Source: Haloarcula sp. DT43
GTDB lineage: Archaea > Halobacteriota > Halobacteria > Halobacteriales > Haloarculaceae
Direction: 5' to 3'
Assembly: GCF_037078405.1 (NCBI RefSeq)
Contig: NZ_JAYMGZ010000003.1
Coordinates: 372,001 to 436,000 of the forward strand
Length of the DNA stretch: 64,000 nt
How positions within the stretch are numbered: the first letter of the stretch is position 1; every line of letters starts with the position of its first letter. The position numbers were made by a program, and so were the translations under genes. Below are positions 1 to 64,000 of the stretch, piece by piece. The notes under the pieces were generated by a model, which was not told the origin of the DNA, did no database searches, and worked only from the letters and a program-made list of their open reading frames with translations.

Positions 1-1984
1 CCGCATCGACTGCGAGCGAGCGGTCATCGCAACGAACAACTGGGGCTACCAGACTGGCCAGCTAGCCGGACTGGACCTGCCGATTGCACCGGTCGAACAC
101 CAGTACGTCGTCACCGAACCGATGGACGAACTCGCCGACGCCGAGACCTCGGTCGGCGACAACACGACCGGGCTGGACGTGCCCGGAGATCGCTCTATCG
201 CGGAGTACATGAGCGAGGGGCCACACCAGCCCGTCGGCCGCGACCAGGACCACTCGCTGTACTTCCGGACCCACGGCGACGCGCTCGGACTGGGGTCGTA
301 CAACCACGAGACGCTCTCGGTCGACCCCGAGGCGATGGGGAAAAACACCGAGGAACACCAGGCTTCGGTCAGGGGGTTCACGAAGGAACACTGGGAGACG
401 CCGACCCACCGCGGACGGGACAAGTCGGCCAAGCAGGCCTTCGACGAACTACTACCGGCGACCCAGGACGTAGAGTACGAAGCAACCGAGAACGGCATCT
501 TCGTGTTCACGCCTGACGGCATGCCGGCCGTCGGCGAGACGGCGCAGGTCGACGGGCTCTGGACCGGGCTGGCCATCTGGTGGACCCACTCTGGCGGCTA
601 CGGTCGCATCCTCGCGGAGTGGATGGAGAACGGCACGCCCCGACTGCCGTCCGGACCGGTCGACACCGGCGGCATCCACGTCCGGCGGTTCGAACCCCAC
701 GCGGGCGAGAAAGAGTACTTTGTCGACCGTGGGGCCAAACGGTACGAACAGGTCTACAGCATCGTCGAGCCACGGTGGCAGCCCGACGACCACCGGGGGC
801 TCCGGACGAGTCCGTTCTACCACCAGCAGAAGGAACTCGGCGCGGAGTTCTACCAGAGCGGCGGCTGGGAGACGCCACAGTGGTACGAGTCCAACAGCGA
901 CCTGGTCGAGCGCTACGAGGACCAGATCCCCGACCAGGACGGCTGGCAGGGCGTCAATCGCTCGAAAATCGAGGCCGCCGAACACCTCCACACCCGCGAG
1001 AAGGTGTCGATGTTCGACATGACGACCTTCAGTTCGATCATGGTCGAAGGCGAGGGGAGCCAGGCGTTCCTCCAGCGGGTCTGTAGCAACGACATGGACC
1101 TCGATGTCGGACAGGTCCGCTACTCGCTGCTGCTGAACGAAGGCGGCGGCATCCTCGCAGATATCACCGTCGTCAAACTCGATGACGAGGAGTTCATGGT
1201 GACGACCGGCGGCGGGAACTCCCCCGGTATCCACGGCGGGCACCTCGAAGAGGAGGCTCCTGCGACGGTGTCAGTCCACGTCGAGGAGGGTGCGAAGTCC
1301 ACAATCGGCCTCTGGGGGCCGAACGCGCGGCTCCTCCTCCAGCGGTGTACTGACGAGGACGTGACAAACGATGGCTTCCCGTACTTCCGTGCCAAGCAGA
1401 TATATGTCGGCGACGTGCCGGTCATCGCGCTGCGGGTCTCGTACGTCGGCGAACTCGGCTGGGAACTGTGGGCCCCGACGGAGTACGGCCAGCGCCTCTG
1501 GGAGACGCTGTGGGAGGCCGGACAGGACCTCGGCGTCCGACCGATGGGCGGCGGCGCGCTCAGTTCCATGCGACTAGAGAAGGGCTTTCGGCTCTGGGGG
1601 ACGGACATCGATACGGACTCGAACCCCTTCGAGGCCGGACTGCCTTTCGCTGTCGACATGGATACCGAATTCATCGGCAAGGAAGCGCTGGAGACCGCAC
1701 GCGACGAGGGTATCGACAGCAAGATCACGCCGCTCACGCTTGATGACTCGACCGACATCATGCTCAGTGGCCGCCCGGTGCTGAAAGATGGAGAGGCAAT
1801 CGGCTACGTGCAGGCCGGGAACTACGGCTACAGCATCGGCGAATCGATTGCGTACACGTATGTCCCATCCGAATACACCGAAGCCGGAACGTCGGTTCAG
1901 ATACAGTGCGAGGGCGAGACCTACGATGCGACGGTGCGTGACGAACCGCTGTTTGACCCTGGCCGGAACCGAATCCTCAAGTGA
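1..1984 (+). CDS. FAD-dependent oxidoreductase with C-terminal GcvT domain (dimethylglycine/sarcosine dehydrogenase-like), 5' partial
   Basis: The reading frame is open from the first bases of the window, so the N-terminal FAD-binding part lies outside. The visible ~660 residues hold the end of the FAD oxidoreductase domain (the segment ending near TPDGMPAVGETAQVDGLW resembles the DAO-fold end), a middle FAO_M-like region, and from about base 1000 a GcvT-type aminomethyltransferase domain (FDMTTFSSIMVEG, then a lobe containing MRLEKGFRLWGTDID) with a GcvT_C barrel at the end. Proteins of this layout demethylate dimethylglycine, sarcosine or similar N-methyl amines with FAD and pass the methyl carbon to tetrahydrofolate. 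The BCCT transporter, folate ligase and FolCP genes downstream fit that role. The exact substrate cannot be told from sequence alone. A 56-base gap separates it from the threonine ammonia-lyase gene. Confidence 0.88.
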   Translation, partial: RIDCERAVIATNNWGYQTGQLAGLDLPIAPVEHQYVVTEPMDELADAETSVGDNTTGLDVPGDRSIAEYMSEGPHQPVGRDQDHSLYFRTHGDALGLGSYNHETLSVDPEAMGKNTEEHQASVRGFTKEHWETPTHRGRDKSAKQAFDELLPATQDVEYEATENGIFVFTPDGMPAVGETAQVDGLWTGLAIWWTHSGGYGRILAEWMENGTPRLPSGPVDTGGIHVRRFEPHAGEKEYFVDRGAKRYEQVYSIVEPRWQPDDHRGLRTSPFYHQQKELGAEFYQSGGWETPQWYESNSDLVERYEDQIPDQDGWQGVNRSKIEAAEHLHTREKVSMFDMTTFSSIMVEGEGSQAFLQRVCSNDMDLDVGQVRYSLLLNEGGGILADITVVKLDDEEFMVTTGGGNSPGIHGGHLEEEAPATVSVHVEEGAKSTIGLWGPNARLLLQRCTDEDVTNDGFPYFRAKQIYVGDVPVIALRVSYVGELGWELWAPTEYGQRLWETLWEAGQDLGVRPMGGGALSSMRLEKGFRLWGTDIDTDSNPFEAGLPFAVDMDTEFIGKEALETARDEGIDSKITPLTLDDSTDIMLSGRPVLKDGEAIGYVQAGNYGYSIGESIAYTYVPSEYTEAGTSVQIQCEGETYDATVRDEPLFDPGRNRILK

Positions 1985-2040
1985 TGAGCCAGCGCACTGA
2001 ACCGACGACATCGGGATAAGACCCGCCACGACACGAACAC

Positions 2041-3288
2041 ATGACACAATCCGAATCGGAGACGCTACCAGTCACGTACGCAGATATCGAACGAGCCCGC
2101 GAACGCTTAGACGACGATACGGTCGTCAAGCAGACGCCGGTCGAACGGAGTACGTCACTCGGGGAATTCGTCGACGCCGAGGTGTACCTGAAGATGGAAC
2201 ACCTCCAGTGGACGGGGTCGTTCAAGACACGGGGCGCGTACAACAAAATCTCACAGGATGTCGCCGACGGCGTGGACGAGTTCGTCGCCGCCAGCGCTGG
2301 CAACCACGCCCAGGGTGTCGCCCTCGCCGCGACGAACTGCGGTGCGGAGTCGACCATTTTCATGCCGGAGGACGCACCACAGGCGAAGATAGACGCCACC
2401 AGAGGCTACGGCGGGACCGTCGAGTTGGTCGGCAACGACTTCCAAGAGACGATGTCACACGCCCAGGCTGCCGTCGAGGAGACCGACGCCGAGTTCGTCC
2501 ATGCCTACGACGACCTGGACATCATCGCAGGCCAGGGAACCCTCGGCACGGAGATGTACCACGACTGCCCCGATGTAGACACGGTCGTCGTTCCCATCGG
2601 TGGCGGTGGTCTCATCAGCGGCATCTCGACAGCAATCAAACACCTCTCTCCGGAGACCCGCGTCGTGGGCGTTCAGGCGACCGGCGCGGAGACAGTCCAC
2701 GAAAGCCTCGACAAGGGGATGCCGGTCGTCCTCGACGAGGTCGACACCATCGCCGACGGTATTGCGACCGGCGGTATCTCGGAGACGACACTCAACATCA
2801 TCGAGGCGAACGTCGACGAGGTCGTGACCGTCTCGGACACGGACATCGCACGGGCGATTCTCCTGTTGATGGAACGGGCCAAACAGGTCGTGGAAGGTGC
2901 CGGAGCCGCCTCTGTGGCTGCCATACTGAGCGACGGCCTCGACGTGTCGGGCGAGACGGTTATGCCGCTGCTCTGTGGCGGCAACCTCGACATGACACAG
3001 ATGCGTGAGGTCCTCATCCACGCGCTGACCGAGCGCCAGCAACTCCTCCAGCTCCGGGTTCGCATCGACGACCAGCCCGGCGTGATGGAGGAGATCTCCG
3101 GTGTTATCGCCGACCAGGGTGCCAACATCCACGACGTCCGCCACGAGCGCTCAGTCGATAATCTCGAAATCGGGGAGGCCTACCTCGTGTTCAACGTCGA
3201 GACGAGCGGTGCCGAGCACGCACAGACCATCATCACGGCGATACGCGACGCGGGCTACCCCGTCGACAACGTCGCACGGAAAACCTAA
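2041..3288 (+). CDS. ilvA: Threonine ammonia-lyase (threonine dehydratase), PLP-dependent, with ACT domain
   Basis: This 415-residue protein deaminates L-threonine (and probably L-serine) to 2-oxobutyrate (or pyruvate) and ammonia. The PLP lysine is K62 within TGSFKTRGAYNKI, the substrate loop ASAGNHAQGVA follows, and the phosphate-binding glycine loop PIGGGGLISG lies near residue 185. From about residue 335 there is one ACT domain (RVRIDDQPGVMEEISGVI). The short type with a single ACT domain matches the archaeal and catabolic-like form rather than the long biosynthetic IlvA with two regulatory domains. It follows the methylamine dehydrogenase-like gene on the same strand. Serine deamination could drain glycine or serine formed by demethylation, which is inference. 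Confidence 0.93.
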   Translation: MTQSESETLPVTYADIERARERLDDDTVVKQTPVERSTSLGEFVDAEVYLKMEHLQWTGSFKTRGAYNKISQDVADGVDEFVAASAGNHAQGVALAATNCGAESTIFMPEDAPQAKIDATRGYGGTVELVGNDFQETMSHAQAAVEETDAEFVHAYDDLDIIAGQGTLGTEMYHDCPDVDTVVVPIGGGGLISGISTAIKHLSPETRVVGVQATGAETVHESLDKGMPVVLDEVDTIADGIATGGISETTLNIIEANVDEVVTVSDTDIARAILLLMERAKQVVEGAGAASVAAILSDGLDVSGETVMPLLCGGNLDMTQMREVLIHALTERQQLLQLRVRIDDQPGVMEEISGVIADQGANIHDVRHERSVDNLEIGEAYLVFNVETSGAEHAQTIITAIRDAGYPVDNVARKT

Positions 3289-3558
3289 CCGCTAGTACGT
3301 TTGCCAGAGCACCGCTCAGATCGGGGGTGCCATCTTGTGTATCGTCCCAAATAAACCGATTTCCCGACTTTGACGGCGGTCTAATTACCGTGTTTTCCGT
3401 ATCAGCACCCGAGCCCACGTCGGTGAGACGCACCCTGTGCCGATTTGAAATAAGCACCGAGAACCACGGTGGTATCGACGATGTGTCACTCCGTATCCGA
3501 GCATCATGATAGTGCGAAACACCAGCTTAATAGGGGTCAAATGTGTTTCAAACAACAC

Positions 3559-4002
3559 ATGGTGGCAGCCATTAGTCTGGAGACAGCAAAGCGACTCATT
3601 GAGGCAGCTGAAGAACGCGCTAACGAGATCGACAATCCGATGGTCATCACGGTCGCCAATAGCGAGGGGAACCTGATCGCTCAGCACCGGATGGATGGAG
3701 CCTGGTTGGCGTCCGTCAATATCTCGCGGAACAAGGCGTATACGTCGGCTGCACTCGACACGCCGACACACGACCTCGCGGAACCGTCAGAGCCTGGCAA
3801 CTCTCTGTACGGCCTCGACACGCGCGACGAGGGTCGGATGGTCGTGTTCGGCGGTGGGTACCCACTGGAGAAAGACGACCGTATCGTTGGCTCGGTCGGT
3901 GTTTCCGGTGGTGCGGTGGCCCAAGACCGTGACGTAGCCGAGGCCGCCGTCACGAAGTGGCGTGAACTCCTCGAAAACGATGCGGTAGAAATGGCCGAGT
4001 GA
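3559..4002 (+). CDS. GlcG/HbpS-family heme- or cofactor-binding protein
   Basis: The protein is 147 residues from the ATG at 3559. In-frame ATGs at 3469 and 3541 would add a tail unlike the family. The sequence ISLETAKRLIEAAEERANE followed by a strand (MVITVANSEGNLIAQHRMDGA) and the late motif GGYPLEKDDRIVGSVGVSGG is typical of the GlcG/HbpS (DUF336) fold. Known members bind heme or cobalamin or sit in glycolate and diol utilisation loci. No signal peptide is seen, so it is probably cytoplasmic. Its job here is unknown. The stretch 3289-3558 before it holds no gene. Confidence 0.85.
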   Translation: MVAAISLETAKRLIEAAEERANEIDNPMVITVANSEGNLIAQHRMDGAWLASVNISRNKAYTSAALDTPTHDLAEPSEPGNSLYGLDTRDEGRMVVFGGGYPLEKDDRIVGSVGVSGGAVAQDRDVAEAAVTKWRELLENDAVEMAE

Positions 4003-4223
4003 GAGGATTGTGCTGCTAGAATAGGAAAAATCCCAGCGGATAGCGGTGGAGGCAGACGCGCCTCCGCGGAGATACTAACAGCAGCGATCACTAATTTTTG
4101 CTGACAAATGCGACCAAGGAGACTAGCTCGATACGCTCGAACAACCGTGAGACCCGCTCGGATATCCTGAACGGGGGAAACCTATAACAGGATTGTAGTG
4201 GAAGTGCAAGTGAGTCAGGCAAC

Positions 4224-4667
4224 ATGTACGACCACATTCTCGTCCCGTACGACGGCAGTGACGAGGCCCGGAGAGGGGCAGAACACGGCATCGAACTCGC
4301 GGCCGCGCTCGACGCGACAGTCCACGCGCTGTACGTGATCGATCTGCCGGGGACGCCGCGCGCACTCGCGCTCAGAGATGACGAGGAGGAAGTCCGCGAG
4401 GAGTATCGGACCTACGGGGAAGAGGTTCTATCGGAACTGGGTCGCTTCGCCGAGGGCCACGGGGTCGCCTACGAGACCCACTTCCGGACCGGCGCGCCCA
4501 GCGAGGAGATCGTGGAGTTCGCCGAGGACGAGGCCATGGACGCCATCGTCCTGGGTTCGGCGTTCCGCGGGAAACTCGGGAACCTGCTCGGCGGCACCAC
4601 GGACAAAGTGGTCCGGACGTCGAGCGTGCCGGTCATCAGCCAGCGGATGAGCGTCAACGACATCTGA
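4224..4667 (+). CDS. Universal stress protein, UspA family
   Basis: This 147-residue single-domain UspA protein begins MYDHILVPYDGSDEA, the usual first strand and nucleotide-contact Asp. It ends with VLGSAFRGKLGNLLGGTT and SVPVIS, which carries the ATP-binding glycine pattern of the ATP-binding UspA class. Such proteins help cells survive stress and often sit beside transporters in haloarchaea. A TATA-like CCTATAAC lies about 36 bases before the start. A tiny membrane-protein gene runs convergently just downstream, and the BCCT transporter follows. Confidence 0.9.
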   Translation: MYDHILVPYDGSDEARRGAEHGIELAAALDATVHALYVIDLPGTPRALALRDDEEEVREEYRTYGEEVLSELGRFAEGHGVAYETHFRTGAPSEEIVEFAEDEAMDAIVLGSAFRGKLGNLLGGTTDKVVRTSSVPVISQRMSVNDI

Positions 4668-4673
4668 CCGGCG

Positions 4674-4835
4674 TCACTGGTCTATCAGCCGGGTCTCGCG
4701 GATGTAAATGACTAGGCTCGCGCTGAGGAAACTGAACCCCGCGAGCCGGAAGTCGCCGACCGTCATCCCGACCAGACCGACGCCCATCAGCAGCGCCGCT
4801 ACCGCGGCCGCGCCCGTCGCCAGTAGCCGTCCCAT
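4674..4835 (-). CDS. Small two-helix membrane protein (53 aa), hypothetical
   Basis: A complete 53-codon frame on the minus strand starts at an ATG at 4835 (MGRLLATGAAAVAALLMGVG) and stops with TGA at 4674-4676, six bases past the uspA stop. It has two hydrophobic stretches separated by a short GDFRLAG turn, then the basic end IRETRLIDQ. That suggests a hairpin membrane protein with an inside C terminus. Tight convergent packing against uspA and the orderly hydrophobic pattern argue that it is real. No function can be assigned. Confidence 0.6.
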   Translation of the reverse strand: MGRLLATGAAAVAALLMGVGLVGMTVGDFRLAGFSFLSASLVIYIRETRLIDQ

Positions 4836-4987
4836 ACCGGGCGTAGACGGGGGTCCGGGATAAAGGCGCGTCTCTCGCCGCGGGGCCGGGGAACCTCAAC
4901 GTATTAGTTCTCGAACCTATAGACCGGGAAAAACGGGTAAAGGGCCTCAATCCGTCATATATTGGGGTCTAAGGTGAAGTTTTAATA

Positions 4988-5025
4988 GAGTAGCATTACT
5001 GGGTATGCATGAGACGGAGTAGCAT
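4988..5025 (+). repeat. Direct repeat GAGTAGCAT (two copies)
   Basis: The 9-base word GAGTAGCAT occurs at 4988-4996 and again at 5017-5025, immediately after a TATA-like element and upstream of the transporter gene. Same-face spacing of about 29 bases is suitable for a dimeric regulator, but no regulator is identified. Confidence 0.4.
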
Positions 5026-5051
5026 ATAGTTCACGTCGACAACAGCGCCGT

Positions 5052-5066
5052 GGGCACGCCGTGCCC
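5052..5066 (+). promoter_or_regulatory. Hairpin in the BCCT leader
   Basis: GGGCAC (5052-5057) and GTGCCC (5061-5066) are perfect inverted arms around the loop GCC. If the transcript starts near 5010 this hairpin is in the 5' leader of the transporter mRNA. Confidence 0.4.
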
Positions 5067-5217
5067 GCCGAAGCGTACAGTGAGACAGACAGGATGCGAC
5101 CGTTGGAGACGCGCTACGCCAGGTTGTCGCTGGCACGCCGGTGGCGACGGACCATGACAGACACGACCACGACAATGAGACACAACAGTTCAGTACCGCG
5201 TTCGAGAGGGGTAACGT

Positions 5218-6978
5218 ATGTCAGACAGTGATGACAAGGGCGGCGGCATGTCGGACGGGCTGCAGGTCGAATTGTTCCACCCGGAGTCCGACCGCGAGCC
5301 GGGTGACACGAACATCCAGGCGGCCGGTTTCGACGTCCATCCGGTGGTCTTCCCGGTGGCGCTGGCGATAATCGCGCTGTTCATTGCTGTGACGATCCTG
5401 CTGGGCGACACCGCGTCCTCGGCGTACACCTGGCTGTTCAACACCATCGGGGAAACGTTCGGCTGGTTCTACCTGCTGGCGGTGAACGTGTTTATCATCA
5501 TGTTACTGTACTTCGCGTTCAGCAAGTACGGTAAAATAAAGATCGGCGGCGTCGAGGCCGAGAAGGAGTTCAGCGACTTCTCCTGGATGGCGATGCTGTT
5601 CAGCGCCGGGATGGGTATCGGACTCATGTTCTTCAGCGTCTCGGAACCGCTGTACTACTTCCAGAACCCCCCGAGCTTCTTCGGTGCTGAAGCCGGAACC
5701 GGGGCGGCGGCATCCGCCGCAATCGCACAGACGTTCTTCCACTGGGGCTTTCACCCGTGGGCGGTGTACGGTCTCGTGGGACTGGGACTGGCCTTCTTCT
5801 CGTTCAACCGCGGGCTCCCGCTCACCTTCCGGTCGATATTCTGGCCCCTGCTGGGCGAGCGGATTTACGGCTGGCCGGGCCACATCATCGACCTCGTGAC
5901 GGTGTTCGCGACGCTGTTCGGGCTGTCCACCTCGCTGGGGCTCGGCGTCGCACAGGTCAACACGGGTCTGTCTTACGTGGGCGGGGACATGCTCGGTGCG
6001 GTGAGCGTCCCGACGGGGACCTGGCCACAGGTCGCGCTCATCGCCGGGATTACGCTCATCGCGACGCTGTCCGTCGCCGCGGGGCTCGACGGCGGCGTCA
6101 AGCGCCTGAGCACCCTCAACCTCTACCTGATGTTCGCACTGCTCGGGTTCCTCGTCGTCGTCGGCCCGACGGTGTATATCTTCGGCACCTGGGTCGAGGG
6201 GCTCGGCGCGTACTTCGGCAACATCCTCGCGCTCGGGTTCTTCACCGGCACGCTCGGCGAAGCCGCGAACGGCACCCCGACCGCCTGGACCGTGTTCTAC
6301 TGGGGCTGGTGGATAGCGTGGTCTCCGTTCGTCGGGATGTTCATCGCCCGAATTTCGAAGGGCCGGTCCGTCCGTGAGTTCGTCCTGGGCGTGCTGTTCC
6401 TCCCGTCGCTGTTCTCGACGCTCTGGCTGTCGGTGTTCGGCGGCAGCGCGCTGTTCAACTCCCTCGTTGGGAACGGACAGGCGCTCGCCACCTACAACGA
6501 CGTCGGCCAGACCGTCGCGATGTTCGCCCTGCTGGAGCAGTTCCCGCTGGGCGTGGTGAGCGGACTGCTGGCGACGCTGCTGGTCGTCACGTTCTTCGTC
6601 ACGTCCTCTGACTCCGGGTCGCTGGTCATCGACCACCTGACCTCGGGCGGGAAACACGACGTGCCGCGGACCCAGCGGATATTCTGGGCCCTGACCGAGG
6701 GCCTCGTCGCGTCCATCCTGCTCATCGGCGGCGGGCTGACGGCGCTCCAGACGGCTGCCATCACCACGGGACTGCCGTTCGCGTTCATCCTGTGTCTGAT
6801 GTGTTACACGGTGTATCTGGGGCTCGACAACGAGTACCAGATACTGGAATCCGAGGAGTTCGCGGAGACGATTCAGGACCTCTCCGAACGGGAGGACGTG
6901 GACGTCGTCACCGCCGGCGACCAGATGGTGACGGACATCTCCGACCCCAGCGACGACACCCCGGCTGGTACCGACTGA
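5218..6978 (+). CDS. BCCT-family transporter (glycine betaine/choline/carnitine)
   Basis: This 586-residue protein has the 12-helix betaine-carnitine-choline transporter pattern. Family landmarks include FSAGMGIGLMFFSVSEPLYY (helix 3, glycine-rich), FFHWGFHPWAVYG, and the tryptophan box around WGWWIAWSPFVGMFIARISKG, followed by VREFVLG and FFVTSSDSGSLVIDHL. The acidic C-terminal tail (~60 residues) is cytosolic. It imports a quaternary amine such as glycine betaine, for osmoprotection or as a carbon source. The dimethylglycine-dehydrogenase-like gene and the folate genes nearby hint at the second use. The start at 5218 is chosen for the GAGAGGGGTAACGT leader. Confidence 0.93.
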   Translation: MSDSDDKGGGMSDGLQVELFHPESDREPGDTNIQAAGFDVHPVVFPVALAIIALFIAVTILLGDTASSAYTWLFNTIGETFGWFYLLAVNVFIIMLLYFAFSKYGKIKIGGVEAEKEFSDFSWMAMLFSAGMGIGLMFFSVSEPLYYFQNPPSFFGAEAGTGAAASAAIAQTFFHWGFHPWAVYGLVGLGLAFFSFNRGLPLTFRSIFWPLLGERIYGWPGHIIDLVTVFATLFGLSTSLGLGVAQVNTGLSYVGGDMLGAVSVPTGTWPQVALIAGITLIATLSVAAGLDGGVKRLSTLNLYLMFALLGFLVVVGPTVYIFGTWVEGLGAYFGNILALGFFTGTLGEAANGTPTAWTVFYWGWWIAWSPFVGMFIARISKGRSVREFVLGVLFLPSLFSTLWLSVFGGSALFNSLVGNGQALATYNDVGQTVAMFALLEQFPLGVVSGLLATLLVVTFFVTSSDSGSLVIDHLTSGGKHDVPRTQRIFWALTEGLVASILLIGGGLTALQTAAITTGLPFAFILCLMCYTVYLGLDNEYQILESEEFAETIQDLSEREDVDVVTAGDQMVTDISDPSDDTPAGTD

Positions 6979-7028
6979 CCCCTCGTTTTATCGCTTTTCC
7001 ACCGACCGACAGCGCCGGCGTCGTCGCC

Positions 7029-7622
7029 TCAGCCGGCGTCCGCTTCCGTCTCGACCGTTCGCTCGGAGTGTATCCAGACCCGGACGGAGCCGCCGATGCC
7101 GAACGCGGCGACCGCGAGACTGACCGCGACACTGCCGGCCGGCGACAACAGGGCCCATGGAACCGCGCTGAGGGCCGCCCCGACGACGAGCCCGTACGAC
7201 GGCCGGCGGCCGCCCGAGAGTTCGGTGAGGAGCGTGCCGGCGACGAGGAAGCCGAAGCTCGTCAGCGCCAGGACGAACAGGCTCCCGACGACGACCACGA
7301 GACGGACCAGGACGCCGCCGGCGATGCTGAGTCGGGCCAGCGTCGTCGCGCCGTAGAGCCCGACGATACCGACTATCACGTACCCCGCGACCCCGTAGAG
7401 GACGGCGACCGCCGGCCGCTCGGCAATCGCGTCGAGGGCCGCACCGATGCCGCGCCGCCGTTGTCGGAGCACCACTGCGCCGGTCACGAACACGAGTACG
7501 AACGAGACAGCCCCGCGCAGCGGCCCGGACAGGTCGGCCACCGCGCCGGGGCGTAGCTGTCCCACGACGGGGGTTCCAATCGCGGCCGGACCCAGCACGC
7601 CCACGACTGCGTCAACGCTCAT
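7029..7622 (-). CDS. Polytopic membrane protein, hypothetical
   Basis: This 197-residue protein has about five hydrophobic segments: near residues 35-55 (GAVSFVLVFVTGAVVL), 70-95, 100-125, 128-150 and 155-180. Short acidic or arginine-rich loops separate them, including one RQRRRG loop. It is convergent with the transporter gene, leaving 50 bases between stops. The composition is typical of haloarchaeal membrane proteins of unknown function. No catalytic motif or known transporter signature was seen, so no role is assigned. Confidence 0.7.
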   Translation of the reverse strand: MSVDAVVGVLGPAAIGTPVVGQLRPGAVADLSGPLRGAVSFVLVFVTGAVVLRQRRRGIGAALDAIAERPAVAVLYGVAGYVIVGIVGLYGATTLARLSIAGGVLVRLVVVVGSLFVLALTSFGFLVAGTLLTELSGGRRPSYGLVVGAALSAVPWALLSPAGSVAVSLAVAAFGIGGSVRVWIHSERTVETEADAG

Positions 7623-7725
7623 ACGGCACGTACCACGGGTCGCCGTGAAAACCTATCGACGGCATCCCGCGGCGGCGTCGGCACCGCCCGGAGACTTAAG
7701 CAGTCACAATCCGTAGCCTGAGACC

Positions 7726-8157
7726 GTGACTGGATGGCTGGCGGTCCTGTTCTCGAAGCTCGTCTCGCTCGGGGAGCGGGTCGTCGCGCCGCTGCGGCGC
7801 GGCGACGGACCGAACAAGTTCAGACTGTCGAGCATGGACACCGCGACGACGACGTACGACGGCGACACCGGGTGGGCGAGGCGGCCGCCGGCGACGGTGG
7901 AATGTCCCCGCTGTGAGGCCGAGATATTCCAGCACAACGCGCGTGACGACCTCGACTGCTCGCGGTGTGTCGGCGAGTACAGCCACGAGTCGTTCGCCGA
8001 CCTGCGGCTCCTGTATCTGACCTGCCCGGTCTGTCGCAGCCGGATGGAACACGGCCAGCGACACCCCGAGCGGTTCGACATCCCCGAGTGGGCGACCTGT
8101 ACGGACTGTCGGTACCACTGGGAGTTCGAACACTCCTACGACACCAGGACCGACTGA
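7726..8157 (+). CDS. Zinc-ribbon protein, haloarchaeal, unknown function
   Basis: The gene starts at a GTG (7726) and encodes 143 residues. The N-terminal 20 residues are mildly hydrophobic (TGWLAVLFSKLVSLGERVVA) and could form an amphipathic anchor. From residue ~60 there are four CxxC pairs in the order ECPRCE, DCSRCV, TCPVCR and TCTDCR, enough for two zinc-ribbon sites. The C terminus is acidic. Such proteins may bind nucleic acid or protein partners, but nothing in the sequence decides it. It is divergent from the preceding membrane-protein gene. Confidence 0.72.
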   Translation: MTGWLAVLFSKLVSLGERVVAPLRRGDGPNKFRLSSMDTATTTYDGDTGWARRPPATVECPRCEAEIFQHNARDDLDCSRCVGEYSHESFADLRLLYLTCPVCRSRMEHGQRHPERFDIPEWATCTDCRYHWEFEHSYDTRTD

Positions 8158-8178
8158 GGCGACGGGCGCGCCGCTCGG

Positions 8179-8412
8179 TCAGTAGTACTTCCAGTCGTCC
8201 TCGCGGCTCCCCTGGACGACGCCCTCTTCGTCGTCCCCGTCGGGTCCGTCCCGTTCGTCGGGCCACCGGACACCGTCCCCGACGACGCTCTTGTACGCGA
8301 AGGCACCCAGGCCGACGAGTATCAGCAGGAGGACGACGGTCCCGGCAACCGCCGCCGCCTGCCCGACGGATTCGAGCAAGCCAGAACCGAGCTGTATGGG
8401 AAATCGTACCAT
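8179..8412 (-). CDS. Small single-pass membrane protein (77 aa), hypothetical
   Basis: One clear transmembrane helix (residues ~15-42, QAAAVAGTVVLLLILVGLGA) is followed by a highly acidic tail ending DDWKYY. It lies between the zinc-ribbon gene and folCP and is on the same strand as folCP, so it could be co-transcribed downstream of it (25 bases separate the folCP stop from this start). The function is unknown. Confidence 0.65.
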   Translation of the reverse strand: MVRFPIQLGSGLLESVGQAAAVAGTVVLLLILVGLGAFAYKSVVGDGVRWPDERDGPDGDDEEGVVQGSREDDWKYY

Positions 8413-8437
8413 ATGAACTGTCCGTGCTGTATAGGTA

Positions 8438-10837
8438 TCATTGTTGCCGCGACTCAGGCGCTCGTCCCGCCGTCGCCGACACCGTCTCGAGGACGGCGTT
8501 GTTCTCGGAGACGTCGTGGACCCTGACGGCGTCAGCCCCGCGCTCGGCCGTCAGCGCAGTCGTCGCCAGGGTCGGTGGCAGCCTGTCGGCCGCTGTGTCG
8601 CTCACGTCGGCAAACATCGACTTCCGGGAGTGGCCGACCAGCACCGGACAGCCGAGTGCGTGGAACTCGTGGAGCCGGTCGACGAGCTCGAAGGACTCGG
8701 CGGCGTTCTTTCCGAACCCACAGCCAGGGTCGACGATGACCTGTTCGCGGTCGATGCCGGCCTGTTCGGCGAGCAGTATCTGCTCTTGGAGGTCCCGAAG
8801 CACGTCGGCGACGACGTCGTCGTAGGTCACAGTTCGGCCCGGGTCTACGGGCGCGGAGAGACTGTGCATCAAGATGATTGACGCGTCGTGGTCGGCGACC
8901 ACGAACCGCATCTCGGGGTCGGAGAACCCCGACACGTCGTTGACGATGTCGGCACCGGCGTCCAGCGCCGCGTCAGCGACGGCAGCTTTTCGGGTATCTA
9001 CGGAGACAGTCGTATCGAGCGAGGACACGGCCTCGATGACCGGCACTACACGGTCGATCTCTGTTTCGACGGGCACCGGATCTGCCCCGGGACGCGTGCT
9101 TTCGCCGCCGATGTCGACGATATCTGCCCCGGATTCGATCATCCGCTCTGCGTGACTGACTGCGAGGTCCCGACGGTTGTACTCGCCACCGTCGTAGAAA
9201 CTGTCCGGGGTGACGTTGAGAATCCCCATCAGGGCGGCTCCGTGGCCGTCGAACGGCGGCGAGAGCGACCTGTCCGCCAGCGCGTCTTCGAGTTGCGTGG
9301 CGAGCCGCCCGAGTCCCAGCCCTGCAGAAGACAGCCGGGTAGTGAGCTGCTGGAACTGTTTCGACGTGCCTGACAGCGTCGTCTCGACGAGCTTCTCGGG
9401 TGTCCCGACAGTCGAACAGTTGCAGGTGCCCCCGCAGTCCTCGAACTCCTGCGTTACCACTCCCGCCTGCTCGCGCCGCAGTGTGACCGAAAGCACGTGT
9501 CTTCGGATGTCAGACTCGGCTCTGGACCCAGCAATCCCGTTCGCTGATCCCTGTTGGAAGGTCTCCTTGGGAACGACCAGTCGGCTCCAGCGGTCCCGGG
9601 CCTCCGCGACTGCGTAGAGCGACCCGGTCACGAGGACGAAGTCGTCCTCCCCGGCCCTGGCTACCGCTCGCTCGGTGGCTTCGGGGACGGACGCGACCTG
9701 TCGTATCTGTGCTGCCTGTCCCTCGAACGCGGCAGCGAGCGACTCGGTGCTCGCGGCTCGGTCGACCTCAGGCCGCGCGGCGAAGGCCGTCTCGACCGCC
9801 GGAAGCGTCGCAATCATCTGCTCGTACTCCTTGTCGTCCATCGCGGCGAAGACCACGTGGAGGTCGTCGTACTCGTATCGCTCGGTGAGCCTCGCCAGCG
9901 TCTCCATCGCACCGGGGTTGTGGGAGCCATCGAGGACCACCATCGGGTCGGTCGACCGGATCTCGAACCGGCCCGGGAGCGTCGCGGCCCGCAGCCCCTC
10001 GGAGATGGTTTCCGTGTCTACGTCAATGAGTTGTCGCGCCAGTGTCGCGGCGACGCCGGCGTTCGCTGCCTGATGCTGGCCGAGCAGTTTCAGGTTCGTT
10101 TCCAGCGCCCAGTCCGGGCCCGTGAGCGAGATGCGGTTCTCGACGGCCGAGCGCATGCCGTTCTCGACAGCTGTGACGTCTGCCCCGTCGCCGCCGACGA
10201 TGACGGTGTCGGTGATTCCCTCAATCGCATCGAGAGCAGCGCCGGCCGTCCCGGTCACGAGCGGGCCGTCTCGGGGCGCGACCTGTGCTTTGTCGCGGGC
10301 AATCTCTTCGACTGTGTCGCCGAGCAGGTCGGTGTGTTCCAGACTGATGCTGGTGACGGCGCTTGCGACAGGGTCGACCGCGCTCGTGGCGTCGTAGCGG
10401 CCGCCGATGCCGACTTCAAGCACTGCCACGTCGACGTCTTCGACATCGAAGTGATAGAGCGCCAGCGCAGTGAGTACCTCGAAATGCGTCGGCTTGTCGT
10501 CCTCGGCAGCCAACTGGTCGATACAGGGTTCGATCTGCTCAACGAACTCCACCACCCGTTCTTTCGGTACCCGACCGCCGTTGACCGTGATCTGCTCCCG
10601 GAAGCCGTTCAGCCCCGGCGAGGTGAACAGCCCGACGTCCAACCCCGCGGCCCTGAGTACGCTTTCTGTCATCCGGGCGGTGCTTCCCTTTCCGTTCGAT
10701 CCGGCAATCTGCACGCTGTCGAAACTGTTATCCGGGTCACCGAGATGCGAGAGCATCCGCGCCGTCGTATCGGTCCCCAACTTGGGCCGACGACGCTGTA
10801 GCGACTGCAGGTAGTCTGCCGACTCGTGGTACTCCAT
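8438..10837 (-). CDS. folCP: Bifunctional folylpolyglutamate/dihydrofolate synthase - dihydropteroate synthase (FolC-FolP fusion)
   Basis: About 800 residues. Residues ~1-430 are a Mur-ligase-type FolC, with P-loop AGSNGKGSTARM, the TSPGL segment, and the late DGSHNPGAM ligase motif. Residues ~535-800 are FolP, with GILNVTPDSFYDGG, VDIGGESTRPGADPV, NDVSGF, VDPGCGFGKN and VGHSRKSMF. The product joins pterin to p-aminobenzoate and adds glutamate, giving folates in the cytoplasm. This fusion is known from halophilic archaea. The linker between the domains carries a tight CGGTCNC cluster. ATG 10837 (MEYHESADYL) fits the family start better than ATG 10852. It is divergent from fhs, so folate synthesis and use share one intergenic region. 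Confidence 0.94.
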   Translation of the reverse strand: MEYHESADYLQSLQRRRPKLGTDTTARMLSHLGDPDNSFDSVQIAGSNGKGSTARMTESVLRAAGLDVGLFTSPGLNGFREQITVNGGRVPKERVVEFVEQIEPCIDQLAAEDDKPTHFEVLTALALYHFDVEDVDVAVLEVGIGGRYDATSAVDPVASAVTSISLEHTDLLGDTVEEIARDKAQVAPRDGPLVTGTAGAALDAIEGITDTVIVGGDGADVTAVENGMRSAVENRISLTGPDWALETNLKLLGQHQAANAGVAATLARQLIDVDTETISEGLRAATLPGRFEIRSTDPMVVLDGSHNPGAMETLARLTERYEYDDLHVVFAAMDDKEYEQMIATLPAVETAFAARPEVDRAASTESLAAAFEGQAAQIRQVASVPEATERAVARAGEDDFVLVTGSLYAVAEARDRWSRLVVPKETFQQGSANGIAGSRAESDIRRHVLSVTLRREQAGVVTQEFEDCGGTCNCSTVGTPEKLVETTLSGTSKQFQQLTTRLSSAGLGLGRLATQLEDALADRSLSPPFDGHGAALMGILNVTPDSFYDGGEYNRRDLAVSHAERMIESGADIVDIGGESTRPGADPVPVETEIDRVVPVIEAVSSLDTTVSVDTRKAAVADAALDAGADIVNDVSGFSDPEMRFVVADHDASIILMHSLSAPVDPGRTVTYDDVVADVLRDLQEQILLAEQAGIDREQVIVDPGCGFGKNAAESFELVDRLHEFHALGCPVLVGHSRKSMFADVSDTAADRLPPTLATTALTAERGADAVRVHDVSENNAVLETVSATAGRAPESRQQ

Positions 10838-11019
10838 ACCATAAGTGGTCATCGGTGGCCTGATTAATGTATCGCCAGGGGAGCCTGCGTCGACAGCGCG
10901 TGCTCAGGTAACCCAGCCGTTCGGAGAGAAATCCCATCGTACTAGCCCTGAGGCCACGGTCGAGTACTCTCGGAAGCGCTGACTTTGCAGCGGCCACCGT
11001 CGGGCCACGGAACCAATCT

Positions 11020-11049
11020 CGTAAGCCGAGATACATGATGTGGCTTACG
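11020..11049. promoter_or_regulatory. Inverted repeat in folCP-fhs intergenic region, candidate operator
   Basis: CGTAAGCC (11020-11027) and GGCTTACG (11042-11049) are perfect 8-base arms separated by 14 bases. The spacer itself contains ACA-TGA-TGT, continuing the dyad toward its centre. It lies about 180 bases from folCP and 90 bases before fhs, where a regulator could act on either gene. Confidence 0.5.
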
Positions 11050-11103
11050 CGGTCTGCAGTCGCGACTCGAACACATCCTATCCCGGTAGTGTCAGGTACA
11101 CTA

Positions 11104-11112
11104 ACATTATTA
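11104..11112 (+). promoter_or_regulatory. TATA-like promoter element of fhs
   Basis: ACATTATTA is centred about 32 bases before the ATG at 11140, the spacing expected for a short-leader haloarchaeal promoter. It supports 11140 as the fhs start rather than the in-frame ATG at 11035. Confidence 0.5.
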
Positions 11113-11139
11113 CGACGGTGTAGGGAAGGACTAGTCGAG

Positions 11140-12885
11140 ATGTCTTCACAGGACGAGCAATCTTCGACCGAAGAGAGCCAGGAGCCGATCCCCACAGACT
11201 ACGATATCGCCCAATCGACCGATATGGAGCCGATCTGGGAACTGGTCGAGCCGTGGGGCCTCGGCCTCGACGATCTCCAGTACTTCGGCGAGTACACCGC
11301 GAAAGTCAAACAACACGCCATCGAGCGGCTCCGTGATCAGGCCGAAAACAAGGAGCAGAACCTCGTTCTGGTAACGGGGATGACGCCGACCCCGAAAGGC
11401 GAGGGGAAGACGGTAACGACCGTCGGCCTCGGGCAGACGCTCAACCACGTCGGGGAAGATGCGATGATCGCTATCCGGGAGCCGTCGCTCGGCCCGGTGT
11501 TCGGCGTCAAAGGCGGCGCAGCAGGCGGCGGCCGGTCACAGGTCCTTCCGATGGAGGATATTAATCTCCATTTCACCGGTGACCTTCACGCGCTCACCTC
11601 CGCGCACAATCTCATCGCCGCGATGCTTGATGCGAAAATCTCACAGGGTGACGAACTGGACATCGACATCAACAACGTCGCGTGGCCGCGGGCCATCGAC
11701 ATGAACGACCGCGCGCTCCGTGAGACGGTCGTCGGCCTCGGCGGCGAGACCGGCGGCACTCCGCGGGAGGACAGTTTCATCCTGACGGCCGCCTCCGAGC
11801 TGATGGCGGTCCTCTGTCTGGCCAGCGGCATCGGCGACCTCAAGGAGCGGGTCAGCCGTATCATCGTCGCCTACGACGAGGACGGCGAGCCGGTCACTGT
11901 CGACGACATCGAGGCGACCGGTCCGGCCACGATGTTGCTCCGGGACGCGATTAAGCCGAACGTGGTCCAGACCATCGAGGGGACGCCGGCGCTGGTCCAC
12001 GGCGGCCCCTTCGCCAACATCGCCCACGGGACGAACTCGCTGGTCGCCGACAAGACCGCCTTCGGCATGGGCGACTACCTCGTCACCGAGGCCGGCTTCG
12101 GCTCCGACCTCGGCGCGGAGAAGTTCATGGACGTCGTCTGTCGCAAGGGCGATATGACGCCCAACGCCGTCGTACTCGTGGCGTCGGTTCGCGCGCTCAA
12201 ATACCACGGACTGGACCAGTGGCCAGTCGACTACGACGAGATCGACGAGGCCGGCGTCGAGGCCGTCGAAGCGGGCTTCTCGAACCTCGACAAGCACGCG
12301 ACGAACCTCCAGAAGTTCGGCGTCCCTGTCGTCGTCTCGCTCAACCGCTTCCCGGACGACACCGACGAGGAGGTTCAGGCCGTGCTGGACCACTGCCGTG
12401 AGGACCTCGGCGTCAGAGCGGCCGAATCGAACGTGTTCTCCGACGGGAGCGAAGGCGGCGTCGACCTCGCCGAAAACGTCATCGAAGCGACCGAAGAGAG
12501 CAACGAGGAGGACTTCCGGATGTTGTACGACGACGAGGACAGCATCAAGGAGAAAATCCACACCGTTGCGACCGAGATCTACGGCGCTGATGACGTGAAG
12601 TACACCGGCAGCGCGCTCGACGATATCGAGCAAATGAACGACCTCGGTTTCGACGACTACCCGGTCGTCATGTCCAAGACGTTCCACTCGCTGAGTGACG
12701 ACGCGAGCCAGAAGGGTGCGCCCGAGGGCTGGGAACTCGAAATCAGCGAGGTGTACCCGTCCGCCGGGGCCGGCTTCCTCGTCGCGCTCACGGCCGACGC
12801 GCTCACGATGCCCGGGCTGCCGGCCCGGCCGGCCGCGGCCGACATGGACATCGACGAGGACGGCAACATCTCCGGCCTGTTCTGA
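11140..12885 (+). CDS. fhs: Formate-tetrahydrofolate ligase
   Basis: This is a 581-residue protein from the ATG at 11140. It ligates formate to tetrahydrofolate with ATP, giving 10-formyl-THF. The family landmarks are complete: TPTPKGEGKTVTTVGL (ATP loop), EPSLGPVFGVKGGAAGGG, VLPMEDINLHFTGD, and the C-terminal PGLPARPAAADMDID. The acidic first ~40 residues are a halophile extension. An ATG at 11035 is in frame, but its 35 extra residues are unlike the family and lie upstream of the promoter element. The neighbouring cyclohydrolase-like gene on the opposite strand converts 10-formyl/methenyl-THF, so the pair links formate with methylene-THF. Confidence 0.96.
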   Translation: MSSQDEQSSTEESQEPIPTDYDIAQSTDMEPIWELVEPWGLGLDDLQYFGEYTAKVKQHAIERLRDQAENKEQNLVLVTGMTPTPKGEGKTVTTVGLGQTLNHVGEDAMIAIREPSLGPVFGVKGGAAGGGRSQVLPMEDINLHFTGDLHALTSAHNLIAAMLDAKISQGDELDIDINNVAWPRAIDMNDRALRETVVGLGGETGGTPREDSFILTAASELMAVLCLASGIGDLKERVSRIIVAYDEDGEPVTVDDIEATGPATMLLRDAIKPNVVQTIEGTPALVHGGPFANIAHGTNSLVADKTAFGMGDYLVTEAGFGSDLGAEKFMDVVCRKGDMTPNAVVLVASVRALKYHGLDQWPVDYDEIDEAGVEAVEAGFSNLDKHATNLQKFGVPVVVSLNRFPDDTDEEVQAVLDHCREDLGVRAAESNVFSDGSEGGVDLAENVIEATEESNEEDFRMLYDDEDSIKEKIHTVATEIYGADDVKYTGSALDDIEQMNDLGFDDYPVVMSKTFHSLSDDASQKGAPEGWELEISEVYPSAGAGFLVALTADALTMPGLPARPAAADMDIDEDGNISGLF

Positions 12886-12896
12886 CGCGGTCGCCG

Positions 12897-13487
12897 CTAC
12901 GCCGTCGCGTTCGCCCGCACCGCTCTGAGTGCGGCGTCGCCGGCCGCTTCTACCGTGTCTGCCCGACCCTCCATCTCCGCGATGAAGGCCCCGTCGGCTA
13001 TCCCGTCGAGGTTCGCACGCACAATCGACACGGACCCACCCAGTGCTGCGTGAGCGAGGACCGCTCCGACAACCGCGTCCGGAACGGCGACCGGCGTCCC
13101 CGCTGCCGTCACCGTGACGGCGTGTTCGACCACGTCAAGACACGCGTCGGCGGTTTCCATCGGAACCGCCGTCGACCGTTCCAGCGCCGCCTGAACACCC
13201 GCGCGGTCGTCCGAACCGAACGCGGCCTGGACCGCGTCCACCGCTGCCGCGTCCTCGTCGGCGAGGGCGAGCAACTCTGCCCGTCGGTCGGCCAAGGTGT
13301 CCCGCACGGCCGCCAGTTCCGCTTTCGCCTGAGACTCGTCGCCGCTGATAGTGTGCACGCAGGTCATCTCGCACAGGGCTGCCCCCATCGCTCCGCCGAC
13401 GGCGGCGACGGCACCGCCGCTCGGCGTCACCTGTTCCGCCGCCACGGCGTCGAGGAACTCGCCGATGGACTGGTCCGAAACCGTCAT
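12897..13487 (-). CDS. Cyclodeaminase/methenyl-THF cyclohydrolase family protein (FchA/FTCD C-domain)
   Basis: The 196-residue helical protein begins with SIGEFLDAVAAEQVTPSGGAVAAVGGAMGAALCEM, characteristic of the formiminotransferase-cyclodeaminase C-terminal domain and the stand-alone methenyl-THF cyclohydrolase FchA. It would interconvert methenyl-THF and 10-formyl-THF (or formimino-THF and methenyl-THF). It lies convergent with fhs, with 11 bases between stops. No FolD is present in this window, so FchA activity is the better guess here, but a formimino substrate cannot be excluded. Confidence 0.87.
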   Translation of the reverse strand: MTVSDQSIGEFLDAVAAEQVTPSGGAVAAVGGAMGAALCEMTCVHTISGDESQAKAELAAVRDTLADRRAELLALADEDAAAVDAVQAAFGSDDRAGVQAALERSTAVPMETADACLDVVEHAVTVTAAGTPVAVPDAVVGAVLAHAALGGSVSIVRANLDGIADGAFIAEMEGRADTVEAAGDAALRAVRANATA

Positions 13488-13939
13488 GTGTCCTGCCCGG
13501 GCCCGCCAGACTGTCGCGTTCGACTGTCCATGGTATGTTCTCCCGGCGTAGGCGTCTAACGGTTTCGCCGGACGGCCCAGAGGGACACGGCCATCGCTGG
13601 CTCGGGCCGGAGGCCGGGACTGCCGGTTTTTCTCACTCAGTATATAGGAAAACTGCCACTACGAGTTCTGTGCTGCCGGTCGGTGTCGGGAGTCGCTCAC
13701 GTGATGGCGTCACACAGTGACCGGCTCACGGCGACGCCGTCACGATGCCGCCGCGTGTTCGTCGGCATAACAACCACACTCGCTTGCGCCCCAAATGCGC
13801 TCGCTCCCCCATCGCTTCGGCACTGGAATAACAGTGGTAACATTGTGATTTCCACGAAATGACATACGGAAAACACGTCTTGTTTGCCGAACGTTCCCAT
13901 CGCGCTCTCGACCCCGTTCTCACCGTCCGCGGTGCCGTC
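13488..13939. other. Non-coding region between the cyclohydrolase-like gene and a lipoprotein gene
   Basis: About 450 bases lie upstream of the cyclohydrolase-like gene and downstream of the lipoprotein operon. A CAGTATATAGG stretch near 13638-13648 could be a TATA element. The short frames here show no family features and their codon use is irregular. I see no gene or RNA. Confidence 0.4.
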
Positions 13940-15244
13940 TCAGTCGGATTGGAGCGCCCGCACGCCCCGTCGAGCGGCCGGCGGCGCTGCCCGGGCGAGC
14001 GCCGTCGCGTGCCAGTAGCCCGCGACGCTTCTGTCGAGTGCGGAGGCCGGGATCTCCGCTCGGTGCTGGGACAGATGGCGGTCCGCACCCATGACTTCGT
14101 AGCCGGCGTCGACTAGGACCGGCCTGACTAGTTCCGGCCGGGCATTCGATTCGAGGGCCGCCGTGAGCGCGTTGTACGCGGTGCGTCGAATGTCCCGGAC
14201 CGCCGCGGCGTTCGTCGGGCGGGCGAGTTCTCCGGCCTCCCGACGCGTCCCGATGCGTTCGAGCGCCCGGAACCGAGCGAGCCGCCCGGCCGCGTCGACG
14301 ACGGCGCTCGCCGGCCCGATAGCCTCCGTGAGACTGCTGGGACCGCTCTCGACCTCCCAGCGGAGGTCGTCGAGGACCATCCGCCCCGGTGTGCGGTCGC
14401 CGGCCGTCCCTTCCGGCGGCAGGTCCGCCCGCCGGTCCCGGACGGCCGCGAGCAACGTCTCCGCCCCGTCGGTCAGTACCGATTCCAGCGTCCCGGCATC
14501 GGCCGGGAGCGCGGCCGCGAACTGCGACTTTAGGTGGCGAGCGTCGTCGAGGTACGCCTGTGCCGACTCGGCCCGCTCGCCCCACTCGGCCACCGCCAGC
14601 AACTCCGAGCCCGCTCTGGGCGTGCCGTCCGTCTCGTTGGCCCGCTGGAGTGCGGTTTCGATGCGGGCGTGGACCAGCGCCGCGCGCACCGGGTCGGTCC
14701 CGACGTACTCGTGTGCCTCCATAGCTTCCCGGGCCGCCAACACGGTCCGGCTGTGCTCTTCCCGGAAGGGGGCGTCGGTGCGGCCGCTGTCGACGACGCT
14801 CCAGCCCGCAGCGGCGTAGCGGGCGTGTTCACGCGCCGACCGGAGTTCTCGAAGCGCCACCAACTCCGTTCGGGCCGTCCGCGCGTCGTCGAGGCCGTCC
14901 GAGGCGGTGCTGGCGGCGTCGGTCAGGTGCTGGCGAATGTGGCCGTTCGGAATCTCGTCGGGGCCAAGCGGTGTCGGCAGCGTCGATAGGAGCGAGCGGA
15001 CCCGCTCGCGCGCGGCCCCGAAGTGGCTCGCCGCGACGTCGACCGGGACCGACGGGGGAACCGGTGACTCCAACTCCCCGTCGGGGCGGATGTCGGGCAA
15101 GTCGTAGGCGTCGATAGTCGGCTCGCTCCCGGTGCTGCCGATACTGCCACAGCCGGCGATGGCACTGGCTCCGGCCAGCGCGAGCATCCCGCGCCGGGTT
15201 ATCCCTCCGCTTTCCCCGCCCGTTCCGGACGTCTCGTCGGTCAT
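13940..15244 (-). CDS. Tat-exported lipoprotein, haloarchaeal, unknown function
   Basis: This 434-residue protein has a twin-arginine signal (GITRRGMLALAGASAIAGCG), and the cysteine in IAGCG forms a lipobox. It would be folded before export and anchored outside the membrane by a lipid. The remaining ~400 residues are alanine/arginine-rich helices (for example RERVRSLLSTLPTPLG and VRDRRADLPPEG) with no catalytic motif I recognise, suggesting a helical solenoid-like body. Its start overlaps the stop of the upstream lipoprotein gene by four bases (ATGA), so the two are translationally coupled and probably act together at the cell surface. Confidence 0.78.
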   Translation of the reverse strand: MTDETSGTGGESGGITRRGMLALAGASAIAGCGSIGSTGSEPTIDAYDLPDIRPDGELESPVPPSVPVDVAASHFGAARERVRSLLSTLPTPLGPDEIPNGHIRQHLTDAASTASDGLDDARTARTELVALRELRSAREHARYAAAGWSVVDSGRTDAPFREEHSRTVLAAREAMEAHEYVGTDPVRAALVHARIETALQRANETDGTPRAGSELLAVAEWGERAESAQAYLDDARHLKSQFAAALPADAGTLESVLTDGAETLLAAVRDRRADLPPEGTAGDRTPGRMVLDDLRWEVESGPSSLTEAIGPASAVVDAAGRLARFRALERIGTRREAGELARPTNAAAVRDIRRTAYNALTAALESNARPELVRPVLVDAGYEVMGADRHLSQHRAEIPASALDRSVAGYWHATALARAAPPAARRGVRALQSD

Positions 15245-15924
15245 GCCCGCTCACCACCGGACCGGCGGGCACTGCGCTGTCCCGACCCGCCGCCACCTTC
15301 GCTCTCGGCACCGATTCGCGGTCCGTCGCAGCCGCTGCCCCCGATAGAGGAGGAGAAACTGGTGACCCCGTCGGCGTCGAGCGCCTGGGGAATGCGGATG
15401 AACCACACCGCATACACCGTCTCGCCCGCCGTACAGCGTTCGTCGTAGGGACGGCTCACCCGGCCGTAGTCGGTCGAAATCCTGTCGGGCGACCACTGGA
15501 CTCTACAGAGCGACAGTCGGAAACACTCCTCGATACGCACGTTCTGGATGTATATCGTCTCCGTATCGAAGTCGGTCTCGTCGAGGAAACTCTCGATTGC
15601 CTGACGGTCCACGGTTTCGGCGACGCCGAGCCGGTCCGCTTTCGCCGCGGTGTCGATAATTTCGGACTGCAGTCGGTCTCTGTGTCGGATTTCGGTCGGC
15701 CGCCCGTCGTCGTCGAGCCAGACCGGTCTCCGGTCGGCGTCGACGCGGGCGACGACCGTCTCCGGGTCGGTCATCGAACCGGCTCCCGGGGCGGCCGCGT
15801 CGTCACTTTCTGTCGGGGTGCGTGTCGAGCCGGTGCCGCCCTCGAACAGCCCGTTACAGCCGGCAAACAGCGTCGCCAGCCCGCAGGCGCTGTGGAGGAG
15901 GGCACGTCGGGTAGAGGGGACCAT
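15241..15924 (-). CDS. Lipoprotein-like secreted protein, hypothetical
   Basis: From the ATG at 15924 the protein is 227 residues. An upstream in-frame start at 16047 would add a long tail before the signal. The N terminus MVPSTRRALLHSACGLATLF ends in AGCNG, a Tat-like signal with lipobox. A threonine/aspartate linker follows, then a body with several cysteines (ECFRLSLC, ERCTAGE, GSGCDG) that may form disulfides outside the cell. It is the first gene of a two-gene operon with the 13940-15244 lipoprotein and overlaps it by ATGA. The function is unknown. Confidence 0.75.
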   Translation of the reverse strand: MVPSTRRALLHSACGLATLFAGCNGLFEGGTGSTRTPTESDDAAAPGAGSMTDPETVVARVDADRRPVWLDDDGRPTEIRHRDRLQSEIIDTAAKADRLGVAETVDRQAIESFLDETDFDTETIYIQNVRIEECFRLSLCRVQWSPDRISTDYGRVSRPYDERCTAGETVYAVWFIRIPQALDADGVTSFSSSIGGSGCDGPRIGAESEGGGGSGQRSARRSGGERA

Positions 15925-16085
15925 CGTGCAATTTCCCGCTTGCGTTGTCAGATATAAAACCCTCGTGGTAGACTGGCAACGGCCGGGTCGTGCCGGACGT
16001 CCGGAACGCTGCATCGATGTCGACAGCCTGCACCGGCTACTGAACATATAACTGCGATTGCGAAACTACACCTCTATATTGGGAA

Positions 16086-16093
16086 TTTTTAAC
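16086..16093 (+). promoter_or_regulatory. TATA-like element before rdfA
   Basis: TTTTTAAC lies 36-43 bases before the ATG at 16129 in a short AT-rich spacer, a plausible promoter for rdfA. Confidence 0.4.
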
Positions 16094-16128
16094 TCCATAA
16101 TTCGCATATCTGGTAGTAACTATCTCGG

Positions 16129-16818
16129 ATGCAGCTCTCGCCCGGTGAGCTGACCGCCCGGTATCAACGGACGCGGAGCCGCAACACAACGGCTAAACCG
16201 GGCCGCCGCGTTCCGGCGGTAATGGGGTCGGCGCAGTCCAAAGTCGGACGGCTAATCGAGACGTACGGTCTGGAGTCGATGGGTGCGGAACTGGAACGGG
16301 CGTGGCTCGGGGCCGGGCAGGAACGCCAGAGCCTCCGTGACCTGGCCGACCGGTTCAACCGAGCCCTGCTCGTGGCCGCGATACGCGACGCGGGGATGGA
16401 CGTGGTCGACGGCGAGCCGGCGAACTTCTATCGGCTCCTGACGGCCGAGGACGTCAGCGCGGGGAAGCGGGTCGAAGCCAGGAACCGGCTCGAACGGGCC
16501 GGTATCGACGTCGAGCGGCTGGAAAACGAGTTCGTCACCTACCAGGCGATTCGCTACTACCTGACGGAGGTTCGCGGGGCGAGCTACGACCCCGACCGCG
16601 GGTCCGAGCAGGTCGAGCGGGAGCGTGGCACCATCGACCGTCTCCGCAGCCGGGTCGAGACCATCGTCCGGGACACGGTCGACCGACTGCAGGCCGCCGA
16701 CACGCTCACCGTCGGCGACTACCGCGTGTTCGTCAGCATCGACATCCGGTGTCAGGACTGCGGGACGCGCCACAGCATCAGCGACCTCCTCGACCGCGGC
16801 GGCTGTAACTGCCGGTAG
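16129..16818 (+). CDS. rdfA: Rod-determining factor RdfA
   Basis: This is a 229-residue protein of the haloarchaeal RdfA family, needed for the rod cell shape in the model haloarchaeon where it was studied. The core SKVGRLIETYGLESMG, then SLRDLADRFNRALL (a helix-turn-helix-like pair) and FVTYQAIRYYLTEVRGASY are family features. The C terminus CQDCGTRHSISDLLDRGGC followed by NCR supplies a four-cysteine metal site. The family N terminus is short, so the ATG at 16222 (MGSAQSKVGR) may be the true start. It converges on the SMC-related gene with nine bases between stops, and the two are known as functional neighbours. Confidence 0.85.
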   Translation: MQLSPGELTARYQRTRSRNTTAKPGRRVPAVMGSAQSKVGRLIETYGLESMGAELERAWLGAGQERQSLRDLADRFNRALLVAAIRDAGMDVVDGEPANFYRLLTAEDVSAGKRVEARNRLERAGIDVERLENEFVTYQAIRYYLTEVRGASYDPDRGSEQVERERGTIDRLRSRVETIVRDTVDRLQAADTLTVGDYRVFVSIDIRCQDCGTRHSISDLLDRGGCNCR

Positions 16819-16827
16819 CGTTCCGGG

Positions 16828-18783
16828 TCAGATATCGGTAATCCGGGTGTACTCTTCGGGGAGCGCCTGCGCGTCCTCCGGGAGCAACGCGACGACGAGG
16901 TAGGTCGGGAACTCCGCGAAGTACTCGACGAGGGCGGCGATGCGCTCCGCGTCGATTGCCTCCAGCGAGTCCAGTAGCATGAACGGGACCTCCTCGTACA
17001 CGTCGTGGACGAGGTAGCCGGCGAGCGCGAACACGAGGCCGGTCACCTCGCGCTCGCTCTCGCTCAGATGGCCGACCGTGTCCTCGTACACCGTCCCACC
17101 GTCGGTGCTCCTGACGACGTGGAGGGTGAACGTCGACCCCGTGATGCCGTCGTCGCCGCCGACGACCGGACCGTCGGGCGTGTCGGTCCGCTCGAGCCAG
17201 ATGCGCTCGACGTTGCCATAGCCCAGCACGTCGAGGAGGTCGTCCATCTTCTCGTTGAACTGGTCGGTCGCCTCGGCTTCGAGGCGGTCGATGCGCGACC
17301 GGAGGTCTAGCAGTTCCTCGACGACTGCCTCCCGCTGGGCGGCTAGTTCGTCGTTCCGGCGGATTTCCGACTCGACCTCGGCGATTTCTTCGCTCACGCC
17401 GTCCCGCTCCGATTCGAGGCGGTCCAGTTTCAGTTCCAGTTCGTTCGCCTCCGTGTGGAGGTCGAGCACTTGGTCGAACTCCTCCGTCCGGAGTGCCGTG
17501 ACTCGGTCTTCGAGTTCTTGGACGCGGGCCGAGAGGTTGTCGCGTCGCTCCCGGAGGTCCGCGACGTCCGACTGCCGGCGCTCGATTTCGGCGTCGACCT
17601 CCGCAATCGTTTCCGTGAGTTCCCGTGTTCGCGCGCGCGTCTGTTCGATGTCATCACGCTGGTCGGTCAGCGATTCGAGTTCGGCCTCGATGTCGCCGAT
17701 TTCCGCGACCGTCTCCTCCAGGTGGTCGCGCATGCTCCCGAGCGTCGACTCGATGCGCTCGGACTTCACCCGGGAGCCACAGGTCCAGCAGGTCGTCTTC
17801 GACCCCTGGTAGAGCTGGTCAGTGATGTCGCCCACGCTCTCGGGCTTCGCGTCGATGGCCTTCGCTATCGCCCGGTGTTCGCCGGCCAGCAGTTCCTCGT
17901 TGAACCCGATGACGTTCTCGAGCCGCGTCGTGTACTCCGAGAGTTCCCGCTTTCGCTCCCGGAGCCGTTCGATGTCCACCTCCAGTTCATCGAGGCGCTC
18001 GTCCGGCGACTCCGGGAGCCCAGACCGTTCGACGGCGAGGCGGCCGCGTTCGTCCCGCAGCGCCGCGATGCTCTCCTGTTCCGACTGGATGTCGTCGCGC
18101 ACGCGCTTCAGTTCCGAACGGGTCGCCTGGAGTTCGTCGAGGGCGGTTTCGAGGTCGTCTCTGCTCTCGGTCGCCTGGAAGTCCACGTCCCGCTCGTCTA
18201 TCCGGTCCTCGACGCGTTGCAGGTCCTTCCGCGTCTCGCTGATTTCCTCGCGGAGGTCCGCCTGTTTCTGTTCGAGGTCGGGGAGCTCCCGCTTGAGCGA
18301 CGCGATGTGGTCGAGTTCCTCGTCGATTTCCCGCTTTCGTCGCTCGGCCGCGCGTATCTGTCGGTGGATGGCGGCCACGTCGACCGGGCGCATGATGAGT
18401 TCCCGGAGGTCGGCACCGCGCTCGACGGCCCGCCTGGCCTCGTTGTCCTCCAGCAGGAACGAGAACAGGTCCGCGACCGTCGGGTCGGCGAGTAGACCGA
18501 GCCCCGAGCCAGACACCCCCTCGGCGGTCCTGGTCATCGTCCTGGTGTAGGTCTCGCCCCCCAGCGAGAGTTCGACCTGTCCCTGGTCGGCGTCGCCCTT
18601 GACGCTGGCCCACTCGCTCCCGTGGGCGGCCATCAGCGCCTGGAGCAGTGACGTCCGGTTGGTCGCGTTCCGGCCCCGAAGCACCGTCACCCCTGGCGGA
18701 ATCTCGACTGTCGTCTCGTCGATGCCCCCTATCTTCTCGACGGCGACGGTCGCCACCTCCCCTGATACCGAGAGTGAGCCCAT
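16828..18783 (-). CDS. sph3: Archaea-specific SMC-related protein (Sph3-like)
   Basis: Over 650 residues with SMC/Rad50 architecture. The N-terminal ATPase lobe has P-loop GRNATNRTSLLQAL (residues ~37-50), followed by a long coiled coil. A zinc-hook-like CWTC at residues 332-335 marks the hinge, then comes a second coiled coil and a C-terminal lobe with LSESEREVTGLVFAL (signature-like) and FMLLDSLEAID (Walker B with Asp-Ser in place of Asp-Glu, then the D-loop). The P-loop lacks the usual GKS lysine (NRTS). Relatives take part in haloarchaeal shape and chromosome organisation with RdfA. ATG 18783 is chosen; upstream ATGs at 18810 and 18816 are possible. Confidence 0.85.
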   Translation of the reverse strand: MGSLSVSGEVATVAVEKIGGIDETTVEIPPGVTVLRGRNATNRTSLLQALMAAHGSEWASVKGDADQGQVELSLGGETYTRTMTRTAEGVSGSGLGLLADPTVADLFSFLLEDNEARRAVERGADLRELIMRPVDVAAIHRQIRAAERRKREIDEELDHIASLKRELPDLEQKQADLREEISETRKDLQRVEDRIDERDVDFQATESRDDLETALDELQATRSELKRVRDDIQSEQESIAALRDERGRLAVERSGLPESPDERLDELEVDIERLRERKRELSEYTTRLENVIGFNEELLAGEHRAIAKAIDAKPESVGDITDQLYQGSKTTCWTCGSRVKSERIESTLGSMRDHLEETVAEIGDIEAELESLTDQRDDIEQTRARTRELTETIAEVDAEIERRQSDVADLRERRDNLSARVQELEDRVTALRTEEFDQVLDLHTEANELELKLDRLESERDGVSEEIAEVESEIRRNDELAAQREAVVEELLDLRSRIDRLEAEATDQFNEKMDDLLDVLGYGNVERIWLERTDTPDGPVVGGDDGITGSTFTLHVVRSTDGGTVYEDTVGHLSESEREVTGLVFALAGYLVHDVYEEVPFMLLDSLEAIDAERIAALVEYFAEFPTYLVVALLPEDAQALPEEYTRITDI

Positions 18784-18986
18784 ACGTCGGTGTGGGTGAG
18801 TGACGGTCATAAGCACTATGACGCGCGTGCCGTCGTCCGGTCACCTCCCCACACCGGCCTTCGCCTACGGCTAACAAACATATGTCTGTTATTTCAACGG
18901 ACCGGCGGGGCTAGTTACGTGCAGAAACAATCGCGCAAATCCATATATCGGTCACTATCGATAAATAACACGCTCAAACGTGTATC

Positions 18987-18993
18987 TTTATAT
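18987..18993 (+). promoter_or_regulatory. PTS operon promoter region with adjacent dyad
   Basis: TTTATAT (18987-18993) is a good TATA element 35 bases before the ptfC ATG. Just upstream, ACACG (18968-18972) and CGTGT (18979-18983) form a dyad overlapping the expected BRE position, a natural place for a sugar-responsive regulator. Confidence 0.5.
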
Positions 18994-19027
18994 GACCCAA
19001 TCGGTGTAGCTGTCGGTGTCGGTGACC

Positions 19028-20167
19028 ATGACAGAGCAAAACCGGGCCGAGAGCGTCCTTCGCTCTCACGTGACCTCCGTCAAGGAGGACCTGATGACGG
19101 GCGTATCGTTCATGATTCCCTTCGTGACTATCGGCGGTATCTTCCTCGCCGTCGCGTACGCGGTGGGAGACACGCAGACGGTTTTCGACAACACCGGGTC
19201 GGTCGGGTGGTTCCTCGCCCAGATAGGCGTGGCCGGACTGACGATTATGGTGCCCATCCTGGGCGGCTACATCGCGTACGCCATCGCTGACCGCCCCGGA
19301 CTCGCGCCGGGCTTCCTGCTGGCGTACATCCTCCAGCAGGGGACCGTCGTTTCGGAGGCGGCGACGGTCATCGGCCTCTCCGGCGGTGAAGCCGGCGCGG
19401 GCTATCTCGGCGCAATCGTGGCCGGGCTGCTGGCGGGCTACGTCGCGCGCTTCTTCAAGAACCTCGACGTCCCCGAGTTCATCCAGCCGATGATGCCCGT
19501 GTTGCTCATCCCCGTCGCGACGATGGCCGTCCTGACGCCCATCATGCTGTTCGTGCTGGGGGTCCCCGTCGCGCTCGCCAACGAGGGCCTGACCTCTTTC
19601 CTGCAGTCGATGCAGGGCGGCCAGGCCATCGTCGTCGGCCTCATCCTCGGCGGGATGATGGCCTTCGACATGGGCGGCCCGGTCAACAAGGTCGCCTACG
19701 TGTTCGCGACCGGCCTCATCACCGAGGAAATCTACGCGCCGATGGCCGCGGTGATGATAGGCGGCATGATTCCGCCCATCGGCCTCGCGCTCTCGAACTT
19801 CATCGCGCCCCACAAGTACGCGGCCGAGATGTACGAGAACGGGAAAAGCGGCGTCGTGCTCGGTCTGTCGTTCATCACCGAAGGTGCGATTCCGTACGCG
19901 GCCGCGGACCCGCTGCGCGTCATTCCTGCTATCGTCGCCGGTAGCGCGGTCGGCGGCGCGACTTCGATGGCCCTCGGCGTCACGATGCCTGCGCCCCACG
20001 GCGGCATCTTCGTCGTCCTGCTGTCGAACCGCCCCCTCGCGTTCCTCGGCAGCATCCTGCTCGGCTCGCTCGTTACCGCCGTCGTCGCGACGGTTATCAA
20101 GCCGGACTTCGAAGACCGTGTCGACACTGGAGCCGAGGCGAGTAGCGCACAACCGACAACCGACTGA
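19028..20167 (+). CDS. ptfC: Fructose-type PTS membrane component EIIC
   Basis: The protein has 379 residues from the ATG at 19028; a GTG at 19016 is also in frame. It has about nine to ten hydrophobic segments typical of the fructose-type EIIC permease. Landmarks are the early GVSFMIPFVTIGGIFLAVAY, the loop GGMMAFDMGGPVNKVAYVF, and ITEGAIPYAAADPLRVIP, the substrate-loop region. It carries sugar across the membrane while EIIB phosphorylates it. It is the first gene of a five-gene operon supplying every PTS component, with five bases to ptfA. Confidence 0.95.
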   Translation: MTEQNRAESVLRSHVTSVKEDLMTGVSFMIPFVTIGGIFLAVAYAVGDTQTVFDNTGSVGWFLAQIGVAGLTIMVPILGGYIAYAIADRPGLAPGFLLAYILQQGTVVSEAATVIGLSGGEAGAGYLGAIVAGLLAGYVARFFKNLDVPEFIQPMMPVLLIPVATMAVLTPIMLFVLGVPVALANEGLTSFLQSMQGGQAIVVGLILGGMMAFDMGGPVNKVAYVFATGLITEEIYAPMAAVMIGGMIPPIGLALSNFIAPHKYAAEMYENGKSGVVLGLSFITEGAIPYAAADPLRVIPAIVAGSAVGGATSMALGVTMPAPHGGIFVVLLSNRPLAFLGSILLGSLVTAVVATVIKPDFEDRVDTGAEASSAQPTTD

Positions 20168-20172
20168 TACCA

Positions 20173-20649
20173 ATGACAGACGCAATCACAGCCGACGACA
20201 TCGACGAGCTGATTCCGGCGGCCCACATCTCGCTGTCCGACCCGCCCGCCGAAAAGGAAGCGTGTATCGAGTACCTGCTCGACCTCGTCGTCGAGAGCGG
20301 CAGGGTCGAGGACCGTGAGGCAGCACTCGATGCGCTGCTGGAGCGCGAATCGGAGACCACGACCGGCGTCGGCATGGGCATCGGCATCCCCCACGCGAAG
20401 ACCGACGCCGTGACCCGCCCGTCGCTCGCGTTCGGCCGCTCCGAGGCGGGCGTCGACTTCGGCTCCATGGACGGCGAGCCGGCGACGCTCATCTTCATGA
20501 TTCTCGTCCCGGAGTCGGGCGGCGAGGAGCACCTCGACATCCTCAGTTCCCTCTCGCGGGCCCTAATGCACGACGATGTCAGGGACCGGCTCCACGAGGC
20601 GACCGACGAGGCTACCGTCCAGAACGTGCTCCGGGAGGCCATCGCATGA
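20173..20649 (+). CDS. ptfA: Fructose-type PTS EIIA component
   Basis: This 158-residue EIIA of the fructose/mannitol class accepts phosphate from HPr on the histidine in GIGIPHAKTDAVTRPS, equivalent to the family's GIAIPHG site. The region AFGRSEAGVDFGSMDGEPA and the LSSLSRALMHDDVRDRLH end match the family. The stop overlaps the ptsH start by four bases (ATGA). It acts in the cytoplasm between HPr and EIIB. Confidence 0.95.
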   Translation: MTDAITADDIDELIPAAHISLSDPPAEKEACIEYLLDLVVESGRVEDREAALDALLERESETTTGVGMGIGIPHAKTDAVTRPSLAFGRSEAGVDFGSMDGEPATLIFMILVPESGGEEHLDILSSLSRALMHDDVRDRLHEATDEATVQNVLREAIA

Positions 20650-20927
20650 CGGTCGAACGCACCGTGACGATTGTCCCGGAAGCGGGTCTGCACGCCCGCC
20701 CGGCCTCGGTGTTCGTCCAGGCCGTCAACGACCACGACGCCGAGGTCTCGGCCGGGCGTCCGGACGGGGACCTCGTCCAGGCGGCGAGCATGATTGCCGT
20801 CACCAGCCTCGGCGTCGGACAGGGCGACGACATCAAACTGGTCGCCGACGGCCCGGACGCCGAGGCCGTGCTCGACGAACTGGAGCGGATACTGACGACG
20901 CCGGAGGCGGAACTGGACGATGGCTGA
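20646..20927 (+). CDS. ptsH: HPr phosphocarrier protein
   Basis: The 93-residue HPr has active-site histidine in PEAGLHARPASVFVQ and the second motif ASMIAVTSLGVGQGDDI. The serine in ASMIAV corresponds to the regulatory Ser46 position of bacterial HPr. No HPr kinase is seen in the window. It passes phosphate from EI to EIIA. The end overlaps ptsI by eight bases. Confidence 0.95.
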   Translation: MTVERTVTIVPEAGLHARPASVFVQAVNDHDAEVSAGRPDGDLVQAASMIAVTSLGVGQGDDIKLVADGPDAEAVLDELERILTTPEAELDDG

Positions 20928-22602
20928 ACGCACGCTCGACGGGACCGGCGCGACGCCGCGCTCCGGCGTCGGGTCGGTCGTCTGGTACGGCCGGGACATC
21001 TCGCTTCCGGACCTCGAGGGCGAGGTCGACCCCGACGCGGAGGCCGAGCGGTTCGCCGACGCCGTCGAAACCGCACGCGACGAACTGGAGGCAGAGCGCG
21101 AGGCGACTGCCGAGCGCGTCGGCGAAGACGAGGCCGCGGTGTTCGACGCGCACATCCAGTTCCTCGAGGACCCGACCATCGAGGACGCCGTCGAGACGAG
21201 CATCGGCGACGGAGCGGACGCGGCCAACGCCGTCGACGCCGCGTTCGGCGAGCACATCGAGCAGTTCGAGGGGATGGACGGCCGGATGGCCGAGCGCGCC
21301 GACGACCTCCGCGACGTGCGCGACCGGCTCCTCCGCTTGCTGACCGACGGTGAGCGGGTCGACCTCGGCGACCTGCCCGAGGGCAGCGTCGTCCTCGCTG
21401 AGCGGCTGACCCCCAGCGACACGGCACAGCTCGACCCCGAGCGCGTCGCCGGCTTCGCCACGGTCACCGGTGGTCGGACCTCCCACGCGGCGATTTTCGC
21501 CCGCTCGCTCGCTCTGCCGGCCGTCGTCGGCGTCGGCGACGCGCTGGAGACCGTCACGGACGGCGACGAGGTCGTCGTCGACGGTGACAGCGGCCAGGTG
21601 CTGGTCGGCCCCGACGACGCCGAGCGGGAGGCCGCAGCGACCGGGGCCGGTGCGGCTATCGTCGAGAGGTCCGTCGAGACCACCGACGGGCGACACGTCG
21701 AAGTCGCGGCGAACGTCGGCCGGCCGGCCGAACTGGACCCCGCGGCGGAACGGGGTGCCGATGGCGTCGGCCTCTACCGGACCGAGTTCCTCTTTCTCGA
21801 CCGCGAGGCCTCGCCCTCGGAGGACGAGCAGTACGAGGCCGTCCGCGAGGCGCTCGATACCTTCCCCGACGGGCGCGTCGTCGTCCGGACGCTGGACATT
21901 GGCGGCGACAAGCGGATTCCCTATCTCGACCTGCCCGAGGAGGAGAACCCCTTCCTCGGCGAGCGCGGCATCCGCCGCTCGCTCGCCCCCGATTCTGACC
22001 TGTTCGCCACGCAGCTCCGCGCGCTCCTGCGTGCCGGTGCGGACGGGGCCGGCGACCTCGCCATCATGTTCCCGCTGGTCGCCACGGTCGAGGAACTCGA
22101 CGCCGCGCTCGACGCGCTGGACGCGGCGGCGGCCGACCTCGACGACCGGGACGCCGCGGCCGCCGACCCCGAGGTCGGCGTCATGATAGAGACGCCGAGC
22201 GCCGTCTTCATGGCCGATGAACTCGCTGCCCGCGTCGACTTCCTCTCTATCGGGACTAACGACCTCACGCAGTACGTCATGGCTGCCGACCGCGAGAACG
22301 AGCGCGTCGGCGACCTGCACGACCCGACCCACCCGGGCGTCCTCCGTGCCATCCACCGGACGGTACGGGCGGCCCACGCCGAAGACGCCTGGGTCGGGAT
22401 GTGCGGCGAGATGGCCGGGGACCCCGACCTGACGGAACTGCTGGTCGGGCTCGGCCTCGACGAACTCAGCATGAGCGCCGTGACGATTCCGGAGGTCAAA
22501 ACGGCCGTCAGCGACACCGAGTACAGCACCGCGAGCGAGCGCGCGGACCGCGCCCGACTCGCCGCAACGCGCAGTGAAGTCCACCTCACACTAGATTCAT
22601 GA
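20920..22602 (+). CDS. ptsI: PTS enzyme I (phosphoenolpyruvate-protein phosphotransferase)
   Basis: This 560-residue EI takes phosphate from PEP and gives it to HPr. The phosphohistidine is in VTGGRTSHAAIFARSLALP. The PEP-binding domain shows GLYRTEFLFLDR, TLDIGGDKRIPYL, FLGERGIRRSL, SIGTNDLTQYVMAADR and the catalytic cysteine in WVGMCGEMAGDP. Its length and domain order (N-terminal HPr-binding helical domain, phosphohistidine domain, PEP barrel) are those of a complete enzyme. It overlaps ptsH by eight bases upstream and ptfB by four bases (ATGA) downstream. Confidence 0.96.
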   Translation: MAERTLDGTGATPRSGVGSVVWYGRDISLPDLEGEVDPDAEAERFADAVETARDELEAEREATAERVGEDEAAVFDAHIQFLEDPTIEDAVETSIGDGADAANAVDAAFGEHIEQFEGMDGRMAERADDLRDVRDRLLRLLTDGERVDLGDLPEGSVVLAERLTPSDTAQLDPERVAGFATVTGGRTSHAAIFARSLALPAVVGVGDALETVTDGDEVVVDGDSGQVLVGPDDAEREAAATGAGAAIVERSVETTDGRHVEVAANVGRPAELDPAAERGADGVGLYRTEFLFLDREASPSEDEQYEAVREALDTFPDGRVVVRTLDIGGDKRIPYLDLPEEENPFLGERGIRRSLAPDSDLFATQLRALLRAGADGAGDLAIMFPLVATVEELDAALDALDAAAADLDDRDAAAADPEVGVMIETPSAVFMADELAARVDFLSIGTNDLTQYVMAADRENERVGDLHDPTHPGVLRAIHRTVRAAHAEDAWVGMCGEMAGDPDLTELLVGLGLDELSMSAVTIPEVKTAVSDTEYSTASERADRARLAATRSEVHLTLDS

Positions 22603-23030
22603 AACTCGTCGCAGTCACGTCCTGCCCGACCGGCATCGCACACAGCCAGATGGCAGCCGAGAACCTCGAACAGACAGCGGAAGAACTGGGCCACGACATC
22701 TCCGTGGAGGTCCAGGGCGCGATGGGCGCGGAGAACGAACTCTCCGAGGCGGACATCGACGCGGCCGACGCCGCTATCATCGCCTCGGACACGTCGGTCA
22801 GCCAGGACCGGTTCGAGGGCGTCCCGCTCATCGACGGCACCGTCAAAGACGCCGTCAACGACGCCGAAGGGATGATTGCCGACGCCCTCGAGGCCGCCGA
22901 CGGCGACGCCCCGACGGCCGAACCCGAGGCTGACAGCTCCGAAACCACGGCTGGGGCGGACCAGCAGCGCCGTCGCGGCGGCGACCGCTCGAAGAGCCTC
23001 GTCGCGCGTCTGAAGCGACTGTTCAGTTGA
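22599..23030 (+). CDS. ptfB: Fructose-type PTS EIIB component with basic C-terminal tail
   Basis: This 143-residue EIIB carries the phosphocysteine in TSCPTGIAHSQMAAENLE and transfers phosphate to the incoming sugar bound by EIIC. The catalytic domain spans residues ~1-100. It is followed by an acidic, low-complexity linker (DGDAPTAEPEADSSE) and a strongly basic end (QQRRRGGDRSKSLVARLKRL, then FS) that could form an amphipathic membrane-binding helix. In bacteria this domain is often fused to EIIC; here a charged tail may keep the free protein near the membrane (inference). It is the last gene of the operon. Confidence 0.93.
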   Translation: MKLVAVTSCPTGIAHSQMAAENLEQTAEELGHDISVEVQGAMGAENELSEADIDAADAAIIASDTSVSQDRFEGVPLIDGTVKDAVNDAEGMIADALEAADGDAPTAEPEADSSETTAGADQQRRRGGDRSKSLVARLKRLFS

Positions 23031-23107
23031 AGCCGTCCCACACGGTACCCGACGCCGGACCGAACACGGCCTTCGCAGCCGAGCAGACCGCCGCGGTCCC
23101 GGCTAGC

Positions 23108-24973
23108 TTACCGGTCCTCGGCCGAGCGGCCGGGCGCGCCATCGGCCGCCGGGGCGAGGAGGTAGCCGAAGGCCGTCGGTCCCGACTCCGGACCGACTTT
23201 CAATTCTAGCGTCTGCCGCTCCTCGGCGACGCCGAACTCGGGGAAGTACTCGGTCGTCGTCGTCCGAACGTCGCTGGTGCCGAGCGGATGGACGCCGAGC
23301 AGGGTCGGGCCGTCCTCACCGCGGGTCGCCCGCACCGTCCCCGAGTCCTCGACAGTGATGGCGACCTCCGGATGGAAGTGGAGTCGGGAGACGCTGGGCT
23401 CGGTCTCCGTGTCGGGCCCCCGGAGTTCGTCCCGGACTAGCCACCAGTCGTCGCTGGCGAGCACCGTCCTGCCGTGCCGATACGACGCCGGTGCGGCGGC
23501 GGCTGTCTCGTAGTCCCCCCTGAAAAGGGCCGGGTCCGCCCCCTCGTAGTCGGCCGTCGGTTCCGTCCGCGCCCCCATCAGGTACTTCCCGCCGATTTCG
23601 ATGGGCTCCGTCTCGCCGACCTGGACGGTGTTGTGGCCGGCGACGCTCCTGGCGTACTGCCGCCGCTCGTTGTCGGCGTAATCGTACACGCCGGTGTCCG
23701 TGAGCACGCGCTGGTCGCCGACCCAGAGCAGGACGCTCAGCATGTCGTTGTGGGAGTGCCCGGGCAGGTGGGACGGTCCCACCGGGCCGCCGTCTACCAA
23801 GAGTCGACCGTGGTCGGTGTCGAGCCAGTAGTACCCCGTCTCGCCACCCATCGAACTGTGTGACGGGACCGGCCGGTCGTCGTCGGTGAATCCGACGGCT
23901 CCGGCGTATCCCAGGCAGTCCGCCAGCGGGAGCGACTGCCCGAACACGGCGTCGTTGTACAGCGGGAGCCGGCCGTCCGGCGGCGAGATGTATCGCAGGT
24001 ACGCCACGGCCTGTTTCGTCATCGCCGTCAGCCAGGTCGGGGCCGTCCGATCGCTGGCCGCCAGTAGCGAACACGCCGTCACGTACCGCGTCGTCACAAT
24101 CGCGTGGTACATCGGCGACCGCTCGTAGTGGCCGCCGTCGGGGAGGAACTGCCTGGCTCCGGTGCGGCCGAGAATCGAGCGTCCCGTGGAAAACCAGGAT
24201 TCGTCGGTGTCCGGGAACAGCAACCCGGCCATGAGCAGTGCGAGCCCGTTCTCGACGAGGTGGTTCCCGCCGACGTCGCCCTCCACATGGTTGGCGAGGA
24301 AGAGGGCGTTCCGGTATATCTCCCCGGCGAGCGCCTCGGTAAGACCCTCGGGAACGCCGTCGTGTGTGCCCCCGGTTCGCCACGCCAGATACCGCGCCAG
24401 CGTCTGCAACCGGAGCGACACCGCCCATGGTGTCCAGGCGTTGCGAAGGTAGCCAGGCCGACCGATATCGACGCTCTCGGTCCACTCCCGGACCCACTGG
24501 TCGAACACCTCGACGACCTCCTCGGGGGCTGCCCGTGGGTCTTTGTACCCCAGCATCGCCCACCGGAGCGGTTCGAACGCGTACAGTTTCAGCGACCAGA
24601 GCAGCGGATAGCCGTTGGCCCCGTGGTCGTACCAGTCCGGGTGGGCCGGCGAATCGAACTGGACCGTCCCGTTGAGGAACGTCACCTCGCCGTCGGCCGC
24701 CCGTCGGCTCCGCCGCTGGAACGACTGGACGGTCGAGTCGGAGAGTTCCCCCCGAAGCACGTCGAGGTCCGCTTCGAGCGGGCCCGTCGCGACCAAGAGC
24801 CGCTCGGGAACCGCGTCGTCGTACCGCCCGTCGAAGTCGACCGGGAGCCGGGCGAGCCCGGTGTTACGGGCCGTCCGTTCGGCCATCCCGAGAACCTGGG
24901 CCGGCTCCAACCGCGTGAGCGTGTGCCCGTACAGCCTGGCGCCCGCCGGAAGCATTCGCGTCGGCTCAGTCAT
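23108..24973 (-). CDS. Heparinase II/III-like polysaccharide lyase
   Basis: This 621-residue protein pairs an N-terminal alpha/alpha toroid (about residues 60-380) with a C-terminal beta-sandwich holding the heparinase II/III-like motif (LPGHSHNDMLSVLLWVGDQR and VAGHNTVQVGE). The toroid contains GNHLVENGLALLMAGLLFP and PDGGHYERSPMYHAIV; the Asn, His and Tyr in these segments fit the catalytic set of heparinase-type lyases. Such enzymes cleave uronate-containing polysaccharides by beta-elimination. No export signal is evident, so it may act inside the cell or on precursors. It overlaps the upstream glycosyltransferase gene by eight bases. Confidence 0.87.
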   Translation of the reverse strand: MTEPTRMLPAGARLYGHTLTRLEPAQVLGMAERTARNTGLARLPVDFDGRYDDAVPERLLVATGPLEADLDVLRGELSDSTVQSFQRRSRRAADGEVTFLNGTVQFDSPAHPDWYDHGANGYPLLWSLKLYAFEPLRWAMLGYKDPRAAPEEVVEVFDQWVREWTESVDIGRPGYLRNAWTPWAVSLRLQTLARYLAWRTGGTHDGVPEGLTEALAGEIYRNALFLANHVEGDVGGNHLVENGLALLMAGLLFPDTDESWFSTGRSILGRTGARQFLPDGGHYERSPMYHAIVTTRYVTACSLLAASDRTAPTWLTAMTKQAVAYLRYISPPDGRLPLYNDAVFGQSLPLADCLGYAGAVGFTDDDRPVPSHSSMGGETGYYWLDTDHGRLLVDGGPVGPSHLPGHSHNDMLSVLLWVGDQRVLTDTGVYDYADNERRQYARSVAGHNTVQVGETEPIEIGGKYLMGARTEPTADYEGADPALFRGDYETAAAAPASYRHGRTVLASDDWWLVRDELRGPDTETEPSVSRLHFHPEVAITVEDSGTVRATRGEDGPTLLGVHPLGTSDVRTTTTEYFPEFGVAEERQTLELKVGPESGPTAFGYLLAPAADGAPGRSAEDR

Positions 24974-26216
24974 CGTCGGGACTCGGGGTCGCGCGTGGTG
25001 TCTGCCGCTCGCTCGCCGTCAGCGCCCGGAGTTCTTTGCCCAGTTGGTCCGCGATGACCCCGCGGTCGTATTCCCCGGACACGAGACGGTGTCCGTCCCG
25101 ACCCATCGACGTACGCTGCCCGGGGTTTTCGAGGAGGGTGTCGATTGCCGCCGCGATGTGCTTCGGGTCGGCCTCTGTGTGTATGCCCGCCTCGGTTTCG
25201 GTGACGAACCGTTCGATTTCTCCGCGCCCGGTGACCACAACCGGCAACGAGCACGCGAGGTACTCGTAGAGTTTCGTGGGCATCGCGTAGTCGAGTTCCG
25301 GACTGTCCTTTATCGGTGCCAGGCCGACGGTCGCGTCGTTGAGAATCTCCGGGACCCGCTCGCGGTCGACCAGTCCGACGAACTCGACGCTGTCTTCGAG
25401 GTCGAGTCGCTCCGTCACCGTTTCGAGTCGGGACACCTCGTCCCCGTCGCCGACCAGCCGGAGCTCGGCGTCCTCGCTCGACACGTGTTGCATCGCCCGG
25501 ATGCACGGTTCGAGTGCCTGGGCGCTCCCGATGTTCCCCGTGTACACGATTCGGTCGTCCGCGTCGCTATCCCTGGCTTCCGGCGTGAACCGGTCGGTGT
25601 CGACGCCGTTAGGGATAACACGCACCCGGTCACGGAGTTCGCCGCCGTACGCGTCGGCGACGGCGTCGCCGAGCGTCTCCGTCGTCACGGTAATCCGGTC
25701 GGCGGCGTGTAACGCGACCGACTGGAACGCACGTCCGGCTTTCACCAGCGGGCTGTCCGCTGCGATATATCCCAGGGCAATCGAGTTCTCGATCCACAGG
25801 TCGCGTACGTCGACGACCCACGGCTTCCCGATGGCGACGGCCACGAGCCCTGGAATCCCCGTGGTAATCGGCGGGGTCGAGGTCATGACGACGTCGTACT
25901 GCCGGTAGTTCACGACCAGCCAGAGCACCGCGTGAAGGGCAAAGAAGAGGTAGTACGGCAGTCGCCGGAGCAGCGAGGGGTTCTCCGTCTGTGGTTGCCA
26001 CGTCCACAGGCGATGGACCACCACTCCGTCGTCGTGCTCCGTCCGCTTGCGCTCCCACGTCCGCTCGAAGTTCCCCGGCGGATAACACGGGGACGGTGCC
26101 AGGACTGTCGCGCCGATGTCGTCGTCGAGGTTGACGGCCGTGTCGTGGATTCTCGACGCGTTACCCCCTTTTTCGGGCGGGTACCGCTGGGAGACGATGA
26201 CGCAGTCAGTCGTCAT
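24966..26216 (-). CDS. Glycosyltransferase family 4 (WbuB-like)
   Basis: This is a 416-residue GT-B fold enzyme from the ATG at 26216; an in-frame upstream start at 26264 is not favoured. It has the N-terminal VSQRYPPEKGGNASRIHD, typical of WbuB-type transferases acting on undecaprenyl- or dolichyl-linked sugars. Mid-region IPNGVDTDRFTP and YTGNIGSAQ lead to the GT4 nucleotide-sugar site VGLAPIKDSPELDYAMPTKLYEYLAC. It adds a sugar to a lipid-linked glycan on the cytoplasmic face. It shares an operon with the lyase. Confidence 0.9.
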   Translation of the reverse strand: MTTDCVIVSQRYPPEKGGNASRIHDTAVNLDDDIGATVLAPSPCYPPGNFERTWERKRTEHDDGVVVHRLWTWQPQTENPSLLRRLPYYLFFALHAVLWLVVNYRQYDVVMTSTPPITTGIPGLVAVAIGKPWVVDVRDLWIENSIALGYIAADSPLVKAGRAFQSVALHAADRITVTTETLGDAVADAYGGELRDRVRVIPNGVDTDRFTPEARDSDADDRIVYTGNIGSAQALEPCIRAMQHVSSEDAELRLVGDGDEVSRLETVTERLDLEDSVEFVGLVDRERVPEILNDATVGLAPIKDSPELDYAMPTKLYEYLACSLPVVVTGRGEIERFVTETEAGIHTEADPKHIAAAIDTLLENPGQRTSMGRDGHRLVSGEYDRGVIADQLGKELRALTASERQTPRATPSPDDD

Positions 26217-26681
26217 CGGACACCCACGTGTGTGCCACAACGGTCCTTCCCGGACGATTCTCACACGACGGTGACGCGTCGGTTGGCCTGTCGCTGTGCA
26301 TTGGATTGTTCCATCGTATCCCTGACAGGGACATTAGTATGCGTCTGATACTCCACCGGCGGCTCACGGACCGGTCCGTTATGCGTTCTCTTGCCCCCGA
26401 GGCCATCTCACGACGGCCGCGTGCCCCGGACCGTGCGTCCGTTTCCAGCGGCCAGACTGACTACCGAATCTACCCAGACTCGGCCCCGTCTGGCTGGTCT
26501 ACCTCTTCTTGCCGGCCGGTTATTATACACCTACTTTATCATATTTGATTCGCACGCATAGCAAACAGGCATACACAGCAGACTATCTGGTAATCACTAC
26601 ACTCGTACGTGTAACTAAAGGCTAGCTACCCAGTCGACACAGTGTAAGAACGGCTAATTAGCATATACCTACTTCAAACGC
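26217..26681. other. Divergent non-coding region with palindrome GCTAATTAGC
   Basis: About 465 bases between the GT4 gene and the orphan Tat-signal gene. The first half is GC-rich without a supported gene and the second half turns AT-rich. A perfect 10-base palindrome GCTAATTAGC lies at 26653-26662, about 20 bases before the next ATG. Confidence 0.4.
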
Positions 26682-26906
26682 ATGTGTATGTTCGATAAGC
26701 ACGACGCGGCTGACGACGAAAACAAATCGGGCCTTTCAGACACTCTATCCGCAAACGAGCGGGGTAAAGTACACCTTAACAGGCGGAGTTTCTTCCAGTT
26801 CGGCCTGACGACGCTGACCGCGGCTGTCGGTGTCGGCAGCCTGGGTGCGAGCATCTCCGGTCAGGAGACTAACACCCACATGACGGATTTCAGCGAGTAC
26901 GTGTAG
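26682..26906 (+). CDS. Orphan Tat signal peptide gene (74 aa), probably truncated
   Basis: The short product begins with an acidic stretch, then a twin-arginine signal (LNRRSFFQFGLTTLTAAVGV), an A-S-like cleavage region, and a mature end of only about 15 residues (QETNTHMTDFSEYV) before the stop. Proteins with this N terminus normally continue into a large secreted domain. The end MTDFSEYV resembles the first residues of the signal-less beta-helix protein at 31013-33880 (MTRPAYV). Translation after the stop shows no beta-helix homology. It is either a truncated gene or a donor of a signal sequence. Confidence 0.6.
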   Translation: MCMFDKHDAADDENKSGLSDTLSANERGKVHLNRRSFFQFGLTTLTAAVGVGSLGASISGQETNTHMTDFSEYV

Positions 26907-27267
26907 CGGGCACGGACCGGTACACGCTCGGCGAGTGTGTACTGGGAGGGGTGTTCCGTCTCGGCCCGAACTGCTGGATTGTATCCACCATCGTAAGCGC
27001 GAACTGCTCCGGTTCTGGTATCAGCTGTCGACGCTCGACGGGGACCGAAAGCCGGAGTGACCACTCCGGGACGGGCGCGGCTCTCTCGCTTCGGCAAGGC
27101 TACGACAGGACGGATTCGAGCACGCTGTTCGCAGCTCTCTGTAAGAGGCCTATACTAATGTCCCGAGCATCTCACTTTAAGATGATAGACATGATTCCCT
27201 CCAGCCGTCCACGGTATCACTCTATTCAATCCAATCCGCGGGACACTACGACCCGTCCATATCTGTC
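26907..27267. other. Non-coding region before the beta-helix gene
   Basis: About 360 bases without a supported gene. All frames are interrupted, and no domain continues from the orphan signal gene. A TATA-like CCATATCTG lies immediately before the next ATG, too close for a normal promoter. The stretch is one possible scar of rearrangement. Confidence 0.35.
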
Positions 27268-28779
27268 ATGACCGCTGGCTCTGGGGTGCTCAGCCGTCGG
27301 AAACTCATCGCTCTCGCCGGCGGTACCGCGGCCGCCGTCTCGGGCGCACTCTACGGGTGGCTTCCGGGTGTCGACACCGGTGGTGGCGACCCCGCCAACG
27401 GGACCGCCGGGTCGGCAGGGGCATCGGGCCGACCGACCGCGACGCCCACGGGACCCACCGAAGAACCCGACGTGCCGCGGGACGCCGAGAGCATCGGTGA
27501 CTACGGCTCGGAGCCGAACCCGGACGACCCCAGTCTGGCCGCGGCGAGGCGAAACCTCGACGCCATCCTCGCAGCTGTCGAGGCCGCCGGCGAGGGCGGA
27601 ACGATATACGTCCCGGAAGGCGAGTACTACTTCGGCAGCGAGGATTCGGGCTTCAGTCCGTACGTGGAGTTCGGGAAGACCGGGCCACCGGGCGTCTCGA
27701 TTATCGGCGCAGGAGCCGACAAATCGACCCTGGCGATTACCAGGCACGCCGCTGCCGACACCCGTCCGAACCAGAGCGCGTTCATCTGGTACGACGGGTA
27801 CGAACACGGCTCCGTCGAAATAAAGGACGTCAAACTGGACGGCAACTACGAGAACGTCACCGGGCTCGCCGAGAACGGCGGCGGGTCCTGGGGGCTGCAG
27901 ATGTCGACGGCCGGCAACTTCCATCTCGAACGCGCGTGGATACGGGGCTGGCACCTGGCGGGCGTTCGCGGCCGTGCCGTCCTCAGGTCGGTCAGAAACT
28001 GCACGTTCCAAGACAACGGCATCGGGCGACACAACGAGACCGACGGACGGTCGAACTCCCACCACATCTCCGTCCGACCGCAAGCGGGCGACGAACTCGT
28101 AATCGAGAACAGCTGTTTTCTCGACTGTGCAGGGAACGCACTCAACATCCGCTTTGGCGACGGGGTCACCCGGATGCACAACTGCTACGTCCGCGGTACG
28201 GGGTCCGGACTGTGCAAGATGTCTGCCGGGAGGGTCGTCGAACTGAAGAACATCTACCACAGGGCGAACACCCCTTCGCTCGAACGGAAGGTCGACGAAC
28301 GGGACATCGGGCCCGACTTCCACGGTCGATTCTTCATCAACAACCTCGGAAATCGGGGGACGACCCCGACCACCGTGATTATGGAGAACGTCCTCTCCAG
28401 GGACATGGCCGACTACGCGTTCCAGGCACAGAGCGAAATCGGCGACGGGCCGATGAACGTAATATGGAACGGGGATATGATAGAGATATATAACACCAAC
28501 CGCGCCCGCGACGACGCAGTCATCCGAGACCACGGCGACGGGCGGTTCTCGGACATCGACATCTCCCGGCTGTCAGTACACAACTCGAACGCGGAGGTGT
28601 TCATGCTTGATGACTCCCAGGGCACCATAGAGACGTTCAGCTACTCCAATACGGACGGGCTCGGCGACGCGGGAGACGTCTCTATCAACGTGAGCTCCCT
28701 CAGTCAGGAGTGGTTCCGTCCGACGGTCCCCACTATCGACGAGGTCGGTGTGGCCCCCCTCGTCCCGGGCGAGGACTGA
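27268..28779 (+). CDS. Tat-exported right-handed parallel beta-helix protein
   Basis: This is a 503-residue protein. The N terminus has a twin-arginine signal (LSRRKLIALAGGTAAAVSGA), then a glycine/threonine/proline linker and the domain start DVPRDAESIGDYGSEPNPDD. The rest is a beta-helix: a pectate-lyase-like start (LDAILAAVEAAGEGGTIYVP, GEYYFGSE) followed by repeated strands such as VIENSCFLDCAGNALNIRFG and VIMENVLSRDMADYAFQ. Such folds bind or cleave polysaccharides. It lies in the glycan island and is paralogous to the domain at the start of the 955-residue protein at 31013-33880. A specific catalytic residue was not identified. Confidence 0.85.
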   Translation: MTAGSGVLSRRKLIALAGGTAAAVSGALYGWLPGVDTGGGDPANGTAGSAGASGRPTATPTGPTEEPDVPRDAESIGDYGSEPNPDDPSLAAARRNLDAILAAVEAAGEGGTIYVPEGEYYFGSEDSGFSPYVEFGKTGPPGVSIIGAGADKSTLAITRHAAADTRPNQSAFIWYDGYEHGSVEIKDVKLDGNYENVTGLAENGGGSWGLQMSTAGNFHLERAWIRGWHLAGVRGRAVLRSVRNCTFQDNGIGRHNETDGRSNSHHISVRPQAGDELVIENSCFLDCAGNALNIRFGDGVTRMHNCYVRGTGSGLCKMSAGRVVELKNIYHRANTPSLERKVDERDIGPDFHGRFFINNLGNRGTTPTTVIMENVLSRDMADYAFQAQSEIGDGPMNVIWNGDMIEIYNTNRARDDAVIRDHGDGRFSDIDISRLSVHNSNAEVFMLDDSQGTIETFSYSNTDGLGDAGDVSINVSSLSQEWFRPTVPTIDEVGVAPLVPGED

Positions 28780-28951
28780 CTCCGACCCGGACAGCACCCC
28801 GGTTCTCTGTTCGCTGATTGCGCGTCGACTGTTCCTCTCGATACACGTGTCCGCGGTCGGACCCACCCGGTCCCCCCACTGGAACAGTGGAGAGAGTGCG
28901 GTCTGCACGACTGTGGCGCGGTTCTAATCCGCTGCGGTGGTGCCGTCCCCG

Positions 28952-30757
28952 TTACGCGCCCTGTGTGCTGGTGCCGTTCGCCAGGTAAATCCTGAGGTCG
29001 CCGTTGTCGTACGACCGGTCGACGGTTCTGTCCCGGTTGAACCGCTGGAAGTCCTGCGGGGTGTACTTCCACCGCTGTGGGTAATCCGGGAACGTCTCCT
29101 GGTAGAAGATGCGCCCCTTTCTGTTTATCATCACGTACTTCCCGCTGTCGTAGTTCTGCCCGAAGTACCGGTTTGTAGTGTAGTTGAAGTGCGCCGGGAG
29201 GAACTGCTCCCAGAACGGCAGCCCCTCGCTGACGCCGTGTTCCGCGTGGTGGAACCGTCGGTACTCTATGTCGAAGTGGTACAGCTCCTTGTTGCCGGTC
29301 TCGTGTTCGGTCAGCCACTGGCTGCCCTCGACTTCCATCGCCGTGACTTGGTCGTTGGTCATCCCCGACAGGGGTGACGGGTACAGCGTGAGCGTAGACA
29401 ACACGACGAGCACCAGCACCGTGACGGTGGCGACCGACCGTACGCTGCGGGCAAGCGACTGACTGCGCTGCCTGTGGCGATTCCGGAGTATGTGGAACAG
29501 GGGACCCAGCAGGAGCACCGCGCCGATTTTGGCCACCTGCCAGGGCCGCTCCTGCGTGACGATGAGGTCCAGCAGGAGGAACGCAAGCCCGACGACCCCG
29601 AACACGCCCACGACCGCGCCCATCACGGTCGTCCGCGTGTCCAGTTCGTAGCGTCGCCTGAAACTGAGCAGGAGCGCGACCCCGAACAGGCCGCCCCCGA
29701 GGGCGAACAGCACCATCTCGGTGCCGAACCGAAAGGTGATGAACCGAACGATGTCTATCAGGGCCGGTGTCGCTTCCTGTGCGGTCTGGGCGTACGCCTG
29801 GACCGGGGCGTCGCTGCTGCTCGTCCCGAAGAGCACGCGATAGATAGTGTCGAACCGCAGTATGACTCCGGGGAAGTTGGAGTACCAGCTCACGATTATC
29901 GCGAGCGACAGCCCGAAACTGCTCGTCGGGCTCCGGTGTATCGTCCGTATCCGCGGGACGTACTGCACGCCGTAGTACAGCATGAACACCCCCGCGACGA
30001 ACACGGCGGTCAGCGGGTGATACAGGAGGAGGCTCAGGAGCGTGAGCACGAGCGCCCCTCTGATTGCGGGTGTCGGATACCGCTGACTCTTGAAGAACAG
30101 ATACAGGACGACCGGTATCAGCAGGATGCTGAAGTCGAACGGGCGAAAGAGCAGGTGGCTGTAGCCGAGTATCGGAAGCAAGACGAAGGGAAGGCCGAGG
30201 AGGAATCCCCGCCGGGAATCGGCCACTTGAAACAGCAGGTAAACCATCCCTCCGAAGTACACGGCGGAGAAAACTGCCGGTATCAGCATCGCCAGCGTCA
30301 TCGTCTCTAGCCCGGTCGCGTCGGCGGTGGCGTACACGAGCAGGTGCGCGAGCGGGTAGATGTTCGCCCCGGTGGCACCGGTGTTGGCGATGTCCTGTAC
30401 GTACCCCAGGTGCGTCAGTGGGTCCGCGTCGCCGTACATCACGTAGCCCCGTATGAGCGGCATCAACACCAACAGCGCGTCGGTCGCCAGCATCAACACG
30501 GTTCCGAAGACCCAGGACCGGTCGTCCGGGTCCCCGATGCTCCCGAATATCAGTAGCGCACCGGCGAACAGCGACCCGACGACACAGCCCCAGAACGGGG
30601 CGGGATACGATTCGTAGAGCGATATCTCGTACTCGGTGGCCGTCGGCGTCGTCAGCACAACCGCTGTCGAGGCCACGAGCAGCAGGACGCCGACTGCCGC
30701 GATGGCCCCCGAGACCCGCGAGTGAGCGAACCAGGTGCGCGCTTCGCCTTCGCTCAT
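28952..30757 (-). CDS. Polytopic GT-C-like membrane protein of the surface-glycan island
   Basis: This 601-residue protein has roughly eleven to thirteen transmembrane helices and a C-terminal soluble region of about 130 residues (from near GMTNDQVTAMEVEGSQWLTE). After helix 3 a loop reads GDADPLTHLGYVQDI, an acidic motif in the position of the catalytic Asp loop of GT-C glycosyltransferases and oligosaccharyltransferases. The C-terminal region, with aromatic-rich YFGQNYDSGKYVMINRKGR, would face outside. It could transfer a lipid-linked sugar or take part in polymer assembly. It converges on the beta-helix gene at 27268-28779. Confidence 0.78.
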   Translation of the reverse strand: MSEGEARTWFAHSRVSGAIAAVGVLLLVASTAVVLTTPTATEYEISLYESYPAPFWGCVVGSLFAGALLIFGSIGDPDDRSWVFGTVLMLATDALLVLMPLIRGYVMYGDADPLTHLGYVQDIANTGATGANIYPLAHLLVYATADATGLETMTLAMLIPAVFSAVYFGGMVYLLFQVADSRRGFLLGLPFVLLPILGYSHLLFRPFDFSILLIPVVLYLFFKSQRYPTPAIRGALVLTLLSLLLYHPLTAVFVAGVFMLYYGVQYVPRIRTIHRSPTSSFGLSLAIIVSWYSNFPGVILRFDTIYRVLFGTSSSDAPVQAYAQTAQEATPALIDIVRFITFRFGTEMVLFALGGGLFGVALLLSFRRRYELDTRTTVMGAVVGVFGVVGLAFLLLDLIVTQERPWQVAKIGAVLLLGPLFHILRNRHRQRSQSLARSVRSVATVTVLVLVVLSTLTLYPSPLSGMTNDQVTAMEVEGSQWLTEHETGNKELYHFDIEYRRFHHAEHGVSEGLPFWEQFLPAHFNYTTNRYFGQNYDSGKYVMINRKGRIFYQETFPDYPQRWKYTPQDFQRFNRDRTVDRSYDNGDLRIYLANGTSTQGA

Positions 30758-31012
30758 GGGTTATCCACGGACCTTGCTCACTCGCCCGGTGTTCGTACAG
30801 CCCAGTCCAGCACCTGCCGAGAGCGCCCCCGTCATTCGTACTACGTCCGTAGACTAGTCCATATCATTGTTAGTGCGCTCCTAACCCGCTGGGGGTCTGT
30901 GGACACTGTCGCCGCCGCTCCCCACTTGTCCAGGCGAATACAGGACAGAAAAGCGCGGACAGCACGAACTGCAGGAACTCGACGATACCGGCGACCAGAG
31001 AGAACGGCGCTC

Positions 31013-33880
31013 TCAGACGCTCACGGACTTGGTCGTGGAGACGGATTCCCCGTTACTGTCGACGACCGTGAGTCCGACGTCGTAGTTGCTCTCGCTCACT
31101 TGGTCGATGCTGAACATGTCGATGTCCGAAGCCGTGTTCCCGCCGACGTCCCACTGGACGCTCTCCACCGTGGCGTTCGAGTCGGCGACGTCGATGGTAA
31201 CCGACTGGAGGTCGCTGTCGCTGCTGTACACGTCCCACACGACAGTGATGTCGGCTCTGCCGTCGCCCTGCTGGGACTCGGAGACGCTGAACCGGCCGAT
31301 TTTCGGTTTCGCAGCGTCTGCCGCGGCGGACGTCGTCGCAGTCGCGGACGTGCCGTTCCCGCTGGTATCGGTCGCGGTCACCACGACGTTGTACTCGTTC
31401 CCGGAGCCGGCGTCGCCACTCGCCGCCAGCTCGGTCGTGCCGGTCGCCGAACTCCCGGAGACGTCGACGCTGGCCGCGTCCTCCTGCTCGTTGTCGGTTT
31501 CGTCGTACAGACCCACGTCGACGGTCGAGAGGTCCCCATCCGGGTCGCTGACGCCCCAGTCGACCGCGAAGGCAGCGTTCGCGGTGTCGGTCTCGACCTC
31601 GGAAACGGAGAGATTGTCGACGGCGGGGCCGGTCCCGCTGTTGTCAGTGGTGACCGTGATGCTGCTCGAGTCCGTGTTCCCGGCCGAGTCGGTCACTCTG
31701 GCATCGAGCGTGTGGGTGCCGTCCGACAGCGCGGAGGTGTCCCAGGCGGCCTCGTAGTACCCCGTGTTCGAGTTGTACGAGGCCTTCGCCCAAGCGTCCC
31801 CGTCGATGCGGTACTCGACGGACGGGGTGCCGGGGGAATCTTCGGCGTCGGTCGCACTCATCTGCAGTGTGACCGTCCCCTCGACCGTCTCATCCGCGAG
31901 CGGTTGTCGCCACGTTATCTCGGGTCTGGCGTCGTCGAGCCGCGCCGGTTCGCCGTTCGTCCCGACGCTGAAGAAGTCGAGCAGTTGCACGTCGCCCGAC
32001 CAGGAACCGACTCCGGTCCACCCGGGGCCGGTGACGTCGCCGTCCGTTACCTCGATATCCCACGTGTCGGGCTCTCTGGAGCCGTAGCGCCAGTTCTTCG
32101 CTTTCACGGACGTGCCCTCGATGCGCAGGCGGAGGTAGCTCCACTCTTCGAGGGGGTTGGTGGCGGCCACGGTTTCACCGAGCGTGGTCTGTGACCCGCC
32201 GAAGTCCTTCTCGACGCGGAGCTTGATGTCGCCCTCGTGTCGAACGAACCACGTCGAATAGCCGACCATGTTCCCGCTGGCGTCGACGCCGCCGCGCCCG
32301 ATAAGGCGGCCCCAGCCGTCACTGCCGGTGTCCGTCGCGCCGACGCGGACCAGTCCGAGCACCTCGGCGTCGGCGTGCTCGCCGACGTCGTCCCAAGACA
32401 TGGCGTGTGAGTCGGCCGAGCTAGCGTCGAACTTGACGTACGCGTCGCCGGTGTTGGAATCGCCCGAAACGACCGACCAGTTCGACGGGTCGCCGTCCCA
32501 CCGGGGCGTCCAGTCCGGGAGGCTGGTCTGTGCCACCTCTTCTGTCGCGGTTCGGGTCGTCTCTTCCTCTGTGCTGTCCCGCGTCTTCGCCCCGACCTCG
32601 CTTTCGGCCGGAACGTCCACGTTCAGCGGGTCCCCGCCCGACAGATGGTCGCCGATGTCGATGCCGCCCGTGTTTCCGAGGCCGCCGACGTTGCCCGTCG
32701 AGAGCGTGGCGATGGACCCGTCGGAATCCTCGGTCTCGAACACCTTCGCGTCGGTGTCGTGGACCGACATCTCGCCCACGTCGACGTTCCTGAACGCGAC
32801 GCCCTGTCGGTCGCGGATGACTTCGTCGTCTTTGTACATGTTCGAGCCGGCGAACGCGATTCGGTCGCCGACCCAGGTGAGGTCCGACGGGCCGCCGACC
32901 GTGTCGCGCACCTGGAACGCGTAGGACGTGTGGTTCTTCGTCGATACGTCTTCCATGTCCAGCGTCACGTTGGTGTCGCCGCGGTCACCCAGGCTCTGGA
33001 TGAAGTGACGGCCGAGGAACCCGTCGTTCGGCTCGTCCGGGAGCAGCGATTCCAGTTCCGACGTGTACGCCGTGTGGTTGATACGGCGGAGCGTGACCGA
33101 CTCCCCGGCGGAGAGTTTGAGGAACTGACTGCCCGTCCCGGCGGCGTACACGTTTCTAATCCGGTAGGTACCGTCGTTATAGCGGATGTTTATCGCGCTC
33201 CCCGGACAGTTCTTTATCTTGCAGTTCTCGATGACGGTGGTGTTGCCCCTCGGCGTCTGGAGCGAGTCGAACGGGTGGGTGTTCGACCCACTGTCCTTGT
33301 GGTACTCGATGCCGATTCGCTCGAGCGTACAGTATCGGGCGGACGAGAGGTACTGTCGACACCTGATGCCGCGCGTGTACGTGTCGGTAATCCGTACGTT
33401 GTACAGCGAGAACGACAGGGATCGGCCAGCAAGGGAGAACCCGTCCGCGCCGCCGTTGTACCGGTCGAGATTGCCCAGGTTCGGAGCGTTCACGTCCAGC
33501 GTGAGCCCGCGGACTTCGACCTCGCCGTGGTCGGCGTCCCCGTCGTAGATGAAGGCCGTCTGGTTCGAGATAGCCGCGGGGTCCATGTGTTCGGTCACCG
33601 CGAGCGTGGATGCGTCGGGTCCCTCGCCGTACACCGAGATGCCTCGCGGCTGGCCGCTCCCCATCTTTACGAGGCTGTAGACGTCCTCACTGCCGAAGTA
33701 GTAGGTGCCTGCCGGAACGAATATCGACCCGTTCGGCCCGGCGGCTTCCATCGCGCTGTGAATCGCGTTCAGCACCTCCCGTGCGGCCGCGAGGCCCGGG
33801 TCGCTGGGGTTGTGGTCGCTCCCTATCCCGTGGTCGGTGATGTCCTCGGCGCTGTCGGGTACGTAGGCTGGTCTCGTCAT
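31013..33880 (-). CDS. Large beta-helix / Ig-like surface protein (955 aa) without a visible export signal
   Basis: Residues ~1-400 form a right-handed beta-helix closely related to the 503-residue neighbour (VPAGTYYFGSED; TTVIENCKIKNCPGSAINIR). Residues ~440-640 look like a concanavalin-like jelly roll (LPDWTPRWDGDPSNW and FVRHEGDIKLRVEKDFG). From ~650 there are three Ig/cadherin-like beta-sandwich repeats, each near 90-100 residues (DARVTDSAGNTDSS; VTATDTSGNGTS). Such adhesive architecture is normally extracellular, yet the protein starts MTRPAYVPDSAEDITDHGIG with no Sec or Tat signal. Its ATG overlaps the stop of the small gene upstream (ATGA). A Tat-signal donor lies at 26682-26906. Confidence 0.87.
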   Translation of the reverse strand: MTRPAYVPDSAEDITDHGIGSDHNPSDPGLAAAREVLNAIHSAMEAAGPNGSIFVPAGTYYFGSEDVYSLVKMGSGQPRGISVYGEGPDASTLAVTEHMDPAAISNQTAFIYDGDADHGEVEVRGLTLDVNAPNLGNLDRYNGGADGFSLAGRSLSFSLYNVRITDTYTRGIRCRQYLSSARYCTLERIGIEYHKDSGSNTHPFDSLQTPRGNTTVIENCKIKNCPGSAINIRYNDGTYRIRNVYAAGTGSQFLKLSAGESVTLRRINHTAYTSELESLLPDEPNDGFLGRHFIQSLGDRGDTNVTLDMEDVSTKNHTSYAFQVRDTVGGPSDLTWVGDRIAFAGSNMYKDDEVIRDRQGVAFRNVDVGEMSVHDTDAKVFETEDSDGSIATLSTGNVGGLGNTGGIDIGDHLSGGDPLNVDVPAESEVGAKTRDSTEEETTRTATEEVAQTSLPDWTPRWDGDPSNWSVVSGDSNTGDAYVKFDASSADSHAMSWDDVGEHADAEVLGLVRVGATDTGSDGWGRLIGRGGVDASGNMVGYSTWFVRHEGDIKLRVEKDFGGSQTTLGETVAATNPLEEWSYLRLRIEGTSVKAKNWRYGSREPDTWDIEVTDGDVTGPGWTGVGSWSGDVQLLDFFSVGTNGEPARLDDARPEITWRQPLADETVEGTVTLQMSATDAEDSPGTPSVEYRIDGDAWAKASYNSNTGYYEAAWDTSALSDGTHTLDARVTDSAGNTDSSSITVTTDNSGTGPAVDNLSVSEVETDTANAAFAVDWGVSDPDGDLSTVDVGLYDETDNEQEDAASVDVSGSSATGTTELAASGDAGSGNEYNVVVTATDTSGNGTSATATTSAAADAAKPKIGRFSVSESQQGDGRADITVVWDVYSSDSDLQSVTIDVADSNATVESVQWDVGGNTASDIDMFSIDQVSESNYDVGLTVVDSNGESVSTTKSVSV

Positions 33881-34134
33881 TGGTCCCCTCCCTGACGACC
33901 CTCGCGGAAATAGTTGGGGAAATTACCATTTCTCTCCCCAGGAGTGGCTGCGTTCTCTTTGAGGGCTACACTCGGGTCAGTACTCGCAGTTGTCGCGCCC
34001 CATGCGGTAAATTGGTTCCTAACTTCGGCTATCGGCCCGATAGAACCGGTCTCACGCCAACCTATCCCTTTTGCTCCGTCGTGACCCCTCGCTTCAGTAA
34101 CAGCTCCCTTCGCAAAGTAATTCGGTCTTAACAT
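33877..34134 (-). CDS. Small protein (85 aa) co-transcribed with the 955-aa beta-helix protein, unknown
   Basis: The 85-residue product has no hydrophobic segment. The sequence NYF with a nearby basic residue appears at both ends (RPNYFAKG near residue 5 and PNYFREGRQ near residue 75). A TATA-like element sits 29-36 bases upstream of its ATG, and the stop overlaps the next start by four bases. Both points support a real gene in an operon with the large beta-helix protein. No family is recognised. An opposite-strand frame of similar length exists but lacks these signals. Confidence 0.55.
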   Translation of the reverse strand: MLRPNYFAKGAVTEARGHDGAKGIGWRETGSIGPIAEVRNQFTAWGATTASTDPSVALKENAATPGERNGNFPNYFREGRQGGDQ

Positions 34135-34162
34135 GCCGTACCGACTTCGACCCGAGTACGGT

Positions 34163-34170
34163 ATTATAAA
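34163..34170 (-). promoter_or_regulatory. TATA-like element for the small gene / beta-helix operon
   Basis: On the minus strand TTTATAAT is centred ~33 bases before the ATG at 34134, in an AT-rich spacer. This spacing predicts a leaderless transcript covering the small gene and the large beta-helix gene. Confidence 0.5.
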
Positions 34171-34288
34171 TTGTTACTTTATGTAGATATTTGGTTGTTC
34201 GATACGGCTGCTTGAACGCGACATACGTACCAGTTCGTATCTCCCACCACCGGCCACTCACAGACGCTTGGGAGTCGGGACCGACGAA

Positions 34289-35281
34289 TTATATGTAGCC
34301 GAGATGCTCCAGGCGGTCCTCGACGTCCGCCTTCGACGGCTCCGCCTGCGCCGTGACGTCTTCGCGTGGCGTGCTCGTTTCGTGGTCCGTGGCGGAGGTA
34401 AGGGCCCACGGGACCTTCTTGAGATGGGGGTGTGGTATCCCCTCGGGATGGCCGTACTGCTTCATCTCTCCGAACAGTTCGCCGTGGTCGGCGGTGATGG
34501 CGACCCGCTCCGCGTCTACGTTGTCGAGCAGTCGGCGTATCGAACCGAGAACCAGTCGGAGATTGTCGAGGTAGTTCTCCCAGGCGTCCTCTTTGGATAT
34601 CTCCCCGCGCTGGATGGCCTCCCATGGGTGGTCCTCGGCAGCCGTGATGTCGCGCTGCTCCCTGTACGCAGCCGCCACGTGCGGACGATGTGGCTGATAG
34701 TAGTGGAGTATCATTCGCTCGAAGTCGAGGCTCCGTCCGGCCGAAATCGCCTGGTCGGTCACGACGTTCGGCGGGATGGTGTCGAAGTGGTCCTCGTACC
34801 GGTGGTGGCGCGAGAACTGCTTCAGGAGCTTGAACTGACTCCCGTCGACCACGTCCCAGTCCGCCCACGTGACCGGCGTGATGTACTTCCGCGGTGGCCG
34901 CTTGCCGTCCTCGAACGTCGGTTGTGTGTGCGGGTTCGTAGAGAGGTACACCGTCTCCGCTATCTCCTCGGCGTGCTCCTCGGTAAACGTCTTACACAGC
35001 CACTCGTGTGACGAACTCCCCGTGGACCAGACGCTGTCGACCCTGTCGATAAACTTGAACTCGGGCGCGACCTCCCGCAGCGCGTCTACCCGGCAGGCGT
35101 CCAGCACGATGAGCAAATCCCACTCCCTGTCGTAGACGTTCGTGCCGAGCGGGCGCTGCGTCGTCAGCGAGAAATAAACACCGTTGTAAGCGCCACCTAG
35201 AAAATATCGGAGCCCCGTCTCGCCCCCGTCGACCTGGCCTCCCGTCAGAGTTCGCAGCCACTCGCGTATGTTCGTCTTCAC
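34289..35281 (-). CDS. Alkaline-phosphatase-fold (sulfatase-like) protein of the glycan island
   Basis: This 330-residue protein starts at a GTG (35281). It contains REWDLLIVLDACRVDALREV (metal-binding Asp and nucleophile-region strand, with Cys/Arg in the sulfatase-like position), a middle RMILHYYQPHRPHVAA, and ITADHGELFGE with a further His in GHPEGIPHPHL. These match the metal sites of the alkaline phosphatase superfamily, as in phosphoglycerol transferases and sulfatases. It may add or remove a phosphate or sulfate group on the surface polymer. No membrane helices or signal are seen, unlike bacterial LtaS, so it probably works inside. Confidence 0.82.
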   Translation of the reverse strand: MKTNIREWLRTLTGGQVDGGETGLRYFLGGAYNGVYFSLTTQRPLGTNVYDREWDLLIVLDACRVDALREVAPEFKFIDRVDSVWSTGSSSHEWLCKTFTEEHAEEIAETVYLSTNPHTQPTFEDGKRPPRKYITPVTWADWDVVDGSQFKLLKQFSRHHRYEDHFDTIPPNVVTDQAISAGRSLDFERMILHYYQPHRPHVAAAYREQRDITAAEDHPWEAIQRGEISKEDAWENYLDNLRLVLGSIRRLLDNVDAERVAITADHGELFGEMKQYGHPEGIPHPHLKKVPWALTSATDHETSTPREDVTAQAEPSKADVEDRLEHLGYI

Positions 35282-35310
35282 GGCAGTGACATCCGGAGAG
35301 AATCGTATAG

Positions 35311-35318
35311 TTATATAT
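35311..35318 (-). promoter_or_regulatory. TATA-like element for the sulfatase-like gene
   Basis: The AT-rich TTATATAT, read on the minus strand as ATATATAA, lies 30-37 bases upstream of the GTG start at 35281 and supports that start. Confidence 0.45.
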
Positions 35319-35502
35319 CTTCTACCCGGAGCCCCCCGAATGCGCTCCCCGAACCTCAGTCACTGGGCGTACCGCGTCTTTCGGTCCGCCAGAGACCCAA
35401 GCGAACGTCTCCTCCGACTGGCTGGCTTCGACGATGCCCGTGGCACGTGGGTCGCTCAGTATCAAATGCATACTTAATGACCGACCCCACCAGCTATCGC
35501 CC

Positions 35503-36720
35503 ATGTACCGTGCGGTCGTAAGCGCGATGAACCATCCGGACCCGTTCAATCCCTACATGGGGCTGTTCAACTTCCGCTCCATCAGAGCCCTCAGTAGGAC
35601 AGCAACCGAGGTCGACGTCGTGACCCCGCGCCCGAGAGCGCCGCCGGTCGGCCCCTACTCAGAGTTCGGCGAAATCCCGAGTCGGCACGACTACGGCTCA
35701 CACGAGGTCCACTATCCCAGGTTCCTCTACCTGTTACCGCAGAAACTGTTCAAGTACACGCTCTCGTCGCGGTCGTTCGCGGACATGCTCCCGGAGTACG
35801 TCTCGACGCACTTCGAGACGCCGGACATCTGTCACGCCGGCCACATCCACTACGACGGCTACGGGCTGGCGTCGTACTGCCGGAGCGACGACATCCCGCT
35901 GACGGTGATGGGTCGCGGGAAGATTCTGAACAACTTCTACGACCTCTCACAGATAAGCCGGAGAAAAATCAGGGAGACCCTCGAGTACGCCGACGGGATT
36001 TTCTGCGTCAGCGAGTCGCTCGCCCGCATCGCCAACGACATCACCGACACGCCGAAAGCGACCGTGCTCCCGAACGGGGCGGACCCGTCGCGGTACCCGA
36101 CGGACAACGAGCGGGCGATTCGCCAGGAGCTGGGCATCGACCGGGATACCACCGTCGTCATGTTCTGCGGTGGGTACACCGAGCGGAAAGGCATCAACGA
36201 GATATGTGCGGCCCTAGACGACATTCGGGGCGACGACGTGGCCTTCGTTTTCGTTGGCCATTACGGTGACCTCCGTACGGACCTCATCAGCGCGCTCAAA
36301 GCCAGTCACCACGACAACTACCGGGTGCTCTGGGAGGTCCCGCCGCTCGGTCTCCGACGGTGGTTCGCCGCCGCCGACGTCTTCATGCTCCCGAGCCACG
36401 CCGAAGGCCGGCCGAACACGATTTACGAGTCGATGGCCAGTGAGACCGCTGTCGTCGCCTCTGCTGTGTCCGGTATTCCGGAGCAGGTCGAGGACGGTGA
36501 GACGGGGCTGTTGATTCCGGCGAAAGACCCTGACGCGCTCGCAACCGCCCTGAACAGTCTCATCGACGACCCGGAAACGCGAGAGCGACTGGGCGCGAAC
36601 GGCAAGGCCCGGCTGGTCTCGAAGGGCTGGACGTGGGACGCACACGGCCGACGACTGGCGTCCCTCCACGAAGCGATTATCGACGACGGCGAACTCCCGG
36701 CGAGTGAAGTACTGAACTAG
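35503..36720 (+). CDS. Glycosyltransferase family 4
   Basis: This is a 405-residue GT-B enzyme from the ATG at 35503. It has the N-terminal DPFNPYMGLFNFRSIRALSR (membrane- and acceptor-side loop), the hinge VLPNGADPSRYPTD, and a nucleotide-sugar domain with GGYTERKGINEI, ADVFMLPSHAEGRPNTIYESMA (EX7E region) and VSGIPEQVEDGETGLLIP. It transfers a hexose-type sugar in cell-surface glycan synthesis. An in-frame ATG at 35434 adds a tail not expected for the family. Its stop overlaps the stop of the opposite-strand GT4 gene, so the two genes share four bases tail to tail. Confidence 0.88.
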   Translation: MYRAVVSAMNHPDPFNPYMGLFNFRSIRALSRTATEVDVVTPRPRAPPVGPYSEFGEIPSRHDYGSHEVHYPRFLYLLPQKLFKYTLSSRSFADMLPEYVSTHFETPDICHAGHIHYDGYGLASYCRSDDIPLTVMGRGKILNNFYDLSQISRRKIRETLEYADGIFCVSESLARIANDITDTPKATVLPNGADPSRYPTDNERAIRQELGIDRDTTVVMFCGGYTERKGINEICAALDDIRGDDVAFVFVGHYGDLRTDLISALKASHHDNYRVLWEVPPLGLRRWFAAADVFMLPSHAEGRPNTIYESMASETAVVASAVSGIPEQVEDGETGLLIPAKDPDALATALNSLIDDPETRERLGANGKARLVSKGWTWDAHGRRLASLHEAIIDDGELPASEVLN

Positions 36721-37937
36721 CGCTCGGTCGCGGCCGCAAAGACGTGTTCGTCGAGGAACCGCTCGTACTCGTCGAACACTGGCGTGGGCGAGAAGTCGTC
36801 GGCACGGGACCGCAACCGCTCCGGGTCGGGTGGGTCGGCGAGCGTGTCACAGACCGCGTCGGCCAATCCGTCCACGTCACCCACCGGTACGAGCCTCCCG
36901 TACTCCCCGTCAGCGAGGATTTCGCGGGGGCCGCTCGGACAGTCCGTCGACACGACCGGACAGCCGACCGACAGACACTCTATCAGGACCGTCGGTAGCC
37001 CCTCGTACCGCGAAGACAGGAGGAAGGTGTCGGCCTTGGCCATGTACCGGTACGGGTTGTCGACGTATCCGGGCAGGGACACCACGTCGGAGAGCCCGCG
37101 CCGCTCGACAGTCTCCACGATGTCGTCCCGGCACTGCCCCTTGCCGGCGATTATCCCCCGTGCGTTCGGGTTCCTGTCGACGACTTGCTCGAACGCACGG
37201 ACCCAGCCGTCCAGGTTCTTCTGGCCCGCGTGCCGTCCGACGAACAGGACCACGTCGCGGTCGCTGTCTTCCACCCACTCGTGGTCGACCGGCCGGCTGG
37301 CACGCTCGCGGATTCGCTCGACGTCGACAGGGTTGTGCAGTACTGACACGTCATCCCTGTCGACGGGCGTCTGGTCGACGAGGCTGTCGGCGACGCCCTC
37401 CGAGACGCTGATTATACGGTCCGATGCGGGATAAAGACGCGGCACGACCTGCTCGACGATTCGGTCTTTCGGTGTCGCTTCGACCTCGTGTCCGAACGCC
37501 GAGTGCTGGGTCGGGATTACGGTGGTCTCGGTGTCGAGGAGCCTGTTGATGGTGAGGCAGACGATGCTCGGGTGTTCGAGGTGGGGAAACAGCGCCGCCG
37601 GCTTCTCTCTGTGCAGGTACGAAACGAGCGCCGGAAGGTGCGCGGCGACCCCTACCGCCGGCGTCTTGGACGGCGGTAGTTCTACGGTGGAGACCCGTTC
37701 GGAGAGCTCCGACTGGAGCTCGCCGCTCGCGCGCGACAGGAGCAGGTCGATGTCGTACCCGCGCTCCGCCAGCCCGTTCACGATGGTGATTGCGACTTGC
37801 TCCGCGCCGCCGACCGAGAGGTCCGGGATAAAGAACGCCAGTAGTGGTCGGTCGCTCCCGGCCGCTACCGAACTACTTCGTTCCGCCCGCGTCGGGGCAG
37901 CGAGACCATCGTCGTCCGAAAGCGTCGGCGCGTCCAT
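36717..37937 (-). CDS. Glycosyltransferase family 4 (GalNAc-transferase-like)
   Basis: This 406-residue GT-B protein has the N-terminal FIPDLSVGGAEQVAITIVNG, typical of GT4 acceptor-binding lobes, and a C-terminal donor lobe with LFVGRHAGQKNLDGWVRAFE, GYVDNPYRYMAKADTFLLSS and RYEGLPTVLIECLSVGCPVV (EX7E motif). It probably adds a hexose or N-acetylhexosamine to the growing surface glycan. The first 30 residues are a disordered acidic extension. Tail-to-tail overlap with the plus-strand GT4 gene is four bases. Confidence 0.9.
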   Translation of the reverse strand: MDAPTLSDDDGLAAPTRAERSSSVAAGSDRPLLAFFIPDLSVGGAEQVAITIVNGLAERGYDIDLLLSRASGELQSELSERVSTVELPPSKTPAVGVAAHLPALVSYLHREKPAALFPHLEHPSIVCLTINRLLDTETTVIPTQHSAFGHEVEATPKDRIVEQVVPRLYPASDRIISVSEGVADSLVDQTPVDRDDVSVLHNPVDVERIRERASRPVDHEWVEDSDRDVVLFVGRHAGQKNLDGWVRAFEQVVDRNPNARGIIAGKGQCRDDIVETVERRGLSDVVSLPGYVDNPYRYMAKADTFLLSSRYEGLPTVLIECLSVGCPVVSTDCPSGPREILADGEYGRLVPVGDVDGLADAVCDTLADPPDPERLRSRADDFSPTPVFDEYERFLDEHVFAAATER

Positions 37938-38162
37938 TACCGTCGCAGTGCCGTCCGATAGTCTTTGTTAGTCACTGGATTCGTTCCGCGACGACGCGAA
38001 TTCTCCAGTCGACCCGGGTGGTCCCCCCCACTCTACCTGGCGGTGGTCGAATCGACTGTTCGCTTCGCACCGACCTGTCGCCGGACTGGGACGTCAAACT
38101 CGTGTAGTGCTGCTCCGAGTCGGATAAGAGCGGCCGCTCCGTAGACTGACGGACGCCGGCTG

Positions 38163-39128
38163 CTATACGGGTACCGTCTCGGCGACCCGCCGCCGCAGGG
38201 ACGCAACCGACTCGTAGGTCCACTTTCCGCCAAGCGAGGGCAGTAGGTGGGGGTAGACAGGACGGTGCAGCGGGTTGGCGAAGAACGCCAGTAGGAAGTA
38301 CTTCCGAGCTTCGCCGTACTCCCCGGCGCGTATCGCTGACCGGGCGAGCGAGCGTCGCATGGACGCGAGGAAGGTCCGCTCGTAGTAGCGGCCGTACTCC
38401 GCCGCGAGGTCGCCGTGTTTCTCGACGAACAGCGGATAAGCCACGTCGCGCTTCTGCTGGAAGTTCACGGTGATGCTGTCCTCCCGCCCGGTCTGGCGGT
38501 ACGTAAGCGCCTCCTCGACCGGCTGGAACTCGCAGGACTGGGCCAGCCGGAAGAACCATTCGCGGTCCTGCCACGCCGGAAACCGCTCGTCCGGGAGGCC
38601 GGCGTCGACAATCGCCTCGGTGTCAACCAGCACGGAGGAGAACTGTCCGAAGTTCGACCCCGTCAGCAGGTCGGTGACCACGTCCCCCGACGCAGTCGGC
38701 GTCGAGACCGTCGTTCCGGCTGGATGTTCCCGTCTAACCCACGTGTAGACGACCCCCGTCTCCGGCGGGGACCGCGAGAACGTCTCGACCTGTTTTCGGA
38801 CCTTCGTCTCGTCCCACTGGTCGTCGTCATCGAGAAACGCGACGTATTCGCCGTCCGCAGCCCGAATGCCCGTGTTTCGGGCGACGTTTGCACCCTTGTT
38901 TCCATCGTGGCGGATGACCGTCATCCGCTCGTCGCTCAAAAACCACTCCGGCAGCGTGGTCGCTACGGGCGTGGGCGAGCCGTCGTCGACGACGAGGAGT
39001 TCGAGCCGTTCGTACGTCTGGTCGAACACGCTCTCTATCGCTTCCGGCAAGTCTTCGTCTCGACCGTACGTGGGTATAACCACACTCACGAGCGGCGCCC
39101 CGTCGTCGGTGTTTCCTCCCGTCGGCAT
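38163..39128 (-). CDS. Glycosyltransferase family 2
   Basis: This 321-residue GT-A enzyme starts VSVVIPTYGRDEDLPEAIES. It has the DXD-type site FLDDDDQWDETKV and later RFPAWQDREWFFRLAQSC, a GT2 acceptor-region pattern. It adds one sugar to a glycan, with donor and acceptor unknown. The C-terminal ~100 residues are helical and basic and may contact the membrane. A 225-base gap separates it from the GT4 gene, and the next gene upstream is on the other strand. Confidence 0.9.
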   Translation of the reverse strand: MPTGGNTDDGAPLVSVVIPTYGRDEDLPEAIESVFDQTYERLELLVVDDGSPTPVATTLPEWFLSDERMTVIRHDGNKGANVARNTGIRAADGEYVAFLDDDDQWDETKVRKQVETFSRSPPETGVVYTWVRREHPAGTTVSTPTASGDVVTDLLTGSNFGQFSSVLVDTEAIVDAGLPDERFPAWQDREWFFRLAQSCEFQPVEEALTYRQTGREDSITVNFQQKRDVAYPLFVEKHGDLAAEYGRYYERTFLASMRRSLARSAIRAGEYGEARKYFLLAFFANPLHRPVYPHLLPSLGGKWTYESVASLRRRVAETVPV

Positions 39129-39386
39129 GTGTCTTATTTTACACTCTGTGGGCTAGTACAGTTAAGTACAACATCGCTACCGGACACCGGGCTGTCTCCC
39201 GTGACCGGGCGTGACACGCCGATTCGAGACGCTACTCCTGTGACGGTTGGAACGTCCCGGTTACGGGACAGATAACACCCAGTCGAGCGAACCGGCGCGT
39301 GTTAGTCAGTGTATTATCGACCGCGCGGACAGGTATTCAGGGGCATTACTATTGGTCAGGTACCGCTAGCTTTCGGTACGCAATCC

Positions 39387-39689
39387 ATGTCGATGAACGA
39401 GTGGGTCTCATCTATGTCGGTGTCAGTACCTACACGGAGCCGGTTCCGGTGGTTTCTCGTCTCCTTCGTGACGCTGGGCATCGTCTCGTCGGTCGCCCTC
39501 TGGGCCGTCGGCATCACCGGCGCGGAAATACACCTCGTTGCGATGTTTCTGGCCCTGCTCGTGACCAGCGAGCTGTTCCCTCCGGTGGCCGACGAACAGT
39601 GGTGGCGCTGGCTGCTACTGGTCAAACTCGTCGGCTGGCTCGTCACTCTGTACGTCCTGTTCGAGCGCGTCTCCGGCGTCATCCAGTAG
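39387..39689 (+). CDS. Small three-helix membrane protein, hypothetical
   Basis: This ~100-residue protein from the ATG at 39387 (MSMNEWVSS) or 39393 has three hydrophobic segments: RWFLVSFVTLGIVSSVALWA, AEIHLVAMFLALLVTS and WWRWLLLVKLVGWLVTLYVL. Tryptophans at the membrane boundaries are notable. It stands alone on the plus strand inside the island. The function is unknown; it might support a membrane glycosyltransferase, but only its location says so. Confidence 0.65.
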   Translation: MSMNEWVSSMSVSVPTRSRFRWFLVSFVTLGIVSSVALWAVGITGAEIHLVAMFLALLVTSELFPPVADEQWWRWLLLVKLVGWLVTLYVLFERVSGVIQ

Positions 39690-39743
39690 TCGGAGTGGGT
39701 TCGGGCCCCGGCCTCTACTCTGCTCTGTTCAGGAGCGTACGAA

Positions 39744-40412
39744 TCAATCGACGAAACACTTCATGTAGTGGGTGTTCAGCCGCAAGACGGTCGTAGCGAC
39801 TATCCACTTCGCGTCCCAGTCGCTGAGACGCCTGCTGAACAGCTCGCGGGAGTTGACGGACTCGTGTGCGATACGAAACCCGCGGTCTGCGAGTTCGACT
39901 CGGACTTCCGAGGGAGAAAAGTGATGTAGATGCGGCCGGTCGACGTATTTCATCCGCTTTCTCACGAACTTTGGAAGCGAAAAGGTGTTTATTTTGAATA
40001 GAAACGTCCCGTCTGTCTTCAACACCCTCGAAATCTCGCCTAGAATTGACGAAGGGTAGATAGCGTGGTCGATGACGTTGAGACTTGCGACTACATCGAA
40101 CGAGCTGTCTCCGAAGGGTAGCGATTCACCAGCGGCCTGAGCGACCGGTTCGGTGCTGAGTGCCGGGTTCGATAGCTTTCCCAACACCGGGTCGACGCCG
40201 ACGACCAACTGGTCCTCCGATACGGATTCGGCGACGGAGTACGTGAGCCCGCCGGTACCGCACCCGCCCTCCAGCACTCGTCCGTCCAGAACGTCTCTGC
40301 TGGAATCGAACTGCTCGTCTATCCACTGCAACTCCAGCTCTCCTCGCGATATCTCTTGGTGGAACTTCGTCTCCGCTTGCTGTGCTTCCTGCCAGCGACT
40401 TTTTGATATCAT
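39744..40412 (-). CDS. Class I SAM-dependent methyltransferase
   Basis: This 222-residue Rossmann-fold methyltransferase has motif I VLEGGCGTGGLTY, an acidic motif II at VGVDPVLGK, and motif IV SLPFGDSSFDVVASLNVIDH. Its place in the island suggests sugar O-methylation of a surface glycan, although quinone or other small-molecule substrates are equally compatible with the fold. The gene is 190 bases downstream of the DUF1616-like gene, with which it could be transcribed. Confidence 0.85.
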   Translation of the reverse strand: MISKSRWQEAQQAETKFHQEISRGELELQWIDEQFDSSRDVLDGRVLEGGCGTGGLTYSVAESVSEDQLVVGVDPVLGKLSNPALSTEPVAQAAGESLPFGDSSFDVVASLNVIDHAIYPSSILGEISRVLKTDGTFLFKINTFSLPKFVRKRMKYVDRPHLHHFSPSEVRVELADRGFRIAHESVNSRELFSRRLSDWDAKWIVATTVLRLNTHYMKCFVD

Positions 40413-40601
40413 GGCTTTCCTACGTGTTTTTCAATTAACAAAAGCATGAGTGAGCTACTGACTACCACACGCGGGCAGCTCAGCGTCCACTCCTCACCGA
40501 TTCTGGTCGCGGAATCGTGTTCTCTGTCGGGAGAAAACCACGGGCAACAGCGGGAGCACCAGTCGGGATAACGTTGTCTTTATTCGGTGTGTTCTGTGCC
40601 G

Positions 40602-41576
40602 TTAGCCGTTGGTGACGTCGACCCAGATGTGAGTGCGCCGGTACGCGTTCTCGGGTCTCGGGTTCGCCCCCGCCGGAGCCTCGCCGCGGTAGAGGAGATA
40701 CGACACTCGGACGTCCTCACCGACCAACGAGGGTGTCATCTCGTGTGGGCGTGTGCGCGTCTCGCCCGCCGCGACGCGGGCGTCGAACCGGTCGAGCCGT
40801 GCGGTGCTCAGGACGGTGCCGTTCTCGATTCGCTGGGCGATGACGACCACTGTGTAGTCCTGGTCCTGTCCCTCGTGGTTGCCGATAGTGACCTGCACCG
40901 TCGCCGAACTGCCGAGCGGAACCTGTGATGGGTACTCCGACGCGACGAGTTCTCCGTCGTCGGACTCCGCCATCAGCGCGAACTCCGTGAACTGCTCGCC
41001 CCGCTCGGCCGACATGGCCGCGTACCCGATTCCGGTCCCGGAGACGAGAAGCCCGAGTACGAGCAGGACGTGCAGCGCCCCGACGCCGCCGGACGGCCGC
41101 AGGGACGCCCGGGACCGTGCGCTCGTCACCCACCGCAGGGGACTGAACCGCTCCGCCGGTGGGACCCGGAGCCGTCGGCCCGCCGCGGCCACGGTGAGGA
41201 GCACGGTCGTAGCACCGATAGAGAGCTGGAACAGGCTGGTTGTCGCCCCGTACGACAACAGGACTAACCCGAGCCCGACCAGCGGAACCAGACAGACGCT
41301 GACCCCGACGGAGAGAACGAGCCGCTCACCGGCCGAAATCCGTCCTCCTTGGTCCTCGAACAGCCCCGCTTCGGAGGCACGACGCGGGAACAGTAGCGAC
41401 ACCAGGGCGTAGCCCGGCGCGATGAGCACAGCCACCAGCCCCAGCACGGCCTGCACGGACAACTGTCCGACGTACCCCTGGGCAGCGGCGAGGTGCCAGA
41501 GGCCGAGCAAGCCCACCAGCAACAGGTCGACCGGGAGCGCGTCCGCCTCGATACCTACGTCTGCATCAGTTGCCAT
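40602..41576 (-). CDS. DUF1616-like membrane protein with extracellular beta domain
   Basis: This 324-residue protein from the ATG at 41576 has four hydrophobic segments near residues 15-35, 40-60, 95-130 and 185-205 (LHVLLVLGLLVSGTGIGYAA). A C-terminal region of ~120 residues follows, with beta-strand character and GNHEGQDQDYTVVVIAQRIENG. That layout matches DUF1616 proteins common in archaeal glycan islands. A long in-frame upstream extension (to 41903) overlaps nothing conserved and is rejected. The role is unknown; the external domain may contact polymer. Confidence 0.82.
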   Translation of the reverse strand: MATDADVGIEADALPVDLLLVGLLGLWHLAAAQGYVGQLSVQAVLGLVAVLIAPGYALVSLLFPRRASEAGLFEDQGGRISAGERLVLSVGVSVCLVPLVGLGLVLLSYGATTSLFQLSIGATTVLLTVAAAGRRLRVPPAERFSPLRWVTSARSRASLRPSGGVGALHVLLVLGLLVSGTGIGYAAMSAERGEQFTEFALMAESDDGELVASEYPSQVPLGSSATVQVTIGNHEGQDQDYTVVVIAQRIENGTVLSTARLDRFDARVAAGETRTRPHEMTPSLVGEDVRVSYLLYRGEAPAGANPRPENAYRRTHIWVDVTNG

Positions 41577-41680
41577 TACCGGTCCGTGAGCGCGGAGTAA
41601 TAAAATAAGACAGTTACTACTGGGACGGGCAACCGGTGGCCCGGGCGTCCCGCTCTCGAAAGCCCGGACCGAGACCCCGC

Positions 41681-42796
41681 TTACTCCGTCGCCGTGACCG
41701 TCTCGCTGACGGCGAGTTTCGGAATCGCGTCGAGGATGTGGACGGCTGCGTCCCCGTCCCCGAACGGCGTCGTCCAGTTGCCCGTCTTGCCGCGCATTTG
41801 CGCCGCCGCCGATACGATGGCGCTTGGTTCCCGACCGGCGACGCAGTTCGCACCGACGAACGCCGTCTCGGGCCGCTCGGTCCCGTACCGGAGCGTCACA
41901 CACGGCGTCCCGAGGATGCTCGTCTCTTCCTGGACGCCGCCGGAGTCGGTGAACACCACGTCCGCCGTGCTCTCCAGGCGGAGGAAATCGAAGAACCCCA
42001 GCGGCTCGACGAGCCGAACGCGGTCCGGGACCGCGATTCCGAACTCTTCGAGGCGGTCCTCCGCCCGGGGGTGTATCGGATAGATGACCTCCCGGTCCGC
42101 CTGAGCGCTCGCCCGCGAGACGCCGCTGAGAATCCGCTCGAACGCGTTGCGGTCGTCGACTGTCTCCGCCCGGTGAGCGGTCAGAAGGTCGAACTGCCCC
42201 TCTGTGACGCCGAGTTCGCTCAGAATCCGGCTTTCGCTCGCGGCCTTGTCGTCGTAGGTCTGGACCGCATCCACGACCGTGTTCCCGGTAACCGTGATTC
42301 GGTCCTCTGGAATCCCCTCGTCCCGGAGCAGCGCCGCCGTCTCCTCTGTCGGCGGGAAGAGGTGGTCAGAGATGTGGTCGATGACGACCCGGTTGGTCTC
42401 CTCGGGCATGTCGTCGTCGAAGCTCCGCAGTCCGGCCTCGACGTGGGCCACGTCGACGTCCATCTTGCTCCCCGCGAGTGCGCCCGCGAGCGTCGAGTTC
42501 GTATCGCCCTGGACGAACACGACCGCCGGTTCGACGGCCTGGAGTTCCGCCTCGACACCGGCGAGCATCGCCCCGGTCTGAGCCCCGTGGTCGTCGGAGC
42601 CGACTTCGAGGTTCGCGTCCGGCGGCGACAGCCCGAGCTGTCGAAAGAAGACCGCGTCCAGCGAGTCCGAGTAGTGCTGCCCGGTGTGGATTACGTGCGT
42701 GTCGATGCCGCGCCGGTGACACGCCTGGATTACCGGTGCGAGCTTGATTATCTCCGGACGCGTTCCGAGCACGAAGCCGACGGTACTCGCAGTCAT
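41681..42796 (-). CDS. wecB: UDP-N-acetylglucosamine 2-epimerase (non-hydrolysing)
   Basis: This 371-residue enzyme converts UDP-GlcNAc to UDP-ManNAc. It shows VLGTRPEIIKLAPVIQAC, the QGDTNSTLAGALAG loop, the catalytic region HVEAGLRSFDDDMPEETNR, LLTAHRAETVDDR and the GGVQEETSILGTPCVTLR C-terminal phosphate site, all typical of WecB. The dehydrogenase gene upstream uses its product, so UDP-ManNAcA is the likely end product. It lies in the minus-strand operon of the island. Confidence 0.95.
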   Translation of the reverse strand: MTASTVGFVLGTRPEIIKLAPVIQACHRRGIDTHVIHTGQHYSDSLDAVFFRQLGLSPPDANLEVGSDDHGAQTGAMLAGVEAELQAVEPAVVFVQGDTNSTLAGALAGSKMDVDVAHVEAGLRSFDDDMPEETNRVVIDHISDHLFPPTEETAALLRDEGIPEDRITVTGNTVVDAVQTYDDKAASESRILSELGVTEGQFDLLTAHRAETVDDRNAFERILSGVSRASAQADREVIYPIHPRAEDRLEEFGIAVPDRVRLVEPLGFFDFLRLESTADVVFTDSGGVQEETSILGTPCVTLRYGTERPETAFVGANCVAGREPSAIVSAAAQMRGKTGNWTTPFGDGDAAVHILDAIPKLAVSETVTATE

Positions 42797-42947
42797 TGTC
42801 GTCCCCGGTTTCGCAGGTCTGGTGTCCGATACCGGTCGCGTCCAGTCGGTTCCATACCGGGTTCGTGAGCGACCACCAGAATTGTTATAAACTTCCTACG
42901 CCGTCGGTTCCGCTCGCCACCGCGGTGACCTCGGACAGCGACCCGGT

Positions 42948-44228
42948 TCAGAGTGTCCGGACGTCGAACCCGTGGTCGGCCCACCGCTCCGCGTCGATGA
43001 CGTCGACCGGGTCGACCACGGTCCGTTCCGACATCTTCGCACCGATAGCCGCCGGATTGAGGTCGGCGAACTCGTCGTGTGCTGCCCCGAAGACCACCGC
43101 GTCAGCGCCGTCGACGGCGGCATCGAGCGAGACGAGCTGCAGCCTCGAATCCGTCGCTCGCGGGTCGTGGATGGTCACCGAACTCTCGCCCCAGCCGCCG
43201 TCCACGGCCGTGCGCGTCTCCGTCGTGACGTCTCCAAGCAGTTTCGCAATCTCCAGGCCGGGGCTGTTCCGGGTGTCGCTGACGTTCCCCTTGTACGTGA
43301 TACCGAGGACGGCCACGGTCTTGCCGTGCAGCGAGCCGACGGCGTCCTCGAGCATTCTGATGACGTGCTCCGGCATCCGGTCGTTGACCTGGCTCGCCAC
43401 GTCGAGCAGTTCCGTCGCACCTGTCCCGTCGCTCAGGAAGTGCGGGTCGACGGGGAGACAATGGCCGCCCACGCCGGGGCCCGGATTCAGGATGTCGACC
43501 CGCGGATGGTTGTTCGCGAGACTGATGGCGGACCGCACGTCGACGCCGTAGTTCTCCGCCAGCAGTGCGAGCGTGTTCGCGTACGCGATGCTGACGTTCC
43601 GCTTCGCGTTCTGTGCGAGTTTCACGAACTCGGCGGTCGTCGGGTCGGCGGCGACGTGGATGTCCCCGCTGGTGAGCGGCTCGTAGAGGGACTCGATGGC
43701 TTCGACGGACGCCTCATCGACGCCGCCGACGATTCGGTCGTTCGTCCGGAGTTCGGTGAGCGTGTTCCCCGGCATCACCGTCTCCGGTGTGTATCCCAAC
43801 GACACGTCGTCTCCGACGTCGAGCCCTCCTCTGGAGAGAATCGGGGCCAGGACCTCGGTGGTCGTTCCCGGCGGGACCGTCGATTCCAGAACCACGGTGT
43901 CGCCCGGTCTGAGTACGCTCGCCACGTTCCTTCCGGCGGATTCCACGTAGGCGAGGTCCGCCTCGCCGTTCATCTCGTCATACGGCGTCGGCACACAGAT
44001 TACGTGCACGTCGGCCGGTCGCGGCCGGCGGCTCAGCGCCAGGTTCCCATCCAGCGCGTCCTGTACGTACGACTCGAAGTCCGGTTCGCTGACCGCCGGT
44101 TCACCCTCGCTGAGACGGTCGAGTAGGTCCTCGTCGACGTCGAAACCGACGACCTCGGTGCCGTGGTTGGCGAAATGCGCCGCCGTCGCGAGCCCGATGT
44201 ATCCGAGCCCGTGGACACAGACAGTCAC
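42948..44228 (-). CDS. wecC: Nucleotide-sugar (UDP-ManNAc) dehydrogenase
   Basis: This 426-residue UDP-sugar dehydrogenase begins TVCVHGLGYIGLATAAHFAN (NAD-binding GxGxxG). It has the middle Lys/Asn segment FVKLAQNAKRNVSIAYANTL, a catalytic cysteine in GVGGHCLPVDPHFLS, and VLGITYKGNVSDTRNSPG in the C-terminal domain. It oxidises C6 of UDP-ManNAc (or another UDP-hexose) twice to a uronic acid with NAD+. The WecB gene beside it makes UDP-ManNAc the likely substrate. The resulting acidic sugar fits the uronate-type lyases in the island. Confidence 0.94.
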   Translation of the reverse strand: MTVCVHGLGYIGLATAAHFANHGTEVVGFDVDEDLLDRLSEGEPAVSEPDFESYVQDALDGNLALSRRPRPADVHVICVPTPYDEMNGEADLAYVESAGRNVASVLRPGDTVVLESTVPPGTTTEVLAPILSRGGLDVGDDVSLGYTPETVMPGNTLTELRTNDRIVGGVDEASVEAIESLYEPLTSGDIHVAADPTTAEFVKLAQNAKRNVSIAYANTLALLAENYGVDVRSAISLANNHPRVDILNPGPGVGGHCLPVDPHFLSDGTGATELLDVASQVNDRMPEHVIRMLEDAVGSLHGKTVAVLGITYKGNVSDTRNSPGLEIAKLLGDVTTETRTAVDGGWGESSVTIHDPRATDSRLQLVSLDAAVDGADAVVFGAAHDEFADLNPAAIGAKMSERTVVDPVDVIDAERWADHGFDVRTL

Positions 44229-44438
44229 GTTTCCGGGGCCTCCCGTGGTTTTCCGGGTGATTCACGGCGCTGTCCCCGTTCCAGACAGTCCGGTTTGGGT
44301 TCGTGTCCCATTGCTCTACGAATGATATACGGTACCCTTTGTTATGCAGCAGTTGTGTGCGGTCAGCGACCATAGAGTCCGGGTAAACCCTGCCTGACGA
44401 ACAGTGAGGCACACGGTAACCCCGCCGCTGTGCCCCGG

Positions 44439-45758
44439 CTACTGGCGGTACAGTTCCAGGGAGTGGAGAATGATGCCGGTGAAGGAGGCGAGGATGCCGG
44501 TGATGGTGAAGGTAGTGCTCGCCAGCGCGTGTCCGAGCGGGAAGCTCCCGCTCTGGAGATAATTAAACATCGTGAGGTACGTGAACACGAACCCGACGAG
44601 AACGAAGCAGACGCCGGGGACGCCGAGCAGCATAATCGGGTGTTCCCGTTCGACCGTGCGGATGATGTTCCCGACGAGCGTGAGGCCGTGCTCGACCGGA
44701 CCGAGGTTGTTGGACGCCTCCACGTCGTACTCTATCGTCGTCGGCACCTCCGCTATCTGGTAGCCGTTCGAGTGGGCGTGGTACAGGATGTTCGTGCTCG
44801 CGTCCATCCGGTCGCCGATTGAGCTGTCCGAAGCCAGCGAGCTTATCGCCGCCTGGCTGTATGCCCGGAAGCCGCTTTGCGTGTCGCGAATCCGATTGGT
44901 CGGCGTGATGATTCCGAGGCTGAGGTTAGTCATGAGATTGACCGTGAACAGCCCGAACCGCCTGTACAGCGGCATCTCCGTCTCGGCGGATTCGTCGAAC
45001 CGGTTCCCGATAACGATTTCCGCGTCCGATTCCCGCTGCCGTTCGACCAACTCCGGGATGTCGCTCGGGTCGTGTTGGCCGTCGGCGTCGAGGACGACCA
45101 GGTAGTCGGTGTTGCTCCGGTCGGCCTGCTCGAAGATGCTCTTGAGCGCGCCGCCGTACCCGACGTTGCGCTCGTGTTCGTACACTGTCGCGCCGGCCGC
45201 TTCGGCGGCCGCGACAGTGTCGTCGGTGCTTCCGTCGTCGACGACCAGGACGGTGTCGGCGTACTCCATGGCCGACTCAACCACGCTCCCGATGGTCCCC
45301 CCTTCATTGTACGCCGGAATTCCGACCATGACGGTTGGCTCCGGGTCTGTGACCGGCTCGATGCGGGCGTCGATAGTGAACTTCTCGGTGCTGTTCAGCG
45401 CCTCGCGGCTCGCCGGGAGATTGACTGACCCGTCCCCCCCGCCGTGGTACACGAGGCCCGGATACCCCGCCTGTTTGGCGTACCGCCGAAGCCGCTCGCG
45501 GGGCGTGTCGGCCTCGGTCCGGTTCCCCGACGGCTCGACCACTTCCGCGTCGAGCCAGCGGGCAAAGGCGAGCGCCTGCGGGTCGGCATCGACGGCCGCG
45601 GTGACGATCGCCTGATGTGCCCGGGAGTGGATGCGGAGGATTTCGGCCGCTATCCACTCGGCGTTCGACTCGGTCGCGACCAGACCCACCGCGGGCAGGT
45701 TCTTCGAAACCTCGCGGATACCGTCGTTGGCGGGCGGTTGCTGTATTCTGTCGGACAT
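44439..45758 (-). CDS. Glycosyltransferase family 2 with N-terminal extension and two C-terminal helices
   Basis: Of 439 residues, ~1-130 form an extra NAIR/PurE-like alpha/beta region (VGLVATESNAEWIAAEILRI and a sequence ending RRYAKQAGYPGL). Residues ~140-330 are a dolichol-phosphate-sugar-synthase-like GT2 core (VMVGIPAYNEGGTIGSVVES, LVVDDGSTDDTVAAA, DYLVVLDADGQHDPSD). Two hydrophobic segments at the end (MLLGVPGVCFVLVGFVFTYL and TFTITGILASFTGIILHSLE) anchor it. It probably makes a polyprenyl-phosphate sugar or primes the glycan. The N-terminal domain is a peculiarity. It is the first gene of the minus-strand operon. Confidence 0.88.
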   Translation of the reverse strand: MSDRIQQPPANDGIREVSKNLPAVGLVATESNAEWIAAEILRIHSRAHQAIVTAAVDADPQALAFARWLDAEVVEPSGNRTEADTPRERLRRYAKQAGYPGLVYHGGGDGSVNLPASREALNSTEKFTIDARIEPVTDPEPTVMVGIPAYNEGGTIGSVVESAMEYADTVLVVDDGSTDDTVAAAEAAGATVYEHERNVGYGGALKSIFEQADRSNTDYLVVLDADGQHDPSDIPELVERQRESDAEIVIGNRFDESAETEMPLYRRFGLFTVNLMTNLSLGIITPTNRIRDTQSGFRAYSQAAISSLASDSSIGDRMDASTNILYHAHSNGYQIAEVPTTIEYDVEASNNLGPVEHGLTLVGNIIRTVEREHPIMLLGVPGVCFVLVGFVFTYLTMFNYLQSGSFPLGHALASTTFTITGILASFTGIILHSLELYRQ

Positions 45759-46105
45759 TTCAGCCCCACTCCCGAACCGCCCTCGACGGCGGCCGCTCGG
45801 TGTGGTCGTCCACGAGCTCCGGTACGCGTGTTGGCATCATTGTGTCGGGTAGTGGACTCCGTTGTGCTCCGCTGTGTACGAGTTGACATATTGTTATTCC
45901 CAGCTTTCCGGAGGGCAGCACTCCTCTACGCCGTCCGCAGTGAGCAGGTAACAAAGATTGCTACTACGCAGCCGGCCGGCGTGTCCGCGTCGTGGCCACA
46001 CCTCGACTCAGACCGGTCGAGGGTCGAGTGACACGGTTCCCGGTTCCCGACGTCGCCGTATGCGTACGAATAACTTAACCCGTGAAAACCCCGTCTCCGA
46101 ACGAC
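45759..46105. other. Divergent promoter region between GT2 and epimerase genes
   Basis: About 347 bases with no supported gene. Toward the plus-strand epimerase a TATA-like AATAACTTAA lies ~30-40 bases before the ATG. Toward the minus-strand GT2 operon an AT-rich stretch with ATATTGTTATT lies near 45886-45898. No strong dyad was seen. Confidence 0.4.
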
Positions 46106-47035
46106 ATGTCTACGGATACTGTCAGCGGCCGCCAGGTACTGATCACCGGAGGCGGTGGGTTTATCGGAAGCCACCTGGCGTCGGCACTGGCGGCGGACAA
46201 TCACGTGCGGGTCCTCGACGACTTCTCGACGGGTCGGCGGGCGAACCTCCCCGAGGAAGTAACCGTCATCGAGGGCGACGTTCGGGATAGGGCGACGGTC
46301 GACGCGGCGATGGAGGGGGTCGACGTCGTGTTTCACGAGGCGGCGATGGTCAGCGTCCCCGAGTCGATAGAGCGGCCGGTCGACTGCCACGAACTGAACG
46401 GCACGGCGACCGTCGACCTGTTCGACTGCGCTCGACGGCGGGACGCGCGGGTGGTGTTCGCGTCCAGCGCCGCCGTGTACGGCACCCCCGACGACGTGCC
46501 TATCGGGGAAGACGCGCCGACCAAACCGAACAGCCCGTACGGCTTCGAGAAACACCTGGGGGAGCAGTACGCGCGGTTCTACACCGAGCAGTACGGGCTC
46601 CCGACGGTCCCACTACGGTACTTCAACGTTTACGGTCCCCGCGGGCTTGACGGTGAGTACGCCGGCGTCATCGGGACGTTCGTCCGTCAAGCCCAGGCCG
46701 GCGAGCCGCTCACGGTCGAGGGCGACGGGATGCAGACGCGGGACTTCGTCCACGTCGACGACGTCGTGCGTGCGAACCTGCTCGCGGCCACGACGGACGC
46801 CGTCGGCCGCCCGTTCAACGTCGGAACCGGACGGAGCGCGAGCATAAACGAACTCGCCGAGACGGTCCGCGACGTCGTCGGTGCGGACATCGCGGTCGAG
46901 CACGTCCCCGGACGCGCGAACGACATCCAACAGAGCGAAGCGGACCTCGGTGACGCGCGCGAACTGCTCGGGTACGAACCGACGCGCCCCCTTCGGGAGG
47001 GCCTCGAAGCGACCCTCGACGCCGAACGGACGTGA
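46106..47035 (+). CDS. NAD-dependent nucleotide-sugar epimerase/dehydratase
   Basis: This 309-residue short-chain dehydrogenase-type enzyme has LITGGGGFIGSHLASALA (NAD site), the catalytic Ser/Tyr/Lys set in VFASSAAVYGTP and SPYGFEKHLGEQYARFY, and an RYFNVYGPRG loop, closest to UDP-glucose 4-epimerase-like proteins. It interconverts UDP-hexoses for the surface glycan. The ATG at 46106 is preferred over the GTG at 46082. It is transcribed away from the glycosyltransferase operon. Confidence 0.92.
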   Translation: MSTDTVSGRQVLITGGGGFIGSHLASALAADNHVRVLDDFSTGRRANLPEEVTVIEGDVRDRATVDAAMEGVDVVFHEAAMVSVPESIERPVDCHELNGTATVDLFDCARRRDARVVFASSAAVYGTPDDVPIGEDAPTKPNSPYGFEKHLGEQYARFYTEQYGLPTVPLRYFNVYGPRGLDGEYAGVIGTFVRQAQAGEPLTVEGDGMQTRDFVHVDDVVRANLLAATTDAVGRPFNVGTGRSASINELAETVRDVVGADIAVEHVPGRANDIQQSEADLGDARELLGYEPTRPLREGLEATLDAERT

Positions 47036-47594
47036 GTCTGGTTTCCACGGTAGTACTGTATCGCATCGGCGGTACGAGCAGTTCCGTACCCCGACCCGCC
47101 CCGAATCCACTGCGGTGTTAGGAGATTGCTTACGACAGTTGCTTGAGGAGAGGTGGTGTCCGGTGACGGAATAGCGTCCAGCTAGCGACGGATAACAGAG
47201 TCTCTAAACGTTCACGTATCGAACCGGGGCTTCGGTCCGACGGTACACACTCGCTGCTGTCCGGAGCGGCTCAATCGATTGGTCCGTATCGAACCGAGCG
47301 CTAGCGCGCCAGCGGCTTCGAATCACAGCAACCCGAACTCCCGGGGCCCCTGTCCGCACATCTGGCCGTCTATCCATAGAATATAGACCCAGGTGCCGGC
47401 TGGAGACCAGTATCCGTTCCACATCCACATACGTATACGAATTCTAACTGTTTATCGGCCCCCATCGAACACTGTTAGCCACAGTCTCCTTGCGGCTACC
47501 CGGCGTAGCGCGCTCGATGTCAGCGGGGTTGGTGCGCGAGGTAACTGGATTGTAACTGAGCCAGACTTTTATCGGTCCGGGCGGAAGCAGTCGT
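47036..47594. other. 559-base non-coding region with a 12-base direct repeat
   Basis: No supported gene lies here. CGTATCGAACCG occurs at 47215-47226 and 47285-47296, 70 bases apart. A minus-strand frame at 47204-47428 has no family features and poor codon use. This gap marks the boundary between the glycan island and the catabolic region. Confidence 0.45.
47566..47573 (+). promoter_or_regulatory. TATA-like element before the glycerate kinase gene
   Basis: CTTTTATC lies 22-29 bases before the ATG at 47595, the position expected for a leaderless haloarchaeal transcript. Confidence 0.5.
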
Positions 47595-48929
47595 ATGATT
47601 CGCAACCGAGCCGAACTCGCTGCCGACTCCGGACACGAGGTCGCACTCGATTGCATCGAGGCCGCCGTGGACGCGGCCGCGCCCGATGTCGCCACCAGGT
47701 CGGCCGTCAGCCGCGACGGCCAGACGCTGACCGTCGGCGAGTCGACCTACGACCTCGACGAGTACGGCGATATCGTCGTCGTCGGCGGGGGGAAAGCCGC
47801 GGGCGGCGTGACACGGGTGCTCGAATCGGTGCTCGGCGACAGCCTCGGCGGCGGCCACATCGTCGCCAAGCAGGCCGTCGACACCGAAACCGTCCGGTGT
47901 ACCGTGGGGGACCACCCGTTACCGTCGGACCGCAACGTCGAAGCGACGGTGGATATCCTCGATGCGGTCGACGCTGCCGACGCGGATACGCTCGTCCTGT
48001 TCGTCCTGACCGGCGGAGCCAGCGCGCTCCTGTCGGCCCCCGCCGGGGACCTGACGCTGGCGGACCTCCAGACGACGACCGACAGGCTCCTCGACGGGGG
48101 CGTCCCGATTGGGGAGGTCAACGCCGTCCGCAAACACCTTTCGGACCTGAAAGGCGGACACATAGCACGGCGTGCCGCTCCCGCCACCGTCGCCGGACTG
48201 CTGATAAGCGACGTGGTCGGCAACGACCTGTCGACCATCGGGAGCGGCCCCTCAGTTCCGGACGAGACCACCTACGCGGACGCACTCGGCGTGTTCGAGC
48301 GGTACGACCTCTCCCCGCCGCCGGCCGTCCGCGACCATCTCGAAGCCGGGCGCGACGGCCGAATCCCGGAGACGCCGTTTCCAGACGACCCGACCTTCGA
48401 CCGAGTCGCGAACCACCTCATCGGGGACAACGCGACCGCGCTCGATGCCGCCGCCGCCGTCGCACAGGAGGCCGGATACGACCCGCTCGTGCTCACATCT
48501 CGCCTGCGCGGCGAGGCCCGCGAAGTGGCGCACCCGCTCGTCGCTATCGCCGAGGAAGCCGCGGCAACGGGCACGCCGGTCGAGCCCCCGGCCGTTTTCC
48601 TCGCCGGCGGCGAGACGACCGTGACTGTCACCGGCGACGGGGGGCGTGGTGGCCCCAATCAGGAGCTCGTCCTTTCCGGTGCACTGGCTCACGACGGCGA
48701 CGCGGTCATCGCTGCCGTCGACACCGACGGGGAAGACGGGAGCTCCGACGTGGCCGGTGCCATCGCCGACGCGACCGACGTCGAGGACCGCGAACGGGCC
48801 CGTGAGGCGTTGCTCGCGAACGACGCCGGTACGTACCTCTCGGAAATCGGTGCGACGGTCGAGACCGGCCCGACCGGGACCAACGTCAACGACGTTGTCG
48901 TACTCGTGGTCCCGGACACGAGCCGGTGA
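47595..48929 (+). CDS. gck: Glycerate 2-kinase (type-2, DUF4147/MOFRL)
   Basis: This 444-residue enzyme phosphorylates D-glycerate, most likely to 2-phosphoglycerate in archaea. The N-terminal DUF4147 domain shows IVVVGGGKAAGGVTRVLES, VLFVLTGGASALLSAP and NAVRKHLSDLKGGHIARRA. The C-terminal MOFRL domain shows FLAGGETTVTVTGDGGRGGPNQEL and AVDTDGEDGSSDVAGA. Glycerate kinases of this type feed glycerate from sugar-acid or serine breakdown into lower glycolysis. The LarA-like gene begins about 100 bases downstream on the same strand. Confidence 0.93.
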   Translation: MIRNRAELAADSGHEVALDCIEAAVDAAAPDVATRSAVSRDGQTLTVGESTYDLDEYGDIVVVGGGKAAGGVTRVLESVLGDSLGGGHIVAKQAVDTETVRCTVGDHPLPSDRNVEATVDILDAVDAADADTLVLFVLTGGASALLSAPAGDLTLADLQTTTDRLLDGGVPIGEVNAVRKHLSDLKGGHIARRAAPATVAGLLISDVVGNDLSTIGSGPSVPDETTYADALGVFERYDLSPPPAVRDHLEAGRDGRIPETPFPDDPTFDRVANHLIGDNATALDAAAAVAQEAGYDPLVLTSRLRGEAREVAHPLVAIAEEAAATGTPVEPPAVFLAGGETTVTVTGDGGRGGPNQELVLSGALAHDGDAVIAAVDTDGEDGSSDVAGAIADATDVEDRERAREALLANDAGTYLSEIGATVETGPTGTNVNDVVVLVVPDTSR

Positions 48930-49036
48930 GTGCCGCTGTCCGCGAGGGCCGTTTTCGGCCTGTGCCGTCCGGACTGCCACGACGGCACAGCGTCCCCTGG
49001 GTCACGTTTATGAACAGCGGGGCTGATATGGCGCGT

Positions 49037-50386
49037 ATGGACCCAAGCGAGCAGCAGGTCGCGGCCGGCGCACTCTCGGTCCCGGAGGAGACAATCGTCG
49101 AGGCCTGTGGCGACCCACCGCTCCCCGAACTCGGCGTCATCGAACAGGTCTGGGAGACGGACCCAATAGCACCGGACGCCGTCGGAGCACGCGCGGCCCG
49201 TGCGGTCGAGTCGCTGTCTTTCGCTGACGTGCCCGACGGCGGCGAGGTCGCGCTCGGCGTCGGGAGCCGCGGTATCGCAAATCTCCCCGCCATCGTCGCT
49301 GGCGTCGTCGACGCGGTCTCGGACGCCGGCTACGAGCCGTTCGTCTTCCCGGCGATGGGGAGCCACGGCGGCGCGACCGGCGAGGGCCAGCGCGAGATGC
49401 TGAACGAACTCGGCGTGACCGAGGCGGCCATCGGCTGTGACATCCGGTCGTCCATGGACGTCGTCGAAGTCGGGCGAACCCCGGACCGGGACGTGCCCGT
49501 CGTCGCCGACGACAACGCCGTGGCGGCCGACGCCATCGTGCCAATCAACCGCATCAAGCCACACACGGACTTCGACGGCCCCGTCGAGAGCGGGCTCTCG
49601 AAGATGCTCGTCATCGGTATGGGCAAGCAACGCGGTGCACAGATAGCCCACAAGTGGGCCGTCGACTGGTCGTTTCGCCGAATGATTCCCGAGATTACCG
49701 GCCAGTTGCTCGACGAGTTACCCATCGTCGGCGGCGTCGCAATCGTCGAGGACCAGCACGACGAGACGACGCTGCTAGAGGGCGTGCCGCCGAGCGGCTT
49801 CCTCGACCGCGAGGCGGAACTGTTAGAGACCGCCTACGAACTGATGCCCACGCTCCCGTTCGAGGACCTCGACCTCGTGGTGTTCGACCGCCAGGGGAAG
49901 GAAATCAGCGGACAGGGGATGGACACGAACGTCATCGGCCGCCGACCGTTCTCGATAAACGAGCCGGCCCCGGAGACGCCCGACATCAAACGCATCTTCA
50001 CGCGCGGGCTGACGGAGAAGACCCACGGGAACGCGATGGGCGTCGGGTCGGCGGACGTCATCCACGAGGACATCGTCGCGGAACTCGACGCCCGGACCTC
50101 GCTCATCAACGCACTCACGGCGAGCACGATTCGCGGCGTGAAACTGCCGCCGGTGGTCGAGACCGACCGCGCCGGCATCGTCGCCGCGCTGTCGACGATT
50201 GGCGTCGTCGACACCGATACCGTCCGCGTGCTCCGTGCGGCCGATACGATGCACCTCCACCGGCTCTACGCGTCGCCCGCACTGGTCGAGGCCGCGCGCG
50301 ACCGCGAGGACCTGCGTGTCGTCGCGGAGCCGTCCCCTATCGAGTTCAATGACGGCCAACTCGTTGCCCCGTCGCCGCGCCAGTAG
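49037..50386 (+). CDS. LarA-like (DUF2088) protein, putative hydroxyacid racemase/epimerase
   Basis: About 449 residues from the ATG at 49037, with a TATA-like CGTTTATGA 25-31 bases upstream; ATGs at 49010 and 49028 are in frame. It has LarA-family features: VALGVGSRGIANLPAIVAG (N-terminal strand/loop), FPAMGSHGGATGEGQREML (GSHGG in place of the family GTHR-type loop), PINRIKPHTDFDGPVESGLS and a KMLVIGMGKQRGA segment. LarA-type proteins interconvert the stereoisomers of lactate or other 2-hydroxyacids with a nickel-pincer cofactor. The substrate and cofactor use are not visible here. It follows glycerate kinase and precedes the remnant of a hydroxyacid oxidase-like gene. Confidence 0.8.
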   Translation: MDPSEQQVAAGALSVPEETIVEACGDPPLPELGVIEQVWETDPIAPDAVGARAARAVESLSFADVPDGGEVALGVGSRGIANLPAIVAGVVDAVSDAGYEPFVFPAMGSHGGATGEGQREMLNELGVTEAAIGCDIRSSMDVVEVGRTPDRDVPVVADDNAVAADAIVPINRIKPHTDFDGPVESGLSKMLVIGMGKQRGAQIAHKWAVDWSFRRMIPEITGQLLDELPIVGGVAIVEDQHDETTLLEGVPPSGFLDREAELLETAYELMPTLPFEDLDLVVFDRQGKEISGQGMDTNVIGRRPFSINEPAPETPDIKRIFTRGLTEKTHGNAMGVGSADVIHEDIVAELDARTSLINALTASTIRGVKLPPVVETDRAGIVAALSTIGVVDTDTVRVLRAADTMHLHRLYASPALVEAARDREDLRVVAEPSPIEFNDGQLVAPSPRQ

Positions 50387-50563
50387 CCGCCGGAGGCCTG
50401 CCCCGCGACACGTCCTGGCTTGAGGGACTCCCCGCGCTCCGGCACGCGCGCCGAATATAAAAGCGGGATAAATAACGGCCGTACACACGTTAGGTTCCCT
50501 GCGGTCCGCAAACGCGAATGCGAACTCTCGGCCGATACGGAGGCCGGGGGCGTGAAGCCGCCC

Positions 50564-50857
50564 TCACGTCGCCAGCAGTTCGATGGGATGGCGCGGCTGG
50601 CGTTCGAGGAGCGTGTCGATCTGTTCGAGACAGGAGGTGCCGCTGGCGACGACGGGCCGGTCCTTGACGCCGTCTTCGCGCAGTTGCGTCCGGAGTCGGT
50701 CGCCGACGTCCATGCTGAGTTCGTAGTAGTCGGACTTGTAGCCGAAGCTCCCAGCCATGCCACAGCATTCCACGTCGGACGTGACCACGTCGTAGCCACA
50801 GTCTTCCAGGACGGCGACCGTGTGGGCTTCCAGGCCGAGCGTCCGCTCTGTACTCCA
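50564..50857 (-). pseudogene. 3' remnant of a CCG-domain FAD/Fe-S oxidoreductase (D-lactate/glycolate dehydrogenase or GlpC type)
   Basis: Read on the minus strand, codons from 50857 to the TGA at 50564 encode 97 residues: ERTLGLEAHTVAVLEDCGYD, then DVECCGMAGSFGYKSDYYEL, then VVASGTSCLEQIDTLLERQ. This is the last cysteine-rich CCG motif (ECCGMAGSFGYK, GTSC) and tail of a heterodisulfide-reductase-like Fe-S protein. Upstream the frame ends at a TGA (50858-50860) in AT-rich DNA, and the FAD-binding and ferredoxin parts, normally several hundred residues, are missing. No good start codon precedes the homology. It is a truncated, non-functional remnant next to a LarA-like gene. Confidence 0.75.
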
Positions 50858-51263
50858 TCACATGCGGCCGCTCGGGTATTCTGAGAAATATCCATTATAA
50901 AATCAGACAAATTTATTATATGCGATACACATCATTCGTAATAGCGGACCATGACGGTAGAGTTCGGGGACGCCGTCGCGGTTGCTGTGGCAGTCATCTC
51001 AGGTGTCAACAGACTTTTGACGGTGTATTCCGGCCTCTGTCTACATGTTCTCGTTCCTAGTCCGAATTTCTGTGAATATTCACCCAATATAACATAGAAT
51101 ACTGATAACCCACTCAAACATTGACCACTATGCAGCTATTATCTTTTTAGTTCCCTCTAATTTGGAAGTAAAAGCACCTTTTTGCACATCTCAGCCGCTC
51201 GTTTCGGCGTAGTGTGTCGCGTCACGTACACCGGTTCGGTCCACTCGAGTCGAAACTGGCTGT
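50858..51263. other. AT-rich spacer between oxidoreductase remnant and LysE-like gene
   Basis: About 400 bases of low GC sequence with runs such as TTATTATAT. A plus-strand frame begins at 50951 (MTVEFGDAVAVAVAVI) and stops after ~45 codons, and an opposite-strand frame covers the same bases. Neither is recognised. The GC drop begins here and continues to about 55.7 kb. Confidence 0.45.
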
Positions 51264-51881
51264 CTACAACTGCACCGCCCCCCAGAGTGACAGTGTTCCG
51301 AACCCGACGATGATGAGGCCAGCCAGCTGACTCACCCGCCGCATCGCTGCCCGGGTGAACCGCGTCCGGAACAGACTCACACCGACGCTCAGCGTGAGCC
51401 ACCAGAGCGCCGAGCCGAGGAAAACACCACCGACCAGTGCGGCGGTCTCGACGTACGCGCCTGCAGTCCCGATTCCGAGCCCGGCGAAGATGCCAACGAA
51501 GGCGAGGACCGTCACCGGGTTGGTGAGCGTCAGCAGAAACGTCGAGCTGTAGTCAATGGCGAGTTCACTCGTGTCGGTGGCTGCGGTTGAGTCGTCCGTC
51601 GGCTCGGTACGGAAGGACTGGATGCCGAGGGACAACAGCACCACTCCACCGACGATACGAATCGTCGTCCGGTGCTCCAACAGGAACGCCGAGACGAGTG
51701 TGATACCGAACCCCGCGATGGCCCCGTACACGGCGTCTGCAGACGCGGCTCCGAGGCCACTCACGAATCCCGAGACTCTCCCTTTAGAAAGCGTCCGCTG
51801 GATACACAGGACGCCGACCGGGCCAACCGGCGCAGCGATGGCGAACCCGAGGACGATACCCTGGAACAGAATGCTGAGTAT
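51264..51881 (-). CDS. LysE/Rht-family amino-acid exporter, start codon non-canonical (ATA)
   Basis: The protein has ~205 residues and about six helices, with family start residues ILFQGIVLGFAIAAPVGPVG and then CIQRTLSKG. The C-terminal part has FLLTLTNPVTVLAFVGIFAG and FLGSALWWLTLSVGVSLFR. The homologous frame runs back to an in-frame TGA at 51894-51896, but the codon where Met is expected is ATA (51879-51881), and the first ATG/GTG is the GTG at 51764, which would cut off the first helix. A strong GAGGTGAT ribosome-site-like sequence lies 11 bases upstream of the ATA. The gene may use ATA, or a single substitution has removed the start. Confidence 0.78.
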   Translation of the reverse strand: MLSILFQGIVLGFAIAAPVGPVGVLCIQRTLSKGRVSGFVSGLGAASADAVYGAIAGFGITLVSAFLLEHRTTIRIVGGVVLLSLGIQSFRTEPTDDSTAATDTSELAIDYSSTFLLTLTNPVTVLAFVGIFAGLGIGTAGAYVETAALVGGVFLGSALWWLTLSVGVSLFRTRFTRAAMRRVSQLAGLIIVGFGTLSLWGAVQL

Positions 51882-51965
51882 CGTTAATACACATCACCTC
51901 ACGACTGCTCGCACTCCGGGAGTGGATAAGTACGTTCTGAATGCCGGCTCCCCTGACAATCGGAT

Positions 51966-52949
51966 TTATTCCGGTGTGAATGTGAGCGACGTCCCAGAAG
52001 TCAGGTTGTTGATGCGGAACTGACGGTTCGTCTCCGCCCCGAACTGACATCCCGATGCGCATTCGATACCGACATCTCTGGTGAGGAACCGTCCAGTTGT
52101 GTCACCACTTGTTCCCCCACCGTGTCCGCTGTCTTGTATTCTCAGCCTCCCGTCTGACATCGTTTGGGGCGGCTGGACTGGTGTCGCAGAGGGTCTCGAC
52201 ACGGCCCCTGCATCTTGCATCGCCTCCGAACGACTGGGGAACGGACTATCCTCGGGGGGATTGACCTGTATGAGCTGGTCGAAGAACGTTCCGATTTCGA
52301 TGGTGTAACTATCGGGCGGCGTAAGCTCCAACAGCCAATCGTAGCGCCCGGGTTCAACGTCCGAGTCGGCGAAATCAAATTCGAACACACCATCGTCTGG
52401 TCGTACATCCGGCGTGACTTCGTATTCGCCACTCGGGTACGACAGCCTGAGTGTCCGGTCCCAGTCAGCAGAAATCGACGGCTGGTGCGTAATGAATGCC
52501 GCGTCCGTCGATTGTGCAAAGACGTACTGATAGCCGTAAATGAGGAGCTTCTCGCCACTTGACTCGATGACTGACCCGTCCTCGAGAAGCTCAAACGAAT
52601 ACCGTGCGCAAGCTTGGCTCGACATGATGGATGTGTCTCCACGCCAGACCCCCTCTATCTCTGTTCGGTTGCCGTTCACTCTCGCGTATAGCGTCCCCGC
52701 ATCCCGAAGTTCTCCATCGTCGAAGTGGTCTAAATAGAATCTCTCTATCTCGTGGGTACCGCTTGCGACTGCACTGTCGGTCCTATCTTCCTCGATAGTC
52801 CGCGGCTCTGTGTTTGGAGCGGTGCTTGGGTTCGAAGCTTCCGTTTCTTCTTCAGCACTGCCGCCCTGTAGCCGAAGACAGCCCGAGGTGTGTCCGATGC
52901 CAACGGCTCCCCCGAGTTTAAGCAAGTTACGTCGAGATAAACCTGACAT
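51966..52949 (-). CDS. Tat-exported lipoprotein (327 aa), hypothetical
   Basis: The N terminus MSGLSRRNLLKLGGAVGIGH leads to SGCLRLQGG: a twin-arginine signal with a lipobox-type Cys. A short acidic linker follows, and the body looks like a beta-rich protein with paired strands (SYPSGEYEVTPDVRPDDGVF; DVEPGRYDWLLELTPPD). A Ser/Gly-rich region and a C-terminal tail containing CASGCQFG, a possible disulfide, complete it. No family was recognised. It lies in the low GC patch. Confidence 0.72.
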   Translation of the reverse strand: MSGLSRRNLLKLGGAVGIGHTSGCLRLQGGSAEEETEASNPSTAPNTEPRTIEEDRTDSAVASGTHEIERFYLDHFDDGELRDAGTLYARVNGNRTEIEGVWRGDTSIMSSQACARYSFELLEDGSVIESSGEKLLIYGYQYVFAQSTDAAFITHQPSISADWDRTLRLSYPSGEYEVTPDVRPDDGVFEFDFADSDVEPGRYDWLLELTPPDSYTIEIGTFFDQLIQVNPPEDSPFPSRSEAMQDAGAVSRPSATPVQPPQTMSDGRLRIQDSGHGGGTSGDTTGRFLTRDVGIECASGCQFGAETNRQFRINNLTSGTSLTFTPE

Positions 52950-53157
52950 ATATTATATTTCAATTACTAACAGTTGTTAAGTATTGTGTTACATTATGAG
53001 AACTAAGTGTAAATAACTGTAGCATTGCTCCACGGGACTGACGTGAGGTAGTCCTTTCCAGAGGTCGGGATTCGTTTCAGACCCAGCACCGGGTCGATTA
53101 GTGAAGTCGTGAACCGACCAGCGGGTGAGTGCCCTACCCCCTATCCTAATGACGGGA

Positions 53158-53577
53158 TTAGTCGTCAGCTAGAGAGGCCGGAGATGCACCACCACCCGGC
53201 GTTGCTGGGTCTTGCGTGAGAGTCTTGTACAGCATGATAAGCATGGAGGCGATAAGCGCGAGTCCCCAGAGGAACGCGGTCGGCATCAGAACGGTAAGCC
53301 CAGCGCCTTCACCGAGCCAGACGACCCCCGGAATCCCCCACTGTCCGGCGATGAACAGGGCTGTAACGGCGGTCCGGAGTTGGCCAGTGACTCCAATAGC
53401 GGGCACAGCAAATCCCATGACGATTGCGAGAATGGAAATCACCCCGAGGTGCGCGTGCCCGCCTATCATCCACCCGGGGACACCGGTACCGCCTGAAAGC
53501 AGGATGAACTGGTACAGTCCAACCACCATCATCGTTGCAAGTCCGAGGAAGCCGCTTGCTTTGAGCGCTTTTGTCAT
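53158..53577 (-). CDS. Four-helix membrane protein with HxH motif, hypothetical
   Basis: The protein has 139 residues from the ATG at 53577; upstream in-frame codons to 53721 are in AT-rich promoter DNA and are rejected. It has four hydrophobic helices. A loop reads GVPGWMIGGHAHLGVISILA, where two histidines two residues apart at the helix start could bind heme or metal, as in small heme-copper- or DUF-type quinol proteins. The C terminus is an acidic tail. The function is unknown. Confidence 0.68.
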   Translation of the reverse strand: MTKALKASGFLGLATMMVVGLYQFILLSGGTGVPGWMIGGHAHLGVISILAIVMGFAVPAIGVTGQLRTAVTALFIAGQWGIPGVVWLGEGAGLTVLMPTAFLWGLALIASMLIMLYKTLTQDPATPGGGASPASLADD

Positions 53578-53623
53578 GTCCGACTGGAGGAATATCGGCC
53601 TACATATTAAAAGTTGGTAACTA

Positions 53624-53654
53624 TGTGTCTGTATACAATATACAATAAGACACA
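53624..53654. promoter_or_regulatory. Inverted repeat TGTGTCT/AGACACA upstream of the four-helix protein gene
   Basis: Arms TGTGTCT (53624-53630) and AGACACA (53648-53654) are perfect, around a 17-base AT-rich spacer that contains GTATAC. The dyad lies ~47 bases before the ATG at 53577 on the minus strand. Candidate operator or hairpin. Confidence 0.5.
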
Positions 53655-53827
53655 CATTTATATTGGATATTTGAATAAAGTTCCCCGCCGGTCTTTGTTT
53701 TCGTCCTTTGTCATCAATCACTCACGTTTGAACCCATATAGTGTATATATGTTAATAAATACGGCGAGTCCGGGTTTATATGGCGGAATGCGACTCTCAA
53801 ATGCTCGTCGTTCTCTCGAAGCCCCAA

Positions 53828-54520
53828 TCAGTCTATCAGTTCGACGTGATCGCCGCCGTGGACAGTTGTTTCTAAAAGGTTCGCCAGTTGAGCCAACTCT
53901 ATCTCCCCGTATTTCGCCTCGGTATCCAGTTGTATCGGTGCAAAACAGAGCTCGGAACCGTAGAACACGCCGATGACACGCGTATGCTGTCCTAATTCGC
54001 CCAGTGAGACTCCAGACACTCTGACACCACTCTGTGAGGCTGCGTTGAGACAATCCAGTAGGAGTAATGCATCCTCTCGCTCCTCCGCAAACACGGATAC
54101 TTTAGATACATCTCCGTACTCGTCACACTCCAAAATCAGCTCTTGGAGCTCCGATTTTTCCGGAGTCTGTTCGAAATCGTAGTACGCGACTATCACGTCG
54201 ACTTCGTTTTCTCGTAGTTCGTCGGCAAGCCACGCTTCGGTTCTAATAGTTTCGAGATCGATTTTCACCATCGCGACTGCATCTGAACTGGCAGCAGCGA
54301 GAAGTTCTTCCAAGCGATTGGATTCCGATGCAGCACCGCCCGCCCACTCGGGCCGATTCGAAACAATCAATGGCAGTTCCCCATCGTACTCGGTTAGTTG
54401 GTCGACCGGGGCCGTAGCCCCGTCCATTCGAAATTCCACGTAGTCCGCATGCTCCCTGGCCAAGGGCTCGTCACGCAAATCGTCGGTGGTGCCGACCATA
54501 TCGTACTCTATGTCGTCCAT
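53828..54520 (-). CDS. Type I 3-dehydroquinate dehydratase (AroD) paralogue lacking the catalytic His/Glu pair
   Basis: The protein has 230 residues from the ATG at 54520. The fold match is good: REHADYVEFRMDGA near residues 22-35 (family EFRxD), VSNRPEWAGG near 53-62, AYYDFEQTPE at 112-121, SKVSVF with the Schiff-base-type lysine at 140, and GQHTRVIG (the late arginine). However, Tyr114 stands where the catalytic His (Salmonella His143) should be. Ala60 stands where the Glu that orients it (Glu86) should be. The late S/Q motif is replaced by AKYGEI. Substrate arginines and the lysine remain. It is therefore unlikely to be a normal shikimate-pathway dehydratase and may be a lysine-dependent aldolase-like or non-enzymatic relative. 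Confidence 0.8.
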   Translation of the reverse strand: MDDIEYDMVGTTDDLRDEPLAREHADYVEFRMDGATAPVDQLTEYDGELPLIVSNRPEWAGGAASESNRLEELLAAASSDAVAMVKIDLETIRTEAWLADELRENEVDVIVAYYDFEQTPEKSELQELILECDEYGDVSKVSVFAEEREDALLLLDCLNAASQSGVRVSGVSLGELGQHTRVIGVFYGSELCFAPIQLDTEAKYGEIELAQLANLLETTVHGGDHVELID

Positions 54521-54748
54521 GATACAATACAACAACCGTTCCTATAAAAAAGTTCTATACTGTTGGGTTCCGGCCCTCGGAATGGCTATCTCAGCTACTG
54601 CGGAGAGACTTGCTCGGCATACGTCTCTGCGAGTCATCCCCGACTACGAGTCACTTGCACTGGGTGGCGACCGGAGAAACCTGCGTATTAAGAAAGCCCG
54701 ATGATGTGCGGCAGAGATGGCTATAGGTGCGCGTACAGATTTTCTAGC

Positions 54749-55369
54749 ATGACCACCAGCGATGTCTGGCATATCTGGGATAATTCCGAATGTGAGGGGA
54801 CGCAAGACTGTCCGCCCAGGTGCCCGAGGTTCTTCGATAAACGGGGAGAACCGATGCTGGTCCGTGAATTTCGCTCCGGTGACTACGACCCGCTTCTGGA
54901 AATGTACACCAGTCTCGAGGCTGCTGACCAGACGATGGGGGTGCCGCCACAAAAGACGGCCGCGTTGAGACAGTGGTTGAACCACATTTTAACCGACGGC
55001 TGGAATCTAATCGCGGCGCATTCTGACCGAATCGTCGGGCACGCGGCCGTTACCCCGAAATCAGAAGACGAACCGGAGTTCGTCATTTTCGTCCATCGCG
55101 ACTACCGGGACAGGGGCATCGGGACTGAACTAGTCAAACAGGTACTCGCATACGCCGAAACGATGGAGCACCGGAACATCGTGTTGGACGTCGCCAGAAC
55201 AAACGAGCGGGCAATAAACGTGTACGAGAGTCTCGGATTCGACATCGTGAGCGAGACTAAAATGCATGCACAGATGCGGATGCCGCTTCGAAAACCGGAC
55301 GTCCGGGCTTTCCAGCGTCCGCCGGCAAATCGCAGAGACGCACAATCTCAGCTGTGTGACGACAATTAA
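54749..55369 (+). CDS. GNAT-family N-acetyltransferase
   Basis: The protein has 206 residues from the ATG at 54749; a start at 54701 is less likely. The N-terminal segment WHIWDNSECEGTQDCPPRCP is shared by a haloarchaeal GNAT subfamily and holds several cysteines. The acetyl-CoA fold follows: VREFRSGDYDPLLEMYTSLE, a strand with EFVIFVHRDYRDRGIGTELV (the acetyl-CoA RxxGxG/A loop), and INVYESLGFDIVSE at the end. The substrate is unknown. It is divergent from the AroD-like gene. Confidence 0.85.
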   Translation: MTTSDVWHIWDNSECEGTQDCPPRCPRFFDKRGEPMLVREFRSGDYDPLLEMYTSLEAADQTMGVPPQKTAALRQWLNHILTDGWNLIAAHSDRIVGHAAVTPKSEDEPEFVIFVHRDYRDRGIGTELVKQVLAYAETMEHRNIVLDVARTNERAINVYESLGFDIVSETKMHAQMRMPLRKPDVRAFQRPPANRRDAQSQLCDDN

Positions 55370-55530
55370 TCCTTGGTGGCCTATCCAGACGAATTCAGCG
55401 TGACAAATCAACACCCGACGAACGGACGGCCCGCAGTGAGTTCAATAATATTAAAACTCTTTATCTACCGCCCTACTCCTTATATGTGCGCTCCCGGCCG
55501 TCAGAATAACAGATGTACACACATTACTGT

Positions 55531-55551
55531 AATGGTTCTAAATGAACCATT
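55531..55551. promoter_or_regulatory. Perfect dyad AATGGTTC/GAACCATT, candidate operator
   Basis: Arms AATGGTTC (55531-55538) and GAACCATT (55544-55551) flank TAAAT. It lies ~140 bases before the start at 55692 and is flanked by two imperfect direct repeats of an AT-rich word. The IclR regulator nearby is a candidate binder (inference). Confidence 0.5.
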
Positions 55552-55657
55552 GGCTTCGATAATATTGAAACACTTTGCCGCGATGTCGCTCAGTCTCGCG
55601 CCGCATGACTTGCTCAGCCGCACCCAAAAATTCGGTAATAAAAACAATTGGGAAGGA

Positions 55658-55665
55658 TTTTTATA
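55658..55665 (+). promoter_or_regulatory. TATA-like element of the uronate-dehydrogenase-like gene
   Basis: TTTTTATA lies 27-34 bases before the ATG at 55692, in a good position for a leaderless transcript, and follows a purine-rich AAGGA stretch that may be the BRE. Confidence 0.5.
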
Positions 55666-55691
55666 CGGTGCTATAGTAGAAATCGTCACTG

Positions 55692-56600
55692 ATGACCAAG
55701 CAAAGCGTCCTCGTTACGGGTCCGTTCGGCGAAGCCGGGGAAGCGATACTGAACCACCTTGCCGAGAAGGACGACTACGAGTTCACGTATCTCAACCGGA
55801 CCGACCACCCCGAGTACGAGACACACGTAGCGGACGTTGCTGATTACGATGCGATTCGACCGGCGTTCGACGGGCAGGACGCTGTCATCCACCTCGCCGC
55901 ACAGTCCGACGCGGGCGCGGACTTCGAGGAGATAATCGAGCCCAACATCGTCGGCACGTACAACGTCCTCAAAGCGATGGCCGACGCCGGTGTTGAGAAG
56001 CTCATCTACGCGTCCTCACAGCGCGTGATGGGGCTGTACGAGGAGGACCACGCGCCGGAACTGTACGAGGAGGACTATCCCAGCGAGTTCGACCCCTTCC
56101 GGCTCACTCACGAGACTTTGCCGAAGCCAGACGGGTACTACGGGGCCTCGAAGATGTTCGGAGAACACATGTGTCGGGCACACGCCCGGCGCGACGGTGC
56201 TCCGGAACAGGTGTACTCGCTCCGCATCTCCAGCGTTCGCACCGCGGAGTACGACCACCCGTACGGCGACGCCGAACGCGGTGTCGACCGGGGTGAAGAG
56301 CACGAGGTCGACGAGGACGAGGTCTGGGACCAGTCACAGACCGGTTCCTGGGAACGCGGCAGCGAGGAGTACGAGAAGATGGTAAAGCGGCTGAAAGCCT
56401 CCTGGACCTCGCAGCGGGACTTCGCGCACCTCCTCGAATGCTGTCTCGAAGACGACAGCGTCACCTACGATGCGTTCTACGCGGTCAGCGGGAACGCTGC
56501 ACGGTGGTTCGACATCGAGCACGCACAGGCTGTCCTGGGCTACGAACCGAAAGACGACGCTTCACGATGGGACGGCCCGCCCAGTGACGCGACGGAGTGA
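55692..56600 (+). CDS. NAD-dependent epimerase/dehydratase, uronate-dehydrogenase-like
   Basis: This 302-residue extended short-chain dehydrogenase has NAD site VTGPFGEAGEAILNHLAE, AVIHLAAQSDAG, catalytic Ser in YASSQRVMGLYEE and the Tyr/Lys pair in DGYYGASKMFGEHMCRA. The combination SSQRVMG, then YGxSK, resembles hexuronate dehydrogenases that oxidise C1 of uronates to aldarolactone with NAD+. Other sugar-nucleotide epimerases are possible. It is followed by an IclR gene, an RraA-like gene, a zinc alcohol dehydrogenase and a TRAP transporter, fitting a sugar-acid route. Confidence 0.85.
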   Translation: MTKQSVLVTGPFGEAGEAILNHLAEKDDYEFTYLNRTDHPEYETHVADVADYDAIRPAFDGQDAVIHLAAQSDAGADFEEIIEPNIVGTYNVLKAMADAGVEKLIYASSQRVMGLYEEDHAPELYEEDYPSEFDPFRLTHETLPKPDGYYGASKMFGEHMCRAHARRDGAPEQVYSLRISSVRTAEYDHPYGDAERGVDRGEEHEVDEDEVWDQSQTGSWERGSEEYEKMVKRLKASWTSQRDFAHLLECCLEDDSVTYDAFYAVSGNAARWFDIEHAQAVLGYEPKDDASRWDGPPSDATE

Positions 56601-56661
56601 CCTCGGACAGCGGCGTGATATCGGCGGCGGCTGCTCGCTCCGACACTGACCGACTGCGCGG

Positions 56662-57438
56662 TCACTCGTACTGATGTATTTTCAACTCGATGATGTTCTT
56701 CTTGTTCATCAGCTTCGGCACGAGTTCGTCTTCTATCCGTTCGTTGTCCAACCGACTGCGTGGGCCGCTTATGCTGATGCCGCCGATAGCGTCGTCCGGC
56801 TCTGAAACGATGACCGTGGCAATCGCACAGACCCCGGGGAAGTGTTCGCCGCGATTTATCGAGTACCCACGCTCCCGAATCGTGTCGAGTTCCTCGTACA
56901 ACGCCCCCTCGTCAGTTATCGTATCGTCAGTCTGCGGTGGGAGTCCGCGCTGCTCTATGATTTGATTCACCCGCTCTTCGGGTAGCTCCGCGAGTATGGC
57001 CTTCCCCGTCGCCGTCGAATGCAGGAACAAGTGTTCGCCGAGCGGTGCCTCGTCGTCTATCGACTCGGGGCTCTCAGATTTGTAGAGCTGCACAGCGTAC
57101 CCGTTCTGCTCGACAGTCACGTTCGTGTGCTCGCCAGTCATCTCGCGCAGTTCGTCCAGTTCGGGCCTGGCCGCCTGATAGAGTGCCATCCCGTCCTGCA
57201 TCTCTCCCCCTATCCGAAGGAACTGAAAACTGGTTTTGTAGATATCGCCCTCCCGGACGACGTAGCTCGATTCCACGAGCGTGCTGAGGTGGATGTGTGC
57301 GGTACTGGCCGGGAGGTCGAGCGCTTCGGCTACTTCCGAGAGTGTCGCGCCCCCGTTGTTGTGGAGGTAGCCGATAATCTGAAACGCCCGATTGACGCTC
57401 TTCAGCTGGCGTGTGTCGGAATCTTCGGTGTCTGTCAT
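56662..57438 (-). CDS. IclR-family transcriptional regulator
   Basis: This 258-residue regulator has an N-terminal winged helix (residues ~10-75, LKSVNRAFQIIGYLHNNGGA and LSEVAEALDLPASTAHIHLS) and a C-terminal IclR effector domain (HSTATGKAILAELPEERVNQ; GEHFPGVCAIATVIV; IGGISISGPRSRL). It probably senses a sugar acid or related carboxylate and controls the surrounding catabolic genes. A TGAAATTTTTCA palindrome lies about 35-46 bases upstream of its start. It is convergent with the uronate-dehydrogenase-like gene. Confidence 0.93.
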   Translation of the reverse strand: MTDTEDSDTRQLKSVNRAFQIIGYLHNNGGATLSEVAEALDLPASTAHIHLSTLVESSYVVREGDIYKTSFQFLRIGGEMQDGMALYQAARPELDELREMTGEHTNVTVEQNGYAVQLYKSESPESIDDEAPLGEHLFLHSTATGKAILAELPEERVNQIIEQRGLPPQTDDTITDEGALYEELDTIRERGYSINRGEHFPGVCAIATVIVSEPDDAIGGISISGPRSRLDNERIEDELVPKLMNKKNIIELKIHQYE

Positions 57439-57472
57439 AGTAGAATATTGCCGCGGACTCGGTTAAGTACTG

Positions 57473-57484
57473 TGAAATTTTTCA
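57473..57484. promoter_or_regulatory. Palindromic TGAAATTTTTCA upstream of the IclR gene
   Basis: TGAAA and TTTCA arms flank TT at 57473-57484, 35-46 bases from the IclR start. Short GAAAT words also occur near the starts of the RraA-like and alcohol dehydrogenase genes. Weak candidate for an autoregulatory site. Confidence 0.35.
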
Positions 57485-57690
57485 ATTATGTTGGAACGAG
57501 TGCCCCTGGTGACTCGTGGAGCCGCTCTCCGACACAACACAAACAGCGAGTCACAGTGTTCAATCGGCACGAGGGCCCGTCACAGCGCTCTGCGTACTCT
57601 CTGGATTGGTCTGTGTGCTAGAATCTGTAGCGATGGCCACGACCGGCCAGCCGACTCGACGGAGTTATCGAGACACTGTCGCCGACTCGG

Positions 57691-58380
57691 CTACTGAATG
57701 GAGTCTTCGGGACCGACGACGTTCAGGTTCTCGAACAGTTCGTCGTAGCCGTTGAGTTCGAAGAGGTAGTCCCCGTCCAGCACTTCTTCGCGGACGGAAT
57801 CTTCGGCCGAGAGTTTCTGTCGGGACCGCTCCAGTACCTCCGCTGCCCCTTCGCTAGGGATGACGGCCAGGCCGTCGTCGTCGCCGATGACGATGTCCCC
57901 GGGGTCGACGCTGACGCCGCCACACGAGACCGTGACGTTGACCGACCCGGGGTCCTGCTTGAGAGGGCCCTGTGGATTCGTCCCGCGCCCGTACACCGGA
58001 AACTCCATCTCGGCGATTTCACGGCTGTCCCGGTACCCGCCGTCGATGATGAGGCCCGCGAGGTCGTTCGCCTGGCAGGAGGTACACATCAGCTCGCCGA
58101 TGTGACCCGTCTCGGTGTAGCCGTTGGCGTCGATTACGAGCACGTCTCCGGGCTCGGCCATCGTTATCGCCTTGTGGATTATCAGATTGTCACCGGGGGA
58201 CGCGTTCACGGTTATCGCGGTCCCCGCGAGTTCAATCCCGTCGTACGCGGCCTCGATGCCGGAGTCCATGGTCAGTCCGACGTTCCCCGTCACGTCAGAG
58301 ACGATGGTACTCGGTATCCCTTCGAACGCCTCGACGACCTCGCGGTCCGGTCGCTCTACCTCGTGCTCTATCGTGTGCAT
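57691..58380 (-). CDS. RraA-family protein (4-hydroxy-4-methyl-2-oxoglutarate aldolase-like)
   Basis: The 229-residue protein has the RraA/HMG aldolase fold: SDVTGNVGLTMDSGIEAAYD early, then PGDVLVIDANGYTETGHIGE, the divalent-metal and substrate segment LIIDGGYRDSREI (Arg and Asp of the DGGxRD signature), and GVSVDPGDIVIGDDDGLAVIP. Such proteins are aldolases cleaving 4-hydroxy-2-oxo-diacids or related oxaloacetate decarboxylases; the same fold also inhibits RNase E in bacteria. In a catabolic locus the aldolase or decarboxylase role is more plausible. The substrate is unknown. Confidence 0.87.
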   Translation of the reverse strand: MHTIEHEVERPDREVVEAFEGIPSTIVSDVTGNVGLTMDSGIEAAYDGIELAGTAITVNASPGDNLIIHKAITMAEPGDVLVIDANGYTETGHIGELMCTSCQANDLAGLIIDGGYRDSREIAEMEFPVYGRGTNPQGPLKQDPGSVNVTVSCGGVSVDPGDIVIGDDDGLAVIPSEGAAEVLERSRQKLSAEDSVREEVLDGDYLFELNGYDELFENLNVVGPEDSIQ

Positions 58381-58549
58381 ATCTCAGCCGAAGGTGACAT
58401 TGTATTTCAAACTACCGATGTCCCGACCGGAGAGCCCTGACCGCTCCGGAACTGCTTGCGCCTCCTCTCGAACCTGGCTGTGATGTCCACTGGTGGCGGT
58501 CGGGACTGGTCGGGAACGTGTGGTGTGATGACTTGCGAAATTCCGTAAC

Positions 58550-58557
58550 ATTATAAT
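58550..58557 (+). promoter_or_regulatory. TATA-like element of the zinc alcohol dehydrogenase gene
   Basis: ATTATAAT lies 24-31 bases before the ATG at 58581 and supports that start over the upstream in-frame codon at 58560. Confidence 0.5.
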
Positions 58558-58580
58558 CGTTGTACCGTGATATCGTTCGT

Positions 58581-59624
58581 ATGCGTGGATTGGCTAAAAC
58601 CAGCCGTGAGTACGGTCAAATGGAACTAGTGGACATCGAGACCCCAGAACCGTCGCCCACCGAGGTGTTAATCGAGATAAGCTACGCCGGACTGTGTGGC
58701 AGTGATGCGGGCATTTACGCGTTCAAATCAGCGTTCGAACGGATGGAACTGCCGACGGTAATCGGCCACGAGTACACCGGTGAAGTGGTCGAAACCGGTG
58801 CCGACGTGACAAAGTTCGAGGTCGGGGACCAGGTCGTCGAGCGACCTATCCGTGGCTGTGGTGACTGTTATCAGTGTGAAATCGGAAACGAGAACATCTG
58901 CCAGAACGCCGAACTCACGGGGATTGACCACCACGGGGCGTACGCGGGGTACATCGCCGTCCCCGTGAGCGCCCTGCAGAAAGTTCCGGAGGGGGTCGAG
59001 CCGAGACACGCCGCGCTGGTCGAACCGACGGCTATCTGTACTCGCGCCGTCATCGAGAACTCGCGGGTCAGCCCCGGCGACACCGTTCTGGTCGCTGGAC
59101 CCGGACCGATGGGGCTCCTCTCCGCACAGGTCGCGGAAGCACAGGGCGGTGACGTCGTCGTCGCCGGCGTCGAACAGGACACGACGTATCGGCTTCCGCT
59201 TGCGGAGAAACTGGGGTACCCGACCATCAACATCGAGGACGACGACGTGTCGGCGTATCGTACCGAATTCACGGACGGAATCGGCTACGACGTCGTGTTC
59301 GACACGACGGGTCACCCGTCGGGGCTGACGATGGCCGCCGAGCAGGCTCGAAAGGGCGGACAGGTCGTCCTCGTCGGGCAGACCGGGGAAGCCACGATGG
59401 ATTACACCCCAATTGTCCGGGCCGAAATCGACCTGCAGACTTCGTACGGCGCGATGTATCGGGACTTCGACCGTGCGCTCAGACTGATTCGCTCGGGCGA
59501 CGTCGACCACGAGACGTTCTCGGACGGCCGGTTCAGTCTGCTCGACGCCGACGAGGCGTTCGAGGCGTTTCTGGCCGGTGAAACGTGCAAGCCGGTTTTC
59601 GACGTCTCCGTACTCCGCGACTAG
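58581..59624 (+). CDS. Zinc-dependent medium-chain alcohol (polyol) dehydrogenase
   Basis: The 347-residue protein has the catalytic zinc site in YAGLCGSDAGIYAF (Cys) and VIGHEYTGEVVE (His, Glu). The structural zinc loop is RPIRGCGDCYQCEIGNENIC (four cysteines). The NAD site is VLVAGPGPMGLLSAQVAEAQ. It resembles sorbitol, galactitol or threonine dehydrogenases and would oxidise a sugar alcohol or a hydroxyl of a sugar acid with NAD(P)+. It is divergent from the RraA-like gene, suggesting shared control by the IclR protein. Confidence 0.92.
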   Translation: MRGLAKTSREYGQMELVDIETPEPSPTEVLIEISYAGLCGSDAGIYAFKSAFERMELPTVIGHEYTGEVVETGADVTKFEVGDQVVERPIRGCGDCYQCEIGNENICQNAELTGIDHHGAYAGYIAVPVSALQKVPEGVEPRHAALVEPTAICTRAVIENSRVSPGDTVLVAGPGPMGLLSAQVAEAQGGDVVVAGVEQDTTYRLPLAEKLGYPTINIEDDDVSAYRTEFTDGIGYDVVFDTTGHPSGLTMAAEQARKGGQVVLVGQTGEATMDYTPIVRAEIDLQTSYGAMYRDFDRALRLIRSGDVDHETFSDGRFSLLDADEAFEAFLAGETCKPVFDVSVLRD

Positions 59625-59715
59625 CTGTTTTTCACCGAAACGAATGGTTCGGGATTCGAAACACTGGACTCAGAAGCGTCGGCGACGCGGAACCGTTGTC
59701 AGACTGTCCGGTCGG

Positions 59716-60387
59716 CTACTCGGCACGCGGGTCCCATTCGTTCCACTCGCGCTCGACGAGGAAGTCGTCGAGTTTCCCCTTCGGGTCCTCGAAGACGTGC
59801 GAGCCGTGGAACACGAGCAGGGTGTCGAAGTCGTATTCGAGCAGCGAATAGAGGTTGAGCTCGGCGGCTCTGTGGTCGTCGTTGAACAGCGCCGGCGGGG
59901 GGAGCAGATACCCGGCCGGGAGTCCACCCCGGTCGGAGCCGTCGAGCGTGTCTCCGGAAATCAGGATGCCACGGTCTTCGAGCAACAGCGCGGACGTCGC
60001 TTCCGTGTGGCCCGGCACCTGAATCACGCGGATGTTCCCGTCGAGCACGTCGCCGTCCTCGTATCTCACGTCGGGTTCGAACTCCAGCCCCTCCTCTTCG
60101 AGATGGGTGTACAGTTTCGTCTCGTCCGCCGGCATCGCAAGCTCGGGCGAGAAGGCCTCCATGACGTGGCTCAACCCACCGTGGTGGCCGTGGTCGCCGT
60201 GCGTGATGATTACGCGGTCGACCGACCCGTACTCTGATTTGAGTGTCTCGACGAGTTCCTCGCCGTTCTCGTCGAACGCAGTGTCGACGAGGGTCGTCTT
60301 CCCGCTGGGCACGTCTTTCAGTACTAGCACGCGCACGTGGTCGAACTGGATTTGGTCGATACCGTCGACTACGTTACTTACGCTCAT
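59716..60387 (-). CDS. Metallo-beta-lactamase-fold hydrolase with altered metal motif
   Basis: This 223-residue MBL-fold protein reads ITHGDHGHHGGLSHVM where the family usually has THxHxDHxGG. The second His is Asp, and the Asp that normally binds the second metal is Gly. Later metal ligands are present in IQVPGHTEATSALLLE and ILISGDTLDGSD, with a further His in LLVFHGSHVFED. It may keep one metal site with a different ligand set. Lactonase activity on aldonolactones would fit the neighbouring dehydrogenases but is only inference. Confidence 0.83.
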   Translation of the reverse strand: MSVSNVVDGIDQIQFDHVRVLVLKDVPSGKTTLVDTAFDENGEELVETLKSEYGSVDRVIITHGDHGHHGGLSHVMEAFSPELAMPADETKLYTHLEEEGLEFEPDVRYEDGDVLDGNIRVIQVPGHTEATSALLLEDRGILISGDTLDGSDRGGLPAGYLLPPPALFNDDHRAAELNLYSLLEYDFDTLLVFHGSHVFEDPKGKLDDFLVEREWNEWDPRAE

Positions 60388-60621
60388 TTCAGGCGTACGT
60401 TCTCGAATTATCTAATTAAACTTGTCGGTGTACCCACTCCACGGGACGTATCGTGACGACACGGGCCACGCTGAAGGTCGGCCCTGCAGTCCCACCCAGT
60501 GGGCGACCACCACCCGGTTTCGACAGCCCTATCTCGTGTCCCGTAGAACGCCGACCCGGGCTTTCGAACCGCCGTTCGTACTTCCGCTCAGGCCGTTCCG
60601 TCCGACGCAACCATCACAATC

Positions 60622-60630
60622 TTTATTATA
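60622..60630 (+). promoter_or_regulatory. TATA-like element of the TRAP operon
   Basis: TTTATTATA lies 22-30 bases before the dctP ATG at 60652, consistent with a leaderless transcript. Confidence 0.5.
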
Positions 60631-60651
60631 CGTTAGGATGTTCAATCGGGT

Positions 60652-61773
60652 ATGGCGCGTGACAAGCGGCCAGTATCACGAAGAACCGTCCTAAAATCAA
60701 GTGGCGCACTCCTGACAATCGGTGCTGCCGGGTTGGCCGGTTGTTCCGGCAACGGTGACGGGGGCAGCGACGGAGGGAGCAGCGACGGCGGCAGCGGTGG
60801 CGACGGTGGCAGCAGCGGCGACGGCGGTTCCACGACGTCCGACTCCGGCGGGGAGGAACTGGAGATTACGTTCGCTACGACACAGCCACCCGAGAACATC
60901 TCGGTCCAGACCGCACAGGAGTACTTCGCCGACGTGCTGGAAGAGGAGTCGGATGGTCGCATCACAGTCAATCTCGAAGCCTCGACACTGGGCGGCACAG
61001 AGGACAACCTCGCCGCGCTCGAATCGGGGACTGTCGACGTTCTGCACGAGAGCCCGACGGCGCTCTCACAGCGGTTCGCCTCCGAGTACTCCTTCGCCGG
61101 CGACCCGTTCGTCATCGAGGACATGGAACACTATCGGGCGGTCAACGAGGAGTTCCTGAAACCCGACGACGGGCTGAACGGCATCCTGAAGGAAAACGGC
61201 ATCAGGCTCGGCGACGCGTTCTACGTCGGCAACCGGTGTTTCACCAGTAACTCCCCGGTTACGTCCCCCGAAGACGTCCAGGGCCTCAAACTCCGTCTCC
61301 CACAGTACGAGACGTGGACCGCCGTCTGGAACGAAATCGGCGCGGACGTCACGCCTGTCGCCTACGACGAACTGTATTCGGCACTCCAGACCGGCGTCGT
61401 CGACGCCTCCGAGGGGCCGATTTCCCAGTTCCTGTCCGTGAGCCTCAACGAGGTCCAGTCGCATTTCAGCGTCACGAACCACCTCCTCGACACGAAGCAC
61501 TTCCTCTACAACGAGGAGTTCATGCAGGGCCTGAGCGACGAGGACCGCGAACTCATCACGTCGACGGCGAGCGACGCCGTCGAGTCGATGACGAGCGACA
61601 TCAAAGCACAGGAAGAGGAACTTTACCAGGAAGCCCAGGACAGGGGCACTACCGTCGTGCCCGCGGAAGACGTCGACCGAAGCGCCTTCGTCGAGGCCGG
61701 GCAGCCGGCACTCGAAGAGCTGTCCGAGAGCAACTGGGCCGTCAACATCAACGACGTCCAGGACCTCGCCTAA
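60652..61773 (+). CDS. dctP: TRAP transporter solute-binding lipoprotein (DctP family)
   Basis: This 373-residue protein begins with a twin-arginine signal (VSRRTVLKSSGALLTIGAAG) and lipobox LAGC. A low-complexity Gly/Ser/Asp linker (residues ~35-65) follows, then the DctP fold (ITFATTQPPENISVQTAQEY; GIRLGDAFYVGNRCF; SSPEDVQ-like region; LPQYETWTAVWNEIGAD). The family arginine that binds carboxylates is expected near GLKLRLPQYE. It captures an organic acid outside the cell for DctQM. It is first in the operon, and a T-rich run at 61798-61803 may mark attenuation before dctQ. Confidence 0.93.
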   Translation: MARDKRPVSRRTVLKSSGALLTIGAAGLAGCSGNGDGGSDGGSSDGGSGGDGGSSGDGGSTTSDSGGEELEITFATTQPPENISVQTAQEYFADVLEEESDGRITVNLEASTLGGTEDNLAALESGTVDVLHESPTALSQRFASEYSFAGDPFVIEDMEHYRAVNEEFLKPDDGLNGILKENGIRLGDAFYVGNRCFTSNSPVTSPEDVQGLKLRLPQYETWTAVWNEIGADVTPVAYDELYSALQTGVVDASEGPISQFLSVSLNEVQSHFSVTNHLLDTKHFLYNEEFMQGLSDEDRELITSTASDAVESMTSDIKAQEEELYQEAQDRGTTVVPAEDVDRSAFVEAGQPALEELSESNWAVNINDVQDLA

Positions 61774-61920
61774 ACCGTACCGACCCGTCTGCCGTTCTTT
61801 TTTGACGCGGTGTCCTCGTCCACTCAGCGGGCGGCCACCGCAGCGAGAGCGCCTGCCTTCGACCGAAATCTCTTCACAATAACTCACAAGGTTTTTTAAT
61901 TGACGCAGAGAATATCTACT

Positions 61921-62400
61921 ATGACCGGAGGATGGTTTGACAGAATTACCGTCGCAATTGGGGTACTCATGTTAAACGTCATGTTAGTCGTCGGACTGCT
62001 CCAGGTTCTCAGTCGCTACTTTTCGTTTCCGGTACCACTGTATTGGACGTACGAGATAGCCAGAACGTTTCTCGCGTTGATGACCATCATCGCCTTACCC
62101 TACATGTTCAAGAACGAATCGGACATCTCGTTTCTGCCGGTACTGAAACGTATCACCGAACGAACCGACGAGCTACTGCTCCTCCGTAACGTCTTCGTGG
62201 CGGTCCTGGCCGCCGTTCTCGTCGTCTCGGCGTACCTCGCGGCAGTGCTCGAAGGCGACGTCAGCCTGCCGATGATCGGGTGGTTCAAAATCGGATGGGG
62301 GTACACGCTCCTGGGTGTGAGTGCCGCGTTCCTCCTTGGCGTCATCATTCTGGATACGAAAGACCGGCTCAGCACCCTTCGGGGTGATGCCGATGTCTGA
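61921..62400 (+). CDS. dctQ: TRAP transporter small membrane subunit (DctQ)
   Basis: The protein has 159 residues from the ATG at 61921 and four transmembrane helices, with the family segment YWTYEIARTFLALMTIIALP near residue 40. A GTTTTTTAATTG stretch just upstream may be a promoter element of its own. It couples the binding protein to DctM. The stop overlaps the dctM start by eight bases. The alternative TTG start at 61900 is less likely. Confidence 0.92.
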   Translation: MTGGWFDRITVAIGVLMLNVMLVVGLLQVLSRYFSFPVPLYWTYEIARTFLALMTIIALPYMFKNESDISFLPVLKRITERTDELLLLRNVFVAVLAAVLVVSAYLAAVLEGDVSLPMIGWFKIGWGYTLLGVSAAFLLGVIILDTKDRLSTLRGDADV

Positions 62401-63691
62401 GCTCCTCCTCGCTACCTTCATCGGGCTCCTGATGCTGCTGTACGGCATCGGCATCCCGGCCGCGTATTCGCTTGGCCTGACCGTCCTCATCATCATGTTC
62501 CTCCCAATCGGGCCTCCGCTGAACCTCATCGTCATCACACAGCGGTTCTGGGCCGGGATGAACTCGTGGGTCCTGCTGGCGGTCCCGTTCTTCCTCATGG
62601 CGGGCCGAATCATGAACATCACCGGGATAACCGACGACATGTTCAACTTCGCCACGGAGCTGGTCGGGCCGATACAGGGCGGCCTGGCCCAGGTAAACGT
62701 CGTCGTGAGCCTGATATTCTCGGGGATGAGCGGCTCCGCAGTCGCGGACGCGGCCGGAATCGGAAGCGTGGAATACGAGGCGATGACGTCCAACGGCTAC
62801 GACGGCGAATCGGCAGTCGGTATCACCGGTGCCTCGGCGATTATCGGCCCGATTATCCCGCCCAGCATCCCCATCGTCATCTACGCGGTGTTGGCACAGG
62901 AGTCGATAGGGACGCTGTTCATCGCCGGCATCGGTCCCGGCCTCCTCCTCGCCGCGGCGATGGCGGGCACAGCGTTCTATCTCGGGAAGAAACGGAACTG
63001 GCCGGACGAGGGGACGTACGATTTCTCCCGGCTGTTCGAGACCTTCGTCAAAGCTATCCCCGGATTGATTACGCCGGCGATTATCATCGGCGGCATTCTC
63101 GGCGGCGTCTTTACCGCGACGGAGGCCGCGCTGGTCGCGGTCGTGTACGCGTTACTGCTCGGCTTCTTCTACTACCGGTCCATCGGCCTGGACGACCTGT
63201 ACGAGGTCAGCAAGGAGACGTTCGAGGACACCGTGAGCATCGTCGTCATATTCGGGTTCGCGAACCTCTATGCGTACTGGCTGACGCTCTCCGGCATTCC
63301 GGACCTAATCGGCGAAATCGTCGTCGGGCTCTCGCTGACGCCCGTGATGACGATGCTACTGCTGGCCGTGGTGTTGCTGGTCCTCGGGACTTTCATGGAG
63401 GGAATCGCGGTCCTCCTCATCATGGTTCCGATGCTCGTGCCGCTCTACCCGGAACTCGGCATCGACCCGATTCACTTCGGCATCGTGATGGTCGTGACGC
63501 TGATGTACGGACTCATCACCCCGCCGTTCGGGCTGATACTCTTCGTCCTCGAACGCGTGACAGAAGAATCGCTCGACAAGGTGATGAAGTCGATGGTCCC
63601 GTACTACCTCCCACTGGCACTGGCCCTCTTGCTGATAATCCTCGTGCCCGAGTTGTCCCTGGCGATTCCGAGAGCGTTCGGACTCCTCTGA
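62393..63691 (+). CDS. dctM: TRAP transporter large permease subunit (DctM)
   Basis: This ~432-residue polytopic permease (about 12 helices) drives sodium-dependent uptake with DctP and DctQ. Family landmarks include AVPFFLMAGRIMNITGITDD, IFSGMSGSAVADAAGIGSVE, GASAIIGPIIPPSIPIVIYA and LITPPFGLILFVLERVTEES. The ATG at 62393 or 62387 is used; the first overlaps dctQ by eight bases. The system imports an organic or sugar acid, with specificity set by DctP. Confidence 0.95.
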   Translation: MSELLLATFIGLLMLLYGIGIPAAYSLGLTVLIIMFLPIGPPLNLIVITQRFWAGMNSWVLLAVPFFLMAGRIMNITGITDDMFNFATELVGPIQGGLAQVNVVVSLIFSGMSGSAVADAAGIGSVEYEAMTSNGYDGESAVGITGASAIIGPIIPPSIPIVIYAVLAQESIGTLFIAGIGPGLLLAAAMAGTAFYLGKKRNWPDEGTYDFSRLFETFVKAIPGLITPAIIIGGILGGVFTATEAALVAVVYALLLGFFYYRSIGLDDLYEVSKETFEDTVSIVVIFGFANLYAYWLTLSGIPDLIGEIVVGLSLTPVMTMLLLAVVLLVLGTFMEGIAVLLIMVPMLVPLYPELGIDPIHFGIVMVVTLMYGLITPPFGLILFVLERVTEESLDKVMKSMVPYYLPLALALLLIILVPELSLAIPRAFGLL

Positions 63692-63769
63692 ATCGACTGG
63701 CCAGCGCCGGTCCATCGCCGGCTCACCCCAACCGGGCGAAACACTCGCCCTCTCCGAACCCCTTTCGAT

Positions 63770-64000
63770 CTAGATTACCGTCCCCGATTGCAGCAACGTA
63801 ACGACGATAGTCAACACCGGAATCGAGACCAGCGTCGAGACGAACACGGTCGCGGAGACGTACTCCGGGATAGTCACACCACCCACGCTCGTGTCGCTTG
63901 CGAACTCCACGGAGAAGATGACGGGGGCCACCGCGACCGGCATCGCCGTCAAGAGCACGAACACCTGTGCGACGGTCGCGTTCTGGAAGCCCAGCCCCAG
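63770..64000 (-). CDS. AEC-family transporter (auxin efflux carrier-like), 3' end only
   Basis: A minus-strand frame is open from the window end and gives the last ~76 residues: LGLGFQNATVAQVFVLLTAM, then PVAVAPVIFSVEFASD and a final membrane helix (FVSTLVSIPVLTIVVTLLQS). This is the C-terminal half-repeat of AEC permeases. The start lies outside. It converges with dctM. The substrate is unknown; malate, malonate and other carboxylates are known for the family. Confidence 0.82.
   Translation of the reverse strand: MGLGFQNATVAQVFVLLTAMPVAVAPVIFSVEFASDTSVGGVTIPEYVSATVFVSTLVSIPVLTIVVTLLQSGTVI

Follow-up and report, generated by a model that had tools for sequence, protein, structure and literature searches.

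Locus and active-site residues

The window analysed here is a stretch of 64,000 nucleotides from Haloarcula sp. DT43 (contig NZ_JAYMGZ010000003.1, positions 372,001 to 436,000 of the forward strand). It contains the gene under study, hereafter the focal gene, which encodes a divergent homolog of type I 3-dehydroquinate dehydratase (AroD) within a conserved gene cluster that continues past the window end (Table 1). According to open reading frames and BLAST labels, the transporter gene dctQ is followed by dctM and then, beyond the window, by genes labelled Usp, MBL, class 2 dehydroquinase, Hom and ACT. Elsewhere in the window and close to the focal gene (47595-50386), a glycerate 2-kinase gene adjoins a gene for a LarA-like nickel-pincer-cofactor isomerase (group 22, over the NCBIfam cut-off).

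Table 1. Features at the focal locus and in the adjoining gene cluster (window coordinates).
Feature	Position	Strand	Basis and remarks
Class 3 type I dehydroquinase homolog (focal gene)	53828..54520	-	Intact ORF, 230 aa; Pfam PF01487; alignments; structure model
Promoter box A-like element TTTTTTATA	54543..54551	-	Read from sequence; ends 22 nt before ATG
GNAT acetyltransferase	54701..55369	+	Pfam Acetyltransf_1; GNAT also near class 3 in G004 (Haloarcula salina) and JP-L23
NAD-dependent epimerase/dehydrogenase, cluster marker	55692..56600	+	Pfam Epimerase
IclR-family regulator	56662..57438	-	Pfam IclR_C; 141 bits to PcaR/PcaU/PobR model, under cut-off
RraA-like aldolase, named 4-carboxy-4-hydroxy-2-oxoadipate aldolase/oxaloacetate decarboxylase	57691..58380	-	NF006731, 183 bits, cut-off 179
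Zinc-dependent alcohol dehydrogenase	58560..59624	+	Pfam ADH_N, ADH_zinc_N; cluster-conserved
MBL-fold hydrolase	59716..60387	-	Pfam Lactamase_B; cluster-conserved
TRAP transporter solute-binding protein DctP	60652..61773	+	Pfam DctP; TctABC transporter here in other genomes
TRAP transporter small permease DctQ	61900..62400	+	ORF, BLAST label

By sequence, the focal protein belongs to the type I dehydroquinases, with 115.8 bits (E=4e-33) against Pfam DHquinase_I (PF01487; cut-off 22.2), and it is about 35-44% identical to canonical haloarchaeal AroD copies. Its AlphaFold2 model (pLDDT 91) predicts a (beta/alpha)8 barrel related to the solved type I enzymes, and the nearest solved structures are all type I dehydroquinases, with a TM-score of about 0.82 (1sfj, 3m7w). 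At the level of the enzyme, its score against the AroD equivalog model TIGR01093 is 85.1 bits, under the curated cut-off of 139.3. Alignment with Escherichia coli AroD, whose numbering is used throughout, showed that E46, R48, R82, K170 (Lys140 of the focal protein) and R213 are retained, and that E86 is replaced by Ala60, H143 by Tyr114, S232 by Ala and Q236 by Glu. The Schiff-base lysine is thus present, while His143, Glu86, Ser/Thr232 and Gln236 are all missing. Every substitution named in the preliminary description, namely Tyr for the catalytic His, Ala for the Glu of the RxxxEGG motif and the replacement of the late Ser and Gln, proved to be real, as did the retention of the lysine and several arginines (equivalents of R48, R82 and R213). 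Its view that this is no ordinary dehydroquinase is borne out as well, a working dehydroquinase being unlikely. Lys140 itself is not conserved across orthologs.

A second dehydroquinase in the same gene cluster

The only other homolog in the genome lies 12.4 kb from the focal gene, 2.9 kb beyond the end of the window (L003:4818-5561; G000:C3:438818-439561). It belongs to the same conserved cluster but is encoded on the opposite strand, and the two genes do not form one operon. This second protein represents a distinct kind of dehydroquinase, which we call class 2 and define by E86F and S232Y with His and Lys kept; both replacements are invariant in 36 sequences. Homologs of the focal kind are called class 3, and canonical AroD forms the third group. 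Class 2 is 46-47% identical to the focal protein. The host genome has chorismate synthase and 3-dehydroquinate (DHQ) synthase, and neither a canonical AroD nor a type II dehydroquinase was found in it; nearly all congeners carry a single canonical AroD. The focal gene had been described as lying far from shikimate genes. This holds for the window, which contains none, but it does not take account of the class 2 paralog 12.4 kb away or of a cluster that is linked to dehydroquinase and, in Natrinema, to shikimate kinase genes.

Across genomes, the class 2 cluster combines a Tct or TRAP transporter with an MBL-fold protein, a zinc alcohol dehydrogenase, an RraA-type aldolase, an IclR regulator and an epimerase-like protein, often together with homoserine dehydrogenase and an ACT protein. 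The dehydroquinase is part of this cluster: all 25 sampled genomes with the epimerase marker also carry a cluster-tied paralog of the type I dehydroquinase family, which is class 2 in 24 of them. The 25th (G349, in which the contig matches plasmid pNVE414 of Natrinema versiforme) has a canonical-type dehydroquinase in the class 2 slot. We therefore argue that class 2 carries out dehydroquinase chemistry. In the pNVE414 version of the cluster (L192:25892-28319), two archaeal shikimate kinase genes adjoin those for homoserine dehydrogenase and the ACT protein. One guess, based on the dehydroquinase, the IclR regulator and the shikimate kinases of Natrinema, is that the cluster takes up quinate or shikimate; a literature search on the use of quinate by haloarchaea and on pseudoenzymes of the dehydroquinase family in archaea returned nothing direct. 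We also considered that the homoserine dehydrogenase of the cluster might stand in for a replaced housekeeping gene, which is not general, since most genomes with the cluster copy keep another one.

Probable displacement of canonical AroD by class 2

Among the 392 Halobacteriales genomes of our sample, 37 encode class 2. A canonical copy is missing from 28 of these, broken in one (G164) and intact elsewhere in the genome in the remaining eight. No match to type II dehydroquinase over the cut-off was obtained in the 28 genomes without canonical AroD, which speaks against this enzyme as the missing activity. Class 2 is thus the only intact AroD candidate of these 28 genomes, among them the host genome. 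As to the rest of the pathway, chorismate synthase was found in all 26 genomes searched for it and DHQ synthase in 19 of 19. In Haloferax, eight genomes have class 2, seven have canonical AroD and none has both.

The position of the missing gene can be read from the trp/aro locus, where canonical aroD lies near the DHQ synthase gene in the canonical genomes examined. In the class 2 genomes of Haloferax and in H. salina (G004), the flanking trp/aro genes are still there and aroD is absent between them. In the host genome and in genus g44 the slot likewise lacks aroD, with further changes nearby, and in genome G259 the class 2 gene adjoins DHQ synthase and one of the trp/aro flanking genes. Displacement of this kind is seen in seven or more genera of haloarchaea, which belong to four families; as species are not independent, we do not rely on a p-value here. 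Since the 28 genomes yielded neither a canonical copy nor a type II enzyme over its cut-off, the pathway genes searched for are present and aroD is missing between its flanks at the loci examined, we read class 2 as the AroD replacement. Judged from gene content, class 2 appears to have displaced canonical AroD and to do its job in 28 or more genomes, the host genome included.

That class 2 might be merely catabolic and unrelated to AroD is disfavoured by the frequent lack of canonical aroD, by a remnant of it in G164 and by the canonical-type AroD in the same slot of Natrinema versiforme. The G164 remnant (L216, around G164:C1:292179-292538) is frame-broken and N-terminally truncated in a genome that has class 2, as if displacement were in progress. 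G385, which has another AroD match of full length, carries a broken piece of class 2 interrupted by a stop codon (L214, G385:C2:909963-910259); here the outcome may have been the opposite one. An apparent fragment of canonical aroD in G145 gave no tblastn match on re-reading and was not used.

Three clades with different pocket constraint

The tree places canonical AroD, class 2 and class 3 in a single clade each, with class 3 as the sister of class 2 (100/100 for the two together). Support for the class 3 clade is 95/72, with an SH-aLRT of only 72, and it includes some very long branches. The host genome, H. salina, Haloarcula sp. JP-L23 and seven Haloferax genomes were found to carry class 3, and Haladaptatus and relatives to carry a divergent form of it. 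Wherever class 3 turned up in the sampled genomes, class 2 was part of the same cluster. Conversely, class 3 is missing from about 25 of the 37 genomes with class 2 (for example G301, G272 and G259); G301 falls within a class 2 clade of Haloferax in which the other members have retained class 3. Genome G133 holds class 2, canonical AroD, one class 3 gene and a further class 3-like copy (L222, G133:C1:3219284-3219928) with Tyr in place of Lys.

The three clades differ markedly in their active sites. All 13 positions examined are invariant in 37 haloarchaeal canonical sequences and in 36 class 2 sequences, whereas in the 14 class 3 sequences only one of the 13, R213, is invariant. Three of these positions had also served to sort the classes, but the classes are clades of the tree and the remaining ten positions give the same contrast. 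The class 3 pocket is as variable as random alignment columns (P=0.54; P=0.15 in the better-preserved sub-clade). Most class 3 members have Lys170 together with Tyr at the His position, and most retain R82; the main exceptions to the Lys-Tyr pair are JP-L23 and the Haladaptatus-type copies. The JP-L23 protein, the closest ortholog of the focal protein (65% identical), has Arg at the Lys position and His at the Tyr position, and two Haladaptatus copies as well as the further G133 copy have Tyr at the Lys position. Positions 145, 203, 205 and 232 vary within class 3.

Despite this variable pocket, the gene is under purifying selection in relatives. In Haloferax, NG86 estimates of dN/dS range from 0.16 to 0.29 in class 3, against 0.06 to 0.15 in class 2, so that class 3 is constrained but less strongly; these values describe the Haloferax orthologs and not the focal gene, whose synonymous sites are saturated in the comparison with JP-L23. 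The class 3 copies that were read have intact frames in several genera. GC3 is lower in class 3 than in the cluster neighbours. Moreover, the sequence AGAACTTTTTTATA is common to the upstream regions of the focal gene and its JP-L23 ortholog, with 22 nt between the end of the element and the ATG in both. It looks like a kept promoter, for which the role of an archaeal TATA box may be assumed. The preliminary description had argued against simple decay, and the selection in relatives, the whole reading frame of the focal gene and the conserved element bear this out; evolution as a pseudogene, which it named as a refuting outcome, is not what the relatives show.

A possible function of class 3

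A scenario consistent with these observations starts from a single ancient duplication in a divergent dehydroquinase lineage of haloarchaea, which would have given rise to class 2 and class 3. The class 2 copy would have kept the Schiff-base Lys and the His, taken up Phe86 and Tyr232, travelled in a transport-and-oxidation cluster and displaced canonical aroD in many genomes. The class 3 copy would have kept the barrel, the carboxylate-binding R213 and mostly R82, with drifting catalytic residues that make dehydration unlikely. Its predicted inactivity as a dehydroquinase follows from the effect of H143Q, which abolishes the activity of E. coli AroD, and from the Candida albicans Aro1 domain, which lost activity in a similar way (PMC9074039). 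By analogy with known dead paralogs, class 3 may persist as a non-catalytic partner of class 2, for example as a subunit of a heteromer, or as a ligand sensor for it. We consider this role the likeliest because class 3 is under purifying selection, has its own promoter element, is found only with class 2 and keeps the fold and binding arginines. The focal protein is thus, on balance, probably a catalytically dead paralog (pseudoenzyme) of the class 2 protein that appears to have displaced AroD, and probably acts as a partner or sensor. Any partner role would not be universal, and class 2 does not need class 3 everywhere, since some 25 of the 37 genomes that encode class 2 do without class 3.

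Retention of the lysine without the His-Glu dyad had been taken as a sign of a new reaction, a suggestion that the pattern across the 14 class 3 members does not support. In such an enzyme, the Lys would form a Schiff base, Tyr114 would replace His as acid-base, and a metabolite of the cluster would undergo a retro-aldol reaction or dehydration. Lys and Tyr do occur together in the focal protein, H. salina, the Haloferax copies and one G133 copy, Ala86 and an acidic residue at 236 recur in this sub-clade, R213 is invariant, and the cluster, with its transporter, dehydrogenases and aldolase, looks catabolic. However, JP-L23 and the members with Tyr at the Lys position break the pair, positions 145, 203, 205 and 232 vary, and the many clusters without class 3 imply that no cluster step requires it, so that we regard a new enzyme as improbable. 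A version in which class 3 is a Lys-Tyr catalyst acting on a cluster metabolite, and JP-L23 and the Haladaptatus-type copies are later losses, is in our view quite improbable as well. That class 3 still works, alongside class 2, as an atypical 3-dehydroquinate dehydratase would fit its fold, the presence of Lys140 and the arginines that bind the substrate, yet His143 is needed in this chemistry, Glu, Ser and Gln are also gone and class 2 is present every time; we therefore give this explanation hardly any weight.

A relic on its way to loss, weakly constrained and with no current function, is unlikely, even though dN/dS in class 3 is about twice that in class 2, branches are long, GC3 is low relative to the cluster neighbours and the gene is absent from G301. 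Values of dN/dS well under 1 in Haloferax, intact frames across several genera, and a promoter element whose sequence and spacing are kept between orthologs of only 65% identity argue against it. The oddity of the focal protein is real, and it is best explained by a pseudoenzyme kept beside an alternative AroD and not by a new reaction.

Class 2 is apparently a natural dehydroquinase without Glu86, in which the role of this residue can be tested in a natural enzyme. Furthermore, class 3 and class 2 form a putative pair of dead and live paralogs in Haloferax. As this genus is open to genetic work in the laboratory, the purpose of a dead dehydroquinase can be addressed directly. Automatic annotation labels both as type I 3-dehydroquinate dehydratase, which should serve as a warning.

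Comparison with known systems

The characterised haloarchaeal AroD, OE1477R of Halobacterium salinarum, shares fold and family with the focal protein, which lacks the active-site His, Glu, Thr/Ser and Gln of this type (PMC4162585). Class 2 is closer, being the sister clade within the same cluster, but differs from the focal protein in keeping both His and Lys in a fully invariant 13-position pocket. The model proposed for class 3, a dead paralog kept with a working sister, is that of the prozymes of trypanosomatids, in which dead paralogs accompany AdoMet decarboxylase and deoxyhypusine synthase (PMC5201418, PMC3663545). Complex formation and activation are proven for the prozymes but hypothetical for class 3, and class 2 often occurs without class 3. 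As in a prozyme, lost catalytic residues coincide in class 3 with purifying selection (an unconstrained pocket, and dN/dS of about 0.2 in the Haloferax orthologs), and within the sampled genomes class 3 occurs only alongside the apparently active paralog. Another parallel is the inactive dehydroquinase domain of C. albicans Aro1, which has the type I fold with the catalytic His replaced, the Lys also lost in some related species and an alternative dehydroquinase encoded elsewhere in the genome (PMC9074039). In that case the dead copy is one of the five domains of a larger protein and is backed up by a type II enzyme, whereas class 3 has an archaeal gene to itself and is accompanied by a type I paralog.
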